A stretch of DNA of 64,000 nt from Vallitaleaceae bacterium 9-2 (lineage in GTDB: Bacteria; Bacillota; Clostridia; Lachnospirales; Vallitaleaceae): positions 1,736,001 through 1,800,000 of the forward strand of contig CP121691.1 in NCBI GenBank assembly GCA_038396585.1. Reading direction: 5' to 3'. Under the pieces are notes generated by a model. That model was not told where the DNA came from and ran no database searches. It worked only from the letters and a program-made list of their open reading frames with translations. The position numbers and the translations under genes are program-made. Below are positions 1 through 64,000 of the stretch, piece after piece; the stretch's first letter is position 1, and every line of letters begins with the position of its first letter.

Positions 1-1
1 T

Positions 2-1558
2 GAATGCATTACAAAAAATGAAGATGCATTAACAGGCGTACGTTATTTGATTGAAGGGGGGCAAGAAAAGCAAATTGAAGATATCGGATGCCCAAGTGGT
101 ACCACATTTGTCGTTCGAGAACTTTTCTATAATGTCCCTGCGCGCAAAAAGTTTTTAAAAACGCCACGTACAGAAGCAGGATATATTACGGACTTAATTT
201 ATCGCTTAGCATTAAGTCATCCAGGTATTTCGTTTAAATATATTGTGAACAAAAAAGTGAAACTGCATACCTCAGGCAATTATGCATTATTGGACTGTGT
301 TTATCAGGTTTTTGGGAAAGAATATGCAAAAAAAAGTAAGGAAGTCAATTACACGTTTGGAGAATATACAGTTACAGGGTATATTGGAGAACCTGAATTA
401 AGCCGAGGTAATCGTCAATATGAAATCTATTATGTAAATAATCGTTATATTAAATCAAAGTGGATTCAAGAAGGCATTGAAGAGGGATTTAAAGAAGCCA
501 TGATGATTAATCAGTTTCCTTTTGCGGTGATGTTTTTAAAGTGCCCAACACACCTGTTGGATATCAATGTACATCCGACCAAGATGCAAGCACGATTTGA
601 CGATGAGATGCTTATACGCCAGATTTTTAAAGAGGCGGTGATACATACTCTTCGTCAAAAAGAGCCGGTTGTTGATGTGACGCTTAGTGAATCAAAGGAT
701 GAAAAAGAACGAATACGCAGTGAAAAAAAACAACATCAAAAACTCATTAAGGAAGCACCGGAACCTTTTGAAGTTAAACGTCGAGAAACGTATACGCAAC
801 CACCAACAGAATATATAAAACCTCAGATACAAAACAAAAATGTTGAATCGTCTCAACCAAGTCGGCCAAACCCAAAGCAGACTCAGCCAAACTCAAAACA
901 GCCTCAGCCTAACCCTATGTTTCAAAACACACAAACGGCAGAACCGGTATCGATGGATTTGTTTTTAGACGAACAAAAAGTGCAAAAACATCGTGTTATC
1001 GGACAGCTTTTCAAGACGTATTGGCTGGTAGAGTATCACAAAGAATTATATATTATTGATCAACATGCTGCCCATGAAAAAGTGCTTTATGAATCCTGGG
1101 TTGAAAAAATTGAAAAGCACAATATTTCTTCTCAGATGCTTTTAGAATCAAAGGTATATGATTTGTCCGATCGTGAGTTTGAACTGTTTCAAGAACATCA
1201 GCAGGCGATTGCGGATTTGGGATTTGATGTGGAAGAATTTGGTGGAAATTCAATCGTGCTAAAGAGTGTTCCATATCTATTGAATGCACCACTTACAAAT
1301 ATGGATTTTATTCATTTTTTTGACCAATTGCGTTCAGGACTCCAAATGAAAAAGCAAGAACGTTATCTTCATGAATTAGCAACAATCGCTTGTAAGGCAG
1401 CGATTAAAGGTCGGGATAAAATAACGGTCTTAGAATATCAAAGCTTGATTGAACAACTTTTGCAACTTAACGATCCGTACCATTGCCCTCATGGTCGACC
1501 AACAATGATTCGAATGAGTGAGCAGGAACTCGAAAAAAAATTCAAACGAATTGTATGA
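2..1558 (+). CDS. mutL: DNA mismatch repair protein MutL (5' partial)
   Basis: The frame is open to the left edge of the window, so the first ~110 residues, including the N-terminal ATP-binding motifs, are missing. The visible part keeps the GHKL family signature around LFYNVPARKKFLK and the DINVHPTK segment. A low-complexity Pro/Gln/Asn linker follows (about 840-940), then the C-terminal dimerisation domain. That domain carries DQHAAHEKVLYE, the metal-binding DQHA-x2-E-x4-E endonuclease motif, plus ACKAAIKG and CPHGRP. It is therefore a nicking MutL of the kind found in bacteria without MutH. MutL links MutS to strand incision in mismatch repair. It lies 5' of miaA, as in many Bacillota, where mutS usually precedes it. 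Confidence 0.97.
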   Translation, partial: ECITKNEDALTGVRYLIEGGQEKQIEDIGCPSGTTFVVRELFYNVPARKKFLKTPRTEAGYITDLIYRLALSHPGISFKYIVNKKVKLHTSGNYALLDCVYQVFGKEYAKKSKEVNYTFGEYTVTGYIGEPELSRGNRQYEIYYVNNRYIKSKWIQEGIEEGFKEAMMINQFPFAVMFLKCPTHLLDINVHPTKMQARFDDEMLIRQIFKEAVIHTLRQKEPVVDVTLSESKDEKERIRSEKKQHQKLIKEAPEPFEVKRRETYTQPPTEYIKPQIQNKNVESSQPSRPNPKQTQPNSKQPQPNPMFQNTQTAEPVSMDLFLDEQKVQKHRVIGQLFKTYWLVEYHKELYIIDQHAAHEKVLYESWVEKIEKHNISSQMLLESKVYDLSDREFELFQEHQQAIADLGFDVEEFGGNSIVLKSVPYLLNAPLTNMDFIHFFDQLRSGLQMKKQERYLHELATIACKAAIKGRDKITVLEYQSLIEQLLQLNDPYHCPHGRPTMIRMSEQELEKKFKRIV

Positions 1559-1575
1559 TATGAAAGTGTGTAGTG

Positions 1576-2511
1576 ATGATGGATAAGAAAAAATTAATTG
1601 TTGTTGCTGGTCCGACAGCTAGTGGAAAAACAGCTGTCTCAGTAGCGCTTGCAAAAAAAATCCAAGGAGAGATTATCTCTGCAGATTCGATGCAGGTATA
1701 TAAATATATGGATATAGGGTCAGCTAAAATTACTAAAGAACAGATGGAAGGTGTAGCCCATCATCTCATTGATGTTTTGGAGCCGGATGAGGACTTTAGT
1801 GTACACCGGTTTCAAATGATGGCTAAAAAGGCCATGGATAGTATTTACGCAAAGCAGGCGACGCCTATTATCGCAGGAGGGACAGGCTTTTATATTCAAT
1901 CTGTTGTTAATGATATTGATTTTTCACAAACAGATGAGCAAGCCCATGTCCGACGACAAGTAGAAGAGTATTTTGAAAAGTACGGAGGAGATGGCTTACA
2001 TACATGGCTTGCAAAAGTTGATGCACAAAGTGCTTCAAAAATTCACCCGAACAATGTTAAACGGGTTTGTCGAGCATTAGAATATTACTTACTCACTGGC
2101 GAAAAAATGAGTGCGCATAATGCAAAGCAGCAAGCAAAATCTTCACCCTATGATGTGACGTTTATTGTATTGACAATGGACAGAGGCTTATTGTACGAAC
2201 GAATTAACCAGCGGGTAGATCAAATGATTGAACAAGGACTTGTTGATGAGGTCAAATACTTACGAGAAAAAGGTTACACCAAGGAAATGACCTCTATGCA
2301 AGGGCTTGGTTATAAAGAGATTTTTGATTATCTCGAAGGACGCATTACATTAGAAGAAGCTATATATATTATAAAGCGCGATACACGTCGTTTTGCTAAA
2401 CGACAATTGACATGGTTTCGTCGTGAAAAAAATGTCCAATGGATTCATGTAGATCAATTTGCATTTGATGTAGAAGCTATAGCAGAAGCGATCATGAAAT
2501 TAATAGGATAA
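1576..2511 (+). CDS. miaA: tRNA dimethylallyltransferase MiaA
   Basis: Transfers a dimethylallyl group to N6 of A37 in tRNAs that read UNN codons. The N-terminus has the P-loop GPTASGKT, followed by ISADSMQVYKYMDIGSAK and GGTGFYIQ, all typical of MiaA. About 311 residues is a normal length. The start is ambiguous: GTG (1573), ATG (1576) and ATG (1579) are consecutive and no strong Shine-Dalgarno is visible, which suggests translational coupling to mutL 15-20 bases upstream. hfq follows, giving the conserved mutL-miaA-hfq order. Confidence 0.96.
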   Translation: MMDKKKLIVVAGPTASGKTAVSVALAKKIQGEIISADSMQVYKYMDIGSAKITKEQMEGVAHHLIDVLEPDEDFSVHRFQMMAKKAMDSIYAKQATPIIAGGTGFYIQSVVNDIDFSQTDEQAHVRRQVEEYFEKYGGDGLHTWLAKVDAQSASKIHPNNVKRVCRALEYYLLTGEKMSAHNAKQQAKSSPYDVTFIVLTMDRGLLYERINQRVDQMIEQGLVDEVKYLREKGYTKEMTSMQGLGYKEIFDYLEGRITLEEAIYIIKRDTRRFAKRQLTWFRREKNVQWIHVDQFAFDVEAIAEAIMKLIG

Positions 2512-2587
2512 ACCGATATTTGTATTGAACTATTTGTAAATATACTATAGAATAAGAGTAGAATACTTTCGAAAAGGGGGATTACCG

Positions 2588-2824
2588 ATGCCAAAACCAG
2601 TAAACTTACAAGATATGTTTTTAAATCAAGTACGAAAAGATAAGATTGTGCTTGTCGTATATTTGACCAATGGATTTCAATTAAAAGGAATCGTAAAAGG
2701 GTTTGATAATTTTATTGTTGTTTTAGAAACAGAAGGAAAGCAGCAGATGATATACAAGCATGCGATTTCAACTATAATACCTTCAAAAGAAATTCATTTT
2801 AACATTGAAGTTGAGGAGTACTAG
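2588..2824 (+). CDS. hfq: RNA chaperone Hfq
   Basis: A 78-residue Sm-like protein with the Sm1 region ([14 protein letters not shown], then the [19 protein letters not shown] strand block) and an Sm2 YKHAISTI motif equivalent to YKHA in other Hfq proteins. It forms hexameric rings that bind U-rich and A-rich RNA. The length is close to the short Hfq of Gram-positive bacteria, without the long acidic tail of enterobacterial Hfq. The ribosome binding site AAGGGGG lies just upstream of the ATG. Confidence 0.96.
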
Positions 2825-2840
2825 AAAAGGAACTTACATT

Positions 2841-4124
2841 ATGACCAACACGATTTATGAACAACTTGGAATAAGCAACCAGGTCCTTTCCGTAAGCAAT
2901 GCTGTGGAAAAGGACCTGGAACGACGTTTTAGGGAAATAGACCGTATAGCTGAAGCCAATCAATTAAAAGTATTACATGCAATGCAAGTACATCGATTAA
3001 GCGATATGCATTTTAACCAGACCAATGGATATGGGTATAACGATATTGGACGGGATACCTTGGAAAATGTTTATGCTTCCGTATTTCATACGGAAGCTGC
3101 TTTAGTTCGTCCTCAATTAATTTCGGGGACACATGCACTGACAGTTGCCTTAAGTGGAAATTTACGGCCGGGTGATGAAATTTTAGCACCTGCTGGAAAG
3201 CTCTATGATACATTGCAAGGGGTTATTGGAATTATACCTACAAAAGGGTCTTTAAGTGAATATGGTATAACATATGCACAGGTAGATTTATTAGAAGACT
3301 TTTCATTCGATTTTGAAGGCATAAAACATGCTATTAATGATCGAACAAAATTGATTTCGATTCAAAAATCGAAAGGATATGATTGGCGACCGACTTTTTC
3401 CAATAAACAAATTGGTGAGCTGATTGATTACATTCGTCAAATCAAACCTGAGGTCATTATTATGGTAGATAATTGTTATGGAGAGTTTGTTGAGTATGAT
3501 GAGCCTAGTGATTATGGTGCTGACTTGGTGGTTGGATCGTTAATAAAAAACCCGGGAGGAGGAATTGCTCCATCTGGTGGCTATATTGCCGGTAAACAAG
3601 AATATGTTGAAAATGCGGCCATACGTTTATCCGCTCCAGGTCTTGGAAAAGAAGTCGGTGCTTCTCACGGAATGACACATAGTTTGTTCCAAGGGTTATT
3701 TTTGGCTCCTACCGTTGTAGCATCAGCACATAAAACAGCTTTATTTGCATCCAAATTATATGAAAAACTAGGTTTTAATGTGATGCCACAAAGTAGTCAG
3801 CCGCGTTATGATATAATACAAGCGATTGATATGGGGACAAAAGAAAATGTCATTGCTTTTTGCCGTGGAATACAGGCTGGTGCCCCTGTGGATAGCTTTG
3901 TAACGCCAGTGCCATGGGAAATGCCAGGATATGACGCTGAGGTGATTATGGCAGCCGGTGCTTTTGTGCAAGGCTCTTCCATTGAACTTAGTGCTGATGC
4001 GCCAATCAAGCCACCGTTTACCGTGTATTTTCAAGGTGGGCTAACGTATCATCATGGTAAATTTGGCGTAATGAAGTCGCTACAAGCAATGGTGGATGAC
4101 ACGGACTTTGAATTGAAAGTGTAA
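2841..4124 (+). CDS. Methionine gamma-lyase family PLP-dependent protein
   Basis: About 427 residues of the PF06838 family (Bacillus YnbB; sometimes called aluminium resistance protein). It is a fold-type I PLP enzyme. The likely Schiff-base lysine is in GSLIKNPGGGIAPSGGY, and the cofactor aspartate is in MVDNCYGEF. The substrate is unproven despite the family name. An in-frame extension to 2805 would overlap hfq; the ATG at 2841 is preferred because AAAAGG stands upstream and the protein then begins like its family. Location directly after hfq matches conserved Bacillota synteny. Confidence 0.9.
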   Translation: MTNTIYEQLGISNQVLSVSNAVEKDLERRFREIDRIAEANQLKVLHAMQVHRLSDMHFNQTNGYGYNDIGRDTLENVYASVFHTEAALVRPQLISGTHALTVALSGNLRPGDEILAPAGKLYDTLQGVIGIIPTKGSLSEYGITYAQVDLLEDFSFDFEGIKHAINDRTKLISIQKSKGYDWRPTFSNKQIGELIDYIRQIKPEVIIMVDNCYGEFVEYDEPSDYGADLVVGSLIKNPGGGIAPSGGYIAGKQEYVENAAIRLSAPGLGKEVGASHGMTHSLFQGLFLAPTVVASAHKTALFASKLYEKLGFNVMPQSSQPRYDIIQAIDMGTKENVIAFCRGIQAGAPVDSFVTPVPWEMPGYDAEVIMAAGAFVQGSSIELSADAPIKPPFTVYFQGGLTYHHGKFGVMKSLQAMVDDTDFELKV

Positions 4125-4133
4125 AACCATTGT

Positions 4134-4162
4134 TTGACAAATACGTAAAATTTCATTATAAT
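4134..4162 (+). promoter_or_regulatory. Consensus sigma-A promoter of alaS
   Basis: TTGACA (4134-4139), a 17-bp spacer and TATAAT (4157-4162): a perfect vegetative promoter. Predicted transcription would start about 30 bases before the GTG start codon. That leaves no room for a T-box leader, although T-boxes often control aminoacyl-tRNA synthetase genes in Bacillota. Confidence 0.85.
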
Positions 4163-4200
4163 TTTTCTAATATATTAACTGGATCAGGAGGCGTAAATTC

Positions 4201-6837
4201 GTGAAAAGCTATGGAGTAAACGAACTAAGAAAAATGTATCTCGAATTCTTTGAAAGCAAGGGCCATCTTCGAGCCGATAGTTTTCCTTTGGTTCCTAAAA
4301 ATGATAAAAGTTTGTTGTTAATTAATTCAGGAATGGCACCATTAAAACCTTATTTTACAGGTCAAGAAACACCCCCAAAAAATCGAATGACAACATGCCA
4401 AAAATGTATTCGTACAGGCGACATTGAAAATGTAGGAAAAACAGCTCGTCATGGAACATTTTTTGAGATGCTTGGAAACTTTTCTTTTGGAGATTATTTT
4501 AAAAAAGAAGCAATTGCATGGGCTTGGGAATTTTTTACGCAAGTTTTAGAAATTCCTAAAGATATTCTATATGTATCGGTGTATGAAGAAGATGATGAAG
4601 CGGAAAAGATATGGCACGAACAAGAGAACGTTCCAATGGACCGTATTGTACGCATGGGCAAAGAAGATAACTTCTGGGAACATGGACTCGGACCATGTGG
4701 ACCATGTTCAGAAATCTATGTAGACCGTGGAAAAGAATATGGATGTGATGATCCAAACTGTACTGTTGGTTGCGAATGTGACCGTTTTGTTGAGATTTGG
4801 AACCTTGTGTTTACCCAATTTGAAAAAATGGAAAATGGCGACTATGTACCACTAAAAAATCCTAATATTGATACAGGAATGGGGCTTGAACGTCTGGCTA
4901 TGATGATGCAAGGGGTCAACTCATTTTTTGATGTGGATACGATGCAGGTTATTCGTGATGCAATATGTAAAAAAGCAAAGGTGACTTATTTAGAAAATAA
5001 AGAGACGGATGTTAGCATTCGTGTAATTACAGACCATATTCGTTCCGTGACTTTTATGACTTCAGATGGTATTTTGCCTTCCAATGAAGGGCGTGGATAT
5101 GTACTTCGTCGTTTGCTTCGTCGTGCGGCGCGTCATGGTAAACTTTTGGGAATTCAAGGCGCTTTTTTGAAGGAATTAGCACAAATTGTTATTGAATCTA
5201 GCAAAGATGGCTATCCGGAATTAAAAGAAAAAGAAGCGTATATTCTGAAGGTGCTAACAACAGAAGAAGAACGTTTTGCAGAAACGATTGACCAAGGAAT
5301 TGCAATTTTAAATACATACCTAGATGAATTAGAAGATCAGACAGTATTAAGTGGGGAAAAAGCATTTAAACTATATGATACATATGGTTTCCCATTAGAT
5401 TTAACGATTGAGATTGCTGAGGAAAAGGGTGTTCGAGTTGATCAAGAAGCTTTTGCCGAAGAAATGAAAGCTCAAAGAGATCGCGCGCGTAATGCCCGAG
5501 AAGAATCCAACTATATGGGCGCAGAAGAAACTGTATACCATAAGTTGGAAATCGGAATTGGTGAAAAATTTGTAGGATATCAGCAACTAGAAATGGTCAG
5601 TGAAATTACTGGATTAACTCAAGGCAACCATGTTGTTACAAGTATTTCAAGTGGAGAAAAAGTGAGTGTTATCGTACATGAGACACCTTTTTACGCAACA
5701 AGTGGTGGACAGCAAGCTGATATTGGATATATGGAAACGGCAACAGGAAAAGTGCGTATTGATGATGTCATCAATGTAGTTGGAAATAATATTGCACATA
5801 TCGGTGAAGTGGTCGAAGGCGATTTAGAAATCGGACAAGAGGTTCGCTTAAGTGTTGATGAGAATCATCGCTTTGCAACAGCGAAAAACCATAGTGCAAC
5901 ACACTTGCTTCAAAAAGCTTTAAAGACAGTTTTAGGCGATCATATTGAACAAGCAGGTTCAAGTGTATCAGCTGATCGGTTACGGTTTGACTTTACACAT
6001 TTTGAGGCCATTGGAAAAGACGATCTTAAAGCCGTTGAAAACTTAGTCAATGAACAGATTCAAAAAGGACTTAGTGTTCATATAGAAGAAATGTCGATTG
6101 CTCAAGCAAAAGAGTTGGGCGCGATGGCATTATTTGGAGAAAAATATGGAGAAACGGTTCGTGTGGTTAATATAGATGGATACAGCATTGAACTGTGTGG
6201 TGGAACACACTTATCGAACATCTCTGAAATCGGATTATTTAAAATTGTATCTGAAGGTGGTGTTGCTGCAGGTGTACGTCGTATTGAAGCTTTAACTGGT
6301 CAGGGAGCGATTAATTACTATCACTCGATCGAACGTACATTAAATGCTGTAGCAGAAAAAGCGCGCTGTGAAGTGGGACAAGTTGAGACGAAGCTACAAA
6401 CGCTACTCGATGAAATTAAGGAATTGAAACGAGAAAATGAACAACTAAAATCAAAGGCAGCTTCTTCTATTGTCGATGACTTATTGACCGATAAAATATC
6501 TATAGGAGATATTGAAATCATTACAGCTGAGGTTGAAGGTTTTGATGCGAACCGTCTAAGAGACTTAGGCGATAAGCTTCAAGAAAAATTGAACCAAGGA
6601 GTCGTTGTTCTTGCATCGAATAATAATGGTAAAGTATTGTTAAGTGTCATGGCAAGTGATTTTGCGGTTCAAAAAGGCGCACATGCCGGGAAAATCATAT
6701 CCGCCATTGCAAAAATTGTTGGCGGTGGTGGTGGTGGAAAACCACAGATTGCTCAAGCCGGAGGAAAAGATACAAGCAAAATAGCGCAAGCGCTTGAAAA
6801 AGCTGTTGAGTTGCTTGGAGAGCAAGTCAATGCTTAA
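4201..6837 (+). CDS. alaS: Alanine-tRNA ligase AlaS
   Basis: Charges tRNA-Ala. The 878 residues cover the whole family length. The class II catalytic core has GTFFEMLGNFSFGDYFK (motif 1/2 region) and GMGLERL (motif 3). The editing domain has the zinc-binding HSATH motif (His564, His568) and CGGTH. The C-terminal DHHA1 domain ends in GGGGGGKPQIAQAGG. The start is GTG at 4201, after AGGAGG. The stop overlaps the start of the downstream CapA-like gene. Confidence 0.98.
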   Translation: MKSYGVNELRKMYLEFFESKGHLRADSFPLVPKNDKSLLLINSGMAPLKPYFTGQETPPKNRMTTCQKCIRTGDIENVGKTARHGTFFEMLGNFSFGDYFKKEAIAWAWEFFTQVLEIPKDILYVSVYEEDDEAEKIWHEQENVPMDRIVRMGKEDNFWEHGLGPCGPCSEIYVDRGKEYGCDDPNCTVGCECDRFVEIWNLVFTQFEKMENGDYVPLKNPNIDTGMGLERLAMMMQGVNSFFDVDTMQVIRDAICKKAKVTYLENKETDVSIRVITDHIRSVTFMTSDGILPSNEGRGYVLRRLLRRAARHGKLLGIQGAFLKELAQIVIESSKDGYPELKEKEAYILKVLTTEEERFAETIDQGIAILNTYLDELEDQTVLSGEKAFKLYDTYGFPLDLTIEIAEEKGVRVDQEAFAEEMKAQRDRARNAREESNYMGAEETVYHKLEIGIGEKFVGYQQLEMVSEITGLTQGNHVVTSISSGEKVSVIVHETPFYATSGGQQADIGYMETATGKVRIDDVINVVGNNIAHIGEVVEGDLEIGQEVRLSVDENHRFATAKNHSATHLLQKALKTVLGDHIEQAGSSVSADRLRFDFTHFEAIGKDDLKAVENLVNEQIQKGLSVHIEEMSIAQAKELGAMALFGEKYGETVRVVNIDGYSIELCGGTHLSNISEIGLFKIVSEGGVAAGVRRIEALTGQGAINYYHSIERTLNAVAEKARCEVGQVETKLQTLLDEIKELKRENEQLKSKAASSIVDDLLTDKISIGDIEIITAEVEGFDANRLRDLGDKLQEKLNQGVVVLASNNNGKVLLSVMASDFAVQKGAHAGKIISAIAKIVGGGGGGKPQIAQAGGKDTSKIAQALEKAVELLGEQVNA

Positions 6838-8158
6838 AATAGTTAAGAGAAAAGCAATCATTAAGGTTGCTTTTCTTTTCATGTTCTTTTTCATTGGAGG
6901 ATTGACAGGATGTGGGTCAGATGATCTTGAATTGAAGGCAAACTTCACACGAAGAGCGCGGTCAAATGCAGATATTCATGCAAAAGTTGAAAGGAATATT
7001 ATACGACAAAATCAAGAAAATCGCATAAATACTGTTTCAATAGGTGCAGTCGGTGACTTAATGTTTCATAATACCCAGATTTCACGTGCCTATGATGAAA
7101 AAACAGGTCAGTATGACTTTTTGGATAGTTTCACACATATAAAGCCGTATTTACATGAGGTGGATTATGTATTTGGAAATTTTGAAACAACATTACCTGG
7201 GAGTGAGTATTCAGGTTATCCGTTATTTAGAACACCAGATACGGTTTTAGATGCCATAACAGATGCCGGTATTGATTTTTTAGCAACAGCAAATAACCAT
7301 AGCTTAGATAGTGGTGAATATGGAATGCAGCGTACGATTGAACAGCTGAATATGCGCCAGATTCCTTTTACAGGAACGTTTAGTTCTTGGGAAGAACGCG
7401 AACCGTATAAAATAGTTGAGGTGGAAGAGATTAGCTTTGCAGTCGTCAATTATACATATGCCACCAACGGTCTTACAATTGCCGGGAAAATGGATCAGAT
7501 TAATACACTCGATTATTATAACAAAGACAAACTTGCAGAGCTTTATTTGGATGTAGCTGCTGCAGAAGCGTCCGGATGTGATTATGTGATTGTAATGATG
7601 CATTTTGGATATGAGTATGTTAGTTTGGAAAGTGAACGTATTCAACGAGATATTGTAAAAGAATTGATTGCTAATGGTGCAGATATTATTTTTGGTGGAC
7701 ATCCCCATGTTCTTCAACCTGTTGAACTTTTTTATGAAGTCGATGGAACGATATTCGAGGAACCTAAAGTGGTTATTTATTCCCTAGGTAATTTTATCGC
7801 TTCTCAACGAAATGTAGAGAAGCTTGGTGGAAATACAGATCTTGGAGTTATTTTTAATATTTATTTCAAAACGTATGATTGCCAAAGACCAAAAATGACA
7901 GGTATTGGATTTTTACCGACATATACTTTGTGGCAGACGGATACCATTACAACAATTCCCATAACAACAGATTTGTCCTTGTTGGATCAGTATAATCTTG
8001 ATATTGATACATACAGATATACACCATGGGATGACAACCGAATTGCATTTGGGAAAAAATATACAGTGGCACATTTGATGCGATATATTGATAGTGAAAT
8101 AGATACTCAGGACAAAATATATATGGATAAAGGCTTTTATCGTTATGATTTTGAATAG
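6830..8158 (+). CDS. CapA-family lipoprotein (poly-gamma-glutamate capsule-type metallophosphatase fold)
   Basis: About 442 residues. The N-terminus has a KRK-rich n-region, a hydrophobic core and a lipobox (GLTGC), so it is probably a membrane-anchored lipoprotein. The rest is a PGA_cap domain with GAVGDLMFH, GNFETTL, NNHSLDSG, MMHFGYEY, GGHPHVLQP and YSLGNF, the metal-site motifs of the calcineurin-like CapA/PgsA family. The ATG at 6830 overlaps the alaS stop and is preceded by GGAGAG. No other capsule genes are nearby, so a role in poly-gamma-glutamate synthesis is not supported by context. Confidence 0.85.
   Translation: MLKIVKRKAIIKVAFLFMFFFIGGLTGCGSDDLELKANFTRRARSNADIHAKVERNIIRQNQENRINTVSIGAVGDLMFHNTQISRAYDEKTGQYDFLDSFTHIKPYLHEVDYVFGNFETTLPGSEYSGYPLFRTPDTVLDAITDAGIDFLATANNHSLDSGEYGMQRTIEQLNMRQIPFTGTFSSWEEREPYKIVEVEEISFAVVNYTYATNGLTIAGKMDQINTLDYYNKDKLAELYLDVAAAEASGCDYVIVMMHFGYEYVSLESERIQRDIVKELIANGADIIFGGHPHVLQPVELFYEVDGTIFEEPKVVIYSLGNFIASQRNVEKLGGNTDLGVIFNIYFKTYDCQRPKMTGIGFLPTYTLWQTDTITTIPITTDLSLLDQYNLDIDTYRYTPWDDNRIAFGKKYTVAHLMRYIDSEIDTQDKIYMDKGFYRYDFE
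6845..6879 (+). terminator. Terminator-like hairpin at the alaS/capA junction
   Basis: Bases 6845-6857 pair with 6867-6879 (13 bp with one G-U wobble, 9-base loop). The distal arm is itself T-rich and continues as TTTTC. It lies 8 bases after the alaS stop codon, where an intrinsic terminator is expected. It also lies inside the first 17 codons of the next ORF, so read-through may set expression of that gene. Confidence 0.6.
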
Positions 8159-8193
8159 GAAGAGATATGAATATTAGCTAGAAAGGATAAGAC

Positions 8194-9132
8194 ATGTTAG
8201 ATGCGTTCTCCAAAATCATACCCATTTTACTTTTAATTGGATTTGGATTTTATTTAAATAATCGGCATACAATCTCAGACGAAGTCATTAGCGGCTTACG
8301 AAAAGGTATTGTCAATATTGCATTACCTGCAGTACTATTTTTAACGTTTAAAAATATGGTCATTGAAAAAGAATTCTACTTAGTTACACTCATTACATTT
8401 GTTATGTTAATTTTGTTTTATAGTTTGGGATATTTTATCTCCAAAACACCGTATATGCATACGAATTTGACACCTTTTTTTATGACATCAACGGCCTTTG
8501 GAACGATAGGAATTACACTATATTCAGCAGTTTATGGAATGGAATACTTGGATCAATATACGATTTTTGGCATAGGGCATGAATTTTTTGTTTGGTTTAT
8601 TTATATAACGTTGATTCGACAACATTTTGAAAAAAGTCGCTTTTCATGGAAGACGATTAAGGGTTTTGCTGAATCGCCGTTAATTATTGCCATTGTTTTA
8701 GGAATTGCATTAAACCTTACAGGAATAGGGCGACAGATTGAGACGAATTTTATTTGGTTAGGTATAGAAAATACCCTAGAGTATTTGGCGGGGTTAATTA
8801 CGCCATTACTTTTGATTATTATTGGCTTTACGCTTAAAATCGAGCGGCAATATCTTCAAGAAGCAGCAAAACTAGTGTTTGTTCGACTGGTTATCATGTT
8901 ATCCATAGGATACTTGGTGAAATTTTTTTGGATCAATAATTTAATAGAGACCAATCCGTTTTTTGATTTTGGGTTTTTTACATTTCTCATTTTACCACCA
9001 CCATTTTCACTGCCTGTATTTATAAGTGAATATGAGACGAAGGAAAGTGAAGCCATTTTGTCGAATGCCTTAGTTTTGTCGACAATTGTTTGTGTGATAC
9101 TCTTTATTAGTGCATTTATTTTGATTCAATAA
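8194..9132 (+). CDS. AEC family transporter (auxin efflux carrier fold)
   Basis: 312 residues, almost entirely hydrophobic, with about ten membrane segments in the two inverted-repeat halves of the AEC/BART fold. Family features include the N-terminal DEVISGLRKGIVNIALPAVLF block and the C-terminal LPPPFSLPVF block with helix-breaking prolines. Bacterial members export or import organic acids such as malate; the substrate here cannot be told. AGAAAGGA precedes the ATG. The gene ends just before the rpsU promoter. Confidence 0.85.
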   Translation: MLDAFSKIIPILLLIGFGFYLNNRHTISDEVISGLRKGIVNIALPAVLFLTFKNMVIEKEFYLVTLITFVMLILFYSLGYFISKTPYMHTNLTPFFMTSTAFGTIGITLYSAVYGMEYLDQYTIFGIGHEFFVWFIYITLIRQHFEKSRFSWKTIKGFAESPLIIAIVLGIALNLTGIGRQIETNFIWLGIENTLEYLAGLITPLLLIIIGFTLKIERQYLQEAAKLVFVRLVIMLSIGYLVKFFWINNLIETNPFFDFGFFTFLILPPPFSLPVFISEYETKESEAILSNALVLSTIVCVILFISAFILIQ

Positions 9133-9168
9133 GGCATTAAAATTTATTGCTTATTCTTGAAATAATAG

Positions 9169-9196
9169 TTGACGTACCGTCATTTTGTGCTATAAT
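9169..9196 (+). promoter_or_regulatory. Promoter of rpsU-yqeY
   Basis: TTGACG (9169-9174), a 16-bp spacer and TATAAT (9191-9196). A leader of about 70 bases follows. It contains the repeated and inverted segments GTGCTATA (9187-9194) and TATAGCAC (9235-9242), which could fold it, although the first arm overlaps the -10 box. Confidence 0.75.
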
Positions 9197-9272
9197 TATC
9201 TATAGTGCTTAAATGAGGCCCTATAGTTGTAGGATATAGCACGAAATTGCAACTGGAGGGAGGTTGGAAAGA

Positions 9273-9449
9273 ATGTCAAACGTAACGATTAAAGACAACG
9301 AAACCTTAGATAGCGCATTAAGAAGGTTCAAAAGAAACTGCGCCAAAGCGGGTATTATGCAAGAAATTCGTAAAAGAGAACATTACGAAAAACCAAGCGT
9401 AAAACGTAAGAAAAAGTCTGAAGCTGCTAGAAAGCGTAAGTTTAAATAG
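9273..9449 (+). CDS. rpsU: Small ribosomal subunit protein bS21
   Basis: 58 residues, very basic. It begins [20 protein letters not shown] and has the conserved [15 protein letters not shown]-type tail (here [16 protein letters not shown]). It binds the 30S platform near the 3' end of 16S rRNA. The ATG at 9273 is chosen over an in-frame upstream TTG because GGAGGGAGG (9254-9262) is correctly spaced. rpsU followed by yqeY is a conserved Bacillota pair. Confidence 0.97.
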
Positions 9450-9466
9450 TACAGAAGGATGATTAT

Positions 9467-9910
9467 ATGTCACTAAAAGAACAACTCTTCACGGACATGA
9501 AAGATGCCATGAAGGCCAAAGATTCTTTGAGAAAAAATACCATTCAATCTGTCAGAACTGCTGTGCTTCAAGAGGAAAAAGACAATAAAATTGTTTTGTC
9601 TGATGATCAAATAATTGGCGTTATTGCCTCGCAATTAAAGAAGCGTAAAGCAGCGCTGCCGGAATTTGAAAAAAGTGGTAGAGAAGATTTAATTAATGAA
9701 TTAAAATCTGAGATCAAAGTGCTTGAAAGCTATTTACCTGAACAATTATCTGAAGACGAAGTTACACGTATGATTCAAGAAGTTATTGATGAAGTAGGTG
9801 CAACATCAATGAAAGATATGGGTAAAGTCATGCAAGTAATGACTGATAGAGCTACAGGTCGCGCAGACAACAAATTGGTCAGCCAAATTGTTAGAAAATT
9901 ACTGGCATAG
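9467..9910 (+). CDS. yqeY: GatB/YqeY domain protein
   Basis: 147 residues, matching the stand-alone YqeY family. This is the helical tail domain also found on GatB, which contacts tRNA in the Asp/Glu-tRNA amidotransferase. Family features seen are MKAKDSLRKNTIQSVRTA, EIKVLESYLPEQLSEDE and GKVMQVMTDRATGRADNKLVS. The function of the stand-alone protein is unknown. It is co-transcribed with rpsU and followed by a clear terminator. Confidence 0.93.
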   Translation: MSLKEQLFTDMKDAMKAKDSLRKNTIQSVRTAVLQEEKDNKIVLSDDQIIGVIASQLKKRKAALPEFEKSGREDLINELKSEIKVLESYLPEQLSEDEVTRMIQEVIDEVGATSMKDMGKVMQVMTDRATGRADNKLVSQIVRKLLA

Positions 9911-9913
9911 ATA

Positions 9914-9948
9914 AAAAGCTATCGAATGATTTCGATAGCTTTTTTTAC
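9914..9948 (+). terminator. Rho-independent terminator after yqeY
   Basis: A 12-bp stem, AAAGCTATCGAA pairing with TTCGATAGCTTT, around a short loop and followed by a T run. It ends the rpsU-yqeY unit. Confidence 0.9.
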
Positions 9949-10025
9949 TTATACGTTTCAGATGTCAAAAGCATCGCACGAGATAATTACAACTGAAATG
10001 TAAATGGAATTTACAGGAGGGAAAT

Positions 10026-10979
10026 ATGGCAATATCAGAGACATCGATGCATGTAGAGCATGAGTATTTACCAGCTTTATTTGGTGACTATGATACGCAT
10101 GCAAAACAAATTGAAGGTGCATTAAAAGTATCCTTGAGCAATCGAGGAGAAAAAATACAGATTAAAGGGACACATCATAGTGTGAAGACAGCTGAAATTG
10201 TCATTAATGATTTATTAGCGACACTAAAAAAAGGTGTGAATTTATCTGAGGATAATATTCAATATGCTATCAACATGGCATTGGAAAAGCGTAAAACATC
10301 ACTCGCAAGTATCAGCTCTGAGTATATATGTGTTACGCCGAATGGAAAATATATTCGTCCTAAGACACAGGGGCAAAAAAAATATATGGATTTAATTCGT
10401 AATAAAATGATTGTGTTTGGTGTTGGACCGGCAGGAACGGGTAAAACATATATGGCTATGGCTCATGCCATTACTGCGTTTAAAAAAAATGAAGTTAATC
10501 GAATTATATTAACACGACCAGCCATTGAAGCGGGTGAAAAATTAGGCTTTTTACCAGGAGATTTGCAAAGTAAAGTAGATCCCTATTTAAGGCCTCTTTA
10601 TGATGCGCTTTATGAAATTATGGGGACGGACAGCTTTTTAGCCAATATGGAAAAAGGGTTGATTGAAGTTGCGCCTCTTGCATATATGCGAGGAAGAACA
10701 TTGGATAATGCGTTTATTGTATTAGATGAAGCGCAAAATACAACACCTGCCCAGATGAAGATGTTTTTGACACGTATTGGGTACGGTTCAAAAGCCATTA
10801 TTACTGGAGATATTACCCAAAAAGATTTGCCGGGCAGTACACGCTCTGGTTTAGAGGTGGCTATGGGCATATTAAGAGATATTCCGGAAATAGGGATGTG
10901 TCGTTTGACGAATAAAGATGTTGTTCGACATCCGCTGGTACAAAAAATTGTTGAGGCATATGAAAATAACAAACATTAA
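10026..10979 (+). CDS. phoH: PhoH-like ATPase
   Basis: 317 residues. The Walker A motif is GPAGTGKT and the Walker B segment is FIVLDEAQN, followed by ITGDITQKDLPG, all diagnostic of the PhoH/YbeZ P-loop family. YbeZ proteins work with YbeY in rRNA maturation, and ybeY lies two genes downstream here, as in most Bacillota. The N-terminal ~100 residues form the KH-like segment usual in Gram-positive PhoH. GGAGGG precedes the ATG. Confidence 0.95.
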   Translation: MAISETSMHVEHEYLPALFGDYDTHAKQIEGALKVSLSNRGEKIQIKGTHHSVKTAEIVINDLLATLKKGVNLSEDNIQYAINMALEKRKTSLASISSEYICVTPNGKYIRPKTQGQKKYMDLIRNKMIVFGVGPAGTGKTYMAMAHAITAFKKNEVNRIILTRPAIEAGEKLGFLPGDLQSKVDPYLRPLYDALYEIMGTDSFLANMEKGLIEVAPLAYMRGRTLDNAFIVLDEAQNTTPAQMKMFLTRIGYGSKAIITGDITQKDLPGSTRSGLEVAMGILRDIPEIGMCRLTNKDVVRHPLVQKIVEAYENNKH

Positions 10980-10996
10980 TGTTAGGGGGTTTTTAA

Positions 10997-12370
10997 GTGA
11001 AAGGTCAAGAGAGGTTTAAACGAACCATTCCTATAATTGGAATGTTAATATTTATTGTTGTTGCAGTTATTGGAATGATAAATGAAAGTGTAAATATTGC
11101 AGAATTAATTACCCGTTTAATTTTGGTCGGCACTATTCTTACATTGGTTGCATATATTTTTAATGTGTATTATGAACCTACACTTTTTTCGAAAAATTTA
11201 CATCTGATGTATTGGACTTTTGTTTTAGTTGGCTTTATACCTTCAGTTTTTTTGTTGCCTTTTAACGCCTACATACTCCCATTGCTTTTAACCACAGCAC
11301 TTATTTCAACAATGATTGATTCGAAGCTAGCGTTAATGACACATTTTGTGATATCCTTTTTATTACTTATGATTGTGGCATTACCGCTAGAGATATATAT
11401 GATGTATGTTGTTGCAGGCTTGTTTATTAATTATGTTATGCCTTATGTGAAAAAAAGGCAGCAAATTGTTTATGTGGCGATTTCAACAACATTGTTGATG
11501 ATGCTATTGGTTGTTGTCGGGCATTTAATGCAATTTGGACATTTACTAGGATTTTCTTATGGTAACATGTTTTTAGCAGGATTAAACGGAATGCTGGTGA
11601 TTGTTTTGGCACAAGGAAGCGAGCCCATGTGGGAAGCTGTTTTTAATATTACGTCTGAAGCGCAGCTTATTGAACTAGGTAGTGCAAATCAGCCCCTGAT
11701 GAAACGATTGCTAGTAGAGGCTCCGGGAACGTACCATCATAGTATGATGGTGGCTAACTTAGCAGAAAAGGCGGCATTAGATATTCAGGCGAATTATCAA
11801 TTAGCTAGAGTTGGAGCTATGTATCATGATATTGGAAAAATTGAAGAGCCACAATATTTTTCGGAAAATCAAAATGGAAAGAATATCCATGATGATTTAT
11901 CACCGGATGCAAGTGCACATTATATCATTCGCCATATCGAAAAAGGCCTTGCTCTAGCAAAAGAGTATAAATTACCAAAAAACATTGTAAATATTATAAA
12001 AGAGCATCATGGGGATTCGGTTGTGGCTTATTTTTATAATAAAGCAGTATCACACAGTGATGGATTTACAATTGATGTTGAAGAATTTAAGTATGAAGGA
12101 CCTAAGCCACAAACGAAAGAAGCAGCGATTGTCATGTTGGCAGATTGTGTGGATGCAGCGACAAAAGGTCTTGATTTAAATGAACGCGATAAGGATCAAA
12201 TTATACAATTGATTGATCAAGTGATTTTAACGGTTATTACGAACCATCAATTAAATGAAAGTCCGTTGCGCTTTGATGAGCTTCCCGTTATTGCAAATGC
12301 ATTTCTTCAAGTATATAATGGACTGTATCATGAGCGTGTAAAATATGACAGGGAGTTGATAGAACAATGA
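10997..12370 (+). CDS. PgpH/YqfF-type membrane HD phosphohydrolase, short form
   Basis: 457 residues from a GTG start after TTAGGGGG. About seven or eight membrane helices (residues ~10-210) are followed by a cytoplasmic HD domain with TYHHSMMVANLAE, GAMYHDIGK and a distal KEHHGDS motif; the metal ligands look intact. PgpH enzymes hydrolyse c-di-AMP. Family members such as Bacillus YqfF have ~700 residues, with a large 7TMR-HDED ectodomain between the first and second helices. Here those helices are separated by only a few residues, so the ectodomain is absent. It overlaps ybeY by four bases. Confidence 0.88.
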   Translation: MKGQERFKRTIPIIGMLIFIVVAVIGMINESVNIAELITRLILVGTILTLVAYIFNVYYEPTLFSKNLHLMYWTFVLVGFIPSVFLLPFNAYILPLLLTTALISTMIDSKLALMTHFVISFLLLMIVALPLEIYMMYVVAGLFINYVMPYVKKRQQIVYVAISTTLLMMLLVVVGHLMQFGHLLGFSYGNMFLAGLNGMLVIVLAQGSEPMWEAVFNITSEAQLIELGSANQPLMKRLLVEAPGTYHHSMMVANLAEKAALDIQANYQLARVGAMYHDIGKIEEPQYFSENQNGKNIHDDLSPDASAHYIIRHIEKGLALAKEYKLPKNIVNIIKEHHGDSVVAYFYNKAVSHSDGFTIDVEEFKYEGPKPQTKEAAIVMLADCVDAATKGLDLNERDKDQIIQLIDQVILTVITNHQLNESPLRFDELPVIANAFLQVYNGLYHERVKYDRELIEQ

Positions 12371-12846
12371 TTTTTTTTGACGATGAAGATATAGCACTAA
12401 CAAAAGAGCAAAAGAACTTAGCAACAAAGACGATTGAAACAGTTCTTGATTATACTAAATTTCCATATGAGGTGGATGTTACGCTAACCATTACTGATGA
12501 TACATATATACACCAATTAAATTTAGAACATCGAGGAAAAGATAAAGCTACAGATGTCTTATCTTTTCCAATGATTGATTGGCCAAGTCCCTGTGCATAT
12601 GCCTATTTAGAAACCCAAATAGATGGTTTGGTAAATCCTGAGATGGGTTATGTGATTTTAGGGGATATAGTATTATCTATGGATCATGTCAATGCACAAG
12701 CAGCAGAATATGGGCACACTTTTGAACGGGAGTTTTCGTTTCTAATTGTTCATAGTATGTTACACCTTTTGGGCTATGACCATGAAAATCCAGATGACGA
12801 AATTGTAATGATACGTGAACAAAAAAACATTATGCCAAACATATAA
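12367..12846 (+). CDS. ybeY: Endoribonuclease YbeY (rRNA maturation factor)
   Basis: 159 residues. The zinc site is HSMLHLLGYDH, matching the HGxLHLxGYDH signature except Ser for Gly at the second position. LNLEHRGKDKATDVLSFP and GYVILGDIVLS are also family blocks. YbeY takes part in 16S rRNA 3'-end processing and 70S quality control. ATG overlaps the stop of the upstream HD gene (ATGA), indicating translational coupling. The dgkA/era genes that often follow are absent. Confidence 0.95.
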   Translation: MIFFDDEDIALTKEQKNLATKTIETVLDYTKFPYEVDVTLTITDDTYIHQLNLEHRGKDKATDVLSFPMIDWPSPCAYAYLETQIDGLVNPEMGYVILGDIVLSMDHVNAQAAEYGHTFEREFSFLIVHSMLHLLGYDHENPDDEIVMIREQKNIMPNI

Positions 12847-12872
12847 TTGATAACAGAAAGTGATGAGATGAG

Positions 12873-14081
<1,209 letters not shown>

Positions 14082-14082
14082 T

Positions 14083-14508
14083 ATGATGAAAAAAGAGCAA
14101 AAAGAATTGATGGATAAAGTATTATTACAAGAAGCAAAACATGCAAGAGAATATGCGTATGCCCCTTATTCAGGGTTTCAAGTAGGTGCAGCCCTTCGTA
14201 CGAAAAGCGGAAAAATTTATCGAGGATGTAATATTGAAAATGCTGCGTTTAGTGCAACCAATTGTGCAGAAAGAACTGCTATCTTTAAAGCTATATCTGA
14301 AGGGGATACAGAGATTGATGCAATTGCAATCGTTAGTTCGGCAGAAGATGTTACCTATCCGTGCGGAGTTTGTCGACAGGTAATGAGTGAACTTATGCCG
14401 GATGCGACAATCTATTTTGAAGATGCGAAGGGGAACACAGTGGTGTCAAGTGTTAAAGAAGTGATGCCATACATGTTTGATAATGCCATTCCAAATAAAA
14501 AGAAATAA
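14083..14508 (+). CDS. cdd: Cytidine deaminase
   Basis: Deaminates cytidine and deoxycytidine to uridine and deoxyuridine in pyrimidine salvage. 141 residues, the homotetrameric short form. Zinc and catalytic motifs are CAERTAIFKA (Cys, catalytic Glu) and PCGVCRQV (two Cys). YAPYSGFQVGAALRT is the usual N-terminal block. Two successive ATGs (14083, 14086) could start it; GGAG overlaps the end of the preceding gene one base upstream. Confidence 0.96.
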   Translation: MMKKEQKELMDKVLLQEAKHAREYAYAPYSGFQVGAALRTKSGKIYRGCNIENAAFSATNCAERTAIFKAISEGDTEIDAIAIVSSAEDVTYPCGVCRQVMSELMPDATIYFEDAKGNTVVSSVKEVMPYMFDNAIPNKKK

Positions 14509-14520
14509 AAGGAGAGGAAC

Positions 14521-16116
14521 ATGGAGCATCGTTCAAAAAAAAGTAACTTACTTTTACAAGGTTCAATATTAGCCATAGCCGGACTTATTGTCCGGCTTAT
14601 TGGTCTATTATATCGTATCCCTTTAATTAATATTTTAACGGATGAAGGAAGTGGATACTATGCAAGTGCATATACGGTATATTCCTACTTGCTTATATTG
14701 TCCTCCTACGGATTCCCAGCAGCAATATCTAGAATTGTATCGGCAAAACTGGCGAAGAAAAAATACCGAGAAGCCCATTTGATTTTTAAATTTTCGCTAG
14801 TGTTTTCGTTAATTATTGGTATTGTGTTTACAGCTATCCTTTATTTTGGCGCACAAATGATTGCAAACTTTATTGAGATTCCTAATGCGGCGGTTGCATT
14901 ACAAGGTCTTGCGCCGGCACTCTTGATTTTTAGTATGCTGTCTGTTTTTCGAGGATATTTTCAAGGCATGAACACAATGGTTCCAACAGCGATTTCTCAA
15001 ATTGTTGAACAAGTGTTTAACGCTGTCTTTAGTATTGTACTTGCCATGCTTTTGTTAAAGCATGGGTTTGAGTATGGTGCAGCAGGATCGAGTTTAGGAA
15101 CCGCATTTGGTGCAATGTTTGGATTGATTTTTATTGTTTTTGTCTATATTGCATCCAAACCAATGATTTCACGGCGTATTGAGCGTGATCAAAATCCTTA
15201 TGTAGATCATGCGGTATTTTATTATTGGAAGTTGTTGCTGATGACTTCTATTCCGATGGTCATTGGAACATCAACGTTTCATCTGACCAACCTTATAGAT
15301 ACGATTATGTTTAACAAAGCGCTTGCATTTCATGGGTACATACCAGATCAAATCGCAATGTTATATGGTATTTTAGAAGGAAAGTATAAGATTATTATTA
15401 CACTGCCTGTGTCGATTGCTTCGGCTATGGCAACAGCATCCATTCCTAGTGTGACCTCATCGCTGGTTCGTGGAGATTCAAAGCTACTTGCAAAAAAGAT
15501 TGATTTATCTATTCGATCGGTTTTGATGATTACATTTCCGTCGATGATTGGAATTATGATTTATGCAAAACCAATTTTAGAACTTTTATTTACGAATTTA
15601 GATCATTTGGCAATGACCACATCAATTTTACAGATTGGGTCGCTTTCAATTGTGTTTTTTGGCGTCTCTACAATATCTATTGGGCTATTGCAGGGATTAA
15701 ATCGACTTAATATCCCGGTGAAAAATGCATTGATTTCCTTAGTGACAAAAGTTTTGTTTAATATTGTTCTTTTGTATGTTTTTGATTTAAATCTATACGG
15801 AGCTGTTATTACAAATATTATTTTTGCAGGGGTATCTGCATTTTTGAATTTTCGAGCAGTGCGTCAAGAGATTCCGTTTCGTATCGACATGTACAAAACG
15901 CTTATTGCCCCATTGATGAGTTCGCTGATTATGGGAGGGGTTACACTTATTTGCTACAAGCTATTGACCATAAAGATGTTAGGAGAACATGCGTTGCTTA
16001 TCATTTTGCCTTTAGCAGTTCTAATTTATGGAGTTAGTATTTTAAAATTAAAGGCATTTAATCAAAAAGAGTTAGAAGAGATTCCTTTTGGGAATAAATT
16101 CAAACGTTTTTTATAG
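14521..16116 (+). CDS. SpoVB/MurJ-like polysaccharide flippase (MVF/PST family)
   Basis: 531 residues with about 14 membrane helices. The start (SILAIAGLIVRLIGLLYRIPLINIL) and the central FRGYFQGMNTMVPTAISQIVEQVFN block are those of the oligosaccharidyl-lipid flippase superfamily group that holds SpoVB and Bacillus YtgP/MurJ. These proteins move lipid-linked cell-wall precursors such as lipid II to the outer face. Whether this is the vegetative or sporulation paralogue cannot be told from one copy. AGGAGAGG precedes the ATG. Confidence 0.88.
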   Translation: MEHRSKKSNLLLQGSILAIAGLIVRLIGLLYRIPLINILTDEGSGYYASAYTVYSYLLILSSYGFPAAISRIVSAKLAKKKYREAHLIFKFSLVFSLIIGIVFTAILYFGAQMIANFIEIPNAAVALQGLAPALLIFSMLSVFRGYFQGMNTMVPTAISQIVEQVFNAVFSIVLAMLLLKHGFEYGAAGSSLGTAFGAMFGLIFIVFVYIASKPMISRRIERDQNPYVDHAVFYYWKLLLMTSIPMVIGTSTFHLTNLIDTIMFNKALAFHGYIPDQIAMLYGILEGKYKIIITLPVSIASAMATASIPSVTSSLVRGDSKLLAKKIDLSIRSVLMITFPSMIGIMIYAKPILELLFTNLDHLAMTTSILQIGSLSIVFFGVSTISIGLLQGLNRLNIPVKNALISLVTKVLFNIVLLYVFDLNLYGAVITNIIFAGVSAFLNFRAVRQEIPFRIDMYKTLIAPLMSSLIMGGVTLICYKLLTIKMLGEHALLIILPLAVLIYGVSILKLKAFNQKELEEIPFGNKFKRFL

Positions 16117-16125
16117 GAGAAAAGA

Positions 16126-17358
16126 ATGGCAAAGAAAAAAATAATCATTATAGGCGGTGGCATGGCTGGAATGACAGCCGCAATTATTGCTGCTCAAAAC
16201 GGTGCAAAAGTCACTTTGTTTGAACGTAATGATAAAATTGGAAAAAAACTGGCGGTTACGGGTAATGGTCGGTGTAACATATCCAACCAACATATATCCT
16301 CACAACATTATCATTCATCAACAGTCAATATATTTCAAAATATTTATTCCCAGTTTGATTTAAGTCAGACCGTTCTTTTTTTTCAATCAATAGGTATTGA
16401 TTTGGTCGAATTAGAAGAAGGGAAACTTTATCCTCAGAGTTTACAGGCAAGTAGCGTGGTCAAAGCGTTATTATATAGAGCAACAGAGCTTGGGGTTGAG
16501 ATTATTTATCATCAACGAATATTAGATATTGAGTACACTAATAAGTTTCGTGTGTATGGACAAGAGCAAACTTTTTATGGCGAATACCTCATCATAGCTA
16601 CTGGAGGAAAAAGTTATTCCGCATCAGGTTCTACTGGAGATGGATATGCTTTGGCAAAATCTTTTGGTCATCAGATTATAGAACCCATGCCATCCATTGT
16701 CCAGCTAGTAACGAAAAGTATCTATAATAAGAGCCTAAAAGGACTTAAAGTACAAGCTAAAGCTCAACTTGTTTGTGATAAGACACAGACAGTTCTTCGT
16801 GAAGAAGTAGGAGAAGTTCTTTTTACAGAGTATGGATTGTCAGGTCCGACAATTTTGCAATTATCAACACTTGTTGCGCCTCTACTTAAAAAGGGGATGT
16901 CGTTGTCGGTTCATTTAGATTTTTTTCCGGAAAAAACACATGAAGAAATTGATGCATATTTGACTACACGTTTTACACAATTTCCAACTCGTAGCTTGGA
17001 GCAGGTGCTTAATGGATATATTAATCAGCGATTAATTATACCGCTTATAAAGTATCTGGAGTTAGATCACCTTAAACAGGCGGCAAATATAACCAAAAAA
17101 GAGCGGCATGCCCTAGCAAAAGGATTAAAGAATTTTTGGCAGACCATTGAAAGTACGTATATTTGGAATCAAGCCCAAGTTACGAAAGGTGGCGTTAGCT
17201 GCTATGAAGTTGACCCGCAAACGCTAGAATCTACAAAACAAAAAAAGCTTTACTTTATCGGTGAAGTTTTAGACATTGATGGAGATTGTGGTGGCTATAA
17301 CCTACAATGGGCTATAAGTAGTGCTGCTGTTGTGAGCCAAGATATTTTACAAGGATAA
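16126..17358 (+). CDS. HI0933-family flavoprotein (YtfP/BaiN-like NAD(P)/FAD oxidoreductase)
   Basis: 410 residues. The N-terminal dinucleotide fold is IIGGGMAGMTAAIIAAQNG with the following acidic residue in TLFERN. KLAVTGNGRCNISN and a C-terminal FIGEVLDIDGDCGGYNLQWA are hallmarks of the HI0933 family. BaiN in this family is a bile-acid flavoprotein, but most members are uncharacterised, so a specific reaction is not claimed. It starts 9 bases after the flippase stop. Confidence 0.9.
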   Translation: MAKKKIIIIGGGMAGMTAAIIAAQNGAKVTLFERNDKIGKKLAVTGNGRCNISNQHISSQHYHSSTVNIFQNIYSQFDLSQTVLFFQSIGIDLVELEEGKLYPQSLQASSVVKALLYRATELGVEIIYHQRILDIEYTNKFRVYGQEQTFYGEYLIIATGGKSYSASGSTGDGYALAKSFGHQIIEPMPSIVQLVTKSIYNKSLKGLKVQAKAQLVCDKTQTVLREEVGEVLFTEYGLSGPTILQLSTLVAPLLKKGMSLSVHLDFFPEKTHEEIDAYLTTRFTQFPTRSLEQVLNGYINQRLIIPLIKYLELDHLKQAANITKKERHALAKGLKNFWQTIESTYIWNQAQVTKGGVSCYEVDPQTLESTKQKKLYFIGEVLDIDGDCGGYNLQWAISSAAVVSQDILQG

Positions 17359-17372
17359 AAGAAGGGAAAACC

Positions 17373-19025
17373 ATGTTAATAAAAGTACCAAATATAGTCA
17401 TAGAGATTCAACCAGAAAAAGGATATCTACATTCCGATAAGACGTTGATTCGAATGTTGTCAAAGAAACTGCGCATACAAGAGTCAAGAATTCGTGGTGT
17501 GTGTATTGACAAATTTTCGATTGATGCAAGAAAAAAACCACAGTTAAAAGGTGTGTATACACTGATTGCTGATGTTATGGATGTGCTTGATAGCCTTGCA
17601 CTAAAAAAGGTAAATGCCACTAGTTATTCTAAGAAGACCTATGTTTTTCCGCAAAGAAAAGAAGCGCTTACACAACGACCTGTTATTATCGGTTCAGGAC
17701 CAGCAGGGCTATTTGCGGCCTATGTGTTAGCAACCCATGGACATTGTCCAATTATCATTGAGCAAGGCGAGCAAGCCTCGGTTCGTCAACATAAAATACA
17801 AGAGTTTTTTAAAAATGGACAACTTGATGAGTACAGTAATATTCAGTTTGGCGAAGGTGGAGCGGGAACCTTTTCAGATGGGAAGTTAAATACAGGGGTA
17901 AAAGATAAATTTTTGCGAAAACAATTTATTTTAGAAACATTTGTTGAACATGGCGCAGACCCTTCGATTCTTTATATGAATAAACCCCATGTAGGAACTG
18001 ATTACCTAATTAAAATTGTAGAGAGTATGCGCAAAAAAATCATTGAACTTGGTGGCGTGTATCATTTTAACACCTTTTTTGAGAAACCCATAATTAACGA
18101 AGGGAAAATCATAGGAATTGAATGTGTTGACATCAAAAAGGATGTTAGAAAAAAGATTCCTTGCGATCAACTCATACTTGCTATTGGCCATAGTTCACGA
18201 CGAACATTTGAATGCTTATACCAATTAAATGTTACAATGGAAGCAAAGCCCTTTGCAGTGGGGCTTCGCATTGAACATCCTCAAGAATGGATTGATGGAG
18301 CACAATACGGAGTGGAAAATATAGGATACGACTTGCCGGCGGCAGATTATAAGTTGACTTATCAAGCGACAAACGGACGCGGTGTGTATTCGTTTTGTAT
18401 GTGCCCAGGAGGATTTGTTGTTAATGGTGCGTCAGAGCCGGAGGCTGTTGTGTGCAACGGCATGAGCCTGTTCGCTCGTAATGCATCAAATGCCAATAGT
18501 GCTATTATTGCTACAGTGTCCAAGGAAGATTTTCAGGATGATTCTCCTTTGGCGGGAATTGAGTTTCAAAGAAAATGGGAAAGACAAGCATATAAAATTG
18601 CAGGAAGCGATTATAGTTTACCAACACAAGATTATGTAAACTTCAAGCGTGATGTCATAGGTGAGACCATAGCCGATACAGTTGTTAATACAACGATACA
18701 TCAAGAAGATTATATTAAAAGCACCTGTGAAAATCCATTAACAGAAGCCCCATTACATGAATGTTTACCTTCTGGCGTTGCATGTGCACTAGTTGAAGGG
18801 ATTGAATACTTTGGCAAGATTATCGACGGATTTAATCATCCCAAGGCGCGGCTTATTGGAGTTGAGACAAGAACATCGTCACCGGTGCGCATTATTCGTA
18901 ATGAACAGGGGATGAGTAATATATATGGGTTGTATCCGGCAGGTGAAGGGGCTGGATATGCTGGTGGAATAATGTCAGCAGCCATTGACGGAATAAAGAT
19001 TGCAGAAAAAATAGTCACTAATTAA
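17373..19025 (+). CDS. FAD-dependent dehydrogenase of the COG2509 type
   Basis: 550 residues. A small N-terminal alpha-beta region (1-95) precedes a Rossmann motif, VIIGSGPAGLFAAYVLA, and IQFGEGGAGTFSDGKLNTG, a block seen in COG2509 proteins. The C-terminus has YPAGEGAGYAGGIMSAAIDGIKIAEKI, the FAD-contacting end. The reaction is unknown. It directly follows another flavoprotein in the same operon, suggesting shared control rather than a proven common pathway. Confidence 0.88.
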   Translation: MLIKVPNIVIEIQPEKGYLHSDKTLIRMLSKKLRIQESRIRGVCIDKFSIDARKKPQLKGVYTLIADVMDVLDSLALKKVNATSYSKKTYVFPQRKEALTQRPVIIGSGPAGLFAAYVLATHGHCPIIIEQGEQASVRQHKIQEFFKNGQLDEYSNIQFGEGGAGTFSDGKLNTGVKDKFLRKQFILETFVEHGADPSILYMNKPHVGTDYLIKIVESMRKKIIELGGVYHFNTFFEKPIINEGKIIGIECVDIKKDVRKKIPCDQLILAIGHSSRRTFECLYQLNVTMEAKPFAVGLRIEHPQEWIDGAQYGVENIGYDLPAADYKLTYQATNGRGVYSFCMCPGGFVVNGASEPEAVVCNGMSLFARNASNANSAIIATVSKEDFQDDSPLAGIEFQRKWERQAYKIAGSDYSLPTQDYVNFKRDVIGETIADTVVNTTIHQEDYIKSTCENPLTEAPLHECLPSGVACALVEGIEYFGKIIDGFNHPKARLIGVETRTSSPVRIIRNEQGMSNIYGLYPAGEGAGYAGGIMSAAIDGIKIAEKIVTN

Positions 19026-19054
19026 TAAATGAGTCTAATGTAAAGGATGAGACC

Positions 19055-20485
19055 ATGCGTTTATTTAATTTACTTAAAAAGTACTATGCAAAGATACCGT
19101 TAAGCGTTACCAATATTTTAGGATACCTTTCAAACATTATACCTGCGTCTAAACGCTTTGGAAAGGTTTTTGAACAGCAATTTAAGCAATTGGAACGTGA
19201 TCAATACGCGACAAAAAAAGAGCAAGATATAGCTGTTGATCATTTGTTTTTAGCGTTAATAGATCATGCCTATAAACATGTTCCTTATTACCGCGAACTT
19301 TTCGACAAAGAGAATATACGGGTAGAAGACTTTACAGGTATTAAGGATATTAAATATATCCCTTTTTTAACGCGAAAAGATTTAATGGTTAATCGAGAAC
19401 GTTTAGTTGCGCAAAATGTGGATAAGAATACGTTGATTTATAAGACGACATCCGGAACAACTGGAAATCCAGTAGGATTTTACCTGGATGCAGATACGGT
19501 GATGAAAGAATGGGCGTATATCAATCATATGTGGACGCGTGTAGGCTATAAGGCTAATAGTTCACGTCTTGTGCTTCGAGGAGCTGTTTTTCGTGAACAG
19601 GCACAAAAAGGCAAAAACTGGCAATATGACGCACTGCGTAAGGAACTTAGCTGCAATATTTTTGATATGAATGTAGAAAATCTTAAAGAATATTGTCGTG
19701 TTATTGAAAAGTATCGACCGGAATTTATTCATGGATATATGTCAGCTATCATTATTTTGGCAAAATTTATTGGGCACAATGGGATAGAACTTAAGCATAA
19801 ATTCAAAGGTATATTAGCTATTAGTGAAAATATTATTGATACACAACGTGCATATGTTGAAGAAATATTTGGCTGTCGTGTCTTTGGATTCTATGGACAT
19901 TCAGAGCGGCTTGTTATTGCCGGCGAGTGTGAAGAAAGTTATGCTTATCATGTAGAACCAAGTTATGGCTATATTGAGATTATCGATGAGAATGGTCAAG
20001 TTATCGAAGATGATCGTGTTGGAGAAATTGTGGCTACAGGATTTTGTAATCAAGGGATGCCGCTTATTCGCTACCGCACAGGAGATATGGCTAGTTGGTC
20101 AATGCAACCATCCTGTTCCTGCGGAAGGAGTCATCGACGTTTAGAAGATATCCATGGACGGTGGCGTCAAGATGTCTTAATTAATCAAGACCATTCTTTT
20201 GTATCACTTACATCATTAAATATGCATTCGGATGTTTTTGACCAGATTATTCGATATCAATATTACCAAGATACGGTGGGAGAGGTTGTTTTAAAATTAG
20301 TGGTAACACATCCTTTAAGTGATCACGATACGAAGAAAATAATGATGCAATTACATGAAAAAACACAAGAAAAAATCGCCTACACAATTGAATATGTAGA
20401 CGATCTTCCGGTAAAAGCCAATGGAAAATATTCGATGATTGACCAGAGACTCAATTTAGATTCTTTCTTTAAGATTATAGAGTGA
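19055..20485 (+). CDS. CapK/PaaK-like adenylate-forming enzyme
   Basis: 476 residues of the ANL superfamily, CapK branch. The phosphate-binding motif is TTSGTTGNPVGFYLD, the aromatic motif region is FGFYGHSERL, and YRTGDMASW precedes a Cys-rich CSCGRSHRR segment common in phenylacetate-CoA-ligase-like proteins. CapK-like members are found in polysaccharide and siderophore loci; the substrate is not evident. Its 3' end overlaps the convergent M32 peptidase gene by 30 bases. Confidence 0.85.
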   Translation: MRLFNLLKKYYAKIPLSVTNILGYLSNIIPASKRFGKVFEQQFKQLERDQYATKKEQDIAVDHLFLALIDHAYKHVPYYRELFDKENIRVEDFTGIKDIKYIPFLTRKDLMVNRERLVAQNVDKNTLIYKTTSGTTGNPVGFYLDADTVMKEWAYINHMWTRVGYKANSSRLVLRGAVFREQAQKGKNWQYDALRKELSCNIFDMNVENLKEYCRVIEKYRPEFIHGYMSAIIILAKFIGHNGIELKHKFKGILAISENIIDTQRAYVEEIFGCRVFGFYGHSERLVIAGECEESYAYHVEPSYGYIEIIDENGQVIEDDRVGEIVATGFCNQGMPLIRYRTGDMASWSMQPSCSCGRSHRRLEDIHGRWRQDVLINQDHSFVSLTSLNMHSDVFDQIIRYQYYQDTVGEVVLKLVVTHPLSDHDTKKIMMQLHEKTQEKIAYTIEYVDDLPVKANGKYSMIDQRLNLDSFFKIIE

Positions 20486-21973
20486 TTGATATTTTTTTGT
20501 AAGGTAATCCGTAAAGAATTTTGGATTAAAGGCTTCGCCGCTAGCGCCTTCAATAATCTTTGCAGGTGTTTGTGTGGAGCCGTATTGATGAATATGTGAG
20601 GAGAGCCAAGCAAGGATTTCCTCCATTTTTCCTTCTTCTAGACAGTCTAAAACATCTAAATCTTTTTGCATTGCATGTTCAAACTGTGCAGCATATGCAC
20701 TTCCAAGAGCATAGGATGGGAAGTAGCCAAATAGACCTTCTGACCAATGGACATCTTGAAGAATACCGTTAGCATCGGTGGTTGGTCGAACACCGACATA
20801 TTCTTCATATTTATCGGCCCAGCGCTTAGGTAAGTCATTGATATCAAAAGCGTGTTCCATTAACTCTTTTTCCATTTCATAGCGTACCATAATATGAAGT
20901 GGATAAGTAACCTCATCGGCATCTACACGAATAAGAGAAGGTTCAACTTTGTTAATTGCTTTTATAAAGGTCTCTACAGAGATAGACCCTAATACATCTG
21001 GAAACAATTCGACTAACTTTGGCATATGTCTTTTCCAAAAAGCTTGATTGCGTCCAAAATTATTTTCGTATAGACGTGATTGGGATTCATGAATTCCCAT
21101 AGATACACCTGTTGCCAAACAGCTAAAGCCAATTTCTTTGGATATATTTTGTTCGTATAGACCGTGACCTGTTTCATGAATAGTCGAAAAAATAGGGTTA
21201 ATTAAATCTTGTTCATGAAAATGGGTTGTAATACGCACATCATCTGGACTCATGTTTTGAGTAAATGGATGTTCGCTTTCGGATAAACTGCCACCATCCA
21301 TGCGAAAGTCCAGTGCTTCCATAATATATAATGAAAATGCTTCTTGCTCAGCAATGGGAAAGGTTGCGTTTAGAAACGAGGTCTCAGGTGTAGGCTGCGC
21401 TTGAATTTGTTGAACTAGAGGAACGATAGACGCTTTAAGTTCGTCAAAAAACTCGTCAAGCATCTCAACAGTTGCACCAGGTTCATAATCATTTAGCAAA
21501 GTATTATAGGGATGTCCGGTGTAGCCTCGATAGTTTATAAAACGTTTGGTTGTTTCGATAACTTTTTCGAGATAGGGTGCAAAAAGATTATAATCATCGG
21601 CTTTTTTTGCTTTTTCCCATGCGTTGGAAGACTCGACAAGCAGGGACTGATAATCAGCGTATTCTTTAACAGGAATAGGGCTGATTTTTTCGTATTCACG
21701 TTTAAAGTGTTGGAACTTGGCTTGTGTGAGAGGATCAAGCTGATGGCTTATCGTCCCAAGTTCGTGTAGAAGCTTATCAACAGTTGGATTAATTAAAGTA
21801 TTAAAATATAAGGTTGAGACAAAACTAATGACTTCGGAACGTGCAAAGACACCATCTTTAGAGGCGGTTGTCATTGAGTCGAACCCTAGAAGTGACTCCA
21901 TATACGTAATTGCGGCCATATCATGGTCAAGATCGTTTAATTGTTCAGTAAGTTTTTTCAGTGTGTCATTCAT
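20456..21973 (-). CDS. Carboxypeptidase M32 (thermostable carboxypeptidase Taq family)
   Basis: About 505 residues, the family length. The zinc site HETGH lies in the STIHETGHGLYEQN block; GTGVSMGIHESQSRLYENNFGR and DEVTYPLHIMVRYEMEKEL are further M32 signatures. It is a cytosolic metallocarboxypeptidase removing C-terminal residues. The frame stays open ~100 codons further upstream, but the ATG at 21973 is preferred: family alignment begins there (MNDTLKKLTEQL) and a purine-rich AAAGGGA lies upstream. It is divergent from the DUF4349 gene. Confidence 0.93.
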   Translation of the reverse strand: MNDTLKKLTEQLNDLDHDMAAITYMESLLGFDSMTTASKDGVFARSEVISFVSTLYFNTLINPTVDKLLHELGTISHQLDPLTQAKFQHFKREYEKISPIPVKEYADYQSLLVESSNAWEKAKKADDYNLFAPYLEKVIETTKRFINYRGYTGHPYNTLLNDYEPGATVEMLDEFFDELKASIVPLVQQIQAQPTPETSFLNATFPIAEQEAFSLYIMEALDFRMDGGSLSESEHPFTQNMSPDDVRITTHFHEQDLINPIFSTIHETGHGLYEQNISKEIGFSCLATGVSMGIHESQSRLYENNFGRNQAFWKRHMPKLVELFPDVLGSISVETFIKAINKVEPSLIRVDADEVTYPLHIMVRYEMEKELMEHAFDINDLPKRWADKYEEYVGVRPTTDANGILQDVHWSEGLFGYFPSYALGSAYAAQFEHAMQKDLDVLDCLEEGKMEEILAWLSSHIHQYGSTQTPAKIIEGASGEAFNPKFFTDYLTKKYQSLYNLKERI

Positions 21974-22108
21974 CCTAAATTCCCTTTCTTTGTTTATTAA
22001 AAACATTGTATCAGATATATAATAGATGTCAAAGTAAAAAGGGAACAAATTGAAAAATATTTCGTCATATAAGTGTAACATAAACCTATTTAGGATTGTT
22101 CTAGATAG

Positions 22109-22117
22109 TGTTATAAT
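22109..22117 (+). promoter_or_regulatory. Extended -10 promoter of the DUF4349 gene
   Basis: TGTTATAAT, an extended -10 box (TGn-TATAAT). No good -35 hexamer lies 17 bases upstream. It is ~50 bases before the DUF4349 start. Confidence 0.5.
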
Positions 22118-22166
22118 AAAGATAAGGGAGAACCTTATAAACACAGAGATAAAAAAGGGAGGAATT

Positions 22167-23144
22167 ATGATGAAAGGACGCATGAAAAAAAGTATGCTGA
22201 GCTTGGGAATCGTTCTCATACTCATGAGTATGATTGGATGTGCATCAGGAGATAAGAGCTCGAGTGTTATGGACCAAGAGGCCGGCAACATGACAGAAGA
22301 AACCAGCGATACATCAATGGATTATGATGCGGTTGATGATTATGAAGCTAAACCAATGGAAGATGAAAATTATGGTGTGGATGGCTCGAGTAATGTCCCG
22401 GTAGGTATGAACCTAGATGATTCACGTAAGTATATTTTAACGTATAACTATGAAATGGAAACATTAACGTTTGATGAGACCCAGACACGGTTAAATCAAT
22501 TAATTAATATGCATAGTGGATACTATGAATCTACACAAATTTCGGGACGTAATATGCGTGCGAATTATACGCAGCGACGATATGGAAACTTTACAATTCG
22601 CATTCCCAAAGATCAAATTGTTGGTTTTCTAGAAGGGCTTAAAACCATTGGGGCCAATATACTAAATGAAACCAGCGACCAAGATGATGTGACCAATCAA
22701 TACTATGATTTGGATGCACGTATCAAGACGCTAGAAGTTCAAGAAGAACGTCTAATTAGTATTTTAGAGACGGCAGATGAGTTAGAATATATTATAGAAC
22801 TTGAGCGAGAATTATCAGATGTACGTTATGAAATCGAACGTAACATGTCCTCGTTTCGTAATCTGGAAAACCGTATCAGTTATACCACTGTACATTTAAG
22901 CTTACAAGAGGTCATTGAAGAGACCGTGATTGATGAAGAACCAACATCTTTTATTGACAAAATGAGTTATGGGTTCAAACAAAGTGTAAAAGCAGTTGGA
23001 AGATTTTTTGAAGCATTGGCACTATTCTTTATCACACAAAGCCCAATTTTACTTGTTGTCTTTATTTTTGGATTTGTAGGATATAAAGTTATTCGATGGA
23101 TGATAAAGAAAATATTTCAATCGAAAGATAAAATGAAAGAATAA
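22167..23144 (+). CDS. DUF4349 lipoprotein
   Basis: About 325 residues. A signal peptide with lipobox (LMSMIGC) is followed by an acidic, low-complexity stretch. The DUF4349 domain has MHSGYYESTQISGRN, FTIRIPKDQI and a coiled-coil region (LEVQEERLISILETADELEYIIELERELSDVRYEIE). A C-terminal membrane helix and basic tail (SPILLVVFIFGFVGYKVIRWM) follow. It is therefore tethered at both ends on the outer face of the membrane. The function is unknown. The ATG at 22167 follows GGGAGG; an upstream in-frame start at 22050 would bury the signal peptide. Confidence 0.88.
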   Translation: MMKGRMKKSMLSLGIVLILMSMIGCASGDKSSSVMDQEAGNMTEETSDTSMDYDAVDDYEAKPMEDENYGVDGSSNVPVGMNLDDSRKYILTYNYEMETLTFDETQTRLNQLINMHSGYYESTQISGRNMRANYTQRRYGNFTIRIPKDQIVGFLEGLKTIGANILNETSDQDDVTNQYYDLDARIKTLEVQEERLISILETADELEYIIELERELSDVRYEIERNMSSFRNLENRISYTTVHLSLQEVIEETVIDEEPTSFIDKMSYGFKQSVKAVGRFFEALALFFITQSPILLVVFIFGFVGYKVIRWMIKKIFQSKDKMKE

Positions 23145-23147
23145 GGA

Positions 23148-23176
23148 TTGAATATAAGGCGTATTTCGTGTATGAT
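23148..23176 (+). promoter_or_regulatory. Promoter of proB
   Basis: TTGAAT (23148-23153), a 17-bp spacer and TATGAT (23171-23176). The expected start point falls inside the 14-bp palindrome that begins two bases after the -10 box. Confidence 0.6.
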
Positions 23177-23177
23177 G

Positions 23178-23210
23178 TTTTTATGATTTGCTATATGCAA
23201 ATCATAAAAA
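23178..23210. repeat. 14-bp perfect palindrome in the proB leader
   Basis: TTTTTATGATTTGC (23178-23191) and GCAAATCATAAAAA (23197-23210) are exact inverted repeats around a five-base spacer. No T run follows on either strand, so it is not a standard terminator. Lying at the predicted transcription start, it could be an operator or a 5' stem-loop. A second, weaker repeat (AGTATAG 23227-23233 with CTATACT 23243-23249) sits just before the proB ribosome binding site. Confidence 0.75.
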
Positions 23211-23263
23211 CTATTATATGTATATGAGTATAGGAAGTAACTCTATACTTAGAAGGATGGATT

Positions 23264-24067
23264 ATGGAACATAGAATACACTTAAATGAAGCACAGCGAA
23301 TTGTAATAAAGATAGGATCGTCATCACTTACCCATGAAAAGACTGGACATATTAATTTACGGCGTGTAGAACATTTTGTTCGCCAAATCTCAGATTTAAA
23401 AAATTCGGGAAAAGAAATTATTGTTGTTAGTTCAGGCGCACAAGCGGTAGGAATCAGCGCTATTCACTTAGATAAAAAACCAACAACACTACCGGAAAAG
23501 CAGGCAATTGCTGCTATTGGTCAAGCTTCACTTATGATGCTATATCAAAAATTATTTCATGAGTATAACCATTTAGTGGGACAAGTATTACTGACAAAAG
23601 ATATTCTTGATGATGATGAACGTTATCGTAATGCAAAAAACACAATGGAAGCATTACTTAAAATAGGCGTCATTCCTATTGTTAATGAAAATGATACGGT
23701 TTCTACAGATGAAATCGAATTTGGTGATAATGATCGTTTATCTGCTATGGTTGCAGTACTATCCGATGCGGATTTATTGATTTTACTTTCGGATATCGAT
23801 GGTCTATATGATAAAGATCCAAAAGTGTACCCTGACGCTAAAATTGTCGAGGTTGTGCATGAAGTGGATGATTTTATATATGAAATGGCAGGTGTATCAA
23901 AATCTAAATTAGGTACAGGAGGAATGTTGACAAAACTCATGGCAGCAGAGATGGTCAACAATTCAGCCATAGACATGATTATCGGAAATTCAAAAACACC
24001 CTATGTATTACAAAAGATTCAAGATGGAGAAGTGATTGGAACCATATTTAAAGCAAAGGAAATCTAA
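23264..24067 (+). CDS. proB: Glutamate 5-kinase ProB, short form without PUA domain
   Basis: Phosphorylates glutamate in the first step of proline synthesis. 267 residues form one amino-acid-kinase domain: IVIKIGSSSLT at the start, VVSSGAQAVGI, NENDTVSTDEIEFGDND and GTGGMLTKL. The E. coli enzyme has a further ~100-residue PUA domain, absent here as in some other Bacillota. proA, its usual partner, is not adjacent. AGAAGGA precedes the ATG. Confidence 0.93.
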   Translation: MEHRIHLNEAQRIVIKIGSSSLTHEKTGHINLRRVEHFVRQISDLKNSGKEIIVVSSGAQAVGISAIHLDKKPTTLPEKQAIAAIGQASLMMLYQKLFHEYNHLVGQVLLTKDILDDDERYRNAKNTMEALLKIGVIPIVNENDTVSTDEIEFGDNDRLSAMVAVLSDADLLILLSDIDGLYDKDPKVYPDAKIVEVVHEVDDFIYEMAGVSKSKLGTGGMLTKLMAAEMVNNSAIDMIIGNSKTPYVLQKIQDGEVIGTIFKAKEI

Positions 24068-24093
24068 ATCAGATTTAAATCCCCTTCATTTGA

Positions 24094-24102
24094 TGGTATA
24101 AT
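24094..24102 (+). promoter_or_regulatory. Extended -10 promoter of the acyltransferase gene
   Basis: TGGTATAAT (24094-24102) is an extended -10 box ~30 bases before the start codon at 24132. No clear -35 is seen. Confidence 0.5.
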
Positions 24103-24131
24103 AAATATACTATGATAATGGAGGTTTTTCT

Positions 24132-25253
24132 ATGTTGAATACACTTTTTGGTGAAACTTTGTATCGTCGACTTAAACCTTTAGCAAAAATCATTTGTTAC
24201 CACAAATATAATGTCGCAGAAGGTGACTATACGCTTCCACAAGAGGAAGCCTATGTTCTTGTTGGACAACATATTAGTGGAATCGATTCGATGATTATTA
24301 ATTGTTTTTCTAATCGTTTGATTCGTTTTTTGTATGAAGACTATACACCGATGCCTACATTACAGCGACTATTTTTAGAACGTTTTGAAATGATTCCTTT
24401 TCAAAAACATATGACAGAATACGAGGCAGTGCAAAGGATACAAAAACATTTGCTGGCAAACCATCCTGTAGGTATTTTCCCGGAAGTTGGACCAACATGG
24501 GAAAACCATGAGCAAGTGACAATCCCGGCCATGGCAAAGCTGATTAAGCAGATGGGGGTTGGGGTTTATGGTGTGCGCTTATATGGAAGCTATTTATCTA
24601 AACCAGAATGGGCAAGACACTCTCGCCGTGGACAGATAAAGATTGAAACGTTTCTTGTCCTTTCAGCACAAGATGTACAAACATTATCCATCCAACAAAT
24701 TAAAAAGCATCTATCTGCAGCAATAGAATATGATGATTATATATGGCAATCTGAAGCCGATGTCATGTTCAAAGGCAAGCGTCGCGCTGAAAATATTGAA
24801 CGCCTTTTATATGTATGTCCAGAATGTAACGCCTTTAATACGTTTACATCCCACAAGCATGAGTTTATATGTAATTCTTGTGATACACGTTTTTCTTATT
24901 CTATGTATGGAACGATTGAACAAAAAAATCAACCCTATAAAATGCAGATAAATACATGGACAAAATGGCAGGCCACTCGGTTGGATAAGATAGATTACTT
25001 TCCCGAATGTCGTCAAATGGAAAGCTATATTGATGAAAGTCCTTATATTGGACCGATCGTCATATCAAAAGAAGGAATACATGTTCAAACATTTATTCCC
25101 TATAAAGAAATGCAATACCTTCGAAGTATAGGTGCTTTTGCAATCGTTTTTTATTACAAGGATAAAAAATATCGACTTGTTTTTAAAGAAGGAGCAACGG
25201 TGTCTGTTAAATTTATCTATGATTATATCAGGCTACATCAAAATTGCATTTGA
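24132..25253 (+). CDS. PlsC-like acyltransferase with C-terminal zinc ribbon
   Basis: 373 residues. The N-terminal part resembles lysophospholipid acyltransferases: GQHISGID supplies the HX4D catalytic motif (Gln instead of Asn before the His) and GIFPEVGPTW replaces the usual FPEGTRS. Residues ~228-256 hold CPEC and CNSC, a four-cysteine zinc ribbon, followed by a ~115-residue domain that I do not recognise. The exact acyl donor and acceptor are unknown. It follows proB under its own extended -10 box. Confidence 0.75.
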   Translation: MLNTLFGETLYRRLKPLAKIICYHKYNVAEGDYTLPQEEAYVLVGQHISGIDSMIINCFSNRLIRFLYEDYTPMPTLQRLFLERFEMIPFQKHMTEYEAVQRIQKHLLANHPVGIFPEVGPTWENHEQVTIPAMAKLIKQMGVGVYGVRLYGSYLSKPEWARHSRRGQIKIETFLVLSAQDVQTLSIQQIKKHLSAAIEYDDYIWQSEADVMFKGKRRAENIERLLYVCPECNAFNTFTSHKHEFICNSCDTRFSYSMYGTIEQKNQPYKMQINTWTKWQATRLDKIDYFPECRQMESYIDESPYIGPIVISKEGIHVQTFIPYKEMQYLRSIGAFAIVFYYKDKKYRLVFKEGATVSVKFIYDYIRLHQNCI

Positions 25254-25327
25254 TGACGCTTCGTGGTATCATATTTGATTATAATTATATGCCAATATAT
25301 TAAACAATATTTATAAAGGAGAATCTC

Positions 25328-25537
25328 ATGAACCCAAATAAACTTAATCGTATTAATGCACTATATAAAAAGTCAAAAGAAGAGGGACTTACAGAAGCTG
25401 AGAAGAAAGAACAGCATACGTTGCGTCAAGAATATATTCAATTAGTCCGAAAGAATCTTAGAGGAACTTTGAATAATACGACCATCCAATATCCAGATGG
25501 GACACAACAAAAGCTTGAGAAAAAATATGAACACTAA
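25328..25537 (+). CDS. DUF896 family protein (YnzC-like)
   Basis: 69 residues. NRINALYKKSKEEGLTEAEKKEQHTLRQEYI is the helical hairpin of DUF896, and VRKNLRGTLNNTTI is its conserved second block. Bacillus YnzC is an SOS-operon member, but the molecular function is unknown. AAAGGAGA lies before the ATG. The last 11 bases overlap the next gene. Confidence 0.93.
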   Translation: MNPNKLNRINALYKKSKEEGLTEAEKKEQHTLRQEYIQLVRKNLRGTLNNTTIQYPDGTQQKLEKKYEH

Positions 25538-26087
25538 CTCAAAACAGTTAAAAGAAAATATTCGAACCACATATTTAGCGAAAAGAAATATGCTATCAAA
25601 GGATACAATTAGAATATCTAGTCAGGCCATTATCAAGAAAATTTTGCACAGCGATCGGTATTTGCATGCAAAAAAAATATTTTGCTATTATCCAAATCAA
25701 AATGAATGCAACCTTCTTGAACTTGCAGAACATGCCCTTAATGCAGACAAAATTGTCGCATTTCCTAAGTCTTCTTCTAAAAGGCACATGGATTTTTTTC
25801 AAGTCAATGCATTGGACAATTTTACACTAGGACGCTTTGGGATTATGGAACCTAGCACTAGCTGCTTAGTTCATCCGGACGAGGATACATTAATTCTTGT
25901 TCCAGGGATTGCTTTTGATGACAAGAATTATCGTATTGGACATGGAGGAGGATACTATGATACGTATTTTCATCGGTTTTCTCATTCACCGTACAAAAAA
26001 ATCGGTGTTTATTACCAATGGCAACAAACACCGAGTATTCCCGTCGAATCACATGATATACCTTTAGATGCGATTATTGTTGATTAA
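25527..26087 (+). CDS. 5-formyltetrahydrofolate cyclo-ligase
   Basis: Converts 5-formyl-THF to 5,10-methenyl-THF with ATP. About 186 residues. Family motifs are FCYYPNQNECNL, IVAFPKSS, LVPGIAFDDKNYRIGHGGGYYDTYF and the final DIPLDAIIVD. The start is the ATG at 25527 inside the DUF896 end, indicating coupled translation. Its TAA stop shares bases with the stop of the convergent DUF1292 gene. Confidence 0.93.
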   Translation: MNTNSKQLKENIRTTYLAKRNMLSKDTIRISSQAIIKKILHSDRYLHAKKIFCYYPNQNECNLLELAEHALNADKIVAFPKSSSKRHMDFFQVNALDNFTLGRFGIMEPSTSCLVHPDEDTLILVPGIAFDDKNYRIGHGGGYYDTYFHRFSHSPYKKIGVYYQWQQTPSIPVESHDIPLDAIIVD

Positions 26088-26398
26088 TGGCTATCTTGAA
26101 GGGATAAAAAAGTTTTGGATACAAGTTCAAATTCCTCATCTTCATCAATCATCTCAAGATTTATTGAGTGATCGTCATTCTCATCAAAGCGATATAATAA
26201 CGCGCGATGATTATCTGGGTGAAGTAAAGCGATATATGTTTGTTCATTAATTGTAAATGAATCAATAATTTGACATACGAGTGTTGTATCATCCTCTAAT
26301 GTTAATGTGATACTTTCTTTTTCATGTCCAGAGCAATCACATGAATGTTCAGAACATGAACAATCGCCATTGCAATGGTTATGGTCTTTGGTTGCCAT
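26084..26398 (-). CDS. DUF1292 protein with His/Cys-rich N-terminus
   Basis: About 104 residues. The C-terminal ~80 match the DUF1292 (YrzB) family: ITLTLEDDTTLVCQIIDSFTINEQTYIALLHP and DEEFELV. The N-terminus (residues ~5-26) has six cysteines and several histidines in HNHCNGDCSCSEHSCDCSGH, which suggests metal binding. The ATG at 26398 has AAGGAG upstream. The function is unknown. Its stop overlaps the stop of the folate gene (shared TTAA). Confidence 0.85.
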   Translation of the reverse strand: MATKDHNHCNGDCSCSEHSCDCSGHEKESITLTLEDDTTLVCQIIDSFTINEQTYIALLHPDNHRALLYRFDENDDHSINLEMIDEDEEFELVSKTFLSLQDSH

Positions 26399-26489
26399 AG
26401 GAACTCCTTCCGCAAACAATCCGCATAGCGGAGCGAGGGATAGCCTCTTTGTTTAAATTATTTATAGTGAATTGTACATTACCATTCTT

Positions 26490-26517
26490 ATTATACTGAA
26501 TGTCAATTGAATGTCAA
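26490..26517 (-). promoter_or_regulatory. Promoter of the DUF1292 gene
   Basis: On the minus strand TTGACA (26512-26517), a 16-bp spacer and TATAAT (26490-26495). A second TTGACATTCA copy (from 26506 downward) repeats the -35 region 11 bases away and could be a protein-binding repeat. Confidence 0.75.
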
Positions 26518-26528
26518 CCAAACAAATG

Positions 26529-26557
26529 TTGTATATCTTTTGAACATGGGATATAAT
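26529..26557 (+). promoter_or_regulatory. Promoter of ruvAB
   Basis: TTGTAT (26529-26534), a 17-bp spacer and TATAAT (26552-26557), 30 bases before ruvA. No SOS box of the CAAACN4GTTCG type seen at lexA was found here, so LexA control of ruvAB is not evident. Confidence 0.7.
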
Positions 26558-26586
26558 GTAAGGTAAAGAAACACTGGAGGATTATT

Positions 26587-27180
26587 ATGATAAGTTATAT
26601 TCACGGTATACTGGTTGCAAAGCGTGAAGATTCAGTAATTATAGAATGCCAACATATTGGCTATGAAATTTTTGTTCCTTTAAGCGTCATAAGTCAGCTG
26701 CCAAGTATTGGATCAGAAGTAAAAATGCATACGGAACTTTATGTACGCGAAGATGTTCTACGACTTTATGGGTTCATATCGGATGACGATATTGATGTGT
26801 TTAGAAAACTCATTAGTGTATCGGGGATAGGACCTAAAGGAGCGCTTGGTATTTTGTCGACGCTGACCCCTGATGATTTACGGCTTGCGATTATGACAGA
26901 TGATTCAAAGCGAATAAGCCAAGCCAAAGGAATCGGAAAAAAAACGGCCGAAAAACTTATTATCGAATTGAAAGATAAATTAAAAGTTGTTGATCTAGAA
27001 GTGCTAAGCGCTTCAACGGAACAAACGTTACACAGTACGTATATTGATGAAGCTTTGATGGGCTTGACAGGTCTTGGGTATACAGAGACAGAGGCGCTTC
27101 ATGCAATTAAACATGCACAACACGCCGACTCAACGTCAGAGCTCATAAAGCAGGCACTTATTTTCTTAGCTAAGGAGTAG
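26587..27180 (+). CDS. ruvA: Holliday junction branch migration protein RuvA
   Basis: 197 residues: an OB-fold N-terminal domain ([21 protein letters not shown]), tandem helix-hairpin-helix motifs ([16 protein letters not shown] and [18 protein letters not shown]), and a C-terminal domain III that contacts RuvB. It binds four-way junctions as a tetramer. CTGGAGG precedes the ATG. ruvB follows three bases after the stop. Confidence 0.97.
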
Positions 27181-27182
27181 AC

Positions 27183-28181
27183 ATGAAAAAACGATTAATA
27201 ACCAATCAAATGATAGAAGAAGACATTGCTATAGAAACGTCGTTACGGCCCACATGTCTTGATGAATACATAGGGCAAGAAAAGGCTAAAGAAAATATAC
27301 GTGTATTTTTAGAGGCGGCAAAAAAACGTAATGAACCTCTTGACCATGTATTACTCTACGGTCCTCCTGGCTTGGGAAAAACCACACTAGCATCCATAAT
27401 CGGCCATGAAATGGGTGTTAATTTAAAAATTACTTCGGGTCCGGCTATTGAACGCCCGGGGGATATTGCTGCGCTGCTTAACAATCTCCAGGAAGGTGAT
27501 TTGCTTTTTATTGATGAGATACATCGATTGAATCGTCAAGTGGAAGAAGTTATGTATCCGGCGATGGAGGATTATGTCATTGATATCCTTATAGGAAAAG
27601 GCCCGGCGGCAAAATCAATTCGCTTAGATTTGCCTAAGTTTACACTAGTAGGAGCAACGACACGTGTAGGTCTCCTTTCATCACCGCTTAGAGACCGTTT
27701 TGGCGTTTTACATAAGCTTGAATTTTATACACCTCAAGAATTAGCGACAATCATCCACCGTAGTGCAAAGGTTCTTAATGTTGAGATAGATGCAAAAGGC
27801 GCTTATGAGATTGCACGTCGATCAAGAGGAACTCCGCGCTTGGCTAACCGTTTGCTTAAACGTGTACGGGATTTTGCGCAGGTAAAGTTTGAAGGGGTAA
27901 TATCTGAAGAGGTCGCAAAAGCTTCGTTGGATATGTTAGATGTTGATCCCTTAGGATTAGATAATAATGACCGTAAAATGTTGTTAACGCTCATAGAAAA
28001 ATATCAAGGCGGTCCGGTAGGGTTAGATACTCTAGCGGCAACGATTGGAGAAGAATCAGATACCGTTGAAGATGTCTATGAACCATTTTTATTGCAGTTA
28101 GGCTTGTTAAACAGGACACCGCGTGGGCGTATGGTAACACCTTATTGTTATAAACATTTTGGATTAGTTATGGATAATTAG
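27183..28181 (+). CDS. ruvB: Holliday junction DNA helicase RuvB
   Basis: 332 residues of an AAA+ motor. Walker A is GPPGLGKTT, Walker B is [10 protein letters not shown], sensor 1 is [20 protein letters not shown] and the C-terminal winged helix has [10 protein letters not shown]. It drives branch migration with RuvA. RuvC is not nearby, as usual in Bacillota, where RecU resolves junctions. Confidence 0.98.
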
Positions 28182-28198
28182 TATAATTAGGGGGATAT

Positions 28199-28741
28199 AT
28201 GGATAAAGAATTAATTTTATTAAATATCATTGAATCCGATGGAAATGTTAATCAACGTGTATTGGCAAAGGCTTTAGATGTGAGCTTAGGGACCGTTAAT
28301 CATATGTTGCAAGAGTATGAAGAAGAAAATATAATGACGCCGATTCGCAAAAAAAATCGTAAAGTAGAGTATCTATTGACAGATTATGGTAAAGAATATC
28401 ATAATAAGTTATTAGTCGATTATATTTCTTCATGTTTTGAAGCGATTGCACATATTCGTAAAAAAGTAAAAGAGCAGATATATTTGTTGCTAGATCAGGG
28501 TATCCGACAGTTTTTTATACAGGGAAATACAGATGAAATTAGTCGAGTGGTAAAGATGTGTTTAATTGAAATCAGCCGTGAACAGACAATATCATATGAA
28601 CTAATTAAAGAAGAGCAAGCATTTGATGAAATGCTACAAAGCATGAAAGCAGATGAGAAGACATGTTCAGCTGTCATTGGATGGTCCGTTTTTCCTAATC
28701 AAGATTATAATGAAGTACTATATAAAAATTTATTATCCTAA
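28199..28741 (+). CDS. Winged-helix DNA-binding protein of unknown role
   Basis: 180 residues. The N-terminal ~65 form a winged helix-turn-helix (ILLNIIESDGNVNQRVLAKALDVSLGTVNHMLQEYEEE), similar to MarR/Lrp-type regulators. The C-terminal ~110 residues have no motif I recognise and could be a ligand or partner domain. It lies between ruvB and zapA on the same strand, after a GGGGG ribosome binding site. The target is unknown. Confidence 0.65.
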   Translation: MDKELILLNIIESDGNVNQRVLAKALDVSLGTVNHMLQEYEEENIMTPIRKKNRKVEYLLTDYGKEYHNKLLVDYISSCFEAIAHIRKKVKEQIYLLLDQGIRQFFIQGNTDEISRVVKMCLIEISREQTISYELIKEEQAFDEMLQSMKADEKTCSAVIGWSVFPNQDYNEVLYKNLLS

Positions 28742-28762
28742 AAACTATAAGGGGGTTATTGT

Positions 28763-29086
28763 ATGGCACAAAAGAATGAGTCGAAGGTATTGATCGGTGG
28801 AAATGTGTATACGTTAAGTGGTGATGAAAGTGAAGAATACTTACAGCATGTTGCGCTATATATCAATAAAAAAATGCAAGAAGTTCAAAATTCAGAGAAC
28901 GGAAAAAAGTTGAATACACGCTTGCAATCGGTTCTTTTGGCGATTAACATTGCAGATGACTATTTTAAAGTGAAAACCAGTCTTGATGAAAAAGAACGTC
29001 AAATTGAAGAACTAAAAAAAGAAACAGATAGGTTGAAAAATGAACTTGATGATTACATTGATTTATTTGAACATGATGATTTGTAA
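28763..29086 (+). CDS. zapA: Cell division protein ZapA
   Basis: 107 residues. The N-terminal ZapA domain has KVLIGGNVYTLSGDESEEYLQHVALYINKKM, and the remainder is a long coiled coil (SLDEKERQIEELKKETDRLKNELDDY). It promotes FtsZ bundling at midcell. AAGGGGG precedes the ATG. In Bacillota zapA is often followed by a U32 peptidase, as here. Confidence 0.92.
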   Translation: MAQKNESKVLIGGNVYTLSGDESEEYLQHVALYINKKMQEVQNSENGKKLNTRLQSVLLAINIADDYFKVKTSLDEKERQIEELKKETDRLKNELDDYIDLFEHDDL

Positions 29087-29101
29087 TATAGGAGGAGCTT
29101 C

Positions 29102-31561
29102 ATGTTAAGTAAAGAAAAACGCCCTGAAATATTAGCACCGGTGGGACATATCGATGCATTTTATGCAGCAATCAAAGCCGGCTGTGATGCGCTATATTTA
29201 GGAGGGCTTGACTTTGGAGCAAGGGATTATGCAAAAAACTTTGATCATGATACATTGATCCAAATTGTTCGCTATGCACATTTACGTAATGTAAGAGTGT
29301 ATTATACCTTAAATACATTAATTAAGGATATCGAGTATAAAAAATTAGATACGGAGTTAAAATTTTTAGATACACTTTGTCTTGATGGCTTAATCATACA
29401 AGATTTAGGTGTTTTTGAATATATACGGAAAAACTATCCTACGTTTATACTTCATGGAAGTACCCAATTAAATATTCATAATGTCGAAGATGCACGTTTT
29501 TTTTATGAACTGGGATTTGAACGTGTAGTGTTGGCAAGGGAATGTCAACTAGGTGATGTTGAAGCAATTTGTTCTCAAGTTCCCATTGAAGTTGAGACAT
29601 TTGTTCATGGTGCGCTATGTTATGCATTTAGTGGTCAATGCTTTATGAGTAGTTTTTACGGAGGACGAAGCGGTAATCGAGGTAAATGTGCAGGCCCTTG
29701 TCGCCTACCTTTTACAGTGGATAATGCAGATGGATATTTTCTTAGTATGAAAGATCAAATGACGCTTAGTATATTGCCGCAATTAATTCTTGCAGGAATT
29801 GATTCCTTTAAAATTGAGGGGCGGATGAAAAATGCCGATTATGTATTTCACGCAACACGTTTATATCGAAAATATAGAGAACTTGCACTTACATGTATCC
29901 ATGAGAATCGAGTCCATGAATATAGTGTCGAACAAAAAGATATCAATTTATTAAAGGTTATCTATAACCGCGGGGACTTTACACAAGGCTATTATTATGC
30001 CCAACCATCTAGCCAAATATCAATCGAGCATCCAAAGCACCTTGGACTGAAGGTGGGAAGCGCAAGACTTGAGAAGCAATCATTAACGCTTACCTTACAT
30101 GAACCTTTGACAAAGGGAGATGTTCTTGAATGGCATGTACCGACAGAATATATGCATAAGGCAGAACATCCCACAAGTACATTGGATATGGATTGGACTC
30201 AAAAACAACTGAATCTTAAGAAAAACCTACCTATAGTTAAAGAAATTCTGGCTTTGTGTAAAGATAAAAAAATCAGTTTTCCGATATATAAAATATATGA
30301 TCCGGCATTTTCAAAAGATTATTATGCGGCGCATATGGAGCCAATAACTTGGGTTGATGTTCAGGTGAAGGCTAATGTTGGTGAGCCCTTAACTATGAAT
30401 ATGATCTTCATTGATGATCAAGGGATGGAACAATCCTTTCATGTAGAGGGGGTTGTTGTTGAACCGGCTAAAAAACGTCCTCTGGATGAACAACAGTTAA
30501 AAAAGCAAATCAATAAAATGGATGAACAAGTGTTTCAATTCAATAAGATTGATGTGTCAATGGGTGGTGATGGATTTGTACCTCTTGGGGCAATCAATCA
30601 ACTGCGACGCGATGGCGTAGCACTATTAGAAGCGCATAAGCTTAAAATGCAATGGGAGCAAAGAAAGCCTTATCAACTAAAAAACTTACTGCAAAAACAA
30701 GTGGAGTTAAAAAAAGAAGATAGAGCGATAAGAAGCCAGCCTCAGATACGTGTGCGTATTGCAACTACGGCTCAATGGAAAGGTCTTAAGGCAAGCTGTC
30801 AAAAAGAAAAAAAGGCAATTATTGAGCGAATATATATTGATTATACGGACATGCGTATTGACGAAATCAATAGCATCTTAATAGAGAAAGAGTCGATAGA
30901 GCCCAAGGCACAATTTTACTTGGCTTTACCACATGTTGTTTTGACCGCATCGAAAAAAAAGATGCTAGAAGATTTTAAGCAAATAGACATGCAAAAAATA
31001 GACGGATTTTTAGTACGCAGCCTTGGACAAATTGAATTGTTAAAAGCATATCAGAAACCCTTGGCCTCAGATTATAATCTACATGCTTTTAATCAAGAGA
31101 GTGCTAATTTTTTATCAGACTATTTTGATACGGTCACACTGTCTATTGAATTAAATGCAAGGGGAATGGAAGACATCATTAAACAAGCTCCAAAATTGGA
31201 CATCGAATGGATTAGCTATGGGCACATTGCATTGATGCACTCTGGCACCTGCGTTTATAAAAGCCGCTATGGAAAATGTGACTATACTTCAAAAGGCCAT
31301 TCAATGACCCTACAAGACCGTAAGCAAGAAGTGCAGCATGTCATGTGCCATTGTAAGTTTTGTTATACAACAATATATAATGCAAAAGCAACGAATTTAC
31401 TTGACTATACACAGCAACTCAAAGGTAAACATCGCATTGAATTTACGTATGAATCCGAAGAAGAAGTATATCAAAAAATGATAGAACTTTATCGCAATAA
31501 TACGATTGGATTTGACGAGAATAAAATGACAAAAGGTCATATTCAACGCGGTGTAAAATAG
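29102..31561 (+). CDS. U32 family peptidase (long, RlhA-like form)
   Basis: 819 residues. The N-terminal U32 TIM-barrel domain carries the signature ETFVHGALCYAFSGQCFMSS followed by GGRSGNRGKCAGPCRLPF, with conserved cysteines. The middle has a DUF3656-type region, and near the C-terminus lie more cysteines (CDYTSK, CHCKFC). E. coli RlhA of this architecture is needed for hydroxylation of 23S rRNA C2501 rather than proteolysis, so an RNA-modification role is plausible but not shown. AGGAGG precedes the ATG. Confidence 0.9.
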   Translation: MLSKEKRPEILAPVGHIDAFYAAIKAGCDALYLGGLDFGARDYAKNFDHDTLIQIVRYAHLRNVRVYYTLNTLIKDIEYKKLDTELKFLDTLCLDGLIIQDLGVFEYIRKNYPTFILHGSTQLNIHNVEDARFFYELGFERVVLARECQLGDVEAICSQVPIEVETFVHGALCYAFSGQCFMSSFYGGRSGNRGKCAGPCRLPFTVDNADGYFLSMKDQMTLSILPQLILAGIDSFKIEGRMKNADYVFHATRLYRKYRELALTCIHENRVHEYSVEQKDINLLKVIYNRGDFTQGYYYAQPSSQISIEHPKHLGLKVGSARLEKQSLTLTLHEPLTKGDVLEWHVPTEYMHKAEHPTSTLDMDWTQKQLNLKKNLPIVKEILALCKDKKISFPIYKIYDPAFSKDYYAAHMEPITWVDVQVKANVGEPLTMNMIFIDDQGMEQSFHVEGVVVEPAKKRPLDEQQLKKQINKMDEQVFQFNKIDVSMGGDGFVPLGAINQLRRDGVALLEAHKLKMQWEQRKPYQLKNLLQKQVELKKEDRAIRSQPQIRVRIATTAQWKGLKASCQKEKKAIIERIYIDYTDMRIDEINSILIEKESIEPKAQFYLALPHVVLTASKKKMLEDFKQIDMQKIDGFLVRSLGQIELLKAYQKPLASDYNLHAFNQESANFLSDYFDTVTLSIELNARGMEDIIKQAPKLDIEWISYGHIALMHSGTCVYKSRYGKCDYTSKGHSMTLQDRKQEVQHVMCHCKFCYTTIYNAKATNLLDYTQQLKGKHRIEFTYESEEEVYQKMIELYRNNTIGFDENKMTKGHIQRGVK

Positions 31562-31568
31562 GTGGATT

Positions 31569-34250
31569 ATGCAAAATCTAAGTATTGTGCTTAACTATAT
31601 TTATGTTATTATGTTGGCGGTTTTCACACTGAATATAATGGTCACATACAAACTCTCAACAGATGAAAAAAAAGCTTCGTTAACAATGGAGCAAATCATA
31701 TTGTTTGCTATGTGCTTTTTGGGCCATGGCTATATTCTCTTTAATAATGCAGTCGATCAAAAAGGCTTAACTATATTAGGTCTAAACGTCATTGCTATTG
31801 GTTTGTTTGTGTATGGAAGTCAACTTTCCAATTATCTCGAACCGATTGTATGGCATGTTATTGCCATGCTTCATTTAATCGGCTCCATTATGTTGCACAG
31901 ATTAGATCCGGACCTTGCTTTAAAGCATACTTTATTTGCATGTGTTGGCTTTATAGTGATGGTTGGTGTATTAGCAATCGTTCGCCGCATGAAAAAGATG
32001 GACAAACTAACATGGGTATATATCATCTTATCGGTGGCATTATTGTTTAGTGTTAATGCAACCGTCAATGGTGCGACAAACTGGGTCAATATTCGAGGCA
32101 TTACATTTCAACCTTCAGAAATTGTAAAAATATTGTTTGCATTTTCTTTGGCAGCTATTTTTCACAGTCAGAAAAACTTCTTAGGACTTGTCAAAGGATC
32201 TATGTATAGCGGTATGCTTATTCTTATCCTTGTATATCAAAGAGACCTAGGAAGTGCCCTTTTGTTTTTTGTTACCTATATTGTCTTGTCGTATATGTAC
32301 TATCAAAAAAGATGGTTGCCCTTTGCACAAATCGGTGTGTTAAGTGTTGCAAGCGTTGTTGCATATCAATTATTTTCGCATATTCAAGTACGTATTATCT
32401 CATGGTTATATCCATTTAATTATATCGACCGAGAAGGCTATCAAATTACTCAATCCCTCTTTGCATTTGCCCGTGGAAAATGGATGGGCACCGGATTGAT
32501 GCAAGGGATGCCTAAACGAATCCCGGTAGTAAATTCAGACTTTATTTTTGCAGCAATTGGTGAAGAACTTGGAAGCTTTTTTGTTCTTCTTACTATTTTT
32601 TTGTTTTATATGCTGATTATCATGTTGCTTGCCCAATGTCAAAAGAGTAAAAGACGATTTTTTCTATATGCAGGTGTTGGTATGACGGTGATGCTTGGAT
32701 TTCAGGGCTTTTTGATTATTGGAGGTGTCATTAAGTTGGTGCCCCTTACAGGAGTGACCTTTCCCTTTGTAAGTTATGGAGGAACATCGTTATTGACTTC
32801 TATAGGTATGGTTGGCTGTATTGACTTAATGAGCAAATTACCATGTCGAAAAGAAAAATATAGCTATAATGCCCATACATTGATTTCGTTAAAAGTTGTT
32901 ATGACTATCCTTTATATGGCGCTTATCGGATACTTTATGTTCTTTATCGTTGTTCAAAGTGAAGATGTACAGTTAAATAGTTATAATAAGCGTTTAGAAT
33001 TTATTGAAAAAGAAATTATTCGTGGATCCATTTATGATAGTACGGGAGAGGTGCTAGCATATACAAAAGTTGAAGGCGATACTCAACAGCGTATTTATCC
33101 GTTTGGCAATAGCTATGCCCATGTCGTTGGTTATACGAATCCCGGAAAAACGGGAATTGAAGCAGATTTAAACATGCAGCTTCTAGATAGCAACCAAAAC
33201 TTCTTACAGCAATTGCTTCGCAATGTCAAAGCACAAGAGCGCCGCGGAAGCGATATACATCTTACACTTAACCATACATTGCAACAAATTGCAGATACTA
33301 GTCTTGGTAATCGAAAAGGGGCTGTTGTAGCTATGGATCCGACCACAGGTAAGATCTTAGCAATGGTTTCAAAACCGGACTTTGATCCTAATGTTCTCTA
33401 TCAAACATATGGCCAATTGTCTACAGATGCTAAAGAGGCAACGTTGCTTAATCGTGTGACGAATGGATTATATCCTCCAGGCTCAACCTTTAAGGCATTG
33501 ACAGCGTTGACCTATATACGTGAACATTCAGAGCCCTTTTCTTATGTATGTAAGGGGGCGCACCAATTTGCAGAAAAAACAATTCATTGTTATGGTGACA
33601 CGGCGCATGGTGAAGTATCCATTAAAGAAGCTTTTGCATATTCGTGTAATACAGCTTTTGCGGTCATGGGAGAGGCTGTGACAACAGAGCAGCTTGAAGA
33701 GACTGCCAATGATCTGTTTTTTAACCAAGCACTTCCTTATGCGTATAACCATAAAAGAAGTCAATTTGGCTTCCCGGAATATGTGTCTGCTGCACTGCGT
33801 GCTGAGACCGTTATTGGGCAAGGAGAAACAATGATTACTCCTTTGCATAATCTAATTATTACAAGTGCTATTGCGAATGGAGGATTGATTGTAGAACCGT
33901 ATTTGGTTGATTATATTGAGAATCCGAACGGAAAAATTGTTGAACAAACATTACCTAATGGTTATGAGACAACGCTGACAGTTGATGAAATCAAAGCGTT
34001 GCGGGAATATATGGTAGCCACAGTTACAATGGGAACAGGAAAAAAACTGCGTAGTGACCACTATAGCGCTGCAGGTAAGACTGGGGCTGCAGAGAATCCT
34101 TTTGGAGCGACACATGCATGGTTTGTTGGATTTGCACCCGCACAAGAGCCGCAAATAGCGGTGTCTATTCTGGTTGAAAACGCAGGGTCCAGTGGTGCTA
34201 ACGCAGTGCCAATCGCAAAAGAGTTGTTTGATGCATATTTATTGAATTAG
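31569..34250 (+). CDS. SEDS glycosyltransferase-PBP transpeptidase fusion (RodA/FtsW + class B-like PBP)
   Basis: A single 893-residue ORF. Residues ~1-430 are a polytopic FtsW/RodA/SpoVE domain with about ten helices, RDLGSALLFF and the signature KLVPLTGVTFPFVSYGGTS (~390-406). A further helix (~440-462) leads into an extracellular penicillin-binding domain with all three active-site motifs: STFK (Ser639-Lys642), SCN (692-694) and KTG (837-839). Both halves look active, giving peptidoglycan polymerase and crosslinking activities in one chain. These are usually two separate interacting proteins. It starts 8 bases after the U32 gene. Confidence 0.93.
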   Translation: MQNLSIVLNYIYVIMLAVFTLNIMVTYKLSTDEKKASLTMEQIILFAMCFLGHGYILFNNAVDQKGLTILGLNVIAIGLFVYGSQLSNYLEPIVWHVIAMLHLIGSIMLHRLDPDLALKHTLFACVGFIVMVGVLAIVRRMKKMDKLTWVYIILSVALLFSVNATVNGATNWVNIRGITFQPSEIVKILFAFSLAAIFHSQKNFLGLVKGSMYSGMLILILVYQRDLGSALLFFVTYIVLSYMYYQKRWLPFAQIGVLSVASVVAYQLFSHIQVRIISWLYPFNYIDREGYQITQSLFAFARGKWMGTGLMQGMPKRIPVVNSDFIFAAIGEELGSFFVLLTIFLFYMLIIMLLAQCQKSKRRFFLYAGVGMTVMLGFQGFLIIGGVIKLVPLTGVTFPFVSYGGTSLLTSIGMVGCIDLMSKLPCRKEKYSYNAHTLISLKVVMTILYMALIGYFMFFIVVQSEDVQLNSYNKRLEFIEKEIIRGSIYDSTGEVLAYTKVEGDTQQRIYPFGNSYAHVVGYTNPGKTGIEADLNMQLLDSNQNFLQQLLRNVKAQERRGSDIHLTLNHTLQQIADTSLGNRKGAVVAMDPTTGKILAMVSKPDFDPNVLYQTYGQLSTDAKEATLLNRVTNGLYPPGSTFKALTALTYIREHSEPFSYVCKGAHQFAEKTIHCYGDTAHGEVSIKEAFAYSCNTAFAVMGEAVTTEQLEETANDLFFNQALPYAYNHKRSQFGFPEYVSAALRAETVIGQGETMITPLHNLIITSAIANGGLIVEPYLVDYIENPNGKIVEQTLPNGYETTLTVDEIKALREYMVATVTMGTGKKLRSDHYSAAGKTGAAENPFGATHAWFVGFAPAQEPQIAVSILVENAGSSGANAVPIAKELFDAYLLN

Positions 34251-34261
34251 TGAAAAATTTG

Positions 34262-34290
34262 TTGCGTGAACACATAAAAGAATGTATACT
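34262..34290 (+). promoter_or_regulatory. Promoter of the Nudix gene
   Basis: TTGCGT (34262-34267), a 17-bp spacer and TATACT (34285-34290), ~50 bases before the start codon. Confidence 0.6.
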
Positions 34291-34339
34291 CTATGTAAGA
34301 CTTAATCTAGATTAGCACCCAATTACAAGGAGGCATACA

Positions 34340-34792
34340 ATGACTGAAGCAGTAAGTTGTGGCGGGGTGGTAATCCACAGAGGAAAAATTCTATTACTCT
34401 ATAAGAATTACAAAGGCAGATACGAAGGATGGGTCTTACCCAAAGGTACTGTCGAAGAAGGCGAAGAGTATAAAGACACTGCTCTACGTGAAGTGCAAGA
34501 AGAAACAGGCGTTAAAGGTAATATAATTAAATATATTGGTAAAAGCCAGTATTCCTTTCGGGTTGCCAATGATACCGTACTAAAATATGTACACTGGTAC
34601 TTGATGAAAGCCTACAATTATTACAGTAAGCCGCAAAAAGAAGAATATTTTGTGGATTCAGGCTATTATAAATTCCATGAAGCCTACCACTTGCTTAAAT
34701 TTCCAAATGAAAAGCAGATATTGGAACAAGCTTATGCGGAGTACCTAGAGTTAAAAAAATGTAATATGTGGGGAAACAAGAAGTATATGTAA
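34340..34792 (+). CDS. Nudix hydrolase
   Basis: 150 residues. The Nudix box GTVEEGEEYKDTALREVQEETGV fits GX5EX7REUXEEXGU exactly. The N-terminus (AVSCGGVVIHRGKILLLYK) resembles diadenosine tetraphosphatase/MutT-like members. The substrate cannot be assigned. AAGGAGG precedes the ATG. It is monocistronic, with its own promoter and terminator. Confidence 0.92.
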   Translation: MTEAVSCGGVVIHRGKILLLYKNYKGRYEGWVLPKGTVEEGEEYKDTALREVQEETGVKGNIIKYIGKSQYSFRVANDTVLKYVHWYLMKAYNYYSKPQKEEYFVDSGYYKFHEAYHLLKFPNEKQILEQAYAEYLELKKCNMWGNKKYM

Positions 34793-34815
34793 AAGACCGT
34801 TTATCGGTCTTTTTT
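34792..34815 (+). terminator. Terminator after the Nudix gene
   Basis: AAAGACCG pairs with CGGTCTTT around TTTAT and is followed by further T residues, directly after the stop codon. Confidence 0.88.
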
Positions 34816-34903
34816 CTATTGCTTTTGTTTATGCTGATTCTAGGCAATCAGGAATTAATGGATGTTTTTTTATATAAAAAAAATATGTATTTTTTATATG
34901 AGT

Positions 34904-34926
34904 GGTGTACATAGTGATGTACGACC
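34904..34926 (-). terminator. Hairpin downstream of tRNA-Leu (possible terminator)
   Basis: Read on the minus strand, GGTcGTACAT pairs with ATGTACACC (nine pairs, one bulge) about 35 bases after the tRNA 3' end. T-rich sequence follows only after ~20 bases, so its role is uncertain. The rest of 34816-34960 is very AT-rich without a gene. Confidence 0.35.
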
Positions 34927-34960
34927 TTACAAATAAAAATACATATATCTCTCAAAGCAG

Positions 34961-35044
34961 TGCGGATGGTGGGAGTCGAACCCACACGATGTCACCACCG
35001 CAGGATTTTGAATCCTGTGCGTCTGCCTATTCCGCCACATCCGC
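34961..35044 (-). tRNA. tRNA-Leu (anticodon CAA)
   Basis: On the minus strand it folds as a class II tRNA of 84 bases: acceptor GCGGATG pairing with CATCCGC, discriminator A, D arm with GAATAGGCAGA, anticodon stem CAGGA/TCCTG with loop TTCAAAA (anticodon CAA, reads UUG), a long variable arm, and T arm GGTTCGACTCC. CCA is not encoded. An insertion sequence lies just upstream of its promoter. Confidence 0.95.
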
Positions 35045-35061
35045 ATGTCTGACGCTTAATG

Positions 35062-35090
35062 ATAATAACATAGGATGGCTTTTTTGGCAA
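35062..35090 (-). promoter_or_regulatory. Promoter of tRNA-Leu
   Basis: On the minus strand TTGCCA (35085-35090), a 17-bp spacer and TATTAT (35062-35067), ~18 bases before the mature tRNA 5' end. The AT-rich 29-bp repeat abuts the -35 box in the position of an UP element. Confidence 0.8.
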
Positions 35091-35118
35091 GTACTTTTCT
35101 GGAAAAAATTATAAAAAT
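35090..35118 (+). repeat. 29-bp direct repeat, left copy (IS target duplication)
   Basis: This 29-base segment begins AGTACTTTTCTGG, ends AAAATTATAAAAAT and recurs without a mismatch at 36763-36791. The two copies exactly bracket the transposase element. Confidence 0.93.
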
Positions 35119-36762
35119 TCTGATTCATATCTGATAATGTCTTAAGTAACCACATTTGATTATGTCCCAAAGGGAAAGGATGTCGTATAATAGAAACTCA
35201 CTAAACGAACGAGGTTATATTATGCGAAAAATTGAACTTAACATGAAAGAACATCACAAATATGAAATTATCAAGAAACTTGTTGAAACTAACGGTAACA
35301 AACTCAATGCTTCCATCAAGATCGGCTGTTCCGTTCGCCATGTGAACCGAATGATTGCCGGCTACAAAGCAAACGGCAAAGGTTATTTCCAGCATGGTAA
35401 CAAAGGGCGAAAGCCTAGCATCACACTTGATGACGAAACCCGTCAGAAGATTTTGGATCTCTACCGCAACAAGTACTATGATGCCAACTTCTCACATTTC
35501 CAAGAACTCTTGGCAAAGTACGAACATATTCAGGTTTCTGCCACAACCATCAACAACATTCTAAGTACCGAATTCATCCTATCACCCAAGGCCAACCGAA
35601 AAACCAAACGAAGGATGAAGGAAAGGCTCAAGGCTATGAAAAAAATGGCAAAAGCGAAAAAGGACATCAAAAGAATCGACACTGCCTTGGTCGACATCGA
35701 TGATGCCCATCCCCGCCGTCCCCGCTGTTCCTTCTTTGGTGAAATGTTGCAGATGGACGCCTCCATCCACCAATGGTACGGTCAGACAAAGTCCCAACTT
35801 CACATCGCCATCGATGATGCTACTGGCTCTATTGTAGGCGCCTATTTCGACGAACAGGAGACACTTAACGGCTATTACAACGTATTCCATCAAATCCTAT
35901 CCAATTATGGAATTCCCTATATGTTTTATACCGACCGACGCACTGTTTTTGAATACAAACAAAAAAGATCCGCTTCTATCGAAGCCGATACCTTCACTCA
36001 GTTCAGTTATGCTTGTCATCAGTTGGGAGTTGATATTAAGACCACCAGTATCCCCCAAGCCAAAGGTCGGGTTGAACGGTTGTTCCAGACTTTGCAATCA
36101 CGCCTTCCAGTCGAACTTCGACTGAAAGGTGTGACAACGACTAAGCAAGCCAACGTATTCTTGAACTCCTACATAAAAGAATACAATGCTCAGTTCGCAA
36201 TAGACTCCAAGCATATCAAAAGTGTCTTTGAAAAGCAACCCCCTCAGGAAAAAATTAACCTCATTCTTGCCGTGCTTTCTGACCGCAAAATCGATAATGG
36301 TCATTGCATCCGTTACAACAAGCATTATTACATGCCAACAGGTCGAGATGGTTTGCCTAAGCACTTTTATAAAGGTACTAAATCTCTAGTTATCCAAGCT
36401 TTCGATAACCAGCTCTATACTTCAATCAATGATGAAACCTATGCCCTAAGGCTCATTCCTGAACATGAATACTCTTCGATTAACTTTGACAGCCTATCAA
36501 AAATATCCGAGCCTAAGAAGCAAACCATTCCCCCTATCAACCATCCATGGCGCCAGGCTACATTTGCGAACTTTGCAAAACAGCAACGCCATCGGATTGA
36601 CTTTGAGTCTGCCTGCTATACGCAGGAAGTACTGTCCAACTAGGACGACTCCGGTGCCTGCCTTACGGCGAGGATGGGGACGAAGCACCATAAAGAAAAA
36701 AGCCATGCACCTGACAGTGCTAATTATTAATTTTTTTTGGGACATTCTCAAAAACGGTTGAC
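35119..36762 (+). mobile_element. IS1202-family insertion sequence
   Basis: A 1,644-bp element with one transposase gene, bounded by a perfect 29-bp direct repeat. Its ends are imperfect inverted repeats: both read inward to TGAnAATGTC, 13-15 bases from the tip (left ~35132-35141, right complement ~36741-36750). Target duplications of roughly 24-29 bp are, as I recall, a feature of the IS1202 subgroup. Base and codon use are richer in C than in the neighbours, indicating recent acquisition. The exact repeats indicate a young, possibly active copy. Confidence 0.9.
35222..36643 (+). CDS. IS1202-family (ISNCY-type) DDE transposase
   Basis: 473 residues from the ATG at 35222, chosen because MRKIELNMKEHHKYEIIKKL is a typical family start; the frame is open back to 35156. 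An N-terminal helix-turn-helix (NKLNASIKIGCSVRHVNRMI) and a basic linker precede an RNase H-like integrase core. Candidate catalytic residues are Asp179 (LQMDAS), Asp238 (FYTDRRT) and Glu285 (GRVERLF). No frameshift or stop interrupts it, so it is probably functional. Confidence 0.9.
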   Translation: MRKIELNMKEHHKYEIIKKLVETNGNKLNASIKIGCSVRHVNRMIAGYKANGKGYFQHGNKGRKPSITLDDETRQKILDLYRNKYYDANFSHFQELLAKYEHIQVSATTINNILSTEFILSPKANRKTKRRMKERLKAMKKMAKAKKDIKRIDTALVDIDDAHPRRPRCSFFGEMLQMDASIHQWYGQTKSQLHIAIDDATGSIVGAYFDEQETLNGYYNVFHQILSNYGIPYMFYTDRRTVFEYKQKRSASIEADTFTQFSYACHQLGVDIKTTSIPQAKGRVERLFQTLQSRLPVELRLKGVTTTKQANVFLNSYIKEYNAQFAIDSKHIKSVFEKQPPQEKINLILAVLSDRKIDNGHCIRYNKHYYMPTGRDGLPKHFYKGTKSLVIQAFDNQLYTSINDETYALRLIPEHEYSSINFDSLSKISEPKKQTIPPINHPWRQATFANFAKQQRHRIDFESACYTQEVLSN

Positions 36763-36791
36763 AGTACTTTTCTGGAAAAAATTATAAAAAT
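36763..36791 (+). repeat. 29-bp direct repeat, right copy (IS target duplication)
   Basis: Identical to 35090-35118 and immediately outside the right end of the insertion sequence. It leads into the AT-rich region upstream of the ECF sigma promoter. Confidence 0.93.
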
Positions 36792-36843
36792 GTAATTATT
36801 TTTTTGATTTACACGAACACTTAATGCAAAAGCATAGTGAATA

Positions 36844-36852
36844 TGGTATAAT
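36844..36852 (+). promoter_or_regulatory. Extended -10 promoter of the ECF sigma gene
   Basis: TGGTATAAT (36844-36852), an extended -10 box ~40 bases before the start. A -35 is not convincing, and I see no clear AAC/CGTC-type ECF autoregulatory promoter. Confidence 0.5.
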
Positions 36853-36891
36853 TGTTTAGAATTTGGGATTACAATGAAGGGAGGCGTTTGG

Positions 36892-37482
36892 ATGGATACA
36901 GTTGAAGAAAAACTGATAAAAAAAGCCCAAAAAGGTAATGTAAAAGCTTTTGAAAAATTAATACTTCAACATGAAGATCATATATATGCTATTGCACTCA
37001 AAGTGCTTAAAAATGAAGCGGATGCATATGATGCAGCACAAGAAATATGTCTAAAGATATATCAAAAAATAGATCAGTTCAAATTTGAATCGGCATTTAG
37101 CACATGGGTGCATCGATTAGCGATAAATACAGCGATTGATGAATATCGTAAAATCAAAAGAAAGCAACAAAAAGAATACTCCTACGATCAGCCAATTACA
37201 GATGATAATAATACGATGAAAGATTTTATTGAAGATACAAACGATACGCCGGAGAATAGTGTTGTTCGTCAAGAACAAATTCAGATGGTTTGGCAAGCGT
37301 TGGAAAAATTAAAGGAAGAACAGAGAAATATTATTATAATGAAAGATATTGAAGGTCGGTCTTATCAAGAGATTAGTGAATCCTTACAAATCAATATGGG
37401 GACGGTCAAGTCACGCTTAGCTCGTTCGAGAATAGCCTTAAAAGAGGTTCTAAAAGACTCATGGGAACAATCTAGCGTTTGA
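36892..37482 (+). CDS. ECF-type RNA polymerase sigma factor (SigW/RpoE-like)
   Basis: 196 residues. Region 2 (AFEKLILQHEDHIYAIALKVLKNEADAYDAAQEICLKIY, then FSTWVHRLAINTAIDEYRK) and region 4 (LKEEQRNIIIMKDIEGRSYQEISESLQINMGTVKSRLARSRIALKE) are both complete. The ATG at 36892 follows AGGGAGG. The next gene encodes its likely zinc-binding anti-sigma factor, so this is probably an envelope-stress module. The signal is unknown. Confidence 0.93.
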   Translation: MDTVEEKLIKKAQKGNVKAFEKLILQHEDHIYAIALKVLKNEADAYDAAQEICLKIYQKIDQFKFESAFSTWVHRLAINTAIDEYRKIKRKQQKEYSYDQPITDDNNTMKDFIEDTNDTPENSVVRQEQIQMVWQALEKLKEEQRNIIIMKDIEGRSYQEISESLQINMGTVKSRLARSRIALKEVLKDSWEQSSV

Positions 37483-37512
37483 GACGTCTAACAATTGAAA
37501 GGAGGAACGGAT

Positions 37513-38253
37513 ATGACTGTTTGTAATGAAAAATATAAAGAGCTCATTGCGTTGTATTCAACAGGTGCGTTGACATCTGAAGAAGAAGATGTAGTAAAAA
37601 AACACATCAAAGAATGTGATGAATGTAAAGAAGAGTTTGAGATATATCAGGCAATTGAACATGAATTGGATTTATCCATGTATCAGGCACCTAAGACCTT
37701 GCATGACGATGTAATGAAGCGTTTACCCCATAAAAACGAAACTAGAGTTGTACGTTATCAGCCATATTTTAGTGTGGCAGCAGCCGTTGTATTTGTTGTT
37801 TTGTTGGGTGTTGTTGGCTTAATGAATCCAAATATTCGACAAACAACTTCAGATGAAACGGCAATAGAATATGATATGGCAACAGGAAGCGTTAATGAAG
37901 ATAATACACAAATGAAAGATAGTGCTCTAGAAGAGGAAAATAGTGAAGTAGAAGCATTTAGTGCAGAAAGTTCTATGTCTATCGCTCAAGACGAAGAGGT
38001 GACAGAGGAAGCGGCTGCAGATGATTCTATTGATGCCGGGAATGCACAAGAAAGTATAGAGACAAATGTTATAGTCGAAGAACAAATCATAGAAGACACA
38101 CCTCAAGCAACGCCTAGAATGGCGATGGAAGCGGTGGAGAATGATGTGGATGAACAAGCGGATGATAATTATCAGATCGTGTTTATCCTAGCGGCAATTA
38201 TTTTAATAGGCATCGGCGGTGTCTTGATATATCGAAGAGCAAAAAAAAGATAG
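37513..38253 (+). CDS. Zinc-finger anti-sigma factor (ZAS family), membrane protein
   Basis: About 246 residues. The N-terminal cytoplasmic domain has HIKECDEC, the HX3CX2C zinc motif of anti-sigma factors. One helix (~95-113), a long acidic, Ser/Thr-rich extracellular segment and a second helix near the C-terminus (IVFILAAIILIGIGGVLIY) with a basic tail follow. Two anchors with an acidic loop differ from single-pass RsiW. AAGGAGG precedes the ATG at 37513. Confidence 0.85.
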   Translation: MTVCNEKYKELIALYSTGALTSEEEDVVKKHIKECDECKEEFEIYQAIEHELDLSMYQAPKTLHDDVMKRLPHKNETRVVRYQPYFSVAAAVVFVVLLGVVGLMNPNIRQTTSDETAIEYDMATGSVNEDNTQMKDSALEEENSEVEAFSAESSMSIAQDEEVTEEAAADDSIDAGNAQESIETNVIVEEQIIEDTPQATPRMAMEAVENDVDEQADDNYQIVFILAAIILIGIGGVLIYRRAKKR

Positions 38254-38262
38254 GAGATTCAC

Positions 38263-40923
38263 ATGAATAAATTGTTACTAATTGACGGAAATAGTATTAT
38301 GAATCGGGCATTTTATGGACTGCCTTTATTGTCAGATGCCAAAGGAAGATATACAAATGCAGTCTTTGGTTTTTTAAATATCTTATTCAAGACTATTGAT
38401 GATGAGGCGCCTACACATCTTTTGGTTGCATTTGACAGCCACGCGCCAACCTTTCGTCATGAGACATATAAGGAATATAAGGGGAATCGAAAAGGTATGC
38501 CAGACGAGCTTCGTAGCCAGATGCCTCTTATTCGTGAAGTTTTAGATACAATGAATATTGCAACATATGTGGAAGATGGAATTGAAGCAGATGATATTCT
38601 TGGAAGCTTGTCTTTGCGCTTTGAAGATGAAGGAGAAGTCACGGTGTTGTCAGGAGATCGAGACTTACTCCAGCTTGCAAGTGAAAAAACAAAGATTTCC
38701 ATTCCTAGAACTAAAGGTGGAACAACAACGACCGAACATTATGACTATAATAGTTTTATGGAAACATATGGATTTACCCCGACACAATTTATTGATGTGA
38801 AAGGAATGATGGGGGATTCTTCTGATAATATCCCAGGAATTCCAGGTGTGGGAGAGAAAACGGCACATAAATATATAAAAAAATATCAAACTCTAGAAGG
38901 TTTATATGAACATATCGATGATTTAAAAGGCAAGACAAAAGAAAAAGTTGAAGCAAATAGGGAACTGGCTTTTGTTAGTCGAGATTTAGCTACAATTAAG
39001 CGAGACTGTTCAATTGAAATTAATCTAGAACAGATGCGTCTAGAAGATTATTTGAATGATCAAACATTCGACCTCTTTAAAGAGCTTAATTTTACACGTT
39101 TACTTACACGCTTTGACTTTAAAACAATCGAGGCGGCAAATGATGTAAAAGATTTAGAGTTTAAGGTTTTTGACCAATACCCTTCATATATAGAGACCAT
39201 AACAAAAGAAGCCAAAGCGCATAAGATAGCATTTTATGCTTATCAAGAAGAAGATTACCTTGGCTTAGTGTGCTTGGTGAAAAAAAGTTCGAAAAATATC
39301 CAACGTTTTATTTATGAACAATCGACGCCACTAGCGGATGACTCTAAAATAGGACAAGATTTACTTGCAGTATTTTCTCAAGCCGAGCAGGTGCTTTTTT
39401 ATGATATTAAAGCATGGATGCATGCGTTTCATATTCCTGAAGAACAAGTAAAATTTGCATTTGATGATGTACATCTAATGTTTTATTTAGCTAAACCCAA
39501 CAAAGGCGATTATCCACTACTTGATCTTGGATTAAGCTATACAGATATTACATTACATACCTTGGATGATTTATTAGGCAAAGGGAAGAAGAAAGTGGCT
39601 ATTAACAGCATCGATGCGAGTAAGCGACAAAACTTTTTAGCCCAATGCGTCAGTATCATACATGATAGTTTTAAAGGCCTTACTCAGGCACTGGTTGAAG
39701 ATGAGATGCTTGGATTATATAATACGCTTGAAAAACCCCTTCTACTTATTTTATACAGTATGGAAAAAGAAGGGATCTGCGTTGATAAACAGGTTTTAAC
39801 ACAATTAAGCGAACGCCTTGAGGTAGAGATCGCAGAGATTCAAAAGCATATTTTTACATTGGCAGGGCATGAGTTTAATATTAATTCACCCAAACAACTA
39901 GGGGTTATTTTATTTGAAGAACTTGGTCTGCCAGTAATCAAAAAAACAAAAACAGGATACTCAACGAATGTGGATGTGTTAGAAAAACTTGAGAGCAAAC
40001 ACCCTATTATAAGAGAGATATTACACTATCGACAGTTGACTAAACTAAAGTCAACCTATGCAGATGGATTGTTTCCATATGTATTGGAAGATGGTAAAAT
40101 ACATACAACGTTTAATCAAACGATTGCAAGCACAGGACGGTTGAGTAGTACAGAGCCTAACCTTCAAAATATTCCTATAAGACTTGAAGAGGGACGCCTG
40201 ATTCGAAAAGCATTTGTACCAAAGCAAGGGCATGTGTTTGTTAGTGCGGATTATTCTCAAATTGAATTGCGGGTTTTAGCGCATTTGTCCCAGGATGATT
40301 TATTACTGGAGGCATACAGGGAAAATAAAGATATTCATCAATTAACCGCTTCCCAAGTATTTCATGTACCTTTTGATGAGGTTACCAAAGCAATGCGGCG
40401 TAATGCCAAAGCGGTTAACTTCGGTATTGTCTATGGTATAAGTGATTTTGGACTTAGCCGTGACTTAAATATTCCAATCTCGGAAGCCAAAACATATATT
40501 CAGGCATATTTTGATAAATATCCAAAAGTCAAAGCGTTTTTAGATTTGACAGTAGCCAAAGCTTATGAAGATGGATATGTGGTTACAATGTATAACCGTA
40601 AACGATTAATTCCTGAGTTGTCAAATAGTAATTATATGCGACGTTCATTTGGTGAACGTATTGCTATGAATACACCGATTCAAGGAAGTGCAGCAGATAT
40701 TATCAAAATCGCGATGATTAAGGTGTATAATCGCCTAAAAAAAGAACAACTAAAGTCAAAAATGCTATTACAGATTCATGATGAATTAATTATCGAAGCG
40801 CCGATACAAGAGCAAGAACGTGTGAAGAATTTGTTAATTGAAGAGATGGAAAATGCGGTAATTCTTTCGGTTCCTATGGTAGCAGATGCATCGATTGCAA
40901 AGAATTGGTATGAGGCTAAGTAA
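38263..40923 (+). CDS. polA: DNA polymerase I
   Basis: 886 residues. Residues 1-290 are the 5'-3' exonuclease (LLIDGNSIMNRAFYG, VSGD-type LSGDRDLLQLA, GDSSDNIPGIPGVGEKTA). The middle 3'-5' exonuclease-like domain lacks the DxE motif (YAYQEED where proofreading enzymes have FDTET), so it is probably without proofreading, as in Taq and Bst polymerases. The polymerase motifs are intact: A (ADYSQIELR), B (RRNAKAVNFGIVYG), C (IHDELI). It overlaps coaE by one base. Confidence 0.97.
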   Translation: MNKLLLIDGNSIMNRAFYGLPLLSDAKGRYTNAVFGFLNILFKTIDDEAPTHLLVAFDSHAPTFRHETYKEYKGNRKGMPDELRSQMPLIREVLDTMNIATYVEDGIEADDILGSLSLRFEDEGEVTVLSGDRDLLQLASEKTKISIPRTKGGTTTTEHYDYNSFMETYGFTPTQFIDVKGMMGDSSDNIPGIPGVGEKTAHKYIKKYQTLEGLYEHIDDLKGKTKEKVEANRELAFVSRDLATIKRDCSIEINLEQMRLEDYLNDQTFDLFKELNFTRLLTRFDFKTIEAANDVKDLEFKVFDQYPSYIETITKEAKAHKIAFYAYQEEDYLGLVCLVKKSSKNIQRFIYEQSTPLADDSKIGQDLLAVFSQAEQVLFYDIKAWMHAFHIPEEQVKFAFDDVHLMFYLAKPNKGDYPLLDLGLSYTDITLHTLDDLLGKGKKKVAINSIDASKRQNFLAQCVSIIHDSFKGLTQALVEDEMLGLYNTLEKPLLLILYSMEKEGICVDKQVLTQLSERLEVEIAEIQKHIFTLAGHEFNINSPKQLGVILFEELGLPVIKKTKTGYSTNVDVLEKLESKHPIIREILHYRQLTKLKSTYADGLFPYVLEDGKIHTTFNQTIASTGRLSSTEPNLQNIPIRLEEGRLIRKAFVPKQGHVFVSADYSQIELRVLAHLSQDDLLLEAYRENKDIHQLTASQVFHVPFDEVTKAMRRNAKAVNFGIVYGISDFGLSRDLNIPISEAKTYIQAYFDKYPKVKAFLDLTVAKAYEDGYVVTMYNRKRLIPELSNSNYMRRSFGERIAMNTPIQGSAADIIKIAMIKVYNRLKKEQLKSKMLLQIHDELIIEAPIQEQERVKNLLIEEMENAVILSVPMVADASIAKNWYEAK

Positions 40924-41516
40924 TGCAAAAAGCAAAAATTATTGGTGTTATCGGGGAAACGGGAAGTGGAAAAAGTACATTTTCAAGGTATATACAAAAT
41001 CTTTATACCTGTTTAGTCATTGATACCGACCAAATCGGACATGACGTCTTAGAAGAAAGCGATATCAAGCAGGCATTGGTTGATCGTTATTCTGAGGCGA
41101 TTTTATGTCATGGGCTTGTTGATCGCAAACATCTAGGAACGATTGTTTTTCAAGATAAAAAAGAATTAACCTATTTGAGTCAATTGACGCATCCAAGAAT
41201 ACGTGAACATATCGTTCGAAAAATAGAGGAGAATATGCAAGACTATGCCATAATCCTTGTGGATGGCGTTGCACTCGTGGAGGCGAATATACACTTGTTG
41301 TGTGATTATATTATCTATATACACACAGCAAAAGAGATTCGATTAAAAAGATTAGTTGAAAAACGTAATATTCCATATGAACGTGCTGAATCTATGATTG
41401 CTTCACAAAAATCAGAAGCATTTTATGCGAATAATTCGGATTACACGGTGTCTTTGGATCAGGGGATCGAGTCTAAAAAAAAGGAAATCCAAAATTTGTT
41501 ACAGGAGATATTATGA
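40923..41516 (+). CDS. coaE: Dephospho-CoA kinase
   Basis: Last step of coenzyme A synthesis. 197 residues. P-loop GETGSGKST, then DTDQIGHDVLE and LVDGVALVEANIHLLCDYIIYI, and the lid region RNIPYERAESMIASQ. polA-coaE order is common in Bacillota. Its start overlaps the polA stop and its stop overlaps the next gene. Confidence 0.95.
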   Translation: MQKAKIIGVIGETGSGKSTFSRYIQNLYTCLVIDTDQIGHDVLEESDIKQALVDRYSEAILCHGLVDRKHLGTIVFQDKKELTYLSQLTHPRIREHIVRKIEENMQDYAIILVDGVALVEANIHLLCDYIIYIHTAKEIRLKRLVEKRNIPYERAESMIASQKSEAFYANNSDYTVSLDQGIESKKKEIQNLLQEIL

Positions 41517-43087
41517 AGTATAAGGCAATAGTCATTCTATTTTTAGTATTAATAAGCTCTACTTTTACTGGATGTACGACAATTCAAAGAATCGCTGAAT
41601 TTAATTTAGATCATTTAACCGTTGAAAAAGAAGTTGTAGAGATAGAATATGAAAAATTACCTGAATCAACCTATGTAAAAGATACGATTGAGCTTTCGAT
41701 GGATAATGTAAAGACCCTTAATCCTTTAGATGGCGTTGCCTATAATGTGGATCAAGGGTTAAAACTCGTCTATGAAGGGCTTTTTGTTCCGGATGCGTAT
41801 TATGCGATTGAACCGGTTTTAGTATCCACATATGAACAAATCAATGATACAACATATCGTTTAACATTAAAAGAGCACGTTCAGTTTCATAGTGGAGAAG
41901 CACTAAAGGCCGAAGACGTGGTTTATTCCTATAACTACATACTCTTGCAGCTTAATAGTGGATATAGATATGTGAATACATATATTCAGTCGATATCCGC
42001 TGAAGATGACCAAACACTTTTGGTAGAATTCAAAAAAAAGGATCGCTATAACCTATATGCACTAACATTTCCAATCATATCTAAGGCATATCTTGAGTCG
42101 GCGACATATAATCCAACACTGCCCATAGGAACAGGACCATACCAGTATGAGAAGTTTCAAAATATGATTGAGCTAGTTTTAAAAAAGAATGTGGACTATC
42201 ATGGTGAACTAGCTAATGTTGAGAAAGTGCGTTTTACCTTCGTTCGAGAATTTGAAGAACAATACAATATGTTTGTGTCAAAACGTATCGACTTAATTGC
42301 ACCTGTACTAACTGAATGGTCCAACTATTCAGATGATCAAAGTATTCATAAAAAGCTTTTTTTAAGTCCCTATTATTACTATATTGGTTTTAACCATTCA
42401 AGGGCGCTCTTTCAAGATGTAAATATGCGCCGATACTTTATGAATGCGATGGATTATAAGACTATTGGTCGAGATATATTTTTAAATCACTTGTTTTTTA
42501 CGCCGCTACCTATTCATCTTGAGTCTGATATTCAAGGACAATTGGCTTCCTTTGATTTGAACTCAAAAGACACGGTACAAATGCCTGCAACTGCACAGAC
42601 ACAACCTTATCGATTTATATATTTACTTGAAGATGAGAATCAACGTAAAATTGCTGATACCTTTGAAAAATCTATAGATGCTATAGAGGATGGGAAGATG
42701 GATATTCTCTTTGAAGGGCTTGCCCGACAAGACTATGAAGCGGCTCTAAAAGAAGGGGATTTTGACATGTACTTGAATGTGTATCAAACAAGTCTTGTCC
42801 CTTCATTAACGCAAGTGCTTGGAAGTAACGCTACATATAATTATGGGAAGTATACGAACCCAAATCTTGATGGACTATTGGCCTCATATCGACAAGTCGA
42901 AACAGATGAGCAGTATGTTAACCAACTTAATGCATTAGGGGAGCTTATCATGAGTGAACTTCCAATTATACCGATAGGATTTGTCGAAAATGGGATGTTT
43001 ATCCATGATAAAATTGATGGATTAATCACACCAAATTATTTTCATTTGTATAAAAATATTCAAGACATAAAGATTACAGACCAATAA
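41513..43087 (+). CDS. Peptide/nickel-type ABC substrate-binding lipoprotein (SBP_bac_5)
   Basis: 524 residues. Signal peptide with lipobox (TFTGC), then the SBP family 5 fold: NPLDGVAYNVDQGLKLVYEGLF, YRLTLKEHVQFHSGEALKAEDVVYSY and LPIGTGPYQYEKF. No permease or ATPase genes are adjacent, so it is an orphan receptor in this window. The ligand is unknown. It overlaps coaE by four bases. Confidence 0.88.
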   Translation: MKYKAIVILFLVLISSTFTGCTTIQRIAEFNLDHLTVEKEVVEIEYEKLPESTYVKDTIELSMDNVKTLNPLDGVAYNVDQGLKLVYEGLFVPDAYYAIEPVLVSTYEQINDTTYRLTLKEHVQFHSGEALKAEDVVYSYNYILLQLNSGYRYVNTYIQSISAEDDQTLLVEFKKKDRYNLYALTFPIISKAYLESATYNPTLPIGTGPYQYEKFQNMIELVLKKNVDYHGELANVEKVRFTFVREFEEQYNMFVSKRIDLIAPVLTEWSNYSDDQSIHKKLFLSPYYYYIGFNHSRALFQDVNMRRYFMNAMDYKTIGRDIFLNHLFFTPLPIHLESDIQGQLASFDLNSKDTVQMPATAQTQPYRFIYLLEDENQRKIADTFEKSIDAIEDGKMDILFEGLARQDYEAALKEGDFDMYLNVYQTSLVPSLTQVLGSNATYNYGKYTNPNLDGLLASYRQVETDEQYVNQLNALGELIMSELPIIPIGFVENGMFIHDKIDGLITPNYFHLYKNIQDIKITDQ

Positions 43088-43144
43088 AAGTATGTTATTA
43101 TATACATAATGTGGTTTTAAATTCACTGGAGGAAGGAATAAATT

Positions 43145-45145
43145 ATGCAGCAGATGGATAATAATCTGATTTTTGGATTAGATATAGGAACGCGTTCAAT
43201 TGTAGGAATCTTAGGCTATGAGCGAAAAGATGGTTTTCATGTTGTTGCATCACATATGGAGTTGCATAAGACGCGTTCGATGATTGACGGACAAATTCAT
43301 GATATTGATCAAGTTGCAATGACGATAAGAAAAGTAAAAGAGGCGCTGGAAAAAAAATCAGGGCAAGAACTAACCAAGGTATGCATTGCTGCGGCAGGTC
43401 GTGTCCTTGAAACGATGGAGACATCCGTAACTATTGATATCGATGATACAACAGAAATATCAGAGCAGCTTATACAATCCTTAGAACTTCAAGGAATGGA
43501 AAAGGCCATGCACCAGATTAATTATCAAGAGAGTGCAAAGGAGCTGCCTTTTTACTGTGTAGGCTATAGTGTGACAAAATACTACCTAAATAATTTTGAA
43601 ATGACGAATTTGTTGGGGCATAAAGGTTCAACTATTGGTGTAGATGTTCTTAGTACTTTTTTACCGACAGAAGTGGTTAATAGTTTATATAAGGTTATGG
43701 ATCTAGTTGGACTTGAAGTCTATAGCTTGACATTAGAGCCGATTGCGGCAATTCAAGTAGCTATACCGAAGGAATTTCGCCTGCTCAATATTGCTTTAGT
43801 GGATATCGGAGCCGGTACATCAGATATCGCAATTACAAAAGGTGGAAGCATTATTGCTTATGGGATGATTCCAACAGCAGGAGATGAGATTACCGAAAGC
43901 ATAGTGCACAAATACCTTGTTGATTTTGCGACAGCAGAAAAGATAAAGATTAAAGCTTCTGGACGAGGCAAAACCGTATCTTTTAAAGATGCAATCGGAC
44001 TTAAACAAACCATTGAATTACATGAGGTCCGTGAAACGATTGCCCAATCTCAAAAGAATTTGGCAACCCTCATAAGTCAAAAAATTAAAGAATTAAATGG
44101 AGATAAGCCAACAAATGCTGTATTTGTTGTTGGTGGTGGTGGCCAACTTAGTGGATTTACTGATTTAATTGCCGATGCATTAGGTATTGTTAAGGAACGT
44201 GTAGCATTGCGAGGACGTGACGTTCTAGCAAAAGTAAGCGCAGATGATAAAAATTTTAAAAAAAATCCAGAATACGTTACACCAATAGGGATATGTCTAA
44301 CCGGACTTAAGAACAATCAACATGATTTTGTTGAGGTTTTTTTAAATGATGAAGCCATTCGAATTTTTAATACAAATCGTTTGACCGTAATGGATATTGT
44401 AGCGCTTAAGGGGATTGATCCAAAGTCGTTTATCCCTAAGCGTGGTCAAGGGATACAATATATCTTTGAAAATGAAGAAAAAGTAGTGCGAGGACAAGTC
44501 GGTGAGCCGGCACACATATATATCAACCAAAAGGAGGGCGATTTATCCTCTCCTATAACCATGCATGACTATGTGACCATTATTCCTGCAAAAAAAGGAG
44601 CCGATGCAAAGGTAAGCGTGGATGCTCTTTTGAAAGGACAAAAATATATTTACATTAATGGGGAACAAAAACTGCTAGAGGTTGAGATTCTTGTCAATCA
44701 AATGAAAAAATCACGTATGTATTCCATTCAAAATGAAGATCATATTGAGATTATATATCCTACCTTAAAAGATGTGTTAGCGGCGTTTTCTGTTTCATAT
44801 ACGTCGGTTTTTGTTAATGAAGAACAAGCCAAAGAACAGCAACGGATCTATTTTTCGGATTATATCCATACGTTTGATGAACATATAGAATCAGAACACA
44901 GTGAGACGCAACAGATTAAAGTAAAACATGAAGAACCAGAAAATTCCATTTATATAACCGTTAACCAAGAACCCATCGAGTTATCTGGAAAAATGGAGTA
45001 TGTTTTTGTGGATGTATTTGACTATATTGAATTTGATCGTACAAAATCAAAAGGGACTCTTGTCACAAAAATCAATCAACAAAAAGCAGGCTATATGGAT
45101 GCTATAAAGCAAGGGGATCATATAGAAATTTATTGGAAAAAATAA
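43145..45145 (+). CDS. FtsA-like actin-fold protein with long C-terminal extension
   Basis: 666 residues, much longer than canonical FtsA (~420). The actin-fold motifs are present: FGLDIGTRSIVGI (phosphate 1), ALVDIGAGTSDIAI (phosphate 2) and VFVVGGGGQLSG (adenosine). After ~390 comes a ~270-residue region with repeated short beta-rich units (VVRGQVGEP, then TVNQEPIELSGKMEYVFVDVFDYI) that I do not recognise. ftsZ is not adjacent. It may be a clostridial FtsA/PilM paralogue. GGAGGAAGG precedes the ATG. Confidence 0.82.
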   Translation: MQQMDNNLIFGLDIGTRSIVGILGYERKDGFHVVASHMELHKTRSMIDGQIHDIDQVAMTIRKVKEALEKKSGQELTKVCIAAAGRVLETMETSVTIDIDDTTEISEQLIQSLELQGMEKAMHQINYQESAKELPFYCVGYSVTKYYLNNFEMTNLLGHKGSTIGVDVLSTFLPTEVVNSLYKVMDLVGLEVYSLTLEPIAAIQVAIPKEFRLLNIALVDIGAGTSDIAITKGGSIIAYGMIPTAGDEITESIVHKYLVDFATAEKIKIKASGRGKTVSFKDAIGLKQTIELHEVRETIAQSQKNLATLISQKIKELNGDKPTNAVFVVGGGGQLSGFTDLIADALGIVKERVALRGRDVLAKVSADDKNFKKNPEYVTPIGICLTGLKNNQHDFVEVFLNDEAIRIFNTNRLTVMDIVALKGIDPKSFIPKRGQGIQYIFENEEKVVRGQVGEPAHIYINQKEGDLSSPITMHDYVTIIPAKKGADAKVSVDALLKGQKYIYINGEQKLLEVEILVNQMKKSRMYSIQNEDHIEIIYPTLKDVLAAFSVSYTSVFVNEEQAKEQQRIYFSDYIHTFDEHIESEHSETQQIKVKHEEPENSIYITVNQEPIELSGKMEYVFVDVFDYIEFDRTKSKGTLVTKINQQKAGYMDAIKQGDHIEIYWKK

Positions 45146-45160
45146 CGTTGAGGTGTACCA

Positions 45161-46846
45161 ATGAAAGCGATAAATCGGCTACAACACAAAGTGTTATATG
45201 CACATCTCCATTTTTTATCCATTTTATTTTTGTATTCGGGATATATCATTATTAATGAGTATAGCTCTAATTCCGATCTATTATTTTTTGGATATCTTTT
45301 TATATACTTAATATTGAGTGCCGTTTTTATTTATAAAAAACTTCTTGAGAAGCTTTGGACATATATTCTTGTTCGTTTTGGCTTTTCAATAGGCATTGTC
45401 TTTTTTGTGCCCAAAATTTCTATGGTATTTCAACTTGTTGGGATACTTCTTGTGTTGTTGTATTTTTTTGAAATGTTTGTTCGAATTCCCAATGATGACT
45501 TTGATTATAAAATTCTTATCGGTTTTTTAGTTGTTGTCCTATGGATTCCCGGGTTTATGCTTACGGTCCCTCAAAGTAAATTTACCATTGAAGTCTTATG
45601 TAGCCTTATGGCATTTAGCCTTTTTGTATCATGTGCATACAAAATGTATGCCATATTGGAACAAGATGTAGAATTTCGACTTTCGACGCATCAAAGTATG
45701 TATCGTAAATCTGAGGCGCAAAATGAAGAATTGCGCTTATCTCAAGAGCGTTTTAAGCTTATTCATGATCAAATGGCAAAACAAAAATACGATTTAGAAC
45801 GTGCAAATGAACGGTTGAACCGAATTACAGGTGAAATATATATACAAAATGAATTGTTAAGGTATATTAGCACGGCACTTGATATTCGGGAACTTATTGA
45901 GCTTGTAACAGATGCAATCATCGGAACAACCGGGGTGGATACATGCTCGCTTGTATTATTTGATGAACGCAGTGAGAAGTATTACTATAAGATGGAATCA
46001 AATCATGAAGGCAACTATTTACGCCAATTGATTGAGGATGTAGAACAGGGAAGGCTAAAGGAATATTTTGAAAATCATCGTGTCCTATTAGATAATAATG
46101 TGGAAAAAGATGCTTATGAATTTATTCACACACGACCTGTCGGCTCATTAGCCATTATCCCTCTAATTCGTGATACGATTGTCTATGGATTACTTATTGC
46201 CGAGCATTCCTCAAAAAATATGTTTACGGATGCGAACATTCAATTTTTTACAGGGATTAGTACACAAATTACCATTGCGATCAATAATGCCAACCTTTAT
46301 GCGCAAATGGAGGAATTGGCAGTTAAAGATGGACTGACATGTATATATAATCGTAAATATTTCATTGATCATATTGAGGAACTTATTCAAGAAGCTGATC
46401 AAAAGAATCAGCCTTTATCGGTTGCCCTTTTCGATATTGATCATTTTAAATCAGTCAATGACAAGTATGGGCATTTGTTTGGTGATGAGGCGATAAAACT
46501 ATGTGCATCCATTACGGATCGACTGGCCCGAGAATACGATGGGCTTGCGGTTCGCTATGGAGGAGAGGAATTTGTGCTTGTACTGCCCAATAAAAGTAGT
46601 ACAGAAGCTGAAAAAATCGTTCGACAGCTCCACAAGAATATTAAAGAATCTATGTTGCTATATGAAGGGAAGGAACATGTAGAAGAGGTCTATATTGATA
46701 TAAGTATTGGGGTAAGTTCCTATCCTGAGATTGCAAAAAATAGCCAAAAACTATTGACGAGAGCTGATAATGCCATGTACTATAGTAAGAAACATGGCCG
46801 TGGTCGTGTTACAATAGACTCAAGTGACCTTGACAAAGTAATATAG
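45161..46846 (+). CDS. Membrane GAF-GGDEF diguanylate cyclase
   Basis: 561 residues. Six or so N-terminal membrane helices (~15-165), a coiled coil (~185-225), a GAF domain (~230-380, IGTTGVDTCSLVLFD, RPVGSLAIIPLI) and a GGDEF domain. The active-site loop is RYGGEEFVL and the metal aspartate region is VALFDIDHFKSVNDKYGH, so cyclic di-GMP synthesis is likely. An RxxD near the I-site (REYD) is spaced one residue further than usual, leaving product inhibition uncertain. Confidence 0.9.
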   Translation: MKAINRLQHKVLYAHLHFLSILFLYSGYIIINEYSSNSDLLFFGYLFIYLILSAVFIYKKLLEKLWTYILVRFGFSIGIVFFVPKISMVFQLVGILLVLLYFFEMFVRIPNDDFDYKILIGFLVVVLWIPGFMLTVPQSKFTIEVLCSLMAFSLFVSCAYKMYAILEQDVEFRLSTHQSMYRKSEAQNEELRLSQERFKLIHDQMAKQKYDLERANERLNRITGEIYIQNELLRYISTALDIRELIELVTDAIIGTTGVDTCSLVLFDERSEKYYYKMESNHEGNYLRQLIEDVEQGRLKEYFENHRVLLDNNVEKDAYEFIHTRPVGSLAIIPLIRDTIVYGLLIAEHSSKNMFTDANIQFFTGISTQITIAINNANLYAQMEELAVKDGLTCIYNRKYFIDHIEELIQEADQKNQPLSVALFDIDHFKSVNDKYGHLFGDEAIKLCASITDRLAREYDGLAVRYGGEEFVLVLPNKSSTEAEKIVRQLHKNIKESMLLYEGKEHVEEVYIDISIGVSSYPEIAKNSQKLLTRADNAMYYSKKHGRGRVTIDSSDLDKVI

Positions 46847-46860
46847 AAAGAGGAAAATAA

Positions 46861-47661
46861 ATGATACAATTGTGCAGTCTTGCAAGTGGCAGTAGCGGTA
46901 ACAGCATATATATAGGAACAGAACAGGCGCATATACTTGTAGATGCCGGCGTCAGTGGCAAGCGAATTGAGCAGGGACTTACTGCAATTCAAATTGATCC
47001 AAAATGTTTGCAAGGGATTCTTGTCACACATGAACATTCAGACCATATTTGCGGATTAGGTGTAATGGCACGACGTTATAAAGTACCACTGTACTTAACA
47101 TTTCGAACATGGGAAACAATAAAAAAAGCAAATAAAATAGGAAAAGTCGATGAGGCGTTACTACGGTTTATAACACCGGATGAACCATTTACGGTTGCGG
47201 ATTTAACAATAAAACCCTTTCGTACATCACACGACGCCGTGGAATCGGTATGTTACGTGTTTGAAAATGCAGATAAGAAAATAGGGTTTGCGACGGATTT
47301 AGGTGTTTATGATGAATATATTGTTGAACAATTAAAACATTCAAATATATTGTATGTTGAGGCCAATCATGATATAGCTATGCTTGAAGCAGGGTCTTAT
47401 CCATATTATCTTAAGCAGCGTATTTTAAGTGACTTGGGGCATTTATCCAATGAGTCCTCGTCCCAATTGATTTTTGACGTTCTCAGTGAACGACTTGAAC
47501 ATGTGATTTTGGCACATTTAAGCAAGGAAAATAACCACCCGGATATTGCATATATTACGATCAAGAATCTTCTTGATGAAATATATAGAGAAACCAAACA
47601 ACAAATACAATTAACAGTGGCCAACAGAGATTATCATTCAAATCCCATTGTGGTTCATTAG
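46861..47661 (+). CDS. MBL-fold metallo-hydrolase (WalJ/YycJ-like)
   Basis: 266 residues. LASGSSGNSIYIG at the N-terminus is characteristic of YycJ/WalJ, followed by the metal motif THEHSDHICG and later TSHDAVESV, GFATDLG and LAHLSKENNHP. WalJ is linked to the WalKR regulon and to DNA processing in Bacillus; here it is not beside walKR. Probably a zinc or manganese nuclease/phosphodiesterase. Confidence 0.9.
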   Translation: MIQLCSLASGSSGNSIYIGTEQAHILVDAGVSGKRIEQGLTAIQIDPKCLQGILVTHEHSDHICGLGVMARRYKVPLYLTFRTWETIKKANKIGKVDEALLRFITPDEPFTVADLTIKPFRTSHDAVESVCYVFENADKKIGFATDLGVYDEYIVEQLKHSNILYVEANHDIAMLEAGSYPYYLKQRILSDLGHLSNESSSQLIFDVLSERLEHVILAHLSKENNHPDIAYITIKNLLDEIYRETKQQIQLTVANRDYHSNPIVVH

Positions 47662-47670
47662 GAGGCAGAC

Positions 47671-47943
47671 ATGAATAAAGGTATTATTACAGTAGTCGGA
47701 AAAGATACCGTAGGTATTATTGCAAAGGTATGTACATATCTAGCAGAAAATCAAATCAATATTCTAGATATTTCACAGACAATCATTCAAGATTATTTTA
47801 ATATGATGATGATTGTTGATTTATCAAAAGCAAGCGTTAATGTATCGGAAATTATTGATCACCTTGATGGCATTGGGAATGATTTGGGTGTTCGTATTCA
47901 ATTGCAACGCGATGAAATTTTTGACAGCATGCACCGAATTTAA
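47671..47943 (+). CDS. ACT domain protein (UPF0237)
   Basis: 90 residues consisting of one ACT domain ([34 protein letters not shown]). It sits immediately before the UPF0210 gene, as in many Bacillota and archaea, which implies a joint role that is not known. GGAGGC precedes the ATG. Confidence 0.92.
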
Positions 47944-47960
47944 GAAGGATAGGTGAAAAA

Positions 47961-49319
47961 ATGATTAACATTAATGAAGTAGTAGAAACGAATCAGATGA
48001 TTCTTGAAGACAATCTAGATGTTCGTACGATAACAATGGGGATTAGCTTGCTTGATTGTGCGTCTACAGATTTAAAGACATTCAATCAGAAGATATATGA
48101 TAAAATCACAAAAAGTGCAGAAAATTTAGTGAAAGTCGGCGAGGATATCTCCAAGGAGTATGGGATTCCGATTGTAAATAAACGTATAAGTGTTACTCCG
48201 ATAGCCTTAGCTGCTTCAAGTACAGGTGCAACGGACTATGTAAGTATTGCAAAGGCGATGGACCGGGCGGCTAAACAAGTGGGGGTAAATTTTATTGGTG
48301 GGTATTCTGCGCTAGTTCACAAAGGAACAACACCAAGTGATCAAATTCTCATTCAATCGATACCGGAAGCACTGAGTGTAACAGATAATGTATGTAGCTC
48401 GATTAATGTCGGATCGACAAAAACTGGGATTAATATGGATGCCGTTCGAGACATTGGAACAATGATCAAAAAAACAGCTTTTCTTACGAAAGATCGAGAC
48501 TCGATTGGTTGTGCAAAATTCGTTGTCTTTTGTAATGCACCAGATGATAATCCATTTATGGCAGGAGCTTTTCACGGTGTCAGTGAAGCGGATAAGATTA
48601 TTAATGTCGGTGTCAGTGGACCCGGTGTTGTTAATAAAGCATTAGAAGCATGTCAAGGAACAGACTTTGAACATTTATGTGAGACGATTAAAAAAACAGC
48701 TTTTAAAATTACACGTGTAGGACAGCTTGTGGCAAAAGAAGCGTCAAGACGTTTGGATGTGCCGTTTGGAATTATTGATTTATCATTAGCTCCGACACCT
48801 GCAGTGGGTGATAGTATTGCTGAAATATTAGAAGCAATGGGCTTAGAATATGTAGGAGCACCGGGAACAACGGCTGCGCTTGCTATGCTTAATGATCAGG
48901 TGAAAAAAGGTGGTGCTATGGCATCGTCTTATGTCGGTGGTTTAAGTGGAGCATTTATCCCGGTAAGTGAAGACCAGGGGATGATAAAAGCTGTCAACAA
49001 AGGTGCTTTGACAATTGAGAAACTTGAGGCGATGACGTGTGTATGTTCTGTTGGTCTAGATATGATTGCAATTCCCGGAGACACTTCAGCGTCAACAATC
49101 TCAGGGATTATTGCCGATGAGATGGCTATTGGAATGATTAATCAAAAAACGACAGCGGTACGTATTATACCTGTAGAAGGCAAAAATGTTGGAGATATGG
49201 TTGAATTTGGTGGCTTGCTTGGTTATGCCCCGGTTATGCCTGTCAATAATTTTTCTTGTGAAGCCTTCATCAATCGAAGAGGACGTATACCTGCACCAAT
49301 TCATAGCTTTAAAAATTAG
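47961..49319 (+). CDS. PFL-family protein (UPF0210)
   Basis: 452 residues, full family length. [48 protein letters not shown] and the Gly/Ala-rich [13 protein letters not shown] are typical. Structurally related to pyruvate formate-lyase-like barrels but without an evident glycyl-radical loop. The biochemical function is unknown. It is coupled with the ACT protein upstream. Confidence 0.92.
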
Positions 49320-49359
49320 GGTAAAGATTTTTCAACATCAATAGAAACGAGGAAATAAA

Positions 49360-50814
49360 ATGAATATATATGATTTAGAACCACAATCCGTAATGAAGTT
49401 TTTTTATGAAATCAACCAAATTCCACGTGGAAGTGGCAATGAAAAGCAAATCAGTGACTATCTAGTTGAGTTTGCAAAAGAGCGCCAACTTGAAGTGGTT
49501 CAAGATGACGCGCTGAATGTTTTAATACGAAAAGCGGCAACGCCAGGCTATGAAAATCATAAAGGTGTGATTATTCAAGGGCATATGGACATGGTTTGTA
49601 GTAAAAATGCAGGAGTGGATCATGATTTTGAAAAAGATCCCATTGATATGTTAATAGATGGTGACTATATTACAGCCAATGGAACAACGCTTGGAGCAGA
49701 TAATGGTATTGCAGTTGCTATGGGGTTGGCATTACTTGATGCACAAGATGTTAAACATCCTGAACTAGAGGTGATTATTACAACTGATGAAGAGGTTGGC
49801 TTAAACGGGGCTATTGCTTTTGATGCAAATCAGTTGCGTGGTGGCTACTATCTTAACCTTGATTCAGAAGAAGAAGGCGAATTTACCATTGGTTGTGCAG
49901 GTGGCTTAAAATCTATCATCAATCTACCGGTATATAAAGAGACGATCGAGACAGACTCTTTAATATGCAAAGAAGTAGCAATTACCAAATTGTTAGGTGG
50001 ACATTCGGGGGTGGATATAGAAAATTATCGTGCCAATGCAGTAAAGTTAACGGGAAGAATATTATGTAAACTAGATGAAGAGTTTGATTTTTCTCTATTG
50101 GATATTTATGGGGGAGACAAAGATAATGTTATTCCACGAGAAGCCTTTTTTACGATTGTCTTTTCCAAAGAAGAGCAAGAACGTTTTGATCAAGTTCTAG
50201 ATACGATTGCACAAAAAATCCAACACGAGTACCAATCATCTGATCCAAATATTGAAATCGTAAGTAAAACAATAGATGTGGAAAAAACGGTTGAAGTTTT
50301 GGCAGAAGCATCATTAGAATCATTGATTTTCCTATTAATGACAGTACCTAATGGTATTCAAACGATGAGCCCAGAATTAAAAGGATTTGTTGAAAGTTCA
50401 TTAAATATTGGAAAAGTTGCTGTTGAAGATGATCATGTAGTCTTTTTATTTGCAGTACGAAGCAGTATTGCGAGTCTTAAAGAGCATATTACCAATCAAC
50501 TAAAATGTTATGCCAATTATTGCAATGCTGAGTTCATTAAAACAGCTGAATATCCTGAATGGCCAGTTAAAAATGATACAGAACTTCTGAAAAAGGCCGT
50601 TGAAGTATATACAAATATGTATAAAAAAGAACCGATTGTAAAATCGATTCATGCCGGACTAGAAGGTGGAGTCTTCATGGAAAAATTACCACACTTAGAA
50701 GCAATTAGCCTAGGACCGGATATGGATGGGGTACATTCACCTGATGAGCGTGTAAGCATCTCATCCATTCAACGTACCTATACATACCTTATAAATTTAA
50801 TAGAAGCACTGTAA
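49360..50814 (+). CDS. pepD: Aminoacyl-histidine dipeptidase (M20 family, PepD)
   Basis: 484 residues. Zinc ligands in IIQGHMDMVC, GADNGIAVAMG and TTDEEVGLNGA; LNLDSEEEGEFTIGCAGG is a PepD-specific block and IHAGLEGGVF carries the C-terminal catalytic residues. Cytosolic hydrolysis of Xaa-His and other dipeptides. GAGGAA precedes the ATG. It ends in a hairpin shared with the convergent hemerythrin gene. Confidence 0.94.
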   Translation: MNIYDLEPQSVMKFFYEINQIPRGSGNEKQISDYLVEFAKERQLEVVQDDALNVLIRKAATPGYENHKGVIIQGHMDMVCSKNAGVDHDFEKDPIDMLIDGDYITANGTTLGADNGIAVAMGLALLDAQDVKHPELEVIITTDEEVGLNGAIAFDANQLRGGYYLNLDSEEEGEFTIGCAGGLKSIINLPVYKETIETDSLICKEVAITKLLGGHSGVDIENYRANAVKLTGRILCKLDEEFDFSLLDIYGGDKDNVIPREAFFTIVFSKEEQERFDQVLDTIAQKIQHEYQSSDPNIEIVSKTIDVEKTVEVLAEASLESLIFLLMTVPNGIQTMSPELKGFVESSLNIGKVAVEDDHVVFLFAVRSSIASLKEHITNQLKCYANYCNAEFIKTAEYPEWPVKNDTELLKKAVEVYTNMYKKEPIVKSIHAGLEGGVFMEKLPHLEAISLGPDMDGVHSPDERVSISSIQRTYTYLINLIEAL

Positions 50815-50823
50815 AGTGCTTCT
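50802..50823. terminator. Hairpin between pepD and the hemerythrin gene
   Basis: AGAAGCACT and AGTGCTTCT form a perfect 9-bp stem with loop GTAA, overlapping the pepD stop. No strong T run follows, but placement between convergent genes suggests a bidirectional terminator. Confidence 0.55.
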
Positions 50824-50828
50824 ATTCA

Positions 50829-51227
50829 TTACTTTATATAGTCTGCGTATTCAGAATCAACTTCTAATATATGGTAGATGAGCCAATCACTTAAAAAATT
50901 CAAGATATCATAATCAACTAATACATCATCGTTTTCATATTGCTCCTTAAGCTGAGCAATTTTATCAATAAACGCTTGATGTAATTTTTTGTGCTCTTCT
51001 ATTTTGGGAAAATTATTTTGTTCCATTAGTTTTTCTTCTTCAGTAAAATGAAAAATAGCATACATATGAAGCTCGCTAATGACTTTAGCTGTGGAATAAA
51101 TGGGCGTTTTATTCTCTTGGTCAATAAGATTAAACATTTCGTTGCACAATTCAAATAATCGTTTATGATGCTCATCTAATGTTGTATTGTGTACAGAAAA
51201 TTTTTCGTCCCAGAGTAGTAAGTCCAT
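50829..51227 (-). CDS. Bacteriohemerythrin
   Basis: 132 residues. The di-iron ligands of the hemerythrin fold are all visible: His in DEHHKRLFEL, HFTEEEKLM (His and Glu), EEHKKLHQAF (two His) and HILEVD (His and Asp). It binds O2 reversibly in the cytosol and in anaerobes is thought to act in oxygen sensing or scavenging. GGAAG precedes the ATG. Its own promoter lies upstream on the minus strand. Confidence 0.93.
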   Translation of the reverse strand: MDLLLWDEKFSVHNTTLDEHHKRLFELCNEMFNLIDQENKTPIYSTAKVISELHMYAIFHFTEEEKLMEQNNFPKIEEHKKLHQAFIDKIAQLKEQYENDDVLVDYDILNFLSDWLIYHILEVDSEYADYIK

Positions 51228-51263
51228 AAAATATTACTTCCTTTCTTTATTAACACTAATTAT

Positions 51264-51292
51264 GTTATATCATACTCCTAAGCAGATTACAA
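51264..51292 (-). promoter_or_regulatory. Promoter of the bacteriohemerythrin gene
   Basis: On the minus strand TTGTAA (51287-51292), a 17-bp spacer and TATAAC (51264-51269). Confidence 0.6.
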
Positions 51293-51301
51293 GAAAAGCC
51301 T

Positions 51302-51330
51302 TTGACAATCTGTACAATCTACTTTATTAT
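51302..51330 (+). promoter_or_regulatory. Promoter of the radical SAM/RNase G operon
   Basis: TTGACA (51302-51307), a 17-bp spacer and TATTAT (51325-51330), ~30 bases before the start codon. Confidence 0.8.
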
Positions 51331-51362
51331 TACGATAGAAACCAATCGTTGGAGGAAATCAA

Positions 51363-53237
51363 TTGAAAAAATTATCAGTACCACCACAACTACTTTTAAG
51401 TGTCGAAAAGCCGGCACAGTATATAGGTAACGAGATTAATGCAGTACATAAGGAAAATGGAACGTTTTCGACACATTTTGCACTTTGTTTTCCAGACTTA
51501 TACGAAATTGGTATGAGTCATCTTGGACTGTCCATCTTATATAATTTGATGAATGCGCGAAACGATGTTTATTGTGAACGTGTTTTTTCGCCCATGCAAG
51601 ATATGGAAAAATTACTTGAGGATTATGATATACCTTTGTTTTCGTTAGAATCACAAACACCGGTTCAAGCGTTTGACTTTTTAGGATTTACACTACAGTA
51701 TGAGATGAGCTATACCAATATGCTTAATATTCTTAAACTTTCCAAGTTGGCGTTACGAAGTGCGCAGCGTGATGTAATGGATCCTATCGTTTGTGCAGGA
51801 GGTCCCTGTGTCTATAATCCGGAGCCGATTGCACCATTTGTTGACTTTTTTTATCTAGGAGAAGCTGAGGCGGCTTTACCACAGATATTAGATTTATATG
51901 AAACAATGAAAAATGACCCGAGCATCGACCCAAAAGAGCGAAAAGCATTGTTTTTAGAGCGTTTGTTAGATGTGGACGGCGTCTATGTACCCCAGTTTTA
52001 TGATGTAAGTTACCATGAAGACGGAACTATTAAGGAGCGACATTTACTTCATGAAAAGGCAAAACCAACCATTAAGAAGCAGTTAGTGGTAGATTTAGAT
52101 ACCATGCCTTATGCCAGTAAACCAATTGTTCCATATCTTCAACCAGTACATGACCGTATTGTTTTGGAACTTTTTCGGGGATGTTCGAGAGGGTGTCGTT
52201 TTTGTCAGGCAGGCTTTGTCTATCGTCCGGTTCGTGAAAAGTCTTTAGATACGTTAAAGGAACAAGCCAGTGAACTTTCTACACAGACGGGTCATGATGA
52301 GATTTCTCTTATATCTCTTTCAACAAGCGATTATAAAGAGCTATCTCCCTTATGTGACTTTCTCATTGATGACATATCCAAGGAGAAGAAGGTGAACTTG
52401 TCTCTTCCTTCCCTGCGTATTGATTCATTTTCTTTGGAGCTTATGAACAAAGTCCAAGACGTCAGAAAGAGCAGTTTGACCTTTGCACCGGAAGCCGGTT
52501 CGCAGAGGATGCGTGATGTCATTAATAAAGGGATCTCAGAAGAAAATATATTACATGGGAGTAAAGAAGCCTTTTTAGGTGGTTGGAATCGTGTAAAATT
52601 ATACTTTATGCTTGGGTTACCTTCTGAGACCGAAGAAGATATACTAGCCATTAGTAAGCTAGCTGATGATATTGTGCGAACTTATTATAGTATTGATAAG
52701 GAACAACGTCCTAAAGGCGGCGTCCAACTCATTGTGAGTACAAGCTTTTTTATTCCGAAACCTTTTACACCGTTCCAATGGGTGGGACAAGATACCTATG
52801 AGACATTTATGGAAAAACAGGCTCTTTTGAATAAGGCAATTAATAAAAAGCGAATTAAATACAACTCTCATGATGCAAAGCTTAGCATGCTTGAAGGCGT
52901 TATGGCTCGTGGAGATCGAAAAGTTGCGGATGTTATTGAAGAAGCCTTTTTATCAGGTGCAAGCTTTGATGCATGGAGTGAACACTTTAATTTTGAGCGT
53001 TGGCAAGAAGCATTTGCAAAATGTGGCGTTGATCCTGCCTTTTATGCCAATCGTCATCGCAGTTTTGATGAGGTTTTACCTTGGGACTTTATTGATATCG
53101 GGGTAACACGTCGCTTTTTGGAAAAAGAGTATTTACGAAGTATGGAACAGGTAGTCACACCAAATTGTATGGATAAATGTATGGCATGTGGAGCTACATG
53201 TTTTAACGGAGGAATATGCTATGAAGATAAGAATTAA
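51363..53237 (+). CDS. TIGR03960-type radical SAM protein
   Basis: 624 residues from a TTG start correctly placed after GGAGG (51351-51355). An N-terminal cobalamin-binding-like domain (FPDLYEIGMSHLGLSILYNLMN) precedes the radical SAM core with CSRGCRFCQ (CX3CX2C cluster), and the C-terminus has a Cys-rich CMDKCMACGATC. It is always found beside the TIGR03936 protein, which is fused to it in some genomes; the substrate is not established. Confidence 0.92.
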   Translation: MKKLSVPPQLLLSVEKPAQYIGNEINAVHKENGTFSTHFALCFPDLYEIGMSHLGLSILYNLMNARNDVYCERVFSPMQDMEKLLEDYDIPLFSLESQTPVQAFDFLGFTLQYEMSYTNMLNILKLSKLALRSAQRDVMDPIVCAGGPCVYNPEPIAPFVDFFYLGEAEAALPQILDLYETMKNDPSIDPKERKALFLERLLDVDGVYVPQFYDVSYHEDGTIKERHLLHEKAKPTIKKQLVVDLDTMPYASKPIVPYLQPVHDRIVLELFRGCSRGCRFCQAGFVYRPVREKSLDTLKEQASELSTQTGHDEISLISLSTSDYKELSPLCDFLIDDISKEKKVNLSLPSLRIDSFSLELMNKVQDVRKSSLTFAPEAGSQRMRDVINKGISEENILHGSKEAFLGGWNRVKLYFMLGLPSETEEDILAISKLADDIVRTYYSIDKEQRPKGGVQLIVSTSFFIPKPFTPFQWVGQDTYETFMEKQALLNKAINKKRIKYNSHDAKLSMLEGVMARGDRKVADVIEEAFLSGASFDAWSEHFNFERWQEAFAKCGVDPAFYANRHRSFDEVLPWDFIDIGVTRRFLEKEYLRSMEQVVTPNCMDKCMACGATCFNGGICYEDKN

Positions 53238-53916
53238 ATTTAAAAAAAATGGATTAATGCAGTTTATTGGCCATTTAGATTTTATGCGCGCTTGGCAAAA
53301 ATTCTTCCGACAATCCGGGATACCCATTGCCTACTCTGAAGGGTTTAATCCACATCAGGTTTTTTCGATTGCGGCGCCGCTAGCCGTTGGAACAACCGGT
53401 GATGGGGAATATTTAGACCTTAAGTTAAGTGTTCAAGACTATGATATGGACTTATTTAAGCAACAAGTGGCTTCGGTTTTGCCGGAAGGCGTTGAACTTG
53501 TTGATGCAATTGTCTTGCCTGAAAAGGCAAAAGCTGGGATGGCTGCATGTTATGCTGCAGATTATCAATTGACCCTAAGTGATGAATTAAAAGTTCGTAT
53601 GTCCGATGAACGTAAGATGAACGAATTTTTTTCACAAGAATCTATTGTCGTTAAGAAGAAAAATAAAAAAGGGAAAATTAATGACTTTGACTTGTCTCCA
53701 GGAATATTTTCATATCAGCTACAGGGGCAGACAATCTTATGTAGACTGGCAACAGGATCTTCGCTTAATATTAAACCTGAACTTTTGATGGGAGCGTTGT
53801 TTGAATATATGGGAATTGAAGTTGAGAAGTTTACAGATACGATATATTATCTGATTCATCGTTATGAGATATATCAGAGCCTAGAACCGCAACGAACGCT
53901 CATTGAATTTGATTAA
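53221..53916 (+). CDS. TIGR03936/DUF2344 radical SAM-linked protein
   Basis: About 231 residues. KIRIKFKKNGLMQFIGHLDFMRAWQKFFRQSGIP and AYSEGFNPHQVFSIAAPLAVGTTGDGEY are the family signatures. The ATG at 53221 follows GGAGG and lies inside the end of the radical SAM gene (17-base overlap), indicating translational coupling and probably a complex. Confidence 0.93.
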   Translation: MKIRIKFKKNGLMQFIGHLDFMRAWQKFFRQSGIPIAYSEGFNPHQVFSIAAPLAVGTTGDGEYLDLKLSVQDYDMDLFKQQVASVLPEGVELVDAIVLPEKAKAGMAACYAADYQLTLSDELKVRMSDERKMNEFFSQESIVVKKKNKKGKINDFDLSPGIFSYQLQGQTILCRLATGSSLNIKPELLMGALFEYMGIEVEKFTDTIYYLIHRYEIYQSLEPQRTLIEFD

Positions 53917-53930
53917 AATGGGGAGATTAC

Positions 53931-55121
53931 ATGAATGAATTGATTATTAGCCAAAAAGATAATACGATTATTATGGCTTTAATGGATACGTTTGATAAAC
54001 TGGTTGAGATTAAACCCTATTCATTAAAACATACTGGCCAAGTTGGCTGGGTTTTCCTAGGCATTGTTCGTAAAAAAGTCAAAGGAATTCAAGCGTATTT
54101 TGTTGATTTTGGGCAAGAAAAAGATGGATATCTTCCTTTTAGTGAAGTGGAAAAGCCCTTAAGTATGGGAGAAACGGTCATGGTTCAAGTGGCAAAAGAC
54201 AGCTATCAAACTAAAGGCGCAAAGCTGACAACCCGTATTAGCTTTAGTGGAGAATATACGGTCTTTGTCACCGATTCCAACAAAATACATTTTTCATCAA
54301 AATTGCCGGAAGATGTATGGACAAAGTCAACGAAAAAGGACCTTCTTGAACTCAAAAAAAATACAGCCATTAAAAATTGGGGGCTTATTGTACGTACAAA
54401 TGCATACGGATGTGATAGTCAGCAGCTTATGGATGAAATCAAACACTTTATAGAGCGGTATGAACAACTTTTATATATTCAAAAATATCGACCTTCTAAA
54501 GCCTGCATCTACGAACCTAAAGATCAATGGCTAACCTATGTTCAAAATATGAACAAATCAGAGCTTAAGCACATCTTTGTGGATTCAAAAGAGATATATG
54601 AACGTTTGCAGACTTATTTTTCCACCTTGCAATTGCTTGATGCTATTGAGATTACATTGGTGACCAAAGACTTGTTTTTACAATATGATCTACCCAAAAA
54701 AATACGTAAAGCACTGGCTCGTAAAGTATGGCTTAGTTCGGGGGCGTCGATTATTATTGATCGTACAGAAGCTATGTACGTTGTTGATGTGAACTCTGAT
54801 AAAAATGTCAGTAAGACGAAGAGTTCACGTAATATTTTAAAAATCAATTGTGAAGCAGCAAAAGAGATTAGTCGACAAATCCGTTTACGTAATATGTCAG
54901 GTATTATTATTATAGATTTTATCGATATGGACAGTCAGGCAGATAAAAAAGAATTGCTGGAACAAATCGAAGGGTTTTTAAAAGAAGATCGAATACGTAC
55001 ACATGTCCATGGAATGACGCGACTTGGACTTATGGAGTTAACTCGTAAGCGGGTTGAGCCTTGCTTAGAAGATTTATTAAAAGAAAATGGATTTAAGCTT
55101 GACACAATAGGTATCCTATGA
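53931..55121 (+). CDS. Ribonuclease E/G family protein, short form
   Basis: 396 residues. An S1-like RNA-binding domain (GWVFLGIVRKKVKGIQAYFVDFGQEKDGYLPF), then the RNase E/G core with the metal aspartates in MYVVDVNSD and IIIIDFIDM and the R-rich GMTRLGLMELTRKRVEP. After that the family normally has a zinc-link CPxC motif; here the protein ends LKENGFKLDTIGIL without it. It probably functions in RNA decay or rRNA processing. It precedes rplU, as in many Clostridia. Confidence 0.9.
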   Translation: MNELIISQKDNTIIMALMDTFDKLVEIKPYSLKHTGQVGWVFLGIVRKKVKGIQAYFVDFGQEKDGYLPFSEVEKPLSMGETVMVQVAKDSYQTKGAKLTTRISFSGEYTVFVTDSNKIHFSSKLPEDVWTKSTKKDLLELKKNTAIKNWGLIVRTNAYGCDSQQLMDEIKHFIERYEQLLYIQKYRPSKACIYEPKDQWLTYVQNMNKSELKHIFVDSKEIYERLQTYFSTLQLLDAIEITLVTKDLFLQYDLPKKIRKALARKVWLSSGASIIIDRTEAMYVVDVNSDKNVSKTKSSRNILKINCEAAKEISRQIRLRNMSGIIIIDFIDMDSQADKKELLEQIEGFLKEDRIRTHVHGMTRLGLMELTRKRVEPCLEDLLKENGFKLDTIGIL

Positions 55122-55237
55122 TAAAGTATCTTAGTGGTATACCGCGCGAATAGGTTATAAGTACTATCGTAAACATAAGTTTTAGTTTAGAGGATAGTCA
55201 CCGTAGTCGGCGAGTCTTAAAACGAGGAGGTGCCAAT
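55122..55237 (+). ncRNA. Ribosomal protein L21 leader
   Basis: The RNase G-rplU gap holds a structured leader: ACTATC (55163-55168) pairs with GATAGT (55193-55198), with an inner TAAAC/GTTTA stem. The ACCGCGCGAATAGGTTA segment and the GAGGAGGTGCC end at the rplU start resemble the L21 leader of Bacillota, thought to mediate autoregulation by L21. The assignment is from position and partial sequence, not a covariance search. Confidence 0.65.
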
Positions 55238-55549
55238 ATGTACGCAATTATTACTACAGGTGGAAAACAATACAAAGTTGTTGAAGGCGAAGCAGTCCGT
55301 GTAGAAAAGTTAGAGCTTAACGAAGGTGACGCAGTGACTTTTGATCAAGTTTTACTTGTATCTAACGATGGAGATGCTAAAGTTGGAAGTCCATACGTTG
55401 CAAATGCAACTGTAACAGGAACTGTAAAAGCTAACGGTAAAGCAAAAAAAATTACTGTTTTCAAATACAAGCCTAAAAAACACTACAGTAAAAAACAAGG
55501 TCATAGACAACCATATACTGAAGTTGTTATTGACAAGATCAACGCATAG
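55238..55549 (+). CDS. rplU: Large ribosomal subunit protein bL21
   Basis: 103 residues. [24 protein letters not shown] and the basic end [23 protein letters not shown] are diagnostic. Binds 23S rRNA domain II. First gene of rplU-prp-rpmA. GGAGGTG precedes the ATG. Confidence 0.98.
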
Positions 55550-55557
55550 GCGATGAA

Positions 55558-55881
55558 ATGATTAAAGTAACGATTTATAAAACTAAAGCCAAAGTGTGCG
55601 GTTATGAAATATCTGGTCACGCAGGCTATGCAGTTACAGGAAAAGATATTGTATGTGCTGCTGTATCTGTATTAGGAATTAATACAGTGAATGCCATTGA
55701 AGCGTATACGAATGCCAAAGTATTGACAGATGTCGATGAATCCGGCTATTTAAAAGTGATGCTTCTAGATACAATAGATGATAAGGCCCAAGTGTTGCTT
55801 GATGCATTTTCGCTTGGTGTTCAAGAGATTTATAATGATTATGGTAAGACATATATACATGTTGAATTCGAGGAGGTGTAA
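55558..55881 (+). CDS. prp: Ribosomal-processing cysteine protease Prp
   Basis: 107 residues. GHAGYAVTGKDIVCAAVSVL carries the catalytic His (SGHAG) and Cys (VCAAVS). Prp removes the N-terminal extension of bL27 in Bacillota. The substrate is encoded three bases downstream and has the matching cleavage sequence. Confidence 0.96.
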   Translation: MIKVTIYKTKAKVCGYEISGHAGYAVTGKDIVCAAVSVLGINTVNAIEAYTNAKVLTDVDESGYLKVMLLDTIDDKAQVLLDAFSLGVQEIYNDYGKTYIHVEFEEV

Positions 55882-55884
55882 ACC

Positions 55885-56169
55885 ATGTTAAAAATGAATC
55901 TTCAATTATTCGCCCACAAAAAAGGGGTTGGATCAACAAAGAACGGTAGAGATTCTGAATCAAAAAGATTAGGTGCTAAGCGTGCTGACGGACAATTTGT
56001 TAAAGCCGGTAACATTCTTTTCAGACAACGTGGAACTAAAATTCATCCAGGTGAAAACGTAGGACGCGGTGGAGATGACACATTATTTGCTTTAGTTGAT
56101 GGTGTTGTTCGTTTTGAAAGAAAAGGTCGCGATAAGAAGCAATGTTCTGTATATCCTAAAGCGCAATAG
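55885..56169 (+). CDS. rpmA: Large ribosomal subunit protein bL27 with Prp-cleaved N-terminal extension
   Basis: 94 residues. It begins [21 protein letters not shown]. The extension ends in LQLF, and Prp is known to cut after Phe so that the mature protein begins AHKKG, whose tail reaches the peptidyl transferase centre. The body ([31 protein letters not shown]) is standard. GGAGGTG precedes the start. Confidence 0.98.
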
Positions 56170-56180
56170 TAAATAATATA

Positions 56181-56215
56181 AAAGTTTCAAGTGAATCTCA
56201 CTTGAAACTTTTTTT
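56181..56215 (+). terminator. Terminator after rpmA
   Basis: AAAGTTTCAAGTGA pairs with TCACTTGAAACTTT around a tiny loop, followed by a T run. Confidence 0.92.
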
Positions 56216-56229
56216 GTATTATCGTTTTG

Positions 56230-56238
56230 TGTTATAAT
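56230..56238 (+). promoter_or_regulatory. Extended -10 promoter of obgE
   Basis: TGTTATAAT, ~40 bases upstream of the obgE ATG and just after the rpmA terminator. The -35 region is T-rich. Confidence 0.5.
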
Positions 56239-56278
56239 GAATAAGAACTTATTTTACTATTAGAATTGAGGAATGTAA

Positions 56279-57556
<1,278 letters not shown>

Positions 57557-57570
57557 AAAGGAGAATTTAT

Positions 57571-57870
57571 TTGAATATTAATAGTAAACAACGTGCATTT
57601 CTTAGAAAAGAGGCGCATCATCTTGATTCCATACTCCATATTGGTAAAAATGGTGTGACACCAGAATTAACAGAGGCGGTTAATGAAGCATTGGAAAAAC
57701 GCGAATTAATTAAGATCAATGTTTTAAAAAACTGTTTTGAAGAACCTAAAGATCTTGCAGAACTTATAGGTGAACGTACACGCTCAATTGTAGTTCAGGT
57801 TATGGGGCGACGCATCACTTTATATCGTGAATCTCAAGATAATAAAACAATAGAATTACCTAGGAAGTGA
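57571..57870 (+). CDS. yhbY: YhbY/YqeI CRM-domain RNA-binding protein
   Basis: 99 residues. KQRAFLRKEAHHLDSILHIGKNGVTPELTEAVNEALEKRELIKI is the CRM domain, with the GKNG RNA-binding loop. Associated with pre-50S particles. The start is a TTG at 57571 after AAAAGGAGA. Conserved obgE-yhbY-nadD-yqeK-rsfS order. Confidence 0.93.
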   Translation: MNINSKQRAFLRKEAHHLDSILHIGKNGVTPELTEAVNEALEKRELIKINVLKNCFEEPKDLAELIGERTRSIVVQVMGRRITLYRESQDNKTIELPRK

Positions 57871-57877
57871 GATTTTC

Positions 57878-58495
57878 ATGAATAAAAGGATTGTGATAGT
57901 CGGAGGAACATTTAACCCGATCCATAACGGGCATATTCTTGCGTTGCACGCATTATATGACTCGGGACATTTTGATGAAATCTGGTTAATGCCTTCAGGG
58001 ACACCTCCCTTTAAAAAAAATGAAAAACAGAGTAAGGCACATCGACTGCAGATGTGTCGCTTAATTCAACAAGAATTGGAGTTTGTCAAAGTTTCTGAGT
58101 TGGAAATTGTCTCGGATGATGTTGCATATACTTATAAAACGTGGACACAACTAAGCCGGAATCATCCGGAGGATACTTTCTATTGGATGATTGGCGATGA
58201 CCATGTGTTTCATATTGAACAATGGAAACACAGTCAGGACCTTCTAAGGGACGTTTCGCTAGTGCTTGTTAACCGTGGAGGTTATGATCCAAAAGCCGTT
58301 GATAAGCAATGCGCATACTTAAAGGAGACATATCATGCCCAGATTCTGCAGGTGTCTATGCCAAAAATCGAGATATCTTCGACGCGAATCCGAGAACGCG
58401 TTTGTAATCAGCAATCTATTGTTGGCTACACGCCGCAAAGTATAATTGATTATATTGAGCAACATAATTTATATGGAGGAAACCCATGCAAATAA
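57878..58495 (+). CDS. nadD: Nicotinate-nucleotide adenylyltransferase
   Basis: Forms deamido-NAD from NaMN and ATP. 205 residues. GGTFNPIHNGHI holds the (H/T)xGH nucleotidyl-transfer motif and ISSTRIRER the second ATP motif. It overlaps yqeK by 10 bases. Confidence 0.96.
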   Translation: MNKRIVIVGGTFNPIHNGHILALHALYDSGHFDEIWLMPSGTPPFKKNEKQSKAHRLQMCRLIQQELEFVKVSELEIVSDDVAYTYKTWTQLSRNHPEDTFYWMIGDDHVFHIEQWKHSQDLLRDVSLVLVNRGGYDPKAVDKQCAYLKETYHAQILQVSMPKIEISSTRIRERVCNQQSIVGYTPQSIIDYIEQHNLYGGNPCK

Positions 58496-59091
58496 ATCAT
58501 CAATATAAAAACTTGCGAGAAAAAATAATTCAAAGACTAGAGAAAAAACAGTCCCAAAAACGCTTTAAACATACATTGAATGTTGAAAAGACAGCGGTTG
58601 AGTTGGCTGCCATTTACGGGGTGGATCATGAGAGGGTTTCTTTAGCCGCATTATTGCATGACTATGCAAAAAACTACTCAACGGAAAAAAAAGAGCAACT
58701 GTGCCAAAAATACGCAATTGCTTTATCAGAGCTTGAACATGAAAATATGGATTTAGCACACTCAAAACTCGGAGCTGCAATTGCTAAGGAAAAGTATCAT
58801 ATTGAGGATGAGGATATTCTCAATGCGATTTTATTCCATACGACAGGGCGGCCCCATATGTCTCTTATTGAAAAAATCATCTACATATCTGACTTTATTG
58901 AGCCTGGACGTAAAGAATTTCCTGGACTTGTTAAAGCAAGAAAACTCGCATATGAAGATATTGATAAAAGCCTTATTAAGGTTTTGTTATTATCAATTAA
59001 TCATTTGGTGGATCAGGAAAAACCTATTGATCCAGTAACAGAGCAAGCTTATGAATATTATTATCAACGATATAATGAAAAAGTTGTATAG
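58486..59091 (+). CDS. yqeK: YqeK HD-domain Ap4A hydrolase
   Basis: 201 residues. KRFKHTLNVEKTAVELA, ALLHDYAKNYS (HD pair) and ILFHTTGRPHMS are YqeK motifs. Members hydrolyse diadenosine tetraphosphate symmetrically. The start lies inside the nadD end. Confidence 0.93.
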   Translation: MQINHQYKNLREKIIQRLEKKQSQKRFKHTLNVEKTAVELAAIYGVDHERVSLAALLHDYAKNYSTEKKEQLCQKYAIALSELEHENMDLAHSKLGAAIAKEKYHIEDEDILNAILFHTTGRPHMSLIEKIIYISDFIEPGRKEFPGLVKARKLAYEDIDKSLIKVLLLSINHLVDQEKPIDPVTEQAYEYYYQRYNEKVV

Positions 59092-59113
59092 GTAAAAGAA
59101 AGAAGGTTTTCGA

Positions 59114-59452
59114 ATGAATGAATTTTTAAAAAGTGCTGTAAAAGCTATTGAAGATAAGCAAGGTCAAGATATTCGTGTCATTGATATTCGTGATGTGTCG
59201 GTTCTTGCGGACTATTTTATTATTGCGCATGGGAAAAACACACCACAAATTCAAGCAATTGTTGAACATATTGACTTTGTGTTGAGTAAACAAGGGCATG
59301 AACCTTTAAGTGTAGAAGGTGGACGTAATGGCGGCTGGAATTTGTTGGATTACGGTCACACAATCATTCACATTTTTGGTGTGCAAGAGCGATTGTTTTA
59401 TGACTTGGAACGATTGTGGGTTGATGGTAAACCTGTAGTTATCGAAGAGTAG
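59114..59452 (+). CDS. rsfS: Ribosomal silencing factor RsfS
   Basis: 112 residues. DIRVIDIRDVSVLADYFIIAHGKN, GGRNGGWNLLDYGHTIIHIFG and RLFYDLERLW match the family. Binds bL14 and blocks subunit joining in starvation. Last gene of the obgE cluster. Confidence 0.96.
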   Translation: MNEFLKSAVKAIEDKQGQDIRVIDIRDVSVLADYFIIAHGKNTPQIQAIVEHIDFVLSKQGHEPLSVEGGRNGGWNLLDYGHTIIHIFGVQERLFYDLERLWVDGKPVVIEE

Positions 59453-59481
59453 AGTAGACGAAGAGTAACATAAAAAAGATA

Positions 59482-59520
59482 AAAAAACTCCGACTATGTA
59501 AAATATAGTCGGAGTTTTTT
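59482..59520. terminator. Bidirectional terminator between rsfS and lexA
   Basis: AAAAAACTCCGACTAT pairs with ATAGTCGGAGTTTTTT. T runs flank the stem on both strands, fitting the convergent rsfS and lexA genes. Confidence 0.93.
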
Positions 59521-59551
59521 GGCTTTTTATTAAAGGTATACTTCATTAAAA

Positions 59552-60169
59552 TTAATAATTACGGTATAGCCCAACAACTTTTCCAAGAATCTTGACATCA
59601 TGGACATATATTGGTGCCATGGAATCGTTTTCTGGTTGTAAGCGTATGATATTCTTTTCTTTGTAGAATGTTTTTACAGTCACAGAATCATCTAAAAGAG
59701 CCACAACAATATCGCGATTATCTGCAACCTCTTGTTGGCGGACAATAAGCATATCATCATTAAAAATCCCAGCATTAATCATACTGTCTCCTTGAACTTG
59801 AACCATAAATAGGTTTTCATCATTTCCGGAGATATAATCTGCAGGAATTGGAAAATAATCTTCAATATGTTCAATGGCTAATAACGGTTCACCTGCAGCC
59901 ACTTTTCCAACGATGGGAATATTAATCATCTCATGGCGAATGGGGGTAAACCCATCTTCCATAATTTCAATCGCTCTTGGCTTTGTAGGATCACGGCGAA
60001 TATACCCTTTTTTTTCAAGACGTTCTAGATGTCCATGTACCGTTGAAGTTGATTTTAAGCCAACGGCCTCACATATTTCTCGTACGGATGGCGGGTAGCC
60101 TTTATTTAATTGTTCGTTGCGTATAAAATCTAATATACGGCGTTGTTTATCACTTAATGTATCTGCCAT
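59552..60169 (-). CDS. lexA: LexA repressor
   Basis: 205 residues. The N-terminal winged helix ([32 protein letters not shown]) binds SOS boxes. The C-terminal S24 protease domain has the self-cleavage bond Ala92-Gly93 (KVAAGEP), catalytic Ser129 (GDSM) and Lys166 (TVKTF). Cleaved on RecA activation. Divergent from a YneA-like gene, as in Bacillus. Confidence 0.97.
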
Positions 60170-60214
60170 AGTTTACACCCCTTAAAAAGAACTATTATAT
60201 TTTTCTGCTTCTAT

Positions 60215-60243
60215 AGTATAGCATATTTTCACAATGGCATCAA
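60215..60243 (-). promoter_or_regulatory. Promoter of lexA
   Basis: On the minus strand TTGATG (60238-60243), a 17-bp spacer and TATACT (60215-60220). The -35 overlaps the first SOS box by three bases, which fits autorepression. Confidence 0.7.
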
Positions 60244-60254
60244 ACGTTTGTTCG
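60241..60254. promoter_or_regulatory. SOS box 1 (LexA site)
   Basis: CAAACGTTTGTTCG; on the minus strand CGAACAAACGTTTG, close to the Gram-positive CGAACN4GTTCG consensus. Overlaps the lexA -35. Confidence 0.88.
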
Positions 60255-60272
60255 TTTTTTTGATAAAATCTA

Positions 60273-60301
60273 TTGACAACAAACAGGTGTTCGTATATAA
60301 T
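60273..60301 (+). promoter_or_regulatory. Consensus promoter of the YneA-like gene
   Basis: TTGACA (60273-60278), a 17-bp spacer and TATAAT (60296-60301). SOS box 2 fills most of the spacer, so LexA would exclude RNA polymerase. Confidence 0.88.
60280..60293. promoter_or_regulatory. SOS box 2 (LexA site)
   Basis: CAAACAGGTGTTCG, between the -35 and -10 of the YneA-like gene. Confidence 0.88.
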
Positions 60302-60308
60302 TAAAACA

Positions 60309-60322
60309 CAAACAAACGTTCG
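60309..60322. promoter_or_regulatory. SOS box 3 (LexA site)
   Basis: CAAACAAACGTTCG, at about +3 to +16 of the predicted YneA-like transcript. Confidence 0.88.
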
Positions 60323-60333
60323 AGGTGATTGAT

Positions 60334-60672
60334 ATGAATAGACGAATAGCCAAAAAACGACAGAGAATACAACTAACAGTGATCCTTAGCATAATACTAC
60401 TGAGTCTCCTTATCCTAATGCTTATGCGCTTATTTAGCAACACAATCCTTGCAGCACCGGATATCGAGCAGACATATATAAGTGTTCAGATTCAAAAGAA
60501 TGATACATTGTGGGGATTGGCAACAACCTATAATTGCTTGGAGTATTATACGCATGAAGAATATATAGAACAAGTCATTAAGATTAATGATTTGAAAACA
60601 GAAACATTATATACAGGTTCGCGTTTAACCTTGCCTGTGACTCCAAGTTATACTGCAATGAAGTCTGACTAA
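60334..60672 (+). CDS. YneA-like SOS cell-division inhibitor (TM + LysM)
   Basis: 112 residues from the ATG at 60334, which GAGGTG precedes correctly; an in-frame GTG nine bases earlier overlaps that site. A basic start, one membrane helix (~12-33) and a LysM domain (ISVQIQKNDTLWGLATTYN to GSRLTLPV) form the YneA architecture. In Bacillus YneA delays septation during DNA damage. The lexA-divergent position and SOS boxes support the role, though sequence identity to YneA cannot be measured here. Confidence 0.85.
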   Translation: MNRRIAKKRQRIQLTVILSIILLSLLILMLMRLFSNTILAAPDIEQTYISVQIQKNDTLWGLATTYNCLEYYTHEEYIEQVIKINDLKTETLYTGSRLTLPVTPSYTAMKSD

Positions 60673-60700
60673 GATGTATGGACTATTAAGACGGATTAAG

Positions 60701-60741
60701 AAAGCATTTTAGACGCGTGAAGGCGTTTAAAGTGCTTTTAT
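60701..60741 (+). terminator. Terminator after the YneA-like gene
   Basis: AAAGCA-TTTTAGACGC pairs with GCGTTTAAA-TGCTTT with small bulges, followed by TTTTAT. Confidence 0.7.
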
Positions 60742-60759
60742 GCTTATATATAGGAAAAT

Positions 60760-60788
60760 TTGCGCAAGAATAGAATTAGTGTTATGAT
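60760..60788 (+). promoter_or_regulatory. Promoter of the DUF302 gene
   Basis: TTGCGC (60760-60765), a 17-bp spacer and TATGAT (60783-60788), ~60 bases before the DUF302 start. Confidence 0.55.
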
Positions 60789-60849
60789 AAAAAAGACCAA
60801 GAAAATGAACAAAAACTATAAATCCCAAACAAGATTTAGGAGGTATATC

Positions 60850-61236
60850 ATGGATATAATTTATGAAAAAGATACAGATAAATCTTTAGATGATGCACTA
60901 AAGGCATTAAAAGCCAGCTTAAAAGATCAAGGGTTTGGCGTCCTATGGGAATTAAATTTTAAAGATAAGTTACAGGAAAAAGGGCTGGATTTTGAAGATC
61001 CCTTTGTTGTGCTCGAAGTATGTAACCCTAAAAAAGCAAAAGAAGTGTTAGAGAAAAATATACATGTTGGATATGTATTGCCTTGTAAAATGGTCGTTCG
61101 ACGCGATAAAAACACCACATATATTGGTATGTTGCGGCCTGAGCGCTTAATGGCTCTATTTGATGAAGAGACATTAACATCTGTTGCACAAAATGTTGAA
61201 GCTTCATTAATGAAAGCCATTGAAGCGTCTATTTAA
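60850..61236 (+). CDS. DUF302 domain protein
   Basis: 128 residues. SLDDALKALKASLKDQGFGVLWELNFKDKLQEKG and VLEVCNPKKAKEVLEKN, then LPCKMVVRR, are DUF302 blocks. The domain is common near metal transporters and redox proteins; its activity is unknown. The ATG at 60850 has AGGAGG upstream; the frame extends further up but without ribosome binding sites. It lies before a copper-type ATPase but has its own terminator. Confidence 0.88.
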   Translation: MDIIYEKDTDKSLDDALKALKASLKDQGFGVLWELNFKDKLQEKGLDFEDPFVVLEVCNPKKAKEVLEKNIHVGYVLPCKMVVRRDKNTTYIGMLRPERLMALFDEETLTSVAQNVEASLMKAIEASI

Positions 61237-61240
61237 CCCC

Positions 61241-61272
61241 AAACCGCCTTAAAGATCTTAAGGCGGTTTTTG
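61241..61272 (+). terminator. Terminator after the DUF302 gene
   Basis: AAACCGCCTTAA pairs with TTAAGGCGGTTT around a five-base loop, followed by TT. Confidence 0.9.
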
Positions 61273-61320
61273 TCATTTTACGAAGGATGTGCGAATAGAC
61301 TGTAAAAAAGGAGGAGAAAT

Positions 61321-63297
61321 ATGAACCAACACAGCCATGAGAACCAAGATAACCATCATAATCATCATCAGATGATGATTAATGATTTCAAAAAACGTTT
61401 TTACATATCTCTTATTGTCACAGTTCCGGTATTAATTTTATCGCCGATGATTCAGGAATGGACAAATATAACACTAGATTTTAAGGGAAGTCAATACCTA
61501 TTGCTGGGACTTGCGACCTTTATATATTTTTATGGTGGATGGCCATTTTTAAAAGGCTTGTTTAGTGAACTCAAAGAGAAGAATCCTGGTATGATGACAT
61601 TAATAGCCATGGCTATTTCAGTTGCCTATTTTTATAGTAGCGCAACAACGTTGGGACTTGATGGAAAGGATTTTTTCTGGGAACTAGCAACGCTTATTGA
61701 TATTATGCTTCTTGGACACTGGATAGAGATGAAATCAGTTTTAAGTGCTTCAAAAGCACTAGATAAACTTGCAGAATTAATGCCGGATACGGCACATCGG
61801 ATGGATAATGGAAATATTACAGATGTTAAAGTCAATACACTAAAACCGGATGACAAAATTCTTGTCAAGCCAGGAGAAAAAGTTCCCGCTGATGGTATTA
61901 TTGCAAAGGGAACAAGTTATATAAACGAATCTATGTTAACAGGAGAATCAAAACCTATTGAAAAAAACAAAGGGGACAAAGTCATCGGAGGTTCATTAAA
62001 TGGAGATGGTGCATTAGAGGTTGATGTCCAAGGTACAGGGGATGACTCCTATCTATCCAAAGTAATTGCTATGGTGACAAGTGCCCAAAAATCAAAGTCC
62101 AGAACACAAAACTTGGCGGATAAAGCAGCTTTTTGGTTAACAATCGTTGCACTTACTATTGGATTTGTAACGCTAATTATTTGGTATATGCTAACCAAGG
62201 ATTTTACATATGCCATCGCTCGAATGGCCACCGTTATGGTCATTACCTGTCCCCATGCACTTGGGTTAGCAATGCCGCTAGTTGTAGCTAGTTCCACAGC
62301 GCAAGCAGCTGAAAGCGGACTTTTGATTCGTAATCGAACACAATTTGAGAATGCCCGTAAGATTGATACTGTAGTTTTTGATAAAACGGGTACATTGACC
62401 TATGGTGACTTTAAAGTAAACTTTATTGAAGTATTTGATGAAAACTATTCAAAAGAGCGGGTTATTACTTTGGCTGCAACACTGGAACATCATTCTGAGC
62501 ATCCTATTGCGAAAGGAATTATCGAAAAATTTAATGCGATGGAATTGACCTACCTAGAAAGTCAAGATTTTCAAGCGATTAAAGGCAAAGGTATTGAAGG
62601 TACTATTGAAGGTCATCAAGTGATGGTGGTTAGTCCTGGGTACTTGGAAGAGAATAATCTGACTCTTCCAAAAGAGCTTCCTGATCAAGGCGTATCTACA
62701 AATGTTTTTTTGCTAGTCGATGAGAATATAATTGCGGCGCTTGGGTTGGCAGATGGGATACGAGAAGAATCTTATGCAGCGATTAAGCGGCTAAAAGGTG
62801 AAGGTATAAAGACATGGATGTTGACTGGAGATAACGACGCAACTGCAAAAAAAGTTTCTGAAGAATTAGGACTTGATGGATATTTTGCCCAGGTCCTTCC
62901 CGAACAAAAACAAGAGAAGATTAAAGAGCTTCAGGCACAGGGACGCTTTATAGCTATGACAGGTGACGGGGTTAATGATGCACCGGCGCTGGCGCAAGCG
63001 GATGTTGGCATTGCCATTGGTTCCGGAACAGATGTGGCTGCAGAAACAGCAGATATTATTTTGGTAAATTCCAATCCCGAAGATGTAGCTATATTAATTG
63101 ACTTTGGACAGGCGACTTATCGCAAAATGATACAAAACCTTATTTGGGCGACGGGATATAATATTGTGGCTATTCCTTTGGCCGCAGGAGTATTATCAAG
63201 TGTTGGGATTGTTATTTCGCCTGCGATTGGTGCAGTCTTTATGTCTTTAAGTACTGTCATTGTGGCGATTAATGCAAAATTATTGAAGTTAAAATAA
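61321..63297 (+). CDS. copB: CopB-type P1B ATPase (copper/silver exporter)
   Basis: 658 residues. A His-rich N-terminus (about eight His in the first 16 residues) replaces HMA domains. The translocation helix has CPH (Cys310-His312), the mark of the P1B-3/CopB group. TGES (actuator), DKTGT (phosphorylated Asp354), SEHP and GDGVNDAPA are intact. It probably exports copper or silver ions from the cytosol. No copY, csoR or copZ gene is adjacent. GGAGGAG precedes the ATG. Confidence 0.93.
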   Translation: MNQHSHENQDNHHNHHQMMINDFKKRFYISLIVTVPVLILSPMIQEWTNITLDFKGSQYLLLGLATFIYFYGGWPFLKGLFSELKEKNPGMMTLIAMAISVAYFYSSATTLGLDGKDFFWELATLIDIMLLGHWIEMKSVLSASKALDKLAELMPDTAHRMDNGNITDVKVNTLKPDDKILVKPGEKVPADGIIAKGTSYINESMLTGESKPIEKNKGDKVIGGSLNGDGALEVDVQGTGDDSYLSKVIAMVTSAQKSKSRTQNLADKAAFWLTIVALTIGFVTLIIWYMLTKDFTYAIARMATVMVITCPHALGLAMPLVVASSTAQAAESGLLIRNRTQFENARKIDTVVFDKTGTLTYGDFKVNFIEVFDENYSKERVITLAATLEHHSEHPIAKGIIEKFNAMELTYLESQDFQAIKGKGIEGTIEGHQVMVVSPGYLEENNLTLPKELPDQGVSTNVFLLVDENIIAALGLADGIREESYAAIKRLKGEGIKTWMLTGDNDATAKKVSEELGLDGYFAQVLPEQKQEKIKELQAQGRFIAMTGDGVNDAPALAQADVGIAIGSGTDVAAETADIILVNSNPEDVAILIDFGQATYRKMIQNLIWATGYNIVAIPLAAGVLSSVGIVISPAIGAVFMSLSTVIVAINAKLLKLK

Positions 63298-63346
63298 TAT
63301 ATTTGTGCTATACTATATCTAATATAATATAAGGAGGTATCCAAGG

Positions 63347-63400
63347 ATGAATAATGATATATTCCTATTTATGGGAACCGGCTCCTTAAGGCTACAGTAA
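63347..63400 (+). CDS. Candidate leader peptide (17 codons) upstream of the FusB-like gene
   Basis: ATG at 63347 with AAGGAGG (63331-63337) at a workable distance; encodes MNNDIFLFMGTGSLRLQ and stops at 63400. The strong ribosome binding site and the overlap of the last codons with competing RNA arms suggest a regulatory upstream ORF. No similarity to a known leader peptide is claimed. Confidence 0.55.
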   Translation: MNNDIFLFMGTGSLRLQ

Positions 63401-63509
63401 AACAGTTGAACGTACTTTGTACGGAGCCTAAGCACATTAAATTTATACGTTAACTGTCTGTATTCTTTGAGCCTGAGCCCAAGCAAATAGAATAATACAT
63501 AAAAAGGAG
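63380..63509 (+). promoter_or_regulatory. Structured leader/attenuator of the FusB-like gene
   Basis: Arms that can pair: TACAG (63393-63397) with CTGTA (63458-63462) and ACAGTTgAACGTA (63402-63414) with TACGTTAACTGT (63446-63457), giving one long hairpin. Competing arms: GGCTCC (63380-63385) with GGAGCC (63423-63428), and CTCCTT (63382-63387) with AAGGAG (63504-63509), the ribosome binding site of the next gene. CGTAC/GTACG (63411-63423) is a small internal hairpin. No T run follows, pointing to translational rather than transcriptional control. Confidence 0.6.
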
Positions 63510-63515
63510 TACAGA

Positions 63516-64000
63516 ATGAAAGCTTTTATAAAAAAAGAACAATATAATGCAATTAATAAACATATGAAGGAACTTGCTTCGGTTTTAAAGTTTTGTCCAG
63601 ATACACAGGTTGTTGAGTCCAACAAACTTCATTGCGAACTTCAGATTTTTAATTTGTTTGAAGACTTGGATGATCAACAGATGAAACAATTGGAGTTAAT
63701 ATCGATAGATAGTGTTAAAAAAATCGAAAACTATTTAGCAAATCTCGATGAATATGTCTATGGTATGGATGGAACCACACCGATGCAGCTTAAGAAGTTA
63801 TTTAAAAAGGAAAAACATCTTAAGTTGCCTTCAGATGAGATATTAACGACTCGAAAGGTATATCTGGGATGGCAAGATACTTCGAATAAAAAATTATATA
63901 TGGCTTATTATCATCACAATACACTATTAGGAATGGCCTGTAAGATCCAGCCAGCTAAGCCGACGGCTGCCAATATATGTAAGTTATGCAATCACGTTGG
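63516..64000 (+). CDS. FusB/FusC-family EF-G-binding protein (3' partial)
   Basis: The frame is open from the ATG at 63516 to the window end (161 codons seen). MKAFIKKEQYNAINKHMKELASVLKF and the DEYVYGMDGTTPMQLKKLFKKEKHL block resemble the helical N-terminal domain of FusB-type proteins. AANICKLCNHVG is the first half of the C-terminal four-cysteine zinc finger. These proteins bind EF-G, promote its release from the ribosome and can give fusidic acid resistance; chromosomal homologues may serve general translation rescue. AAGGAG lies six bases upstream. Confidence 0.82.
   Translation, partial: MKAFIKKEQYNAINKHMKELASVLKFCPDTQVVESNKLHCELQIFNLFEDLDDQQMKQLELISIDSVKKIENYLANLDEYVYGMDGTTPMQLKKLFKKEKHLKLPSDEILTTRKVYLGWQDTSNKKLYMAYYHHNTLLGMACKIQPAKPTAANICKLCNHV

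Follow-up and report, generated by a model that had tools for sequence, protein, structure and literature searches.

SEDS polymerases and class B PBPs are usually separate proteins. A gene of Vallitaleaceae bacterium 9-2 that reads through both raises the questions of whether the single chain is real, what it does, and how such fusions arise. The gene lies in a window of 64,000 nt, the whole stretch of DNA analyzed here (CP121691.1, positions 1,736,001-1,800,000, forward strand). As the initial annotation had claimed, it is an uninterrupted frame of 893 codons with an ATG start and zero internal stops (Table 1), and the motifs VSYGGTS (residues 401-407), STFK (639-642), SCN (692-694) and KTG (837-839) occupy the positions given. 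The SEDS part comes first and the PBP part second, in the same frame. A stop or frameshift between the domains was looked for and was absent, and the uninterrupted ORF recurs in another genome of the species and in two further ones of the genus (99, 82 and 55% identity, respectively). By sequence and alignment, the gene thus encodes a one-chain SEDS-PBP fusion in which the active-site residues of both halves are intact.

Table 1 Features of the fusion gene, its neighborhood in the window, and the SEDS genes of the sister genus g2 (coordinates of the latter refer to their own loci).
Feature	Coordinates	Strand	Basis
ruvA, start of conserved block	26587..27180	+	Pfam
ruvB	27183..28181	+	Pfam
Winged-helix protein of block	28199..28741	+	Pfam and locus comparison
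zapA	28763..29086	+	Pfam ZapA, E 1.2e-21
U32 peptidase family protein	29102..31561	+	ends 7 nt upstream of fusion
SEDS-PbpA fusion, 893 aa	31569..34250	+	ATG start, ORF reading, Pfam and relatives
N-terminal extension, residues 1-86, three predicted helices	31569..31826	+	model; solved-SEDS matches start later
SEDS polymerase domain, residues 87-424	31827..32840	+	PF01098; fold matches FtsW 8p1u and RodA 6pl6
Catalytic Asp D324	32538..32540	+	alignment
Linker, residues 425-434	32841..32870	+	model; divergence from G184
Transmembrane helix, residues 435-468, former PBP anchor	32871..32972	+	model helix, hydropathy
Small PbpA-type pedestal (PBP_dimer_2), residues 485-563	33021..33257	+	Pfam
Transpeptidase domain, residues 584-887 (STFK, SCN, KTG)	33318..34229	+	Pfam, sequence, fold
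NUDIX hydrolase, end of conserved block	34340..34792	+	Pfam and locus comparison
g2 SEDS, extra C-terminal helix, no PBP gene	L244 5270-6700; L245 6184-7581; L246 6786-8222	-	

Parts and active sites of the fused protein

Pfam placed FTSW_RODA_SPOVE at residues 116-418 (E 3.6e-59), the PF01098 score being 201 bits against a curated cut-off of 26.4, followed by PBP_dimer_2 (E 2.5e-10; 40.9 bits against a cut-off of 27) and the transpeptidase domain (E 1.3e-47). The class A PBP domain GT51 (PF00912) was absent from the Pfam matches of the fusion at E 0.001 and present in the genome's separate class A PBP. A whole-chain model from 68 rows (mean pLDDT 94.1, pTM 0.85) showed one long helix between the halves, residues 435-468, which hydropathy supports as the single transmembrane anchor preceding the PBP ectodomain. 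Because the 50 Foldseek matches listed for the whole protein were all PBPs, the SEDS half was modeled separately (mean pLDDT 89.8, pTM 0.91); it matched FtsW 8p1u (Z 36.3, 2.4 Å, 325 residues) and RodA 6pl6 (Z 33.0). Solved SEDS structures matched only from residue 84-90 onward, and residues 1-86 are therefore read as an N-terminal addition, with helices at 2-31, 39-60 and 64-86 in this model and a nearly identical arrangement in the whole-chain one.

The PBP half overlaid Mycobacterium tuberculosis PbpA 3upo over 406 of 442 residues (Z 51.6, 1.7 Å) and E. lenta 4mnr with Z 52.7, and the full PBP_dimer pedestal scored 21.6 bits, under its cut-off of 24.4. On its motifs, PBP_dimer_2 and fold, this half is a PbpA-type class B PBP. 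The suggestion that the fusion had a reduced pedestal held in part: the pedestal is small (PBP_dimer_2 has 83 positions, compared with 180 for PBP_dimer), but shrinkage through fusion was rejected, as a small pedestal is a trait of the PbpA family including separate PbpA. Of 295 genomes of the order, 229 had a PBP_dimer_2 match above the Pfam cut-off; among the best rows listed, nearly all frames, at about 420-620 residues, were separate PbpA.

Within the SEDS half, D324 aligns with D262 of E. coli RodA and D297 of FtsW in extracellular loop 4 and is kept in all 34 rows of its SEDS group. This residue and S639, K642, S692, C693, N694, K837, T838 and G839 were invariant in six fused rows, two of them from one species. 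Comparison with the same-species locus L038 gave 31.5 synonymous and 7.5 nonsynonymous changes, with zero nonsynonymous changes in the PBP half; judging from these counts, the fusion gene is under purifying selection. The homolog in the sister species (G184) is of equal length, and fast divergence is confined to the ten linker residues (pn 0.43 compared with 0.12 overall); synonymous sites are saturated in this pair, hence no ratio is given for it.

SEDS class, gene neighborhood and proposed function

In a 65-row SEDS tree with a midpoint root, a 100/100 branch grouped the fusion with 34 other rows, namely zapA-linked SEDS, other PbpA-paired clostridial SEDS and actinobacterial SEDS, and left the dcw FtsW/SpoVE and mre RodA rows on the opposite side. 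By this phylogenetic placement, the fusion is a member of a third, PbpA-paired SEDS class apart from FtsW and RodA. The sites of E. coli FtsW P196, Y242 and R243 fall at fusion residues 225, 271 and 272. With the long row L110 removed beforehand and two sequences counted twice, the Y242 site was His in 34 of 34 aligned group rows versus 2 of 30 other SEDS, and the R243 site was Val or Ile in 34 of 34 versus 0 of 30. The P196 site was Lys, Arg or Thr throughout the group (34/34, mostly Lys/Arg), compared with Lys in 2 of 30 and Thr or Arg in 0 of 30 other SEDS. According to the available text of one study, FtsW with Y242H or R243L is dominant-negative and makes no septal peptidoglycan, while the mutant proteins still reach midcell and bind lipid II and FtsI (PMC8765783). 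The group-wide occurrence of His and Val/Ile where FtsW mutants fail thus points to a cavity that seems to be differently built in the PbpA-paired group.

The fusion sits in a block with the order ruvA, ruvB, winged-helix gene, zapA, U32, fusion, NUDIX. Across 11 loci picked for comparison, the same block held a fused ORF in five (L038-L042) and two ORFs in six (L043-L048), with gaps: NUDIX was missing in L048, ruvB in L039 and L042, and no match to the winged-helix protein was found in L039, L041 and L042. In a wider set of 73 loci that extended 4.5 kb or more upstream, biased towards well-scoring relatives, zapA and U32 genes were present on the same strand in 50, and zapA was missing from 23, by title Actinomycetota, other Clostridia and one Acidobacteriia MAG. 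The window's genome encodes two further SEDS proteins, two further class B PBPs and one class A PBP. One further SEDS/bPBP set lies in a dcw cluster with MraZ, MraW, Glycos_transf_4 and FtsZ as matched by Pfam, and the other in a cluster with MreC, MreD, MinC and a MinD/ParA-type ATPase, so that the fusion is the genome's third SEDS/bPBP system. Downstream of the block, an insertion at about 35119-36762, between the NUDIX and sigma factor genes, carries an ISNCY-type transposase gene (35156-36643); it is absent from the same-species locus L038, and 29 bp of flank are repeated at both its ends.

The reading that we consider very probable is that of a vegetative one-chain peptidoglycan synthase of the PbpA-paired class, formed by the joining of two adjacent genes; its site of action is the least sure part. 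By analogy with RodA-PBP2, the SEDS part would polymerize lipid II and pass the strand to the tethered transpeptidase, which would crosslink it. The SEDS C-terminus and the bPBP N-terminus both lie in the cytoplasm, and fusion would therefore leave the topology unchanged. Artificial RodA-PBP2 and SpoVE-SpoVD fusions are functional according to the available text of PMC6207328, and thus a tether need not hinder the reaction. A 1:1 stoichiometry of SEDS and PBP would follow if no free PBP is made.

A vegetative rather than a sporulation role is favored because the genus lacks spoIVA, and a sporulation-specific role was rejected on that absence. In 12 genomes examined for spoIVA, which is only one sporulation gene, it was lacking in all four genomes of the genus and in that of g7, and likewise in the unfused G107 and G123; it was present in the fused G288, G003 and G363 and the unfused G098 and G177. 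Its presence and absence thus cross fused and unfused genomes, which argues against a tie between fusion and sporulation. As for the site of action, the zapA link makes division the best guess from gene order, with the zapA-linked pair perhaps serving septation here. Many Clostridia have been reported to be without canonical FtsW-FtsI, in the available text of a paper whose main text does not use the words fusion or fused (PMC10693644), so a zapA-adjoining third pair is a candidate. The neighborhood is weak evidence for a divisome role, since ruvAB belong to the block as well and zapA is missing from 23 of the 73 loci. A point against the synthase reading as a whole is the SEDS cavity, which at the Y242 and R243 sites is unlike those of FtsW and RodA.

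Three other explanations were weighed against this synthase. It is improbable that the fused ORF yields two working chains through an internal start or a linker protease that frees the PBP, although the linker is unconserved, in-frame ATG codons at 414 and 445 are also ATG in G184, and purified preparations of an artificial RodA-PBP2 fusion contained a small cleaved fraction, as described in the available text of PMC6207328. Eight in-frame ATG, GTG or TTG codons occur between codons 396 and 457, but none combines an SD-like site with conservation in G184: the sole SD-like stretch, 15 nt upstream of TTG409, is coding sequence of the SEDS YGG motif, and the codon in G184 is ATT instead of TTG. 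Moreover, all four genomes of the genus retain the frame.

The idea that the organism's own FtsW-FtsI or RodA-PBP2 pair was fused and moved has still less in its favor, and we give it very little probability. The NCBIfam ftsW, rodA and spoVE models do match the fusion, but all under their cut-offs; the genome already has a dcw set (MraZ, MraW, FtsZ) and an mreC/mreD/minC set, and its three SEDS proteins fall into three tree groups. The gene was found outside a dcw locus and the FtsW/SpoVE group, and likewise outside an mre locus and the RodA group and without a full PBP_dimer, so a moved dcw or mre pair is contradicted by both tree and gene content. A sequencing or assembly error is the remotest of the three. 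It is conceivable for single metagenome loci such as L049 and L051, where the closest relatives carry the genes separately, but for the window gene it is contradicted by the agreement of four genomes of the genus and by an assembly consisting of one 3.8 Mb contig (completeness 100, contamination 2.03).

Distribution and origin of the fusion

The fusion varies within the window's family, in which 22 genomes were searched. Five were fused (all four of genus g1 and the single genome of g7), three had SEDS and PBP ORFs that share a frame interrupted by one TAA (G107, G196, G036), ten had separate SEDS and PBP genes, and three of genus g2 had SEDS with no adjoining PBP gene; G190, an assembly of 580 contigs with completeness 89, was without a PbpA-type match. 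The loci of the three single-TAA genomes (L165, L166 and L167, respectively) stand one step from fusion.

That similar fusions exist elsewhere in the order and class, as had been supposed, was borne out by G288, G363, the frameshifted G003 and metagenome loci L049 and L051. One stop-free frame with both halves was found in at least 7 of 295 genomes of the order sample (G000, G069, G184, G048, G115, G288, G003) and at least 2 of 391 of the class sample (G000, G363), both lists holding best-scoring rows only and the counts thus being lower bounds. Five of 80 named loci were fused (L049, L051, L054, L060, L110); named Lachnospiraceae loci grouped with genomes of the order sample on the tree. Some of these cases are distinctive. 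In G003 (L176, L191) a frameshift lies inside the transpeptidase domain of the fused ORF, by decay or assembly error; the L049 and L051 fusions may be indel artefacts; and the SEDS-PBP fusion of L110, an Acidobacteriia metagenome locus, has 1066 residues and a very long branch. Full-span matches bearing stops were rejected as fusions, being two ORFs in the cases read (L130-L137, L164-L175). The full-span rows G318, G564, G493 and G513 of the class and G091 and G023 of the order also carry stops, and G464, listed with a long frame, is actually two ORFs with stops between.

The genome of L060 is a MAG titled Coriobacteriia, and 109 of 119 sampled genomes of that class, as counted by hand from the table, had both halves in one frame: 108 with one stop-free match over both and G762 with two matches in one frame. 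Nine of the remainder were without a PbpA-type match, and G767 has the halves on two contigs. ORF reading bore out the fusion in all 11 loci fetched (L227-L236, L238), the SEDS part of G762 being shorter. In the Coriobacteriia sampled, fusion is, as far as reading frames tell, the rule.

A quick tree of 156 rows without bootstrap, 10 of them fused, required at least six changes between the fused and separate states; gains and losses are not told apart in this count, for which L110, L176 and loci with incomplete genes were set aside. Among 146 unfused pairs, which include a few duplicate sequences, 113 overlapped and 24 were spaced 0-30 nt, with starts taken as the first ATG, GTG or TTG, a choice that favors overlap. 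As most unfused pairs overlap or lie near each other, fusion would be easy by a small indel or a lost stop.

The three g2 genomes may record a later step. They hold the block ruvA-ruvB-winged helix-zapA-U32-SEDS-NUDIX, with 158, 299 and 268 bp between SEDS and NUDIX; a PBP remnant sought in this interval by tblastn was not found (best E 2.2), PF21922 had no match in the three genomes, and Pfam recognized only the SEDS domain in the g2 ORF. The ORF ends in a hydrophobic segment whose best 19-residue hydropathy is 1.96-2.19, versus 2.42 for the fusion's PBP helix; SEDS tails of all 13 two-gene family members are short and charged. Identity within g2 is 54-66% for this segment, 38-43% for the preceding linker and 68-71% for the SEDS body. 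Phylogenetically, the g2 SEDS is sister to that of g1 (100/99) and g7 is next (97/97), the g7 row, root of the fused group, being on a long branch. Among the 13 helices of G022, the extra one is closest to the PBP helix of the fusion (score reached by 6 of 500 shuffles); that of G147 has the top score (13/500), with helix 336-358 equally good (11/500); and that of G058 is not the best (59/500), helix 2-30 reaching 12/500. By these alignments, the extra helix is modestly like the PBP helix in direct comparison, and in one of three genomes the likeness does not hold; an unrelated new helix is the alternative. The most economical account has the two genes fuse once, in the common ancestor of g7, g1 and g2, after which g2 lost the PBP ectodomain but retained the anchor helix; the g2 SEDS is thus probably a relic of a fused ancestor.

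A broader scenario appears unlikely to us in full: a third SEDS-bPBP class of ancient origin, its lipid II cavity remodeled, which in this order would be a zapA-linked vegetative septal synthase where the dcw FtsW/FtsI serve sporulation, with fusion as a ratchet after which one genus lost the crosslinker and kept SEDS plus the PBP helix. If the ratchet were true, the PBP membrane helix alone would support the polymerase.

Comparison with known systems

Antibiotics target SEDS-bPBP pairs, in which the way the bPBP activates the polymerase is still being worked out. Natural fusions offer one-gene reagents for this activation, and the series from two genes through the one-stop pair and the fused gene to, probably, SEDS plus helix amounts to a natural deletion experiment on the parts of the PBP that the polymerase requires. 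What stands out is that fusion recurs, that intermediates one stop away from it exist, and that the PBP half was probably lost again.

Natural SEDS-PBP fusions are already known in print, and the window gene adds one. Among the literature matches listed, the only statement was that of Nygaard et al. 2023 (PMC10449877), absence of others in print not being proven thereby; its available text says that natural SEDS-PBP single ORFs exist, the likeness to the present gene being SEDS and PBP in one ORF, and its reference list cites the Rhodococcus RHA1 genome. Rhodococcus belongs to another phylum. For Atopobium parvulum and Coriobacteriia, no paper on fusion was among the matches listed. The Coriobacteriia fusions share the domain order and the PbpA-type PBP of the window fusion, but they represent a separate change of state on the tree, and in the one locus scanned (L240) the fusion lies between PP2C phosphatase and PASTA kinase genes rather than in the zapA-U32 block. 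The residue numbering of the A. parvulum chains in PDB 4jbf and 4r23, about 523-947, hints at a fragment of a long fusion; the source of these chains is probably a Coriobacteriia SEDS-PbpA fusion.

The actinobacterial RodA-PbpA pair (M. tuberculosis PbpA 3un7, 3upo) has the same SEDS group and PBP fold but, unlike the fusion, consists of two genes in the loci read, e.g., Nocardia L127. For RodA-PBP2, the division of labor between polymerase and crosslinker is established. The RodA-PBP2 complexes (6pl5, 8tj3) share this division of labor and the SEDS fold with the fusion, a likeness that rests on half-by-half fold matches; they differ in having two natural genes, a larger pedestal, on which E. 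coli MreC acts according to the available texts of PMC6207328 and PMC10257715, and a SEDS protein of another group.
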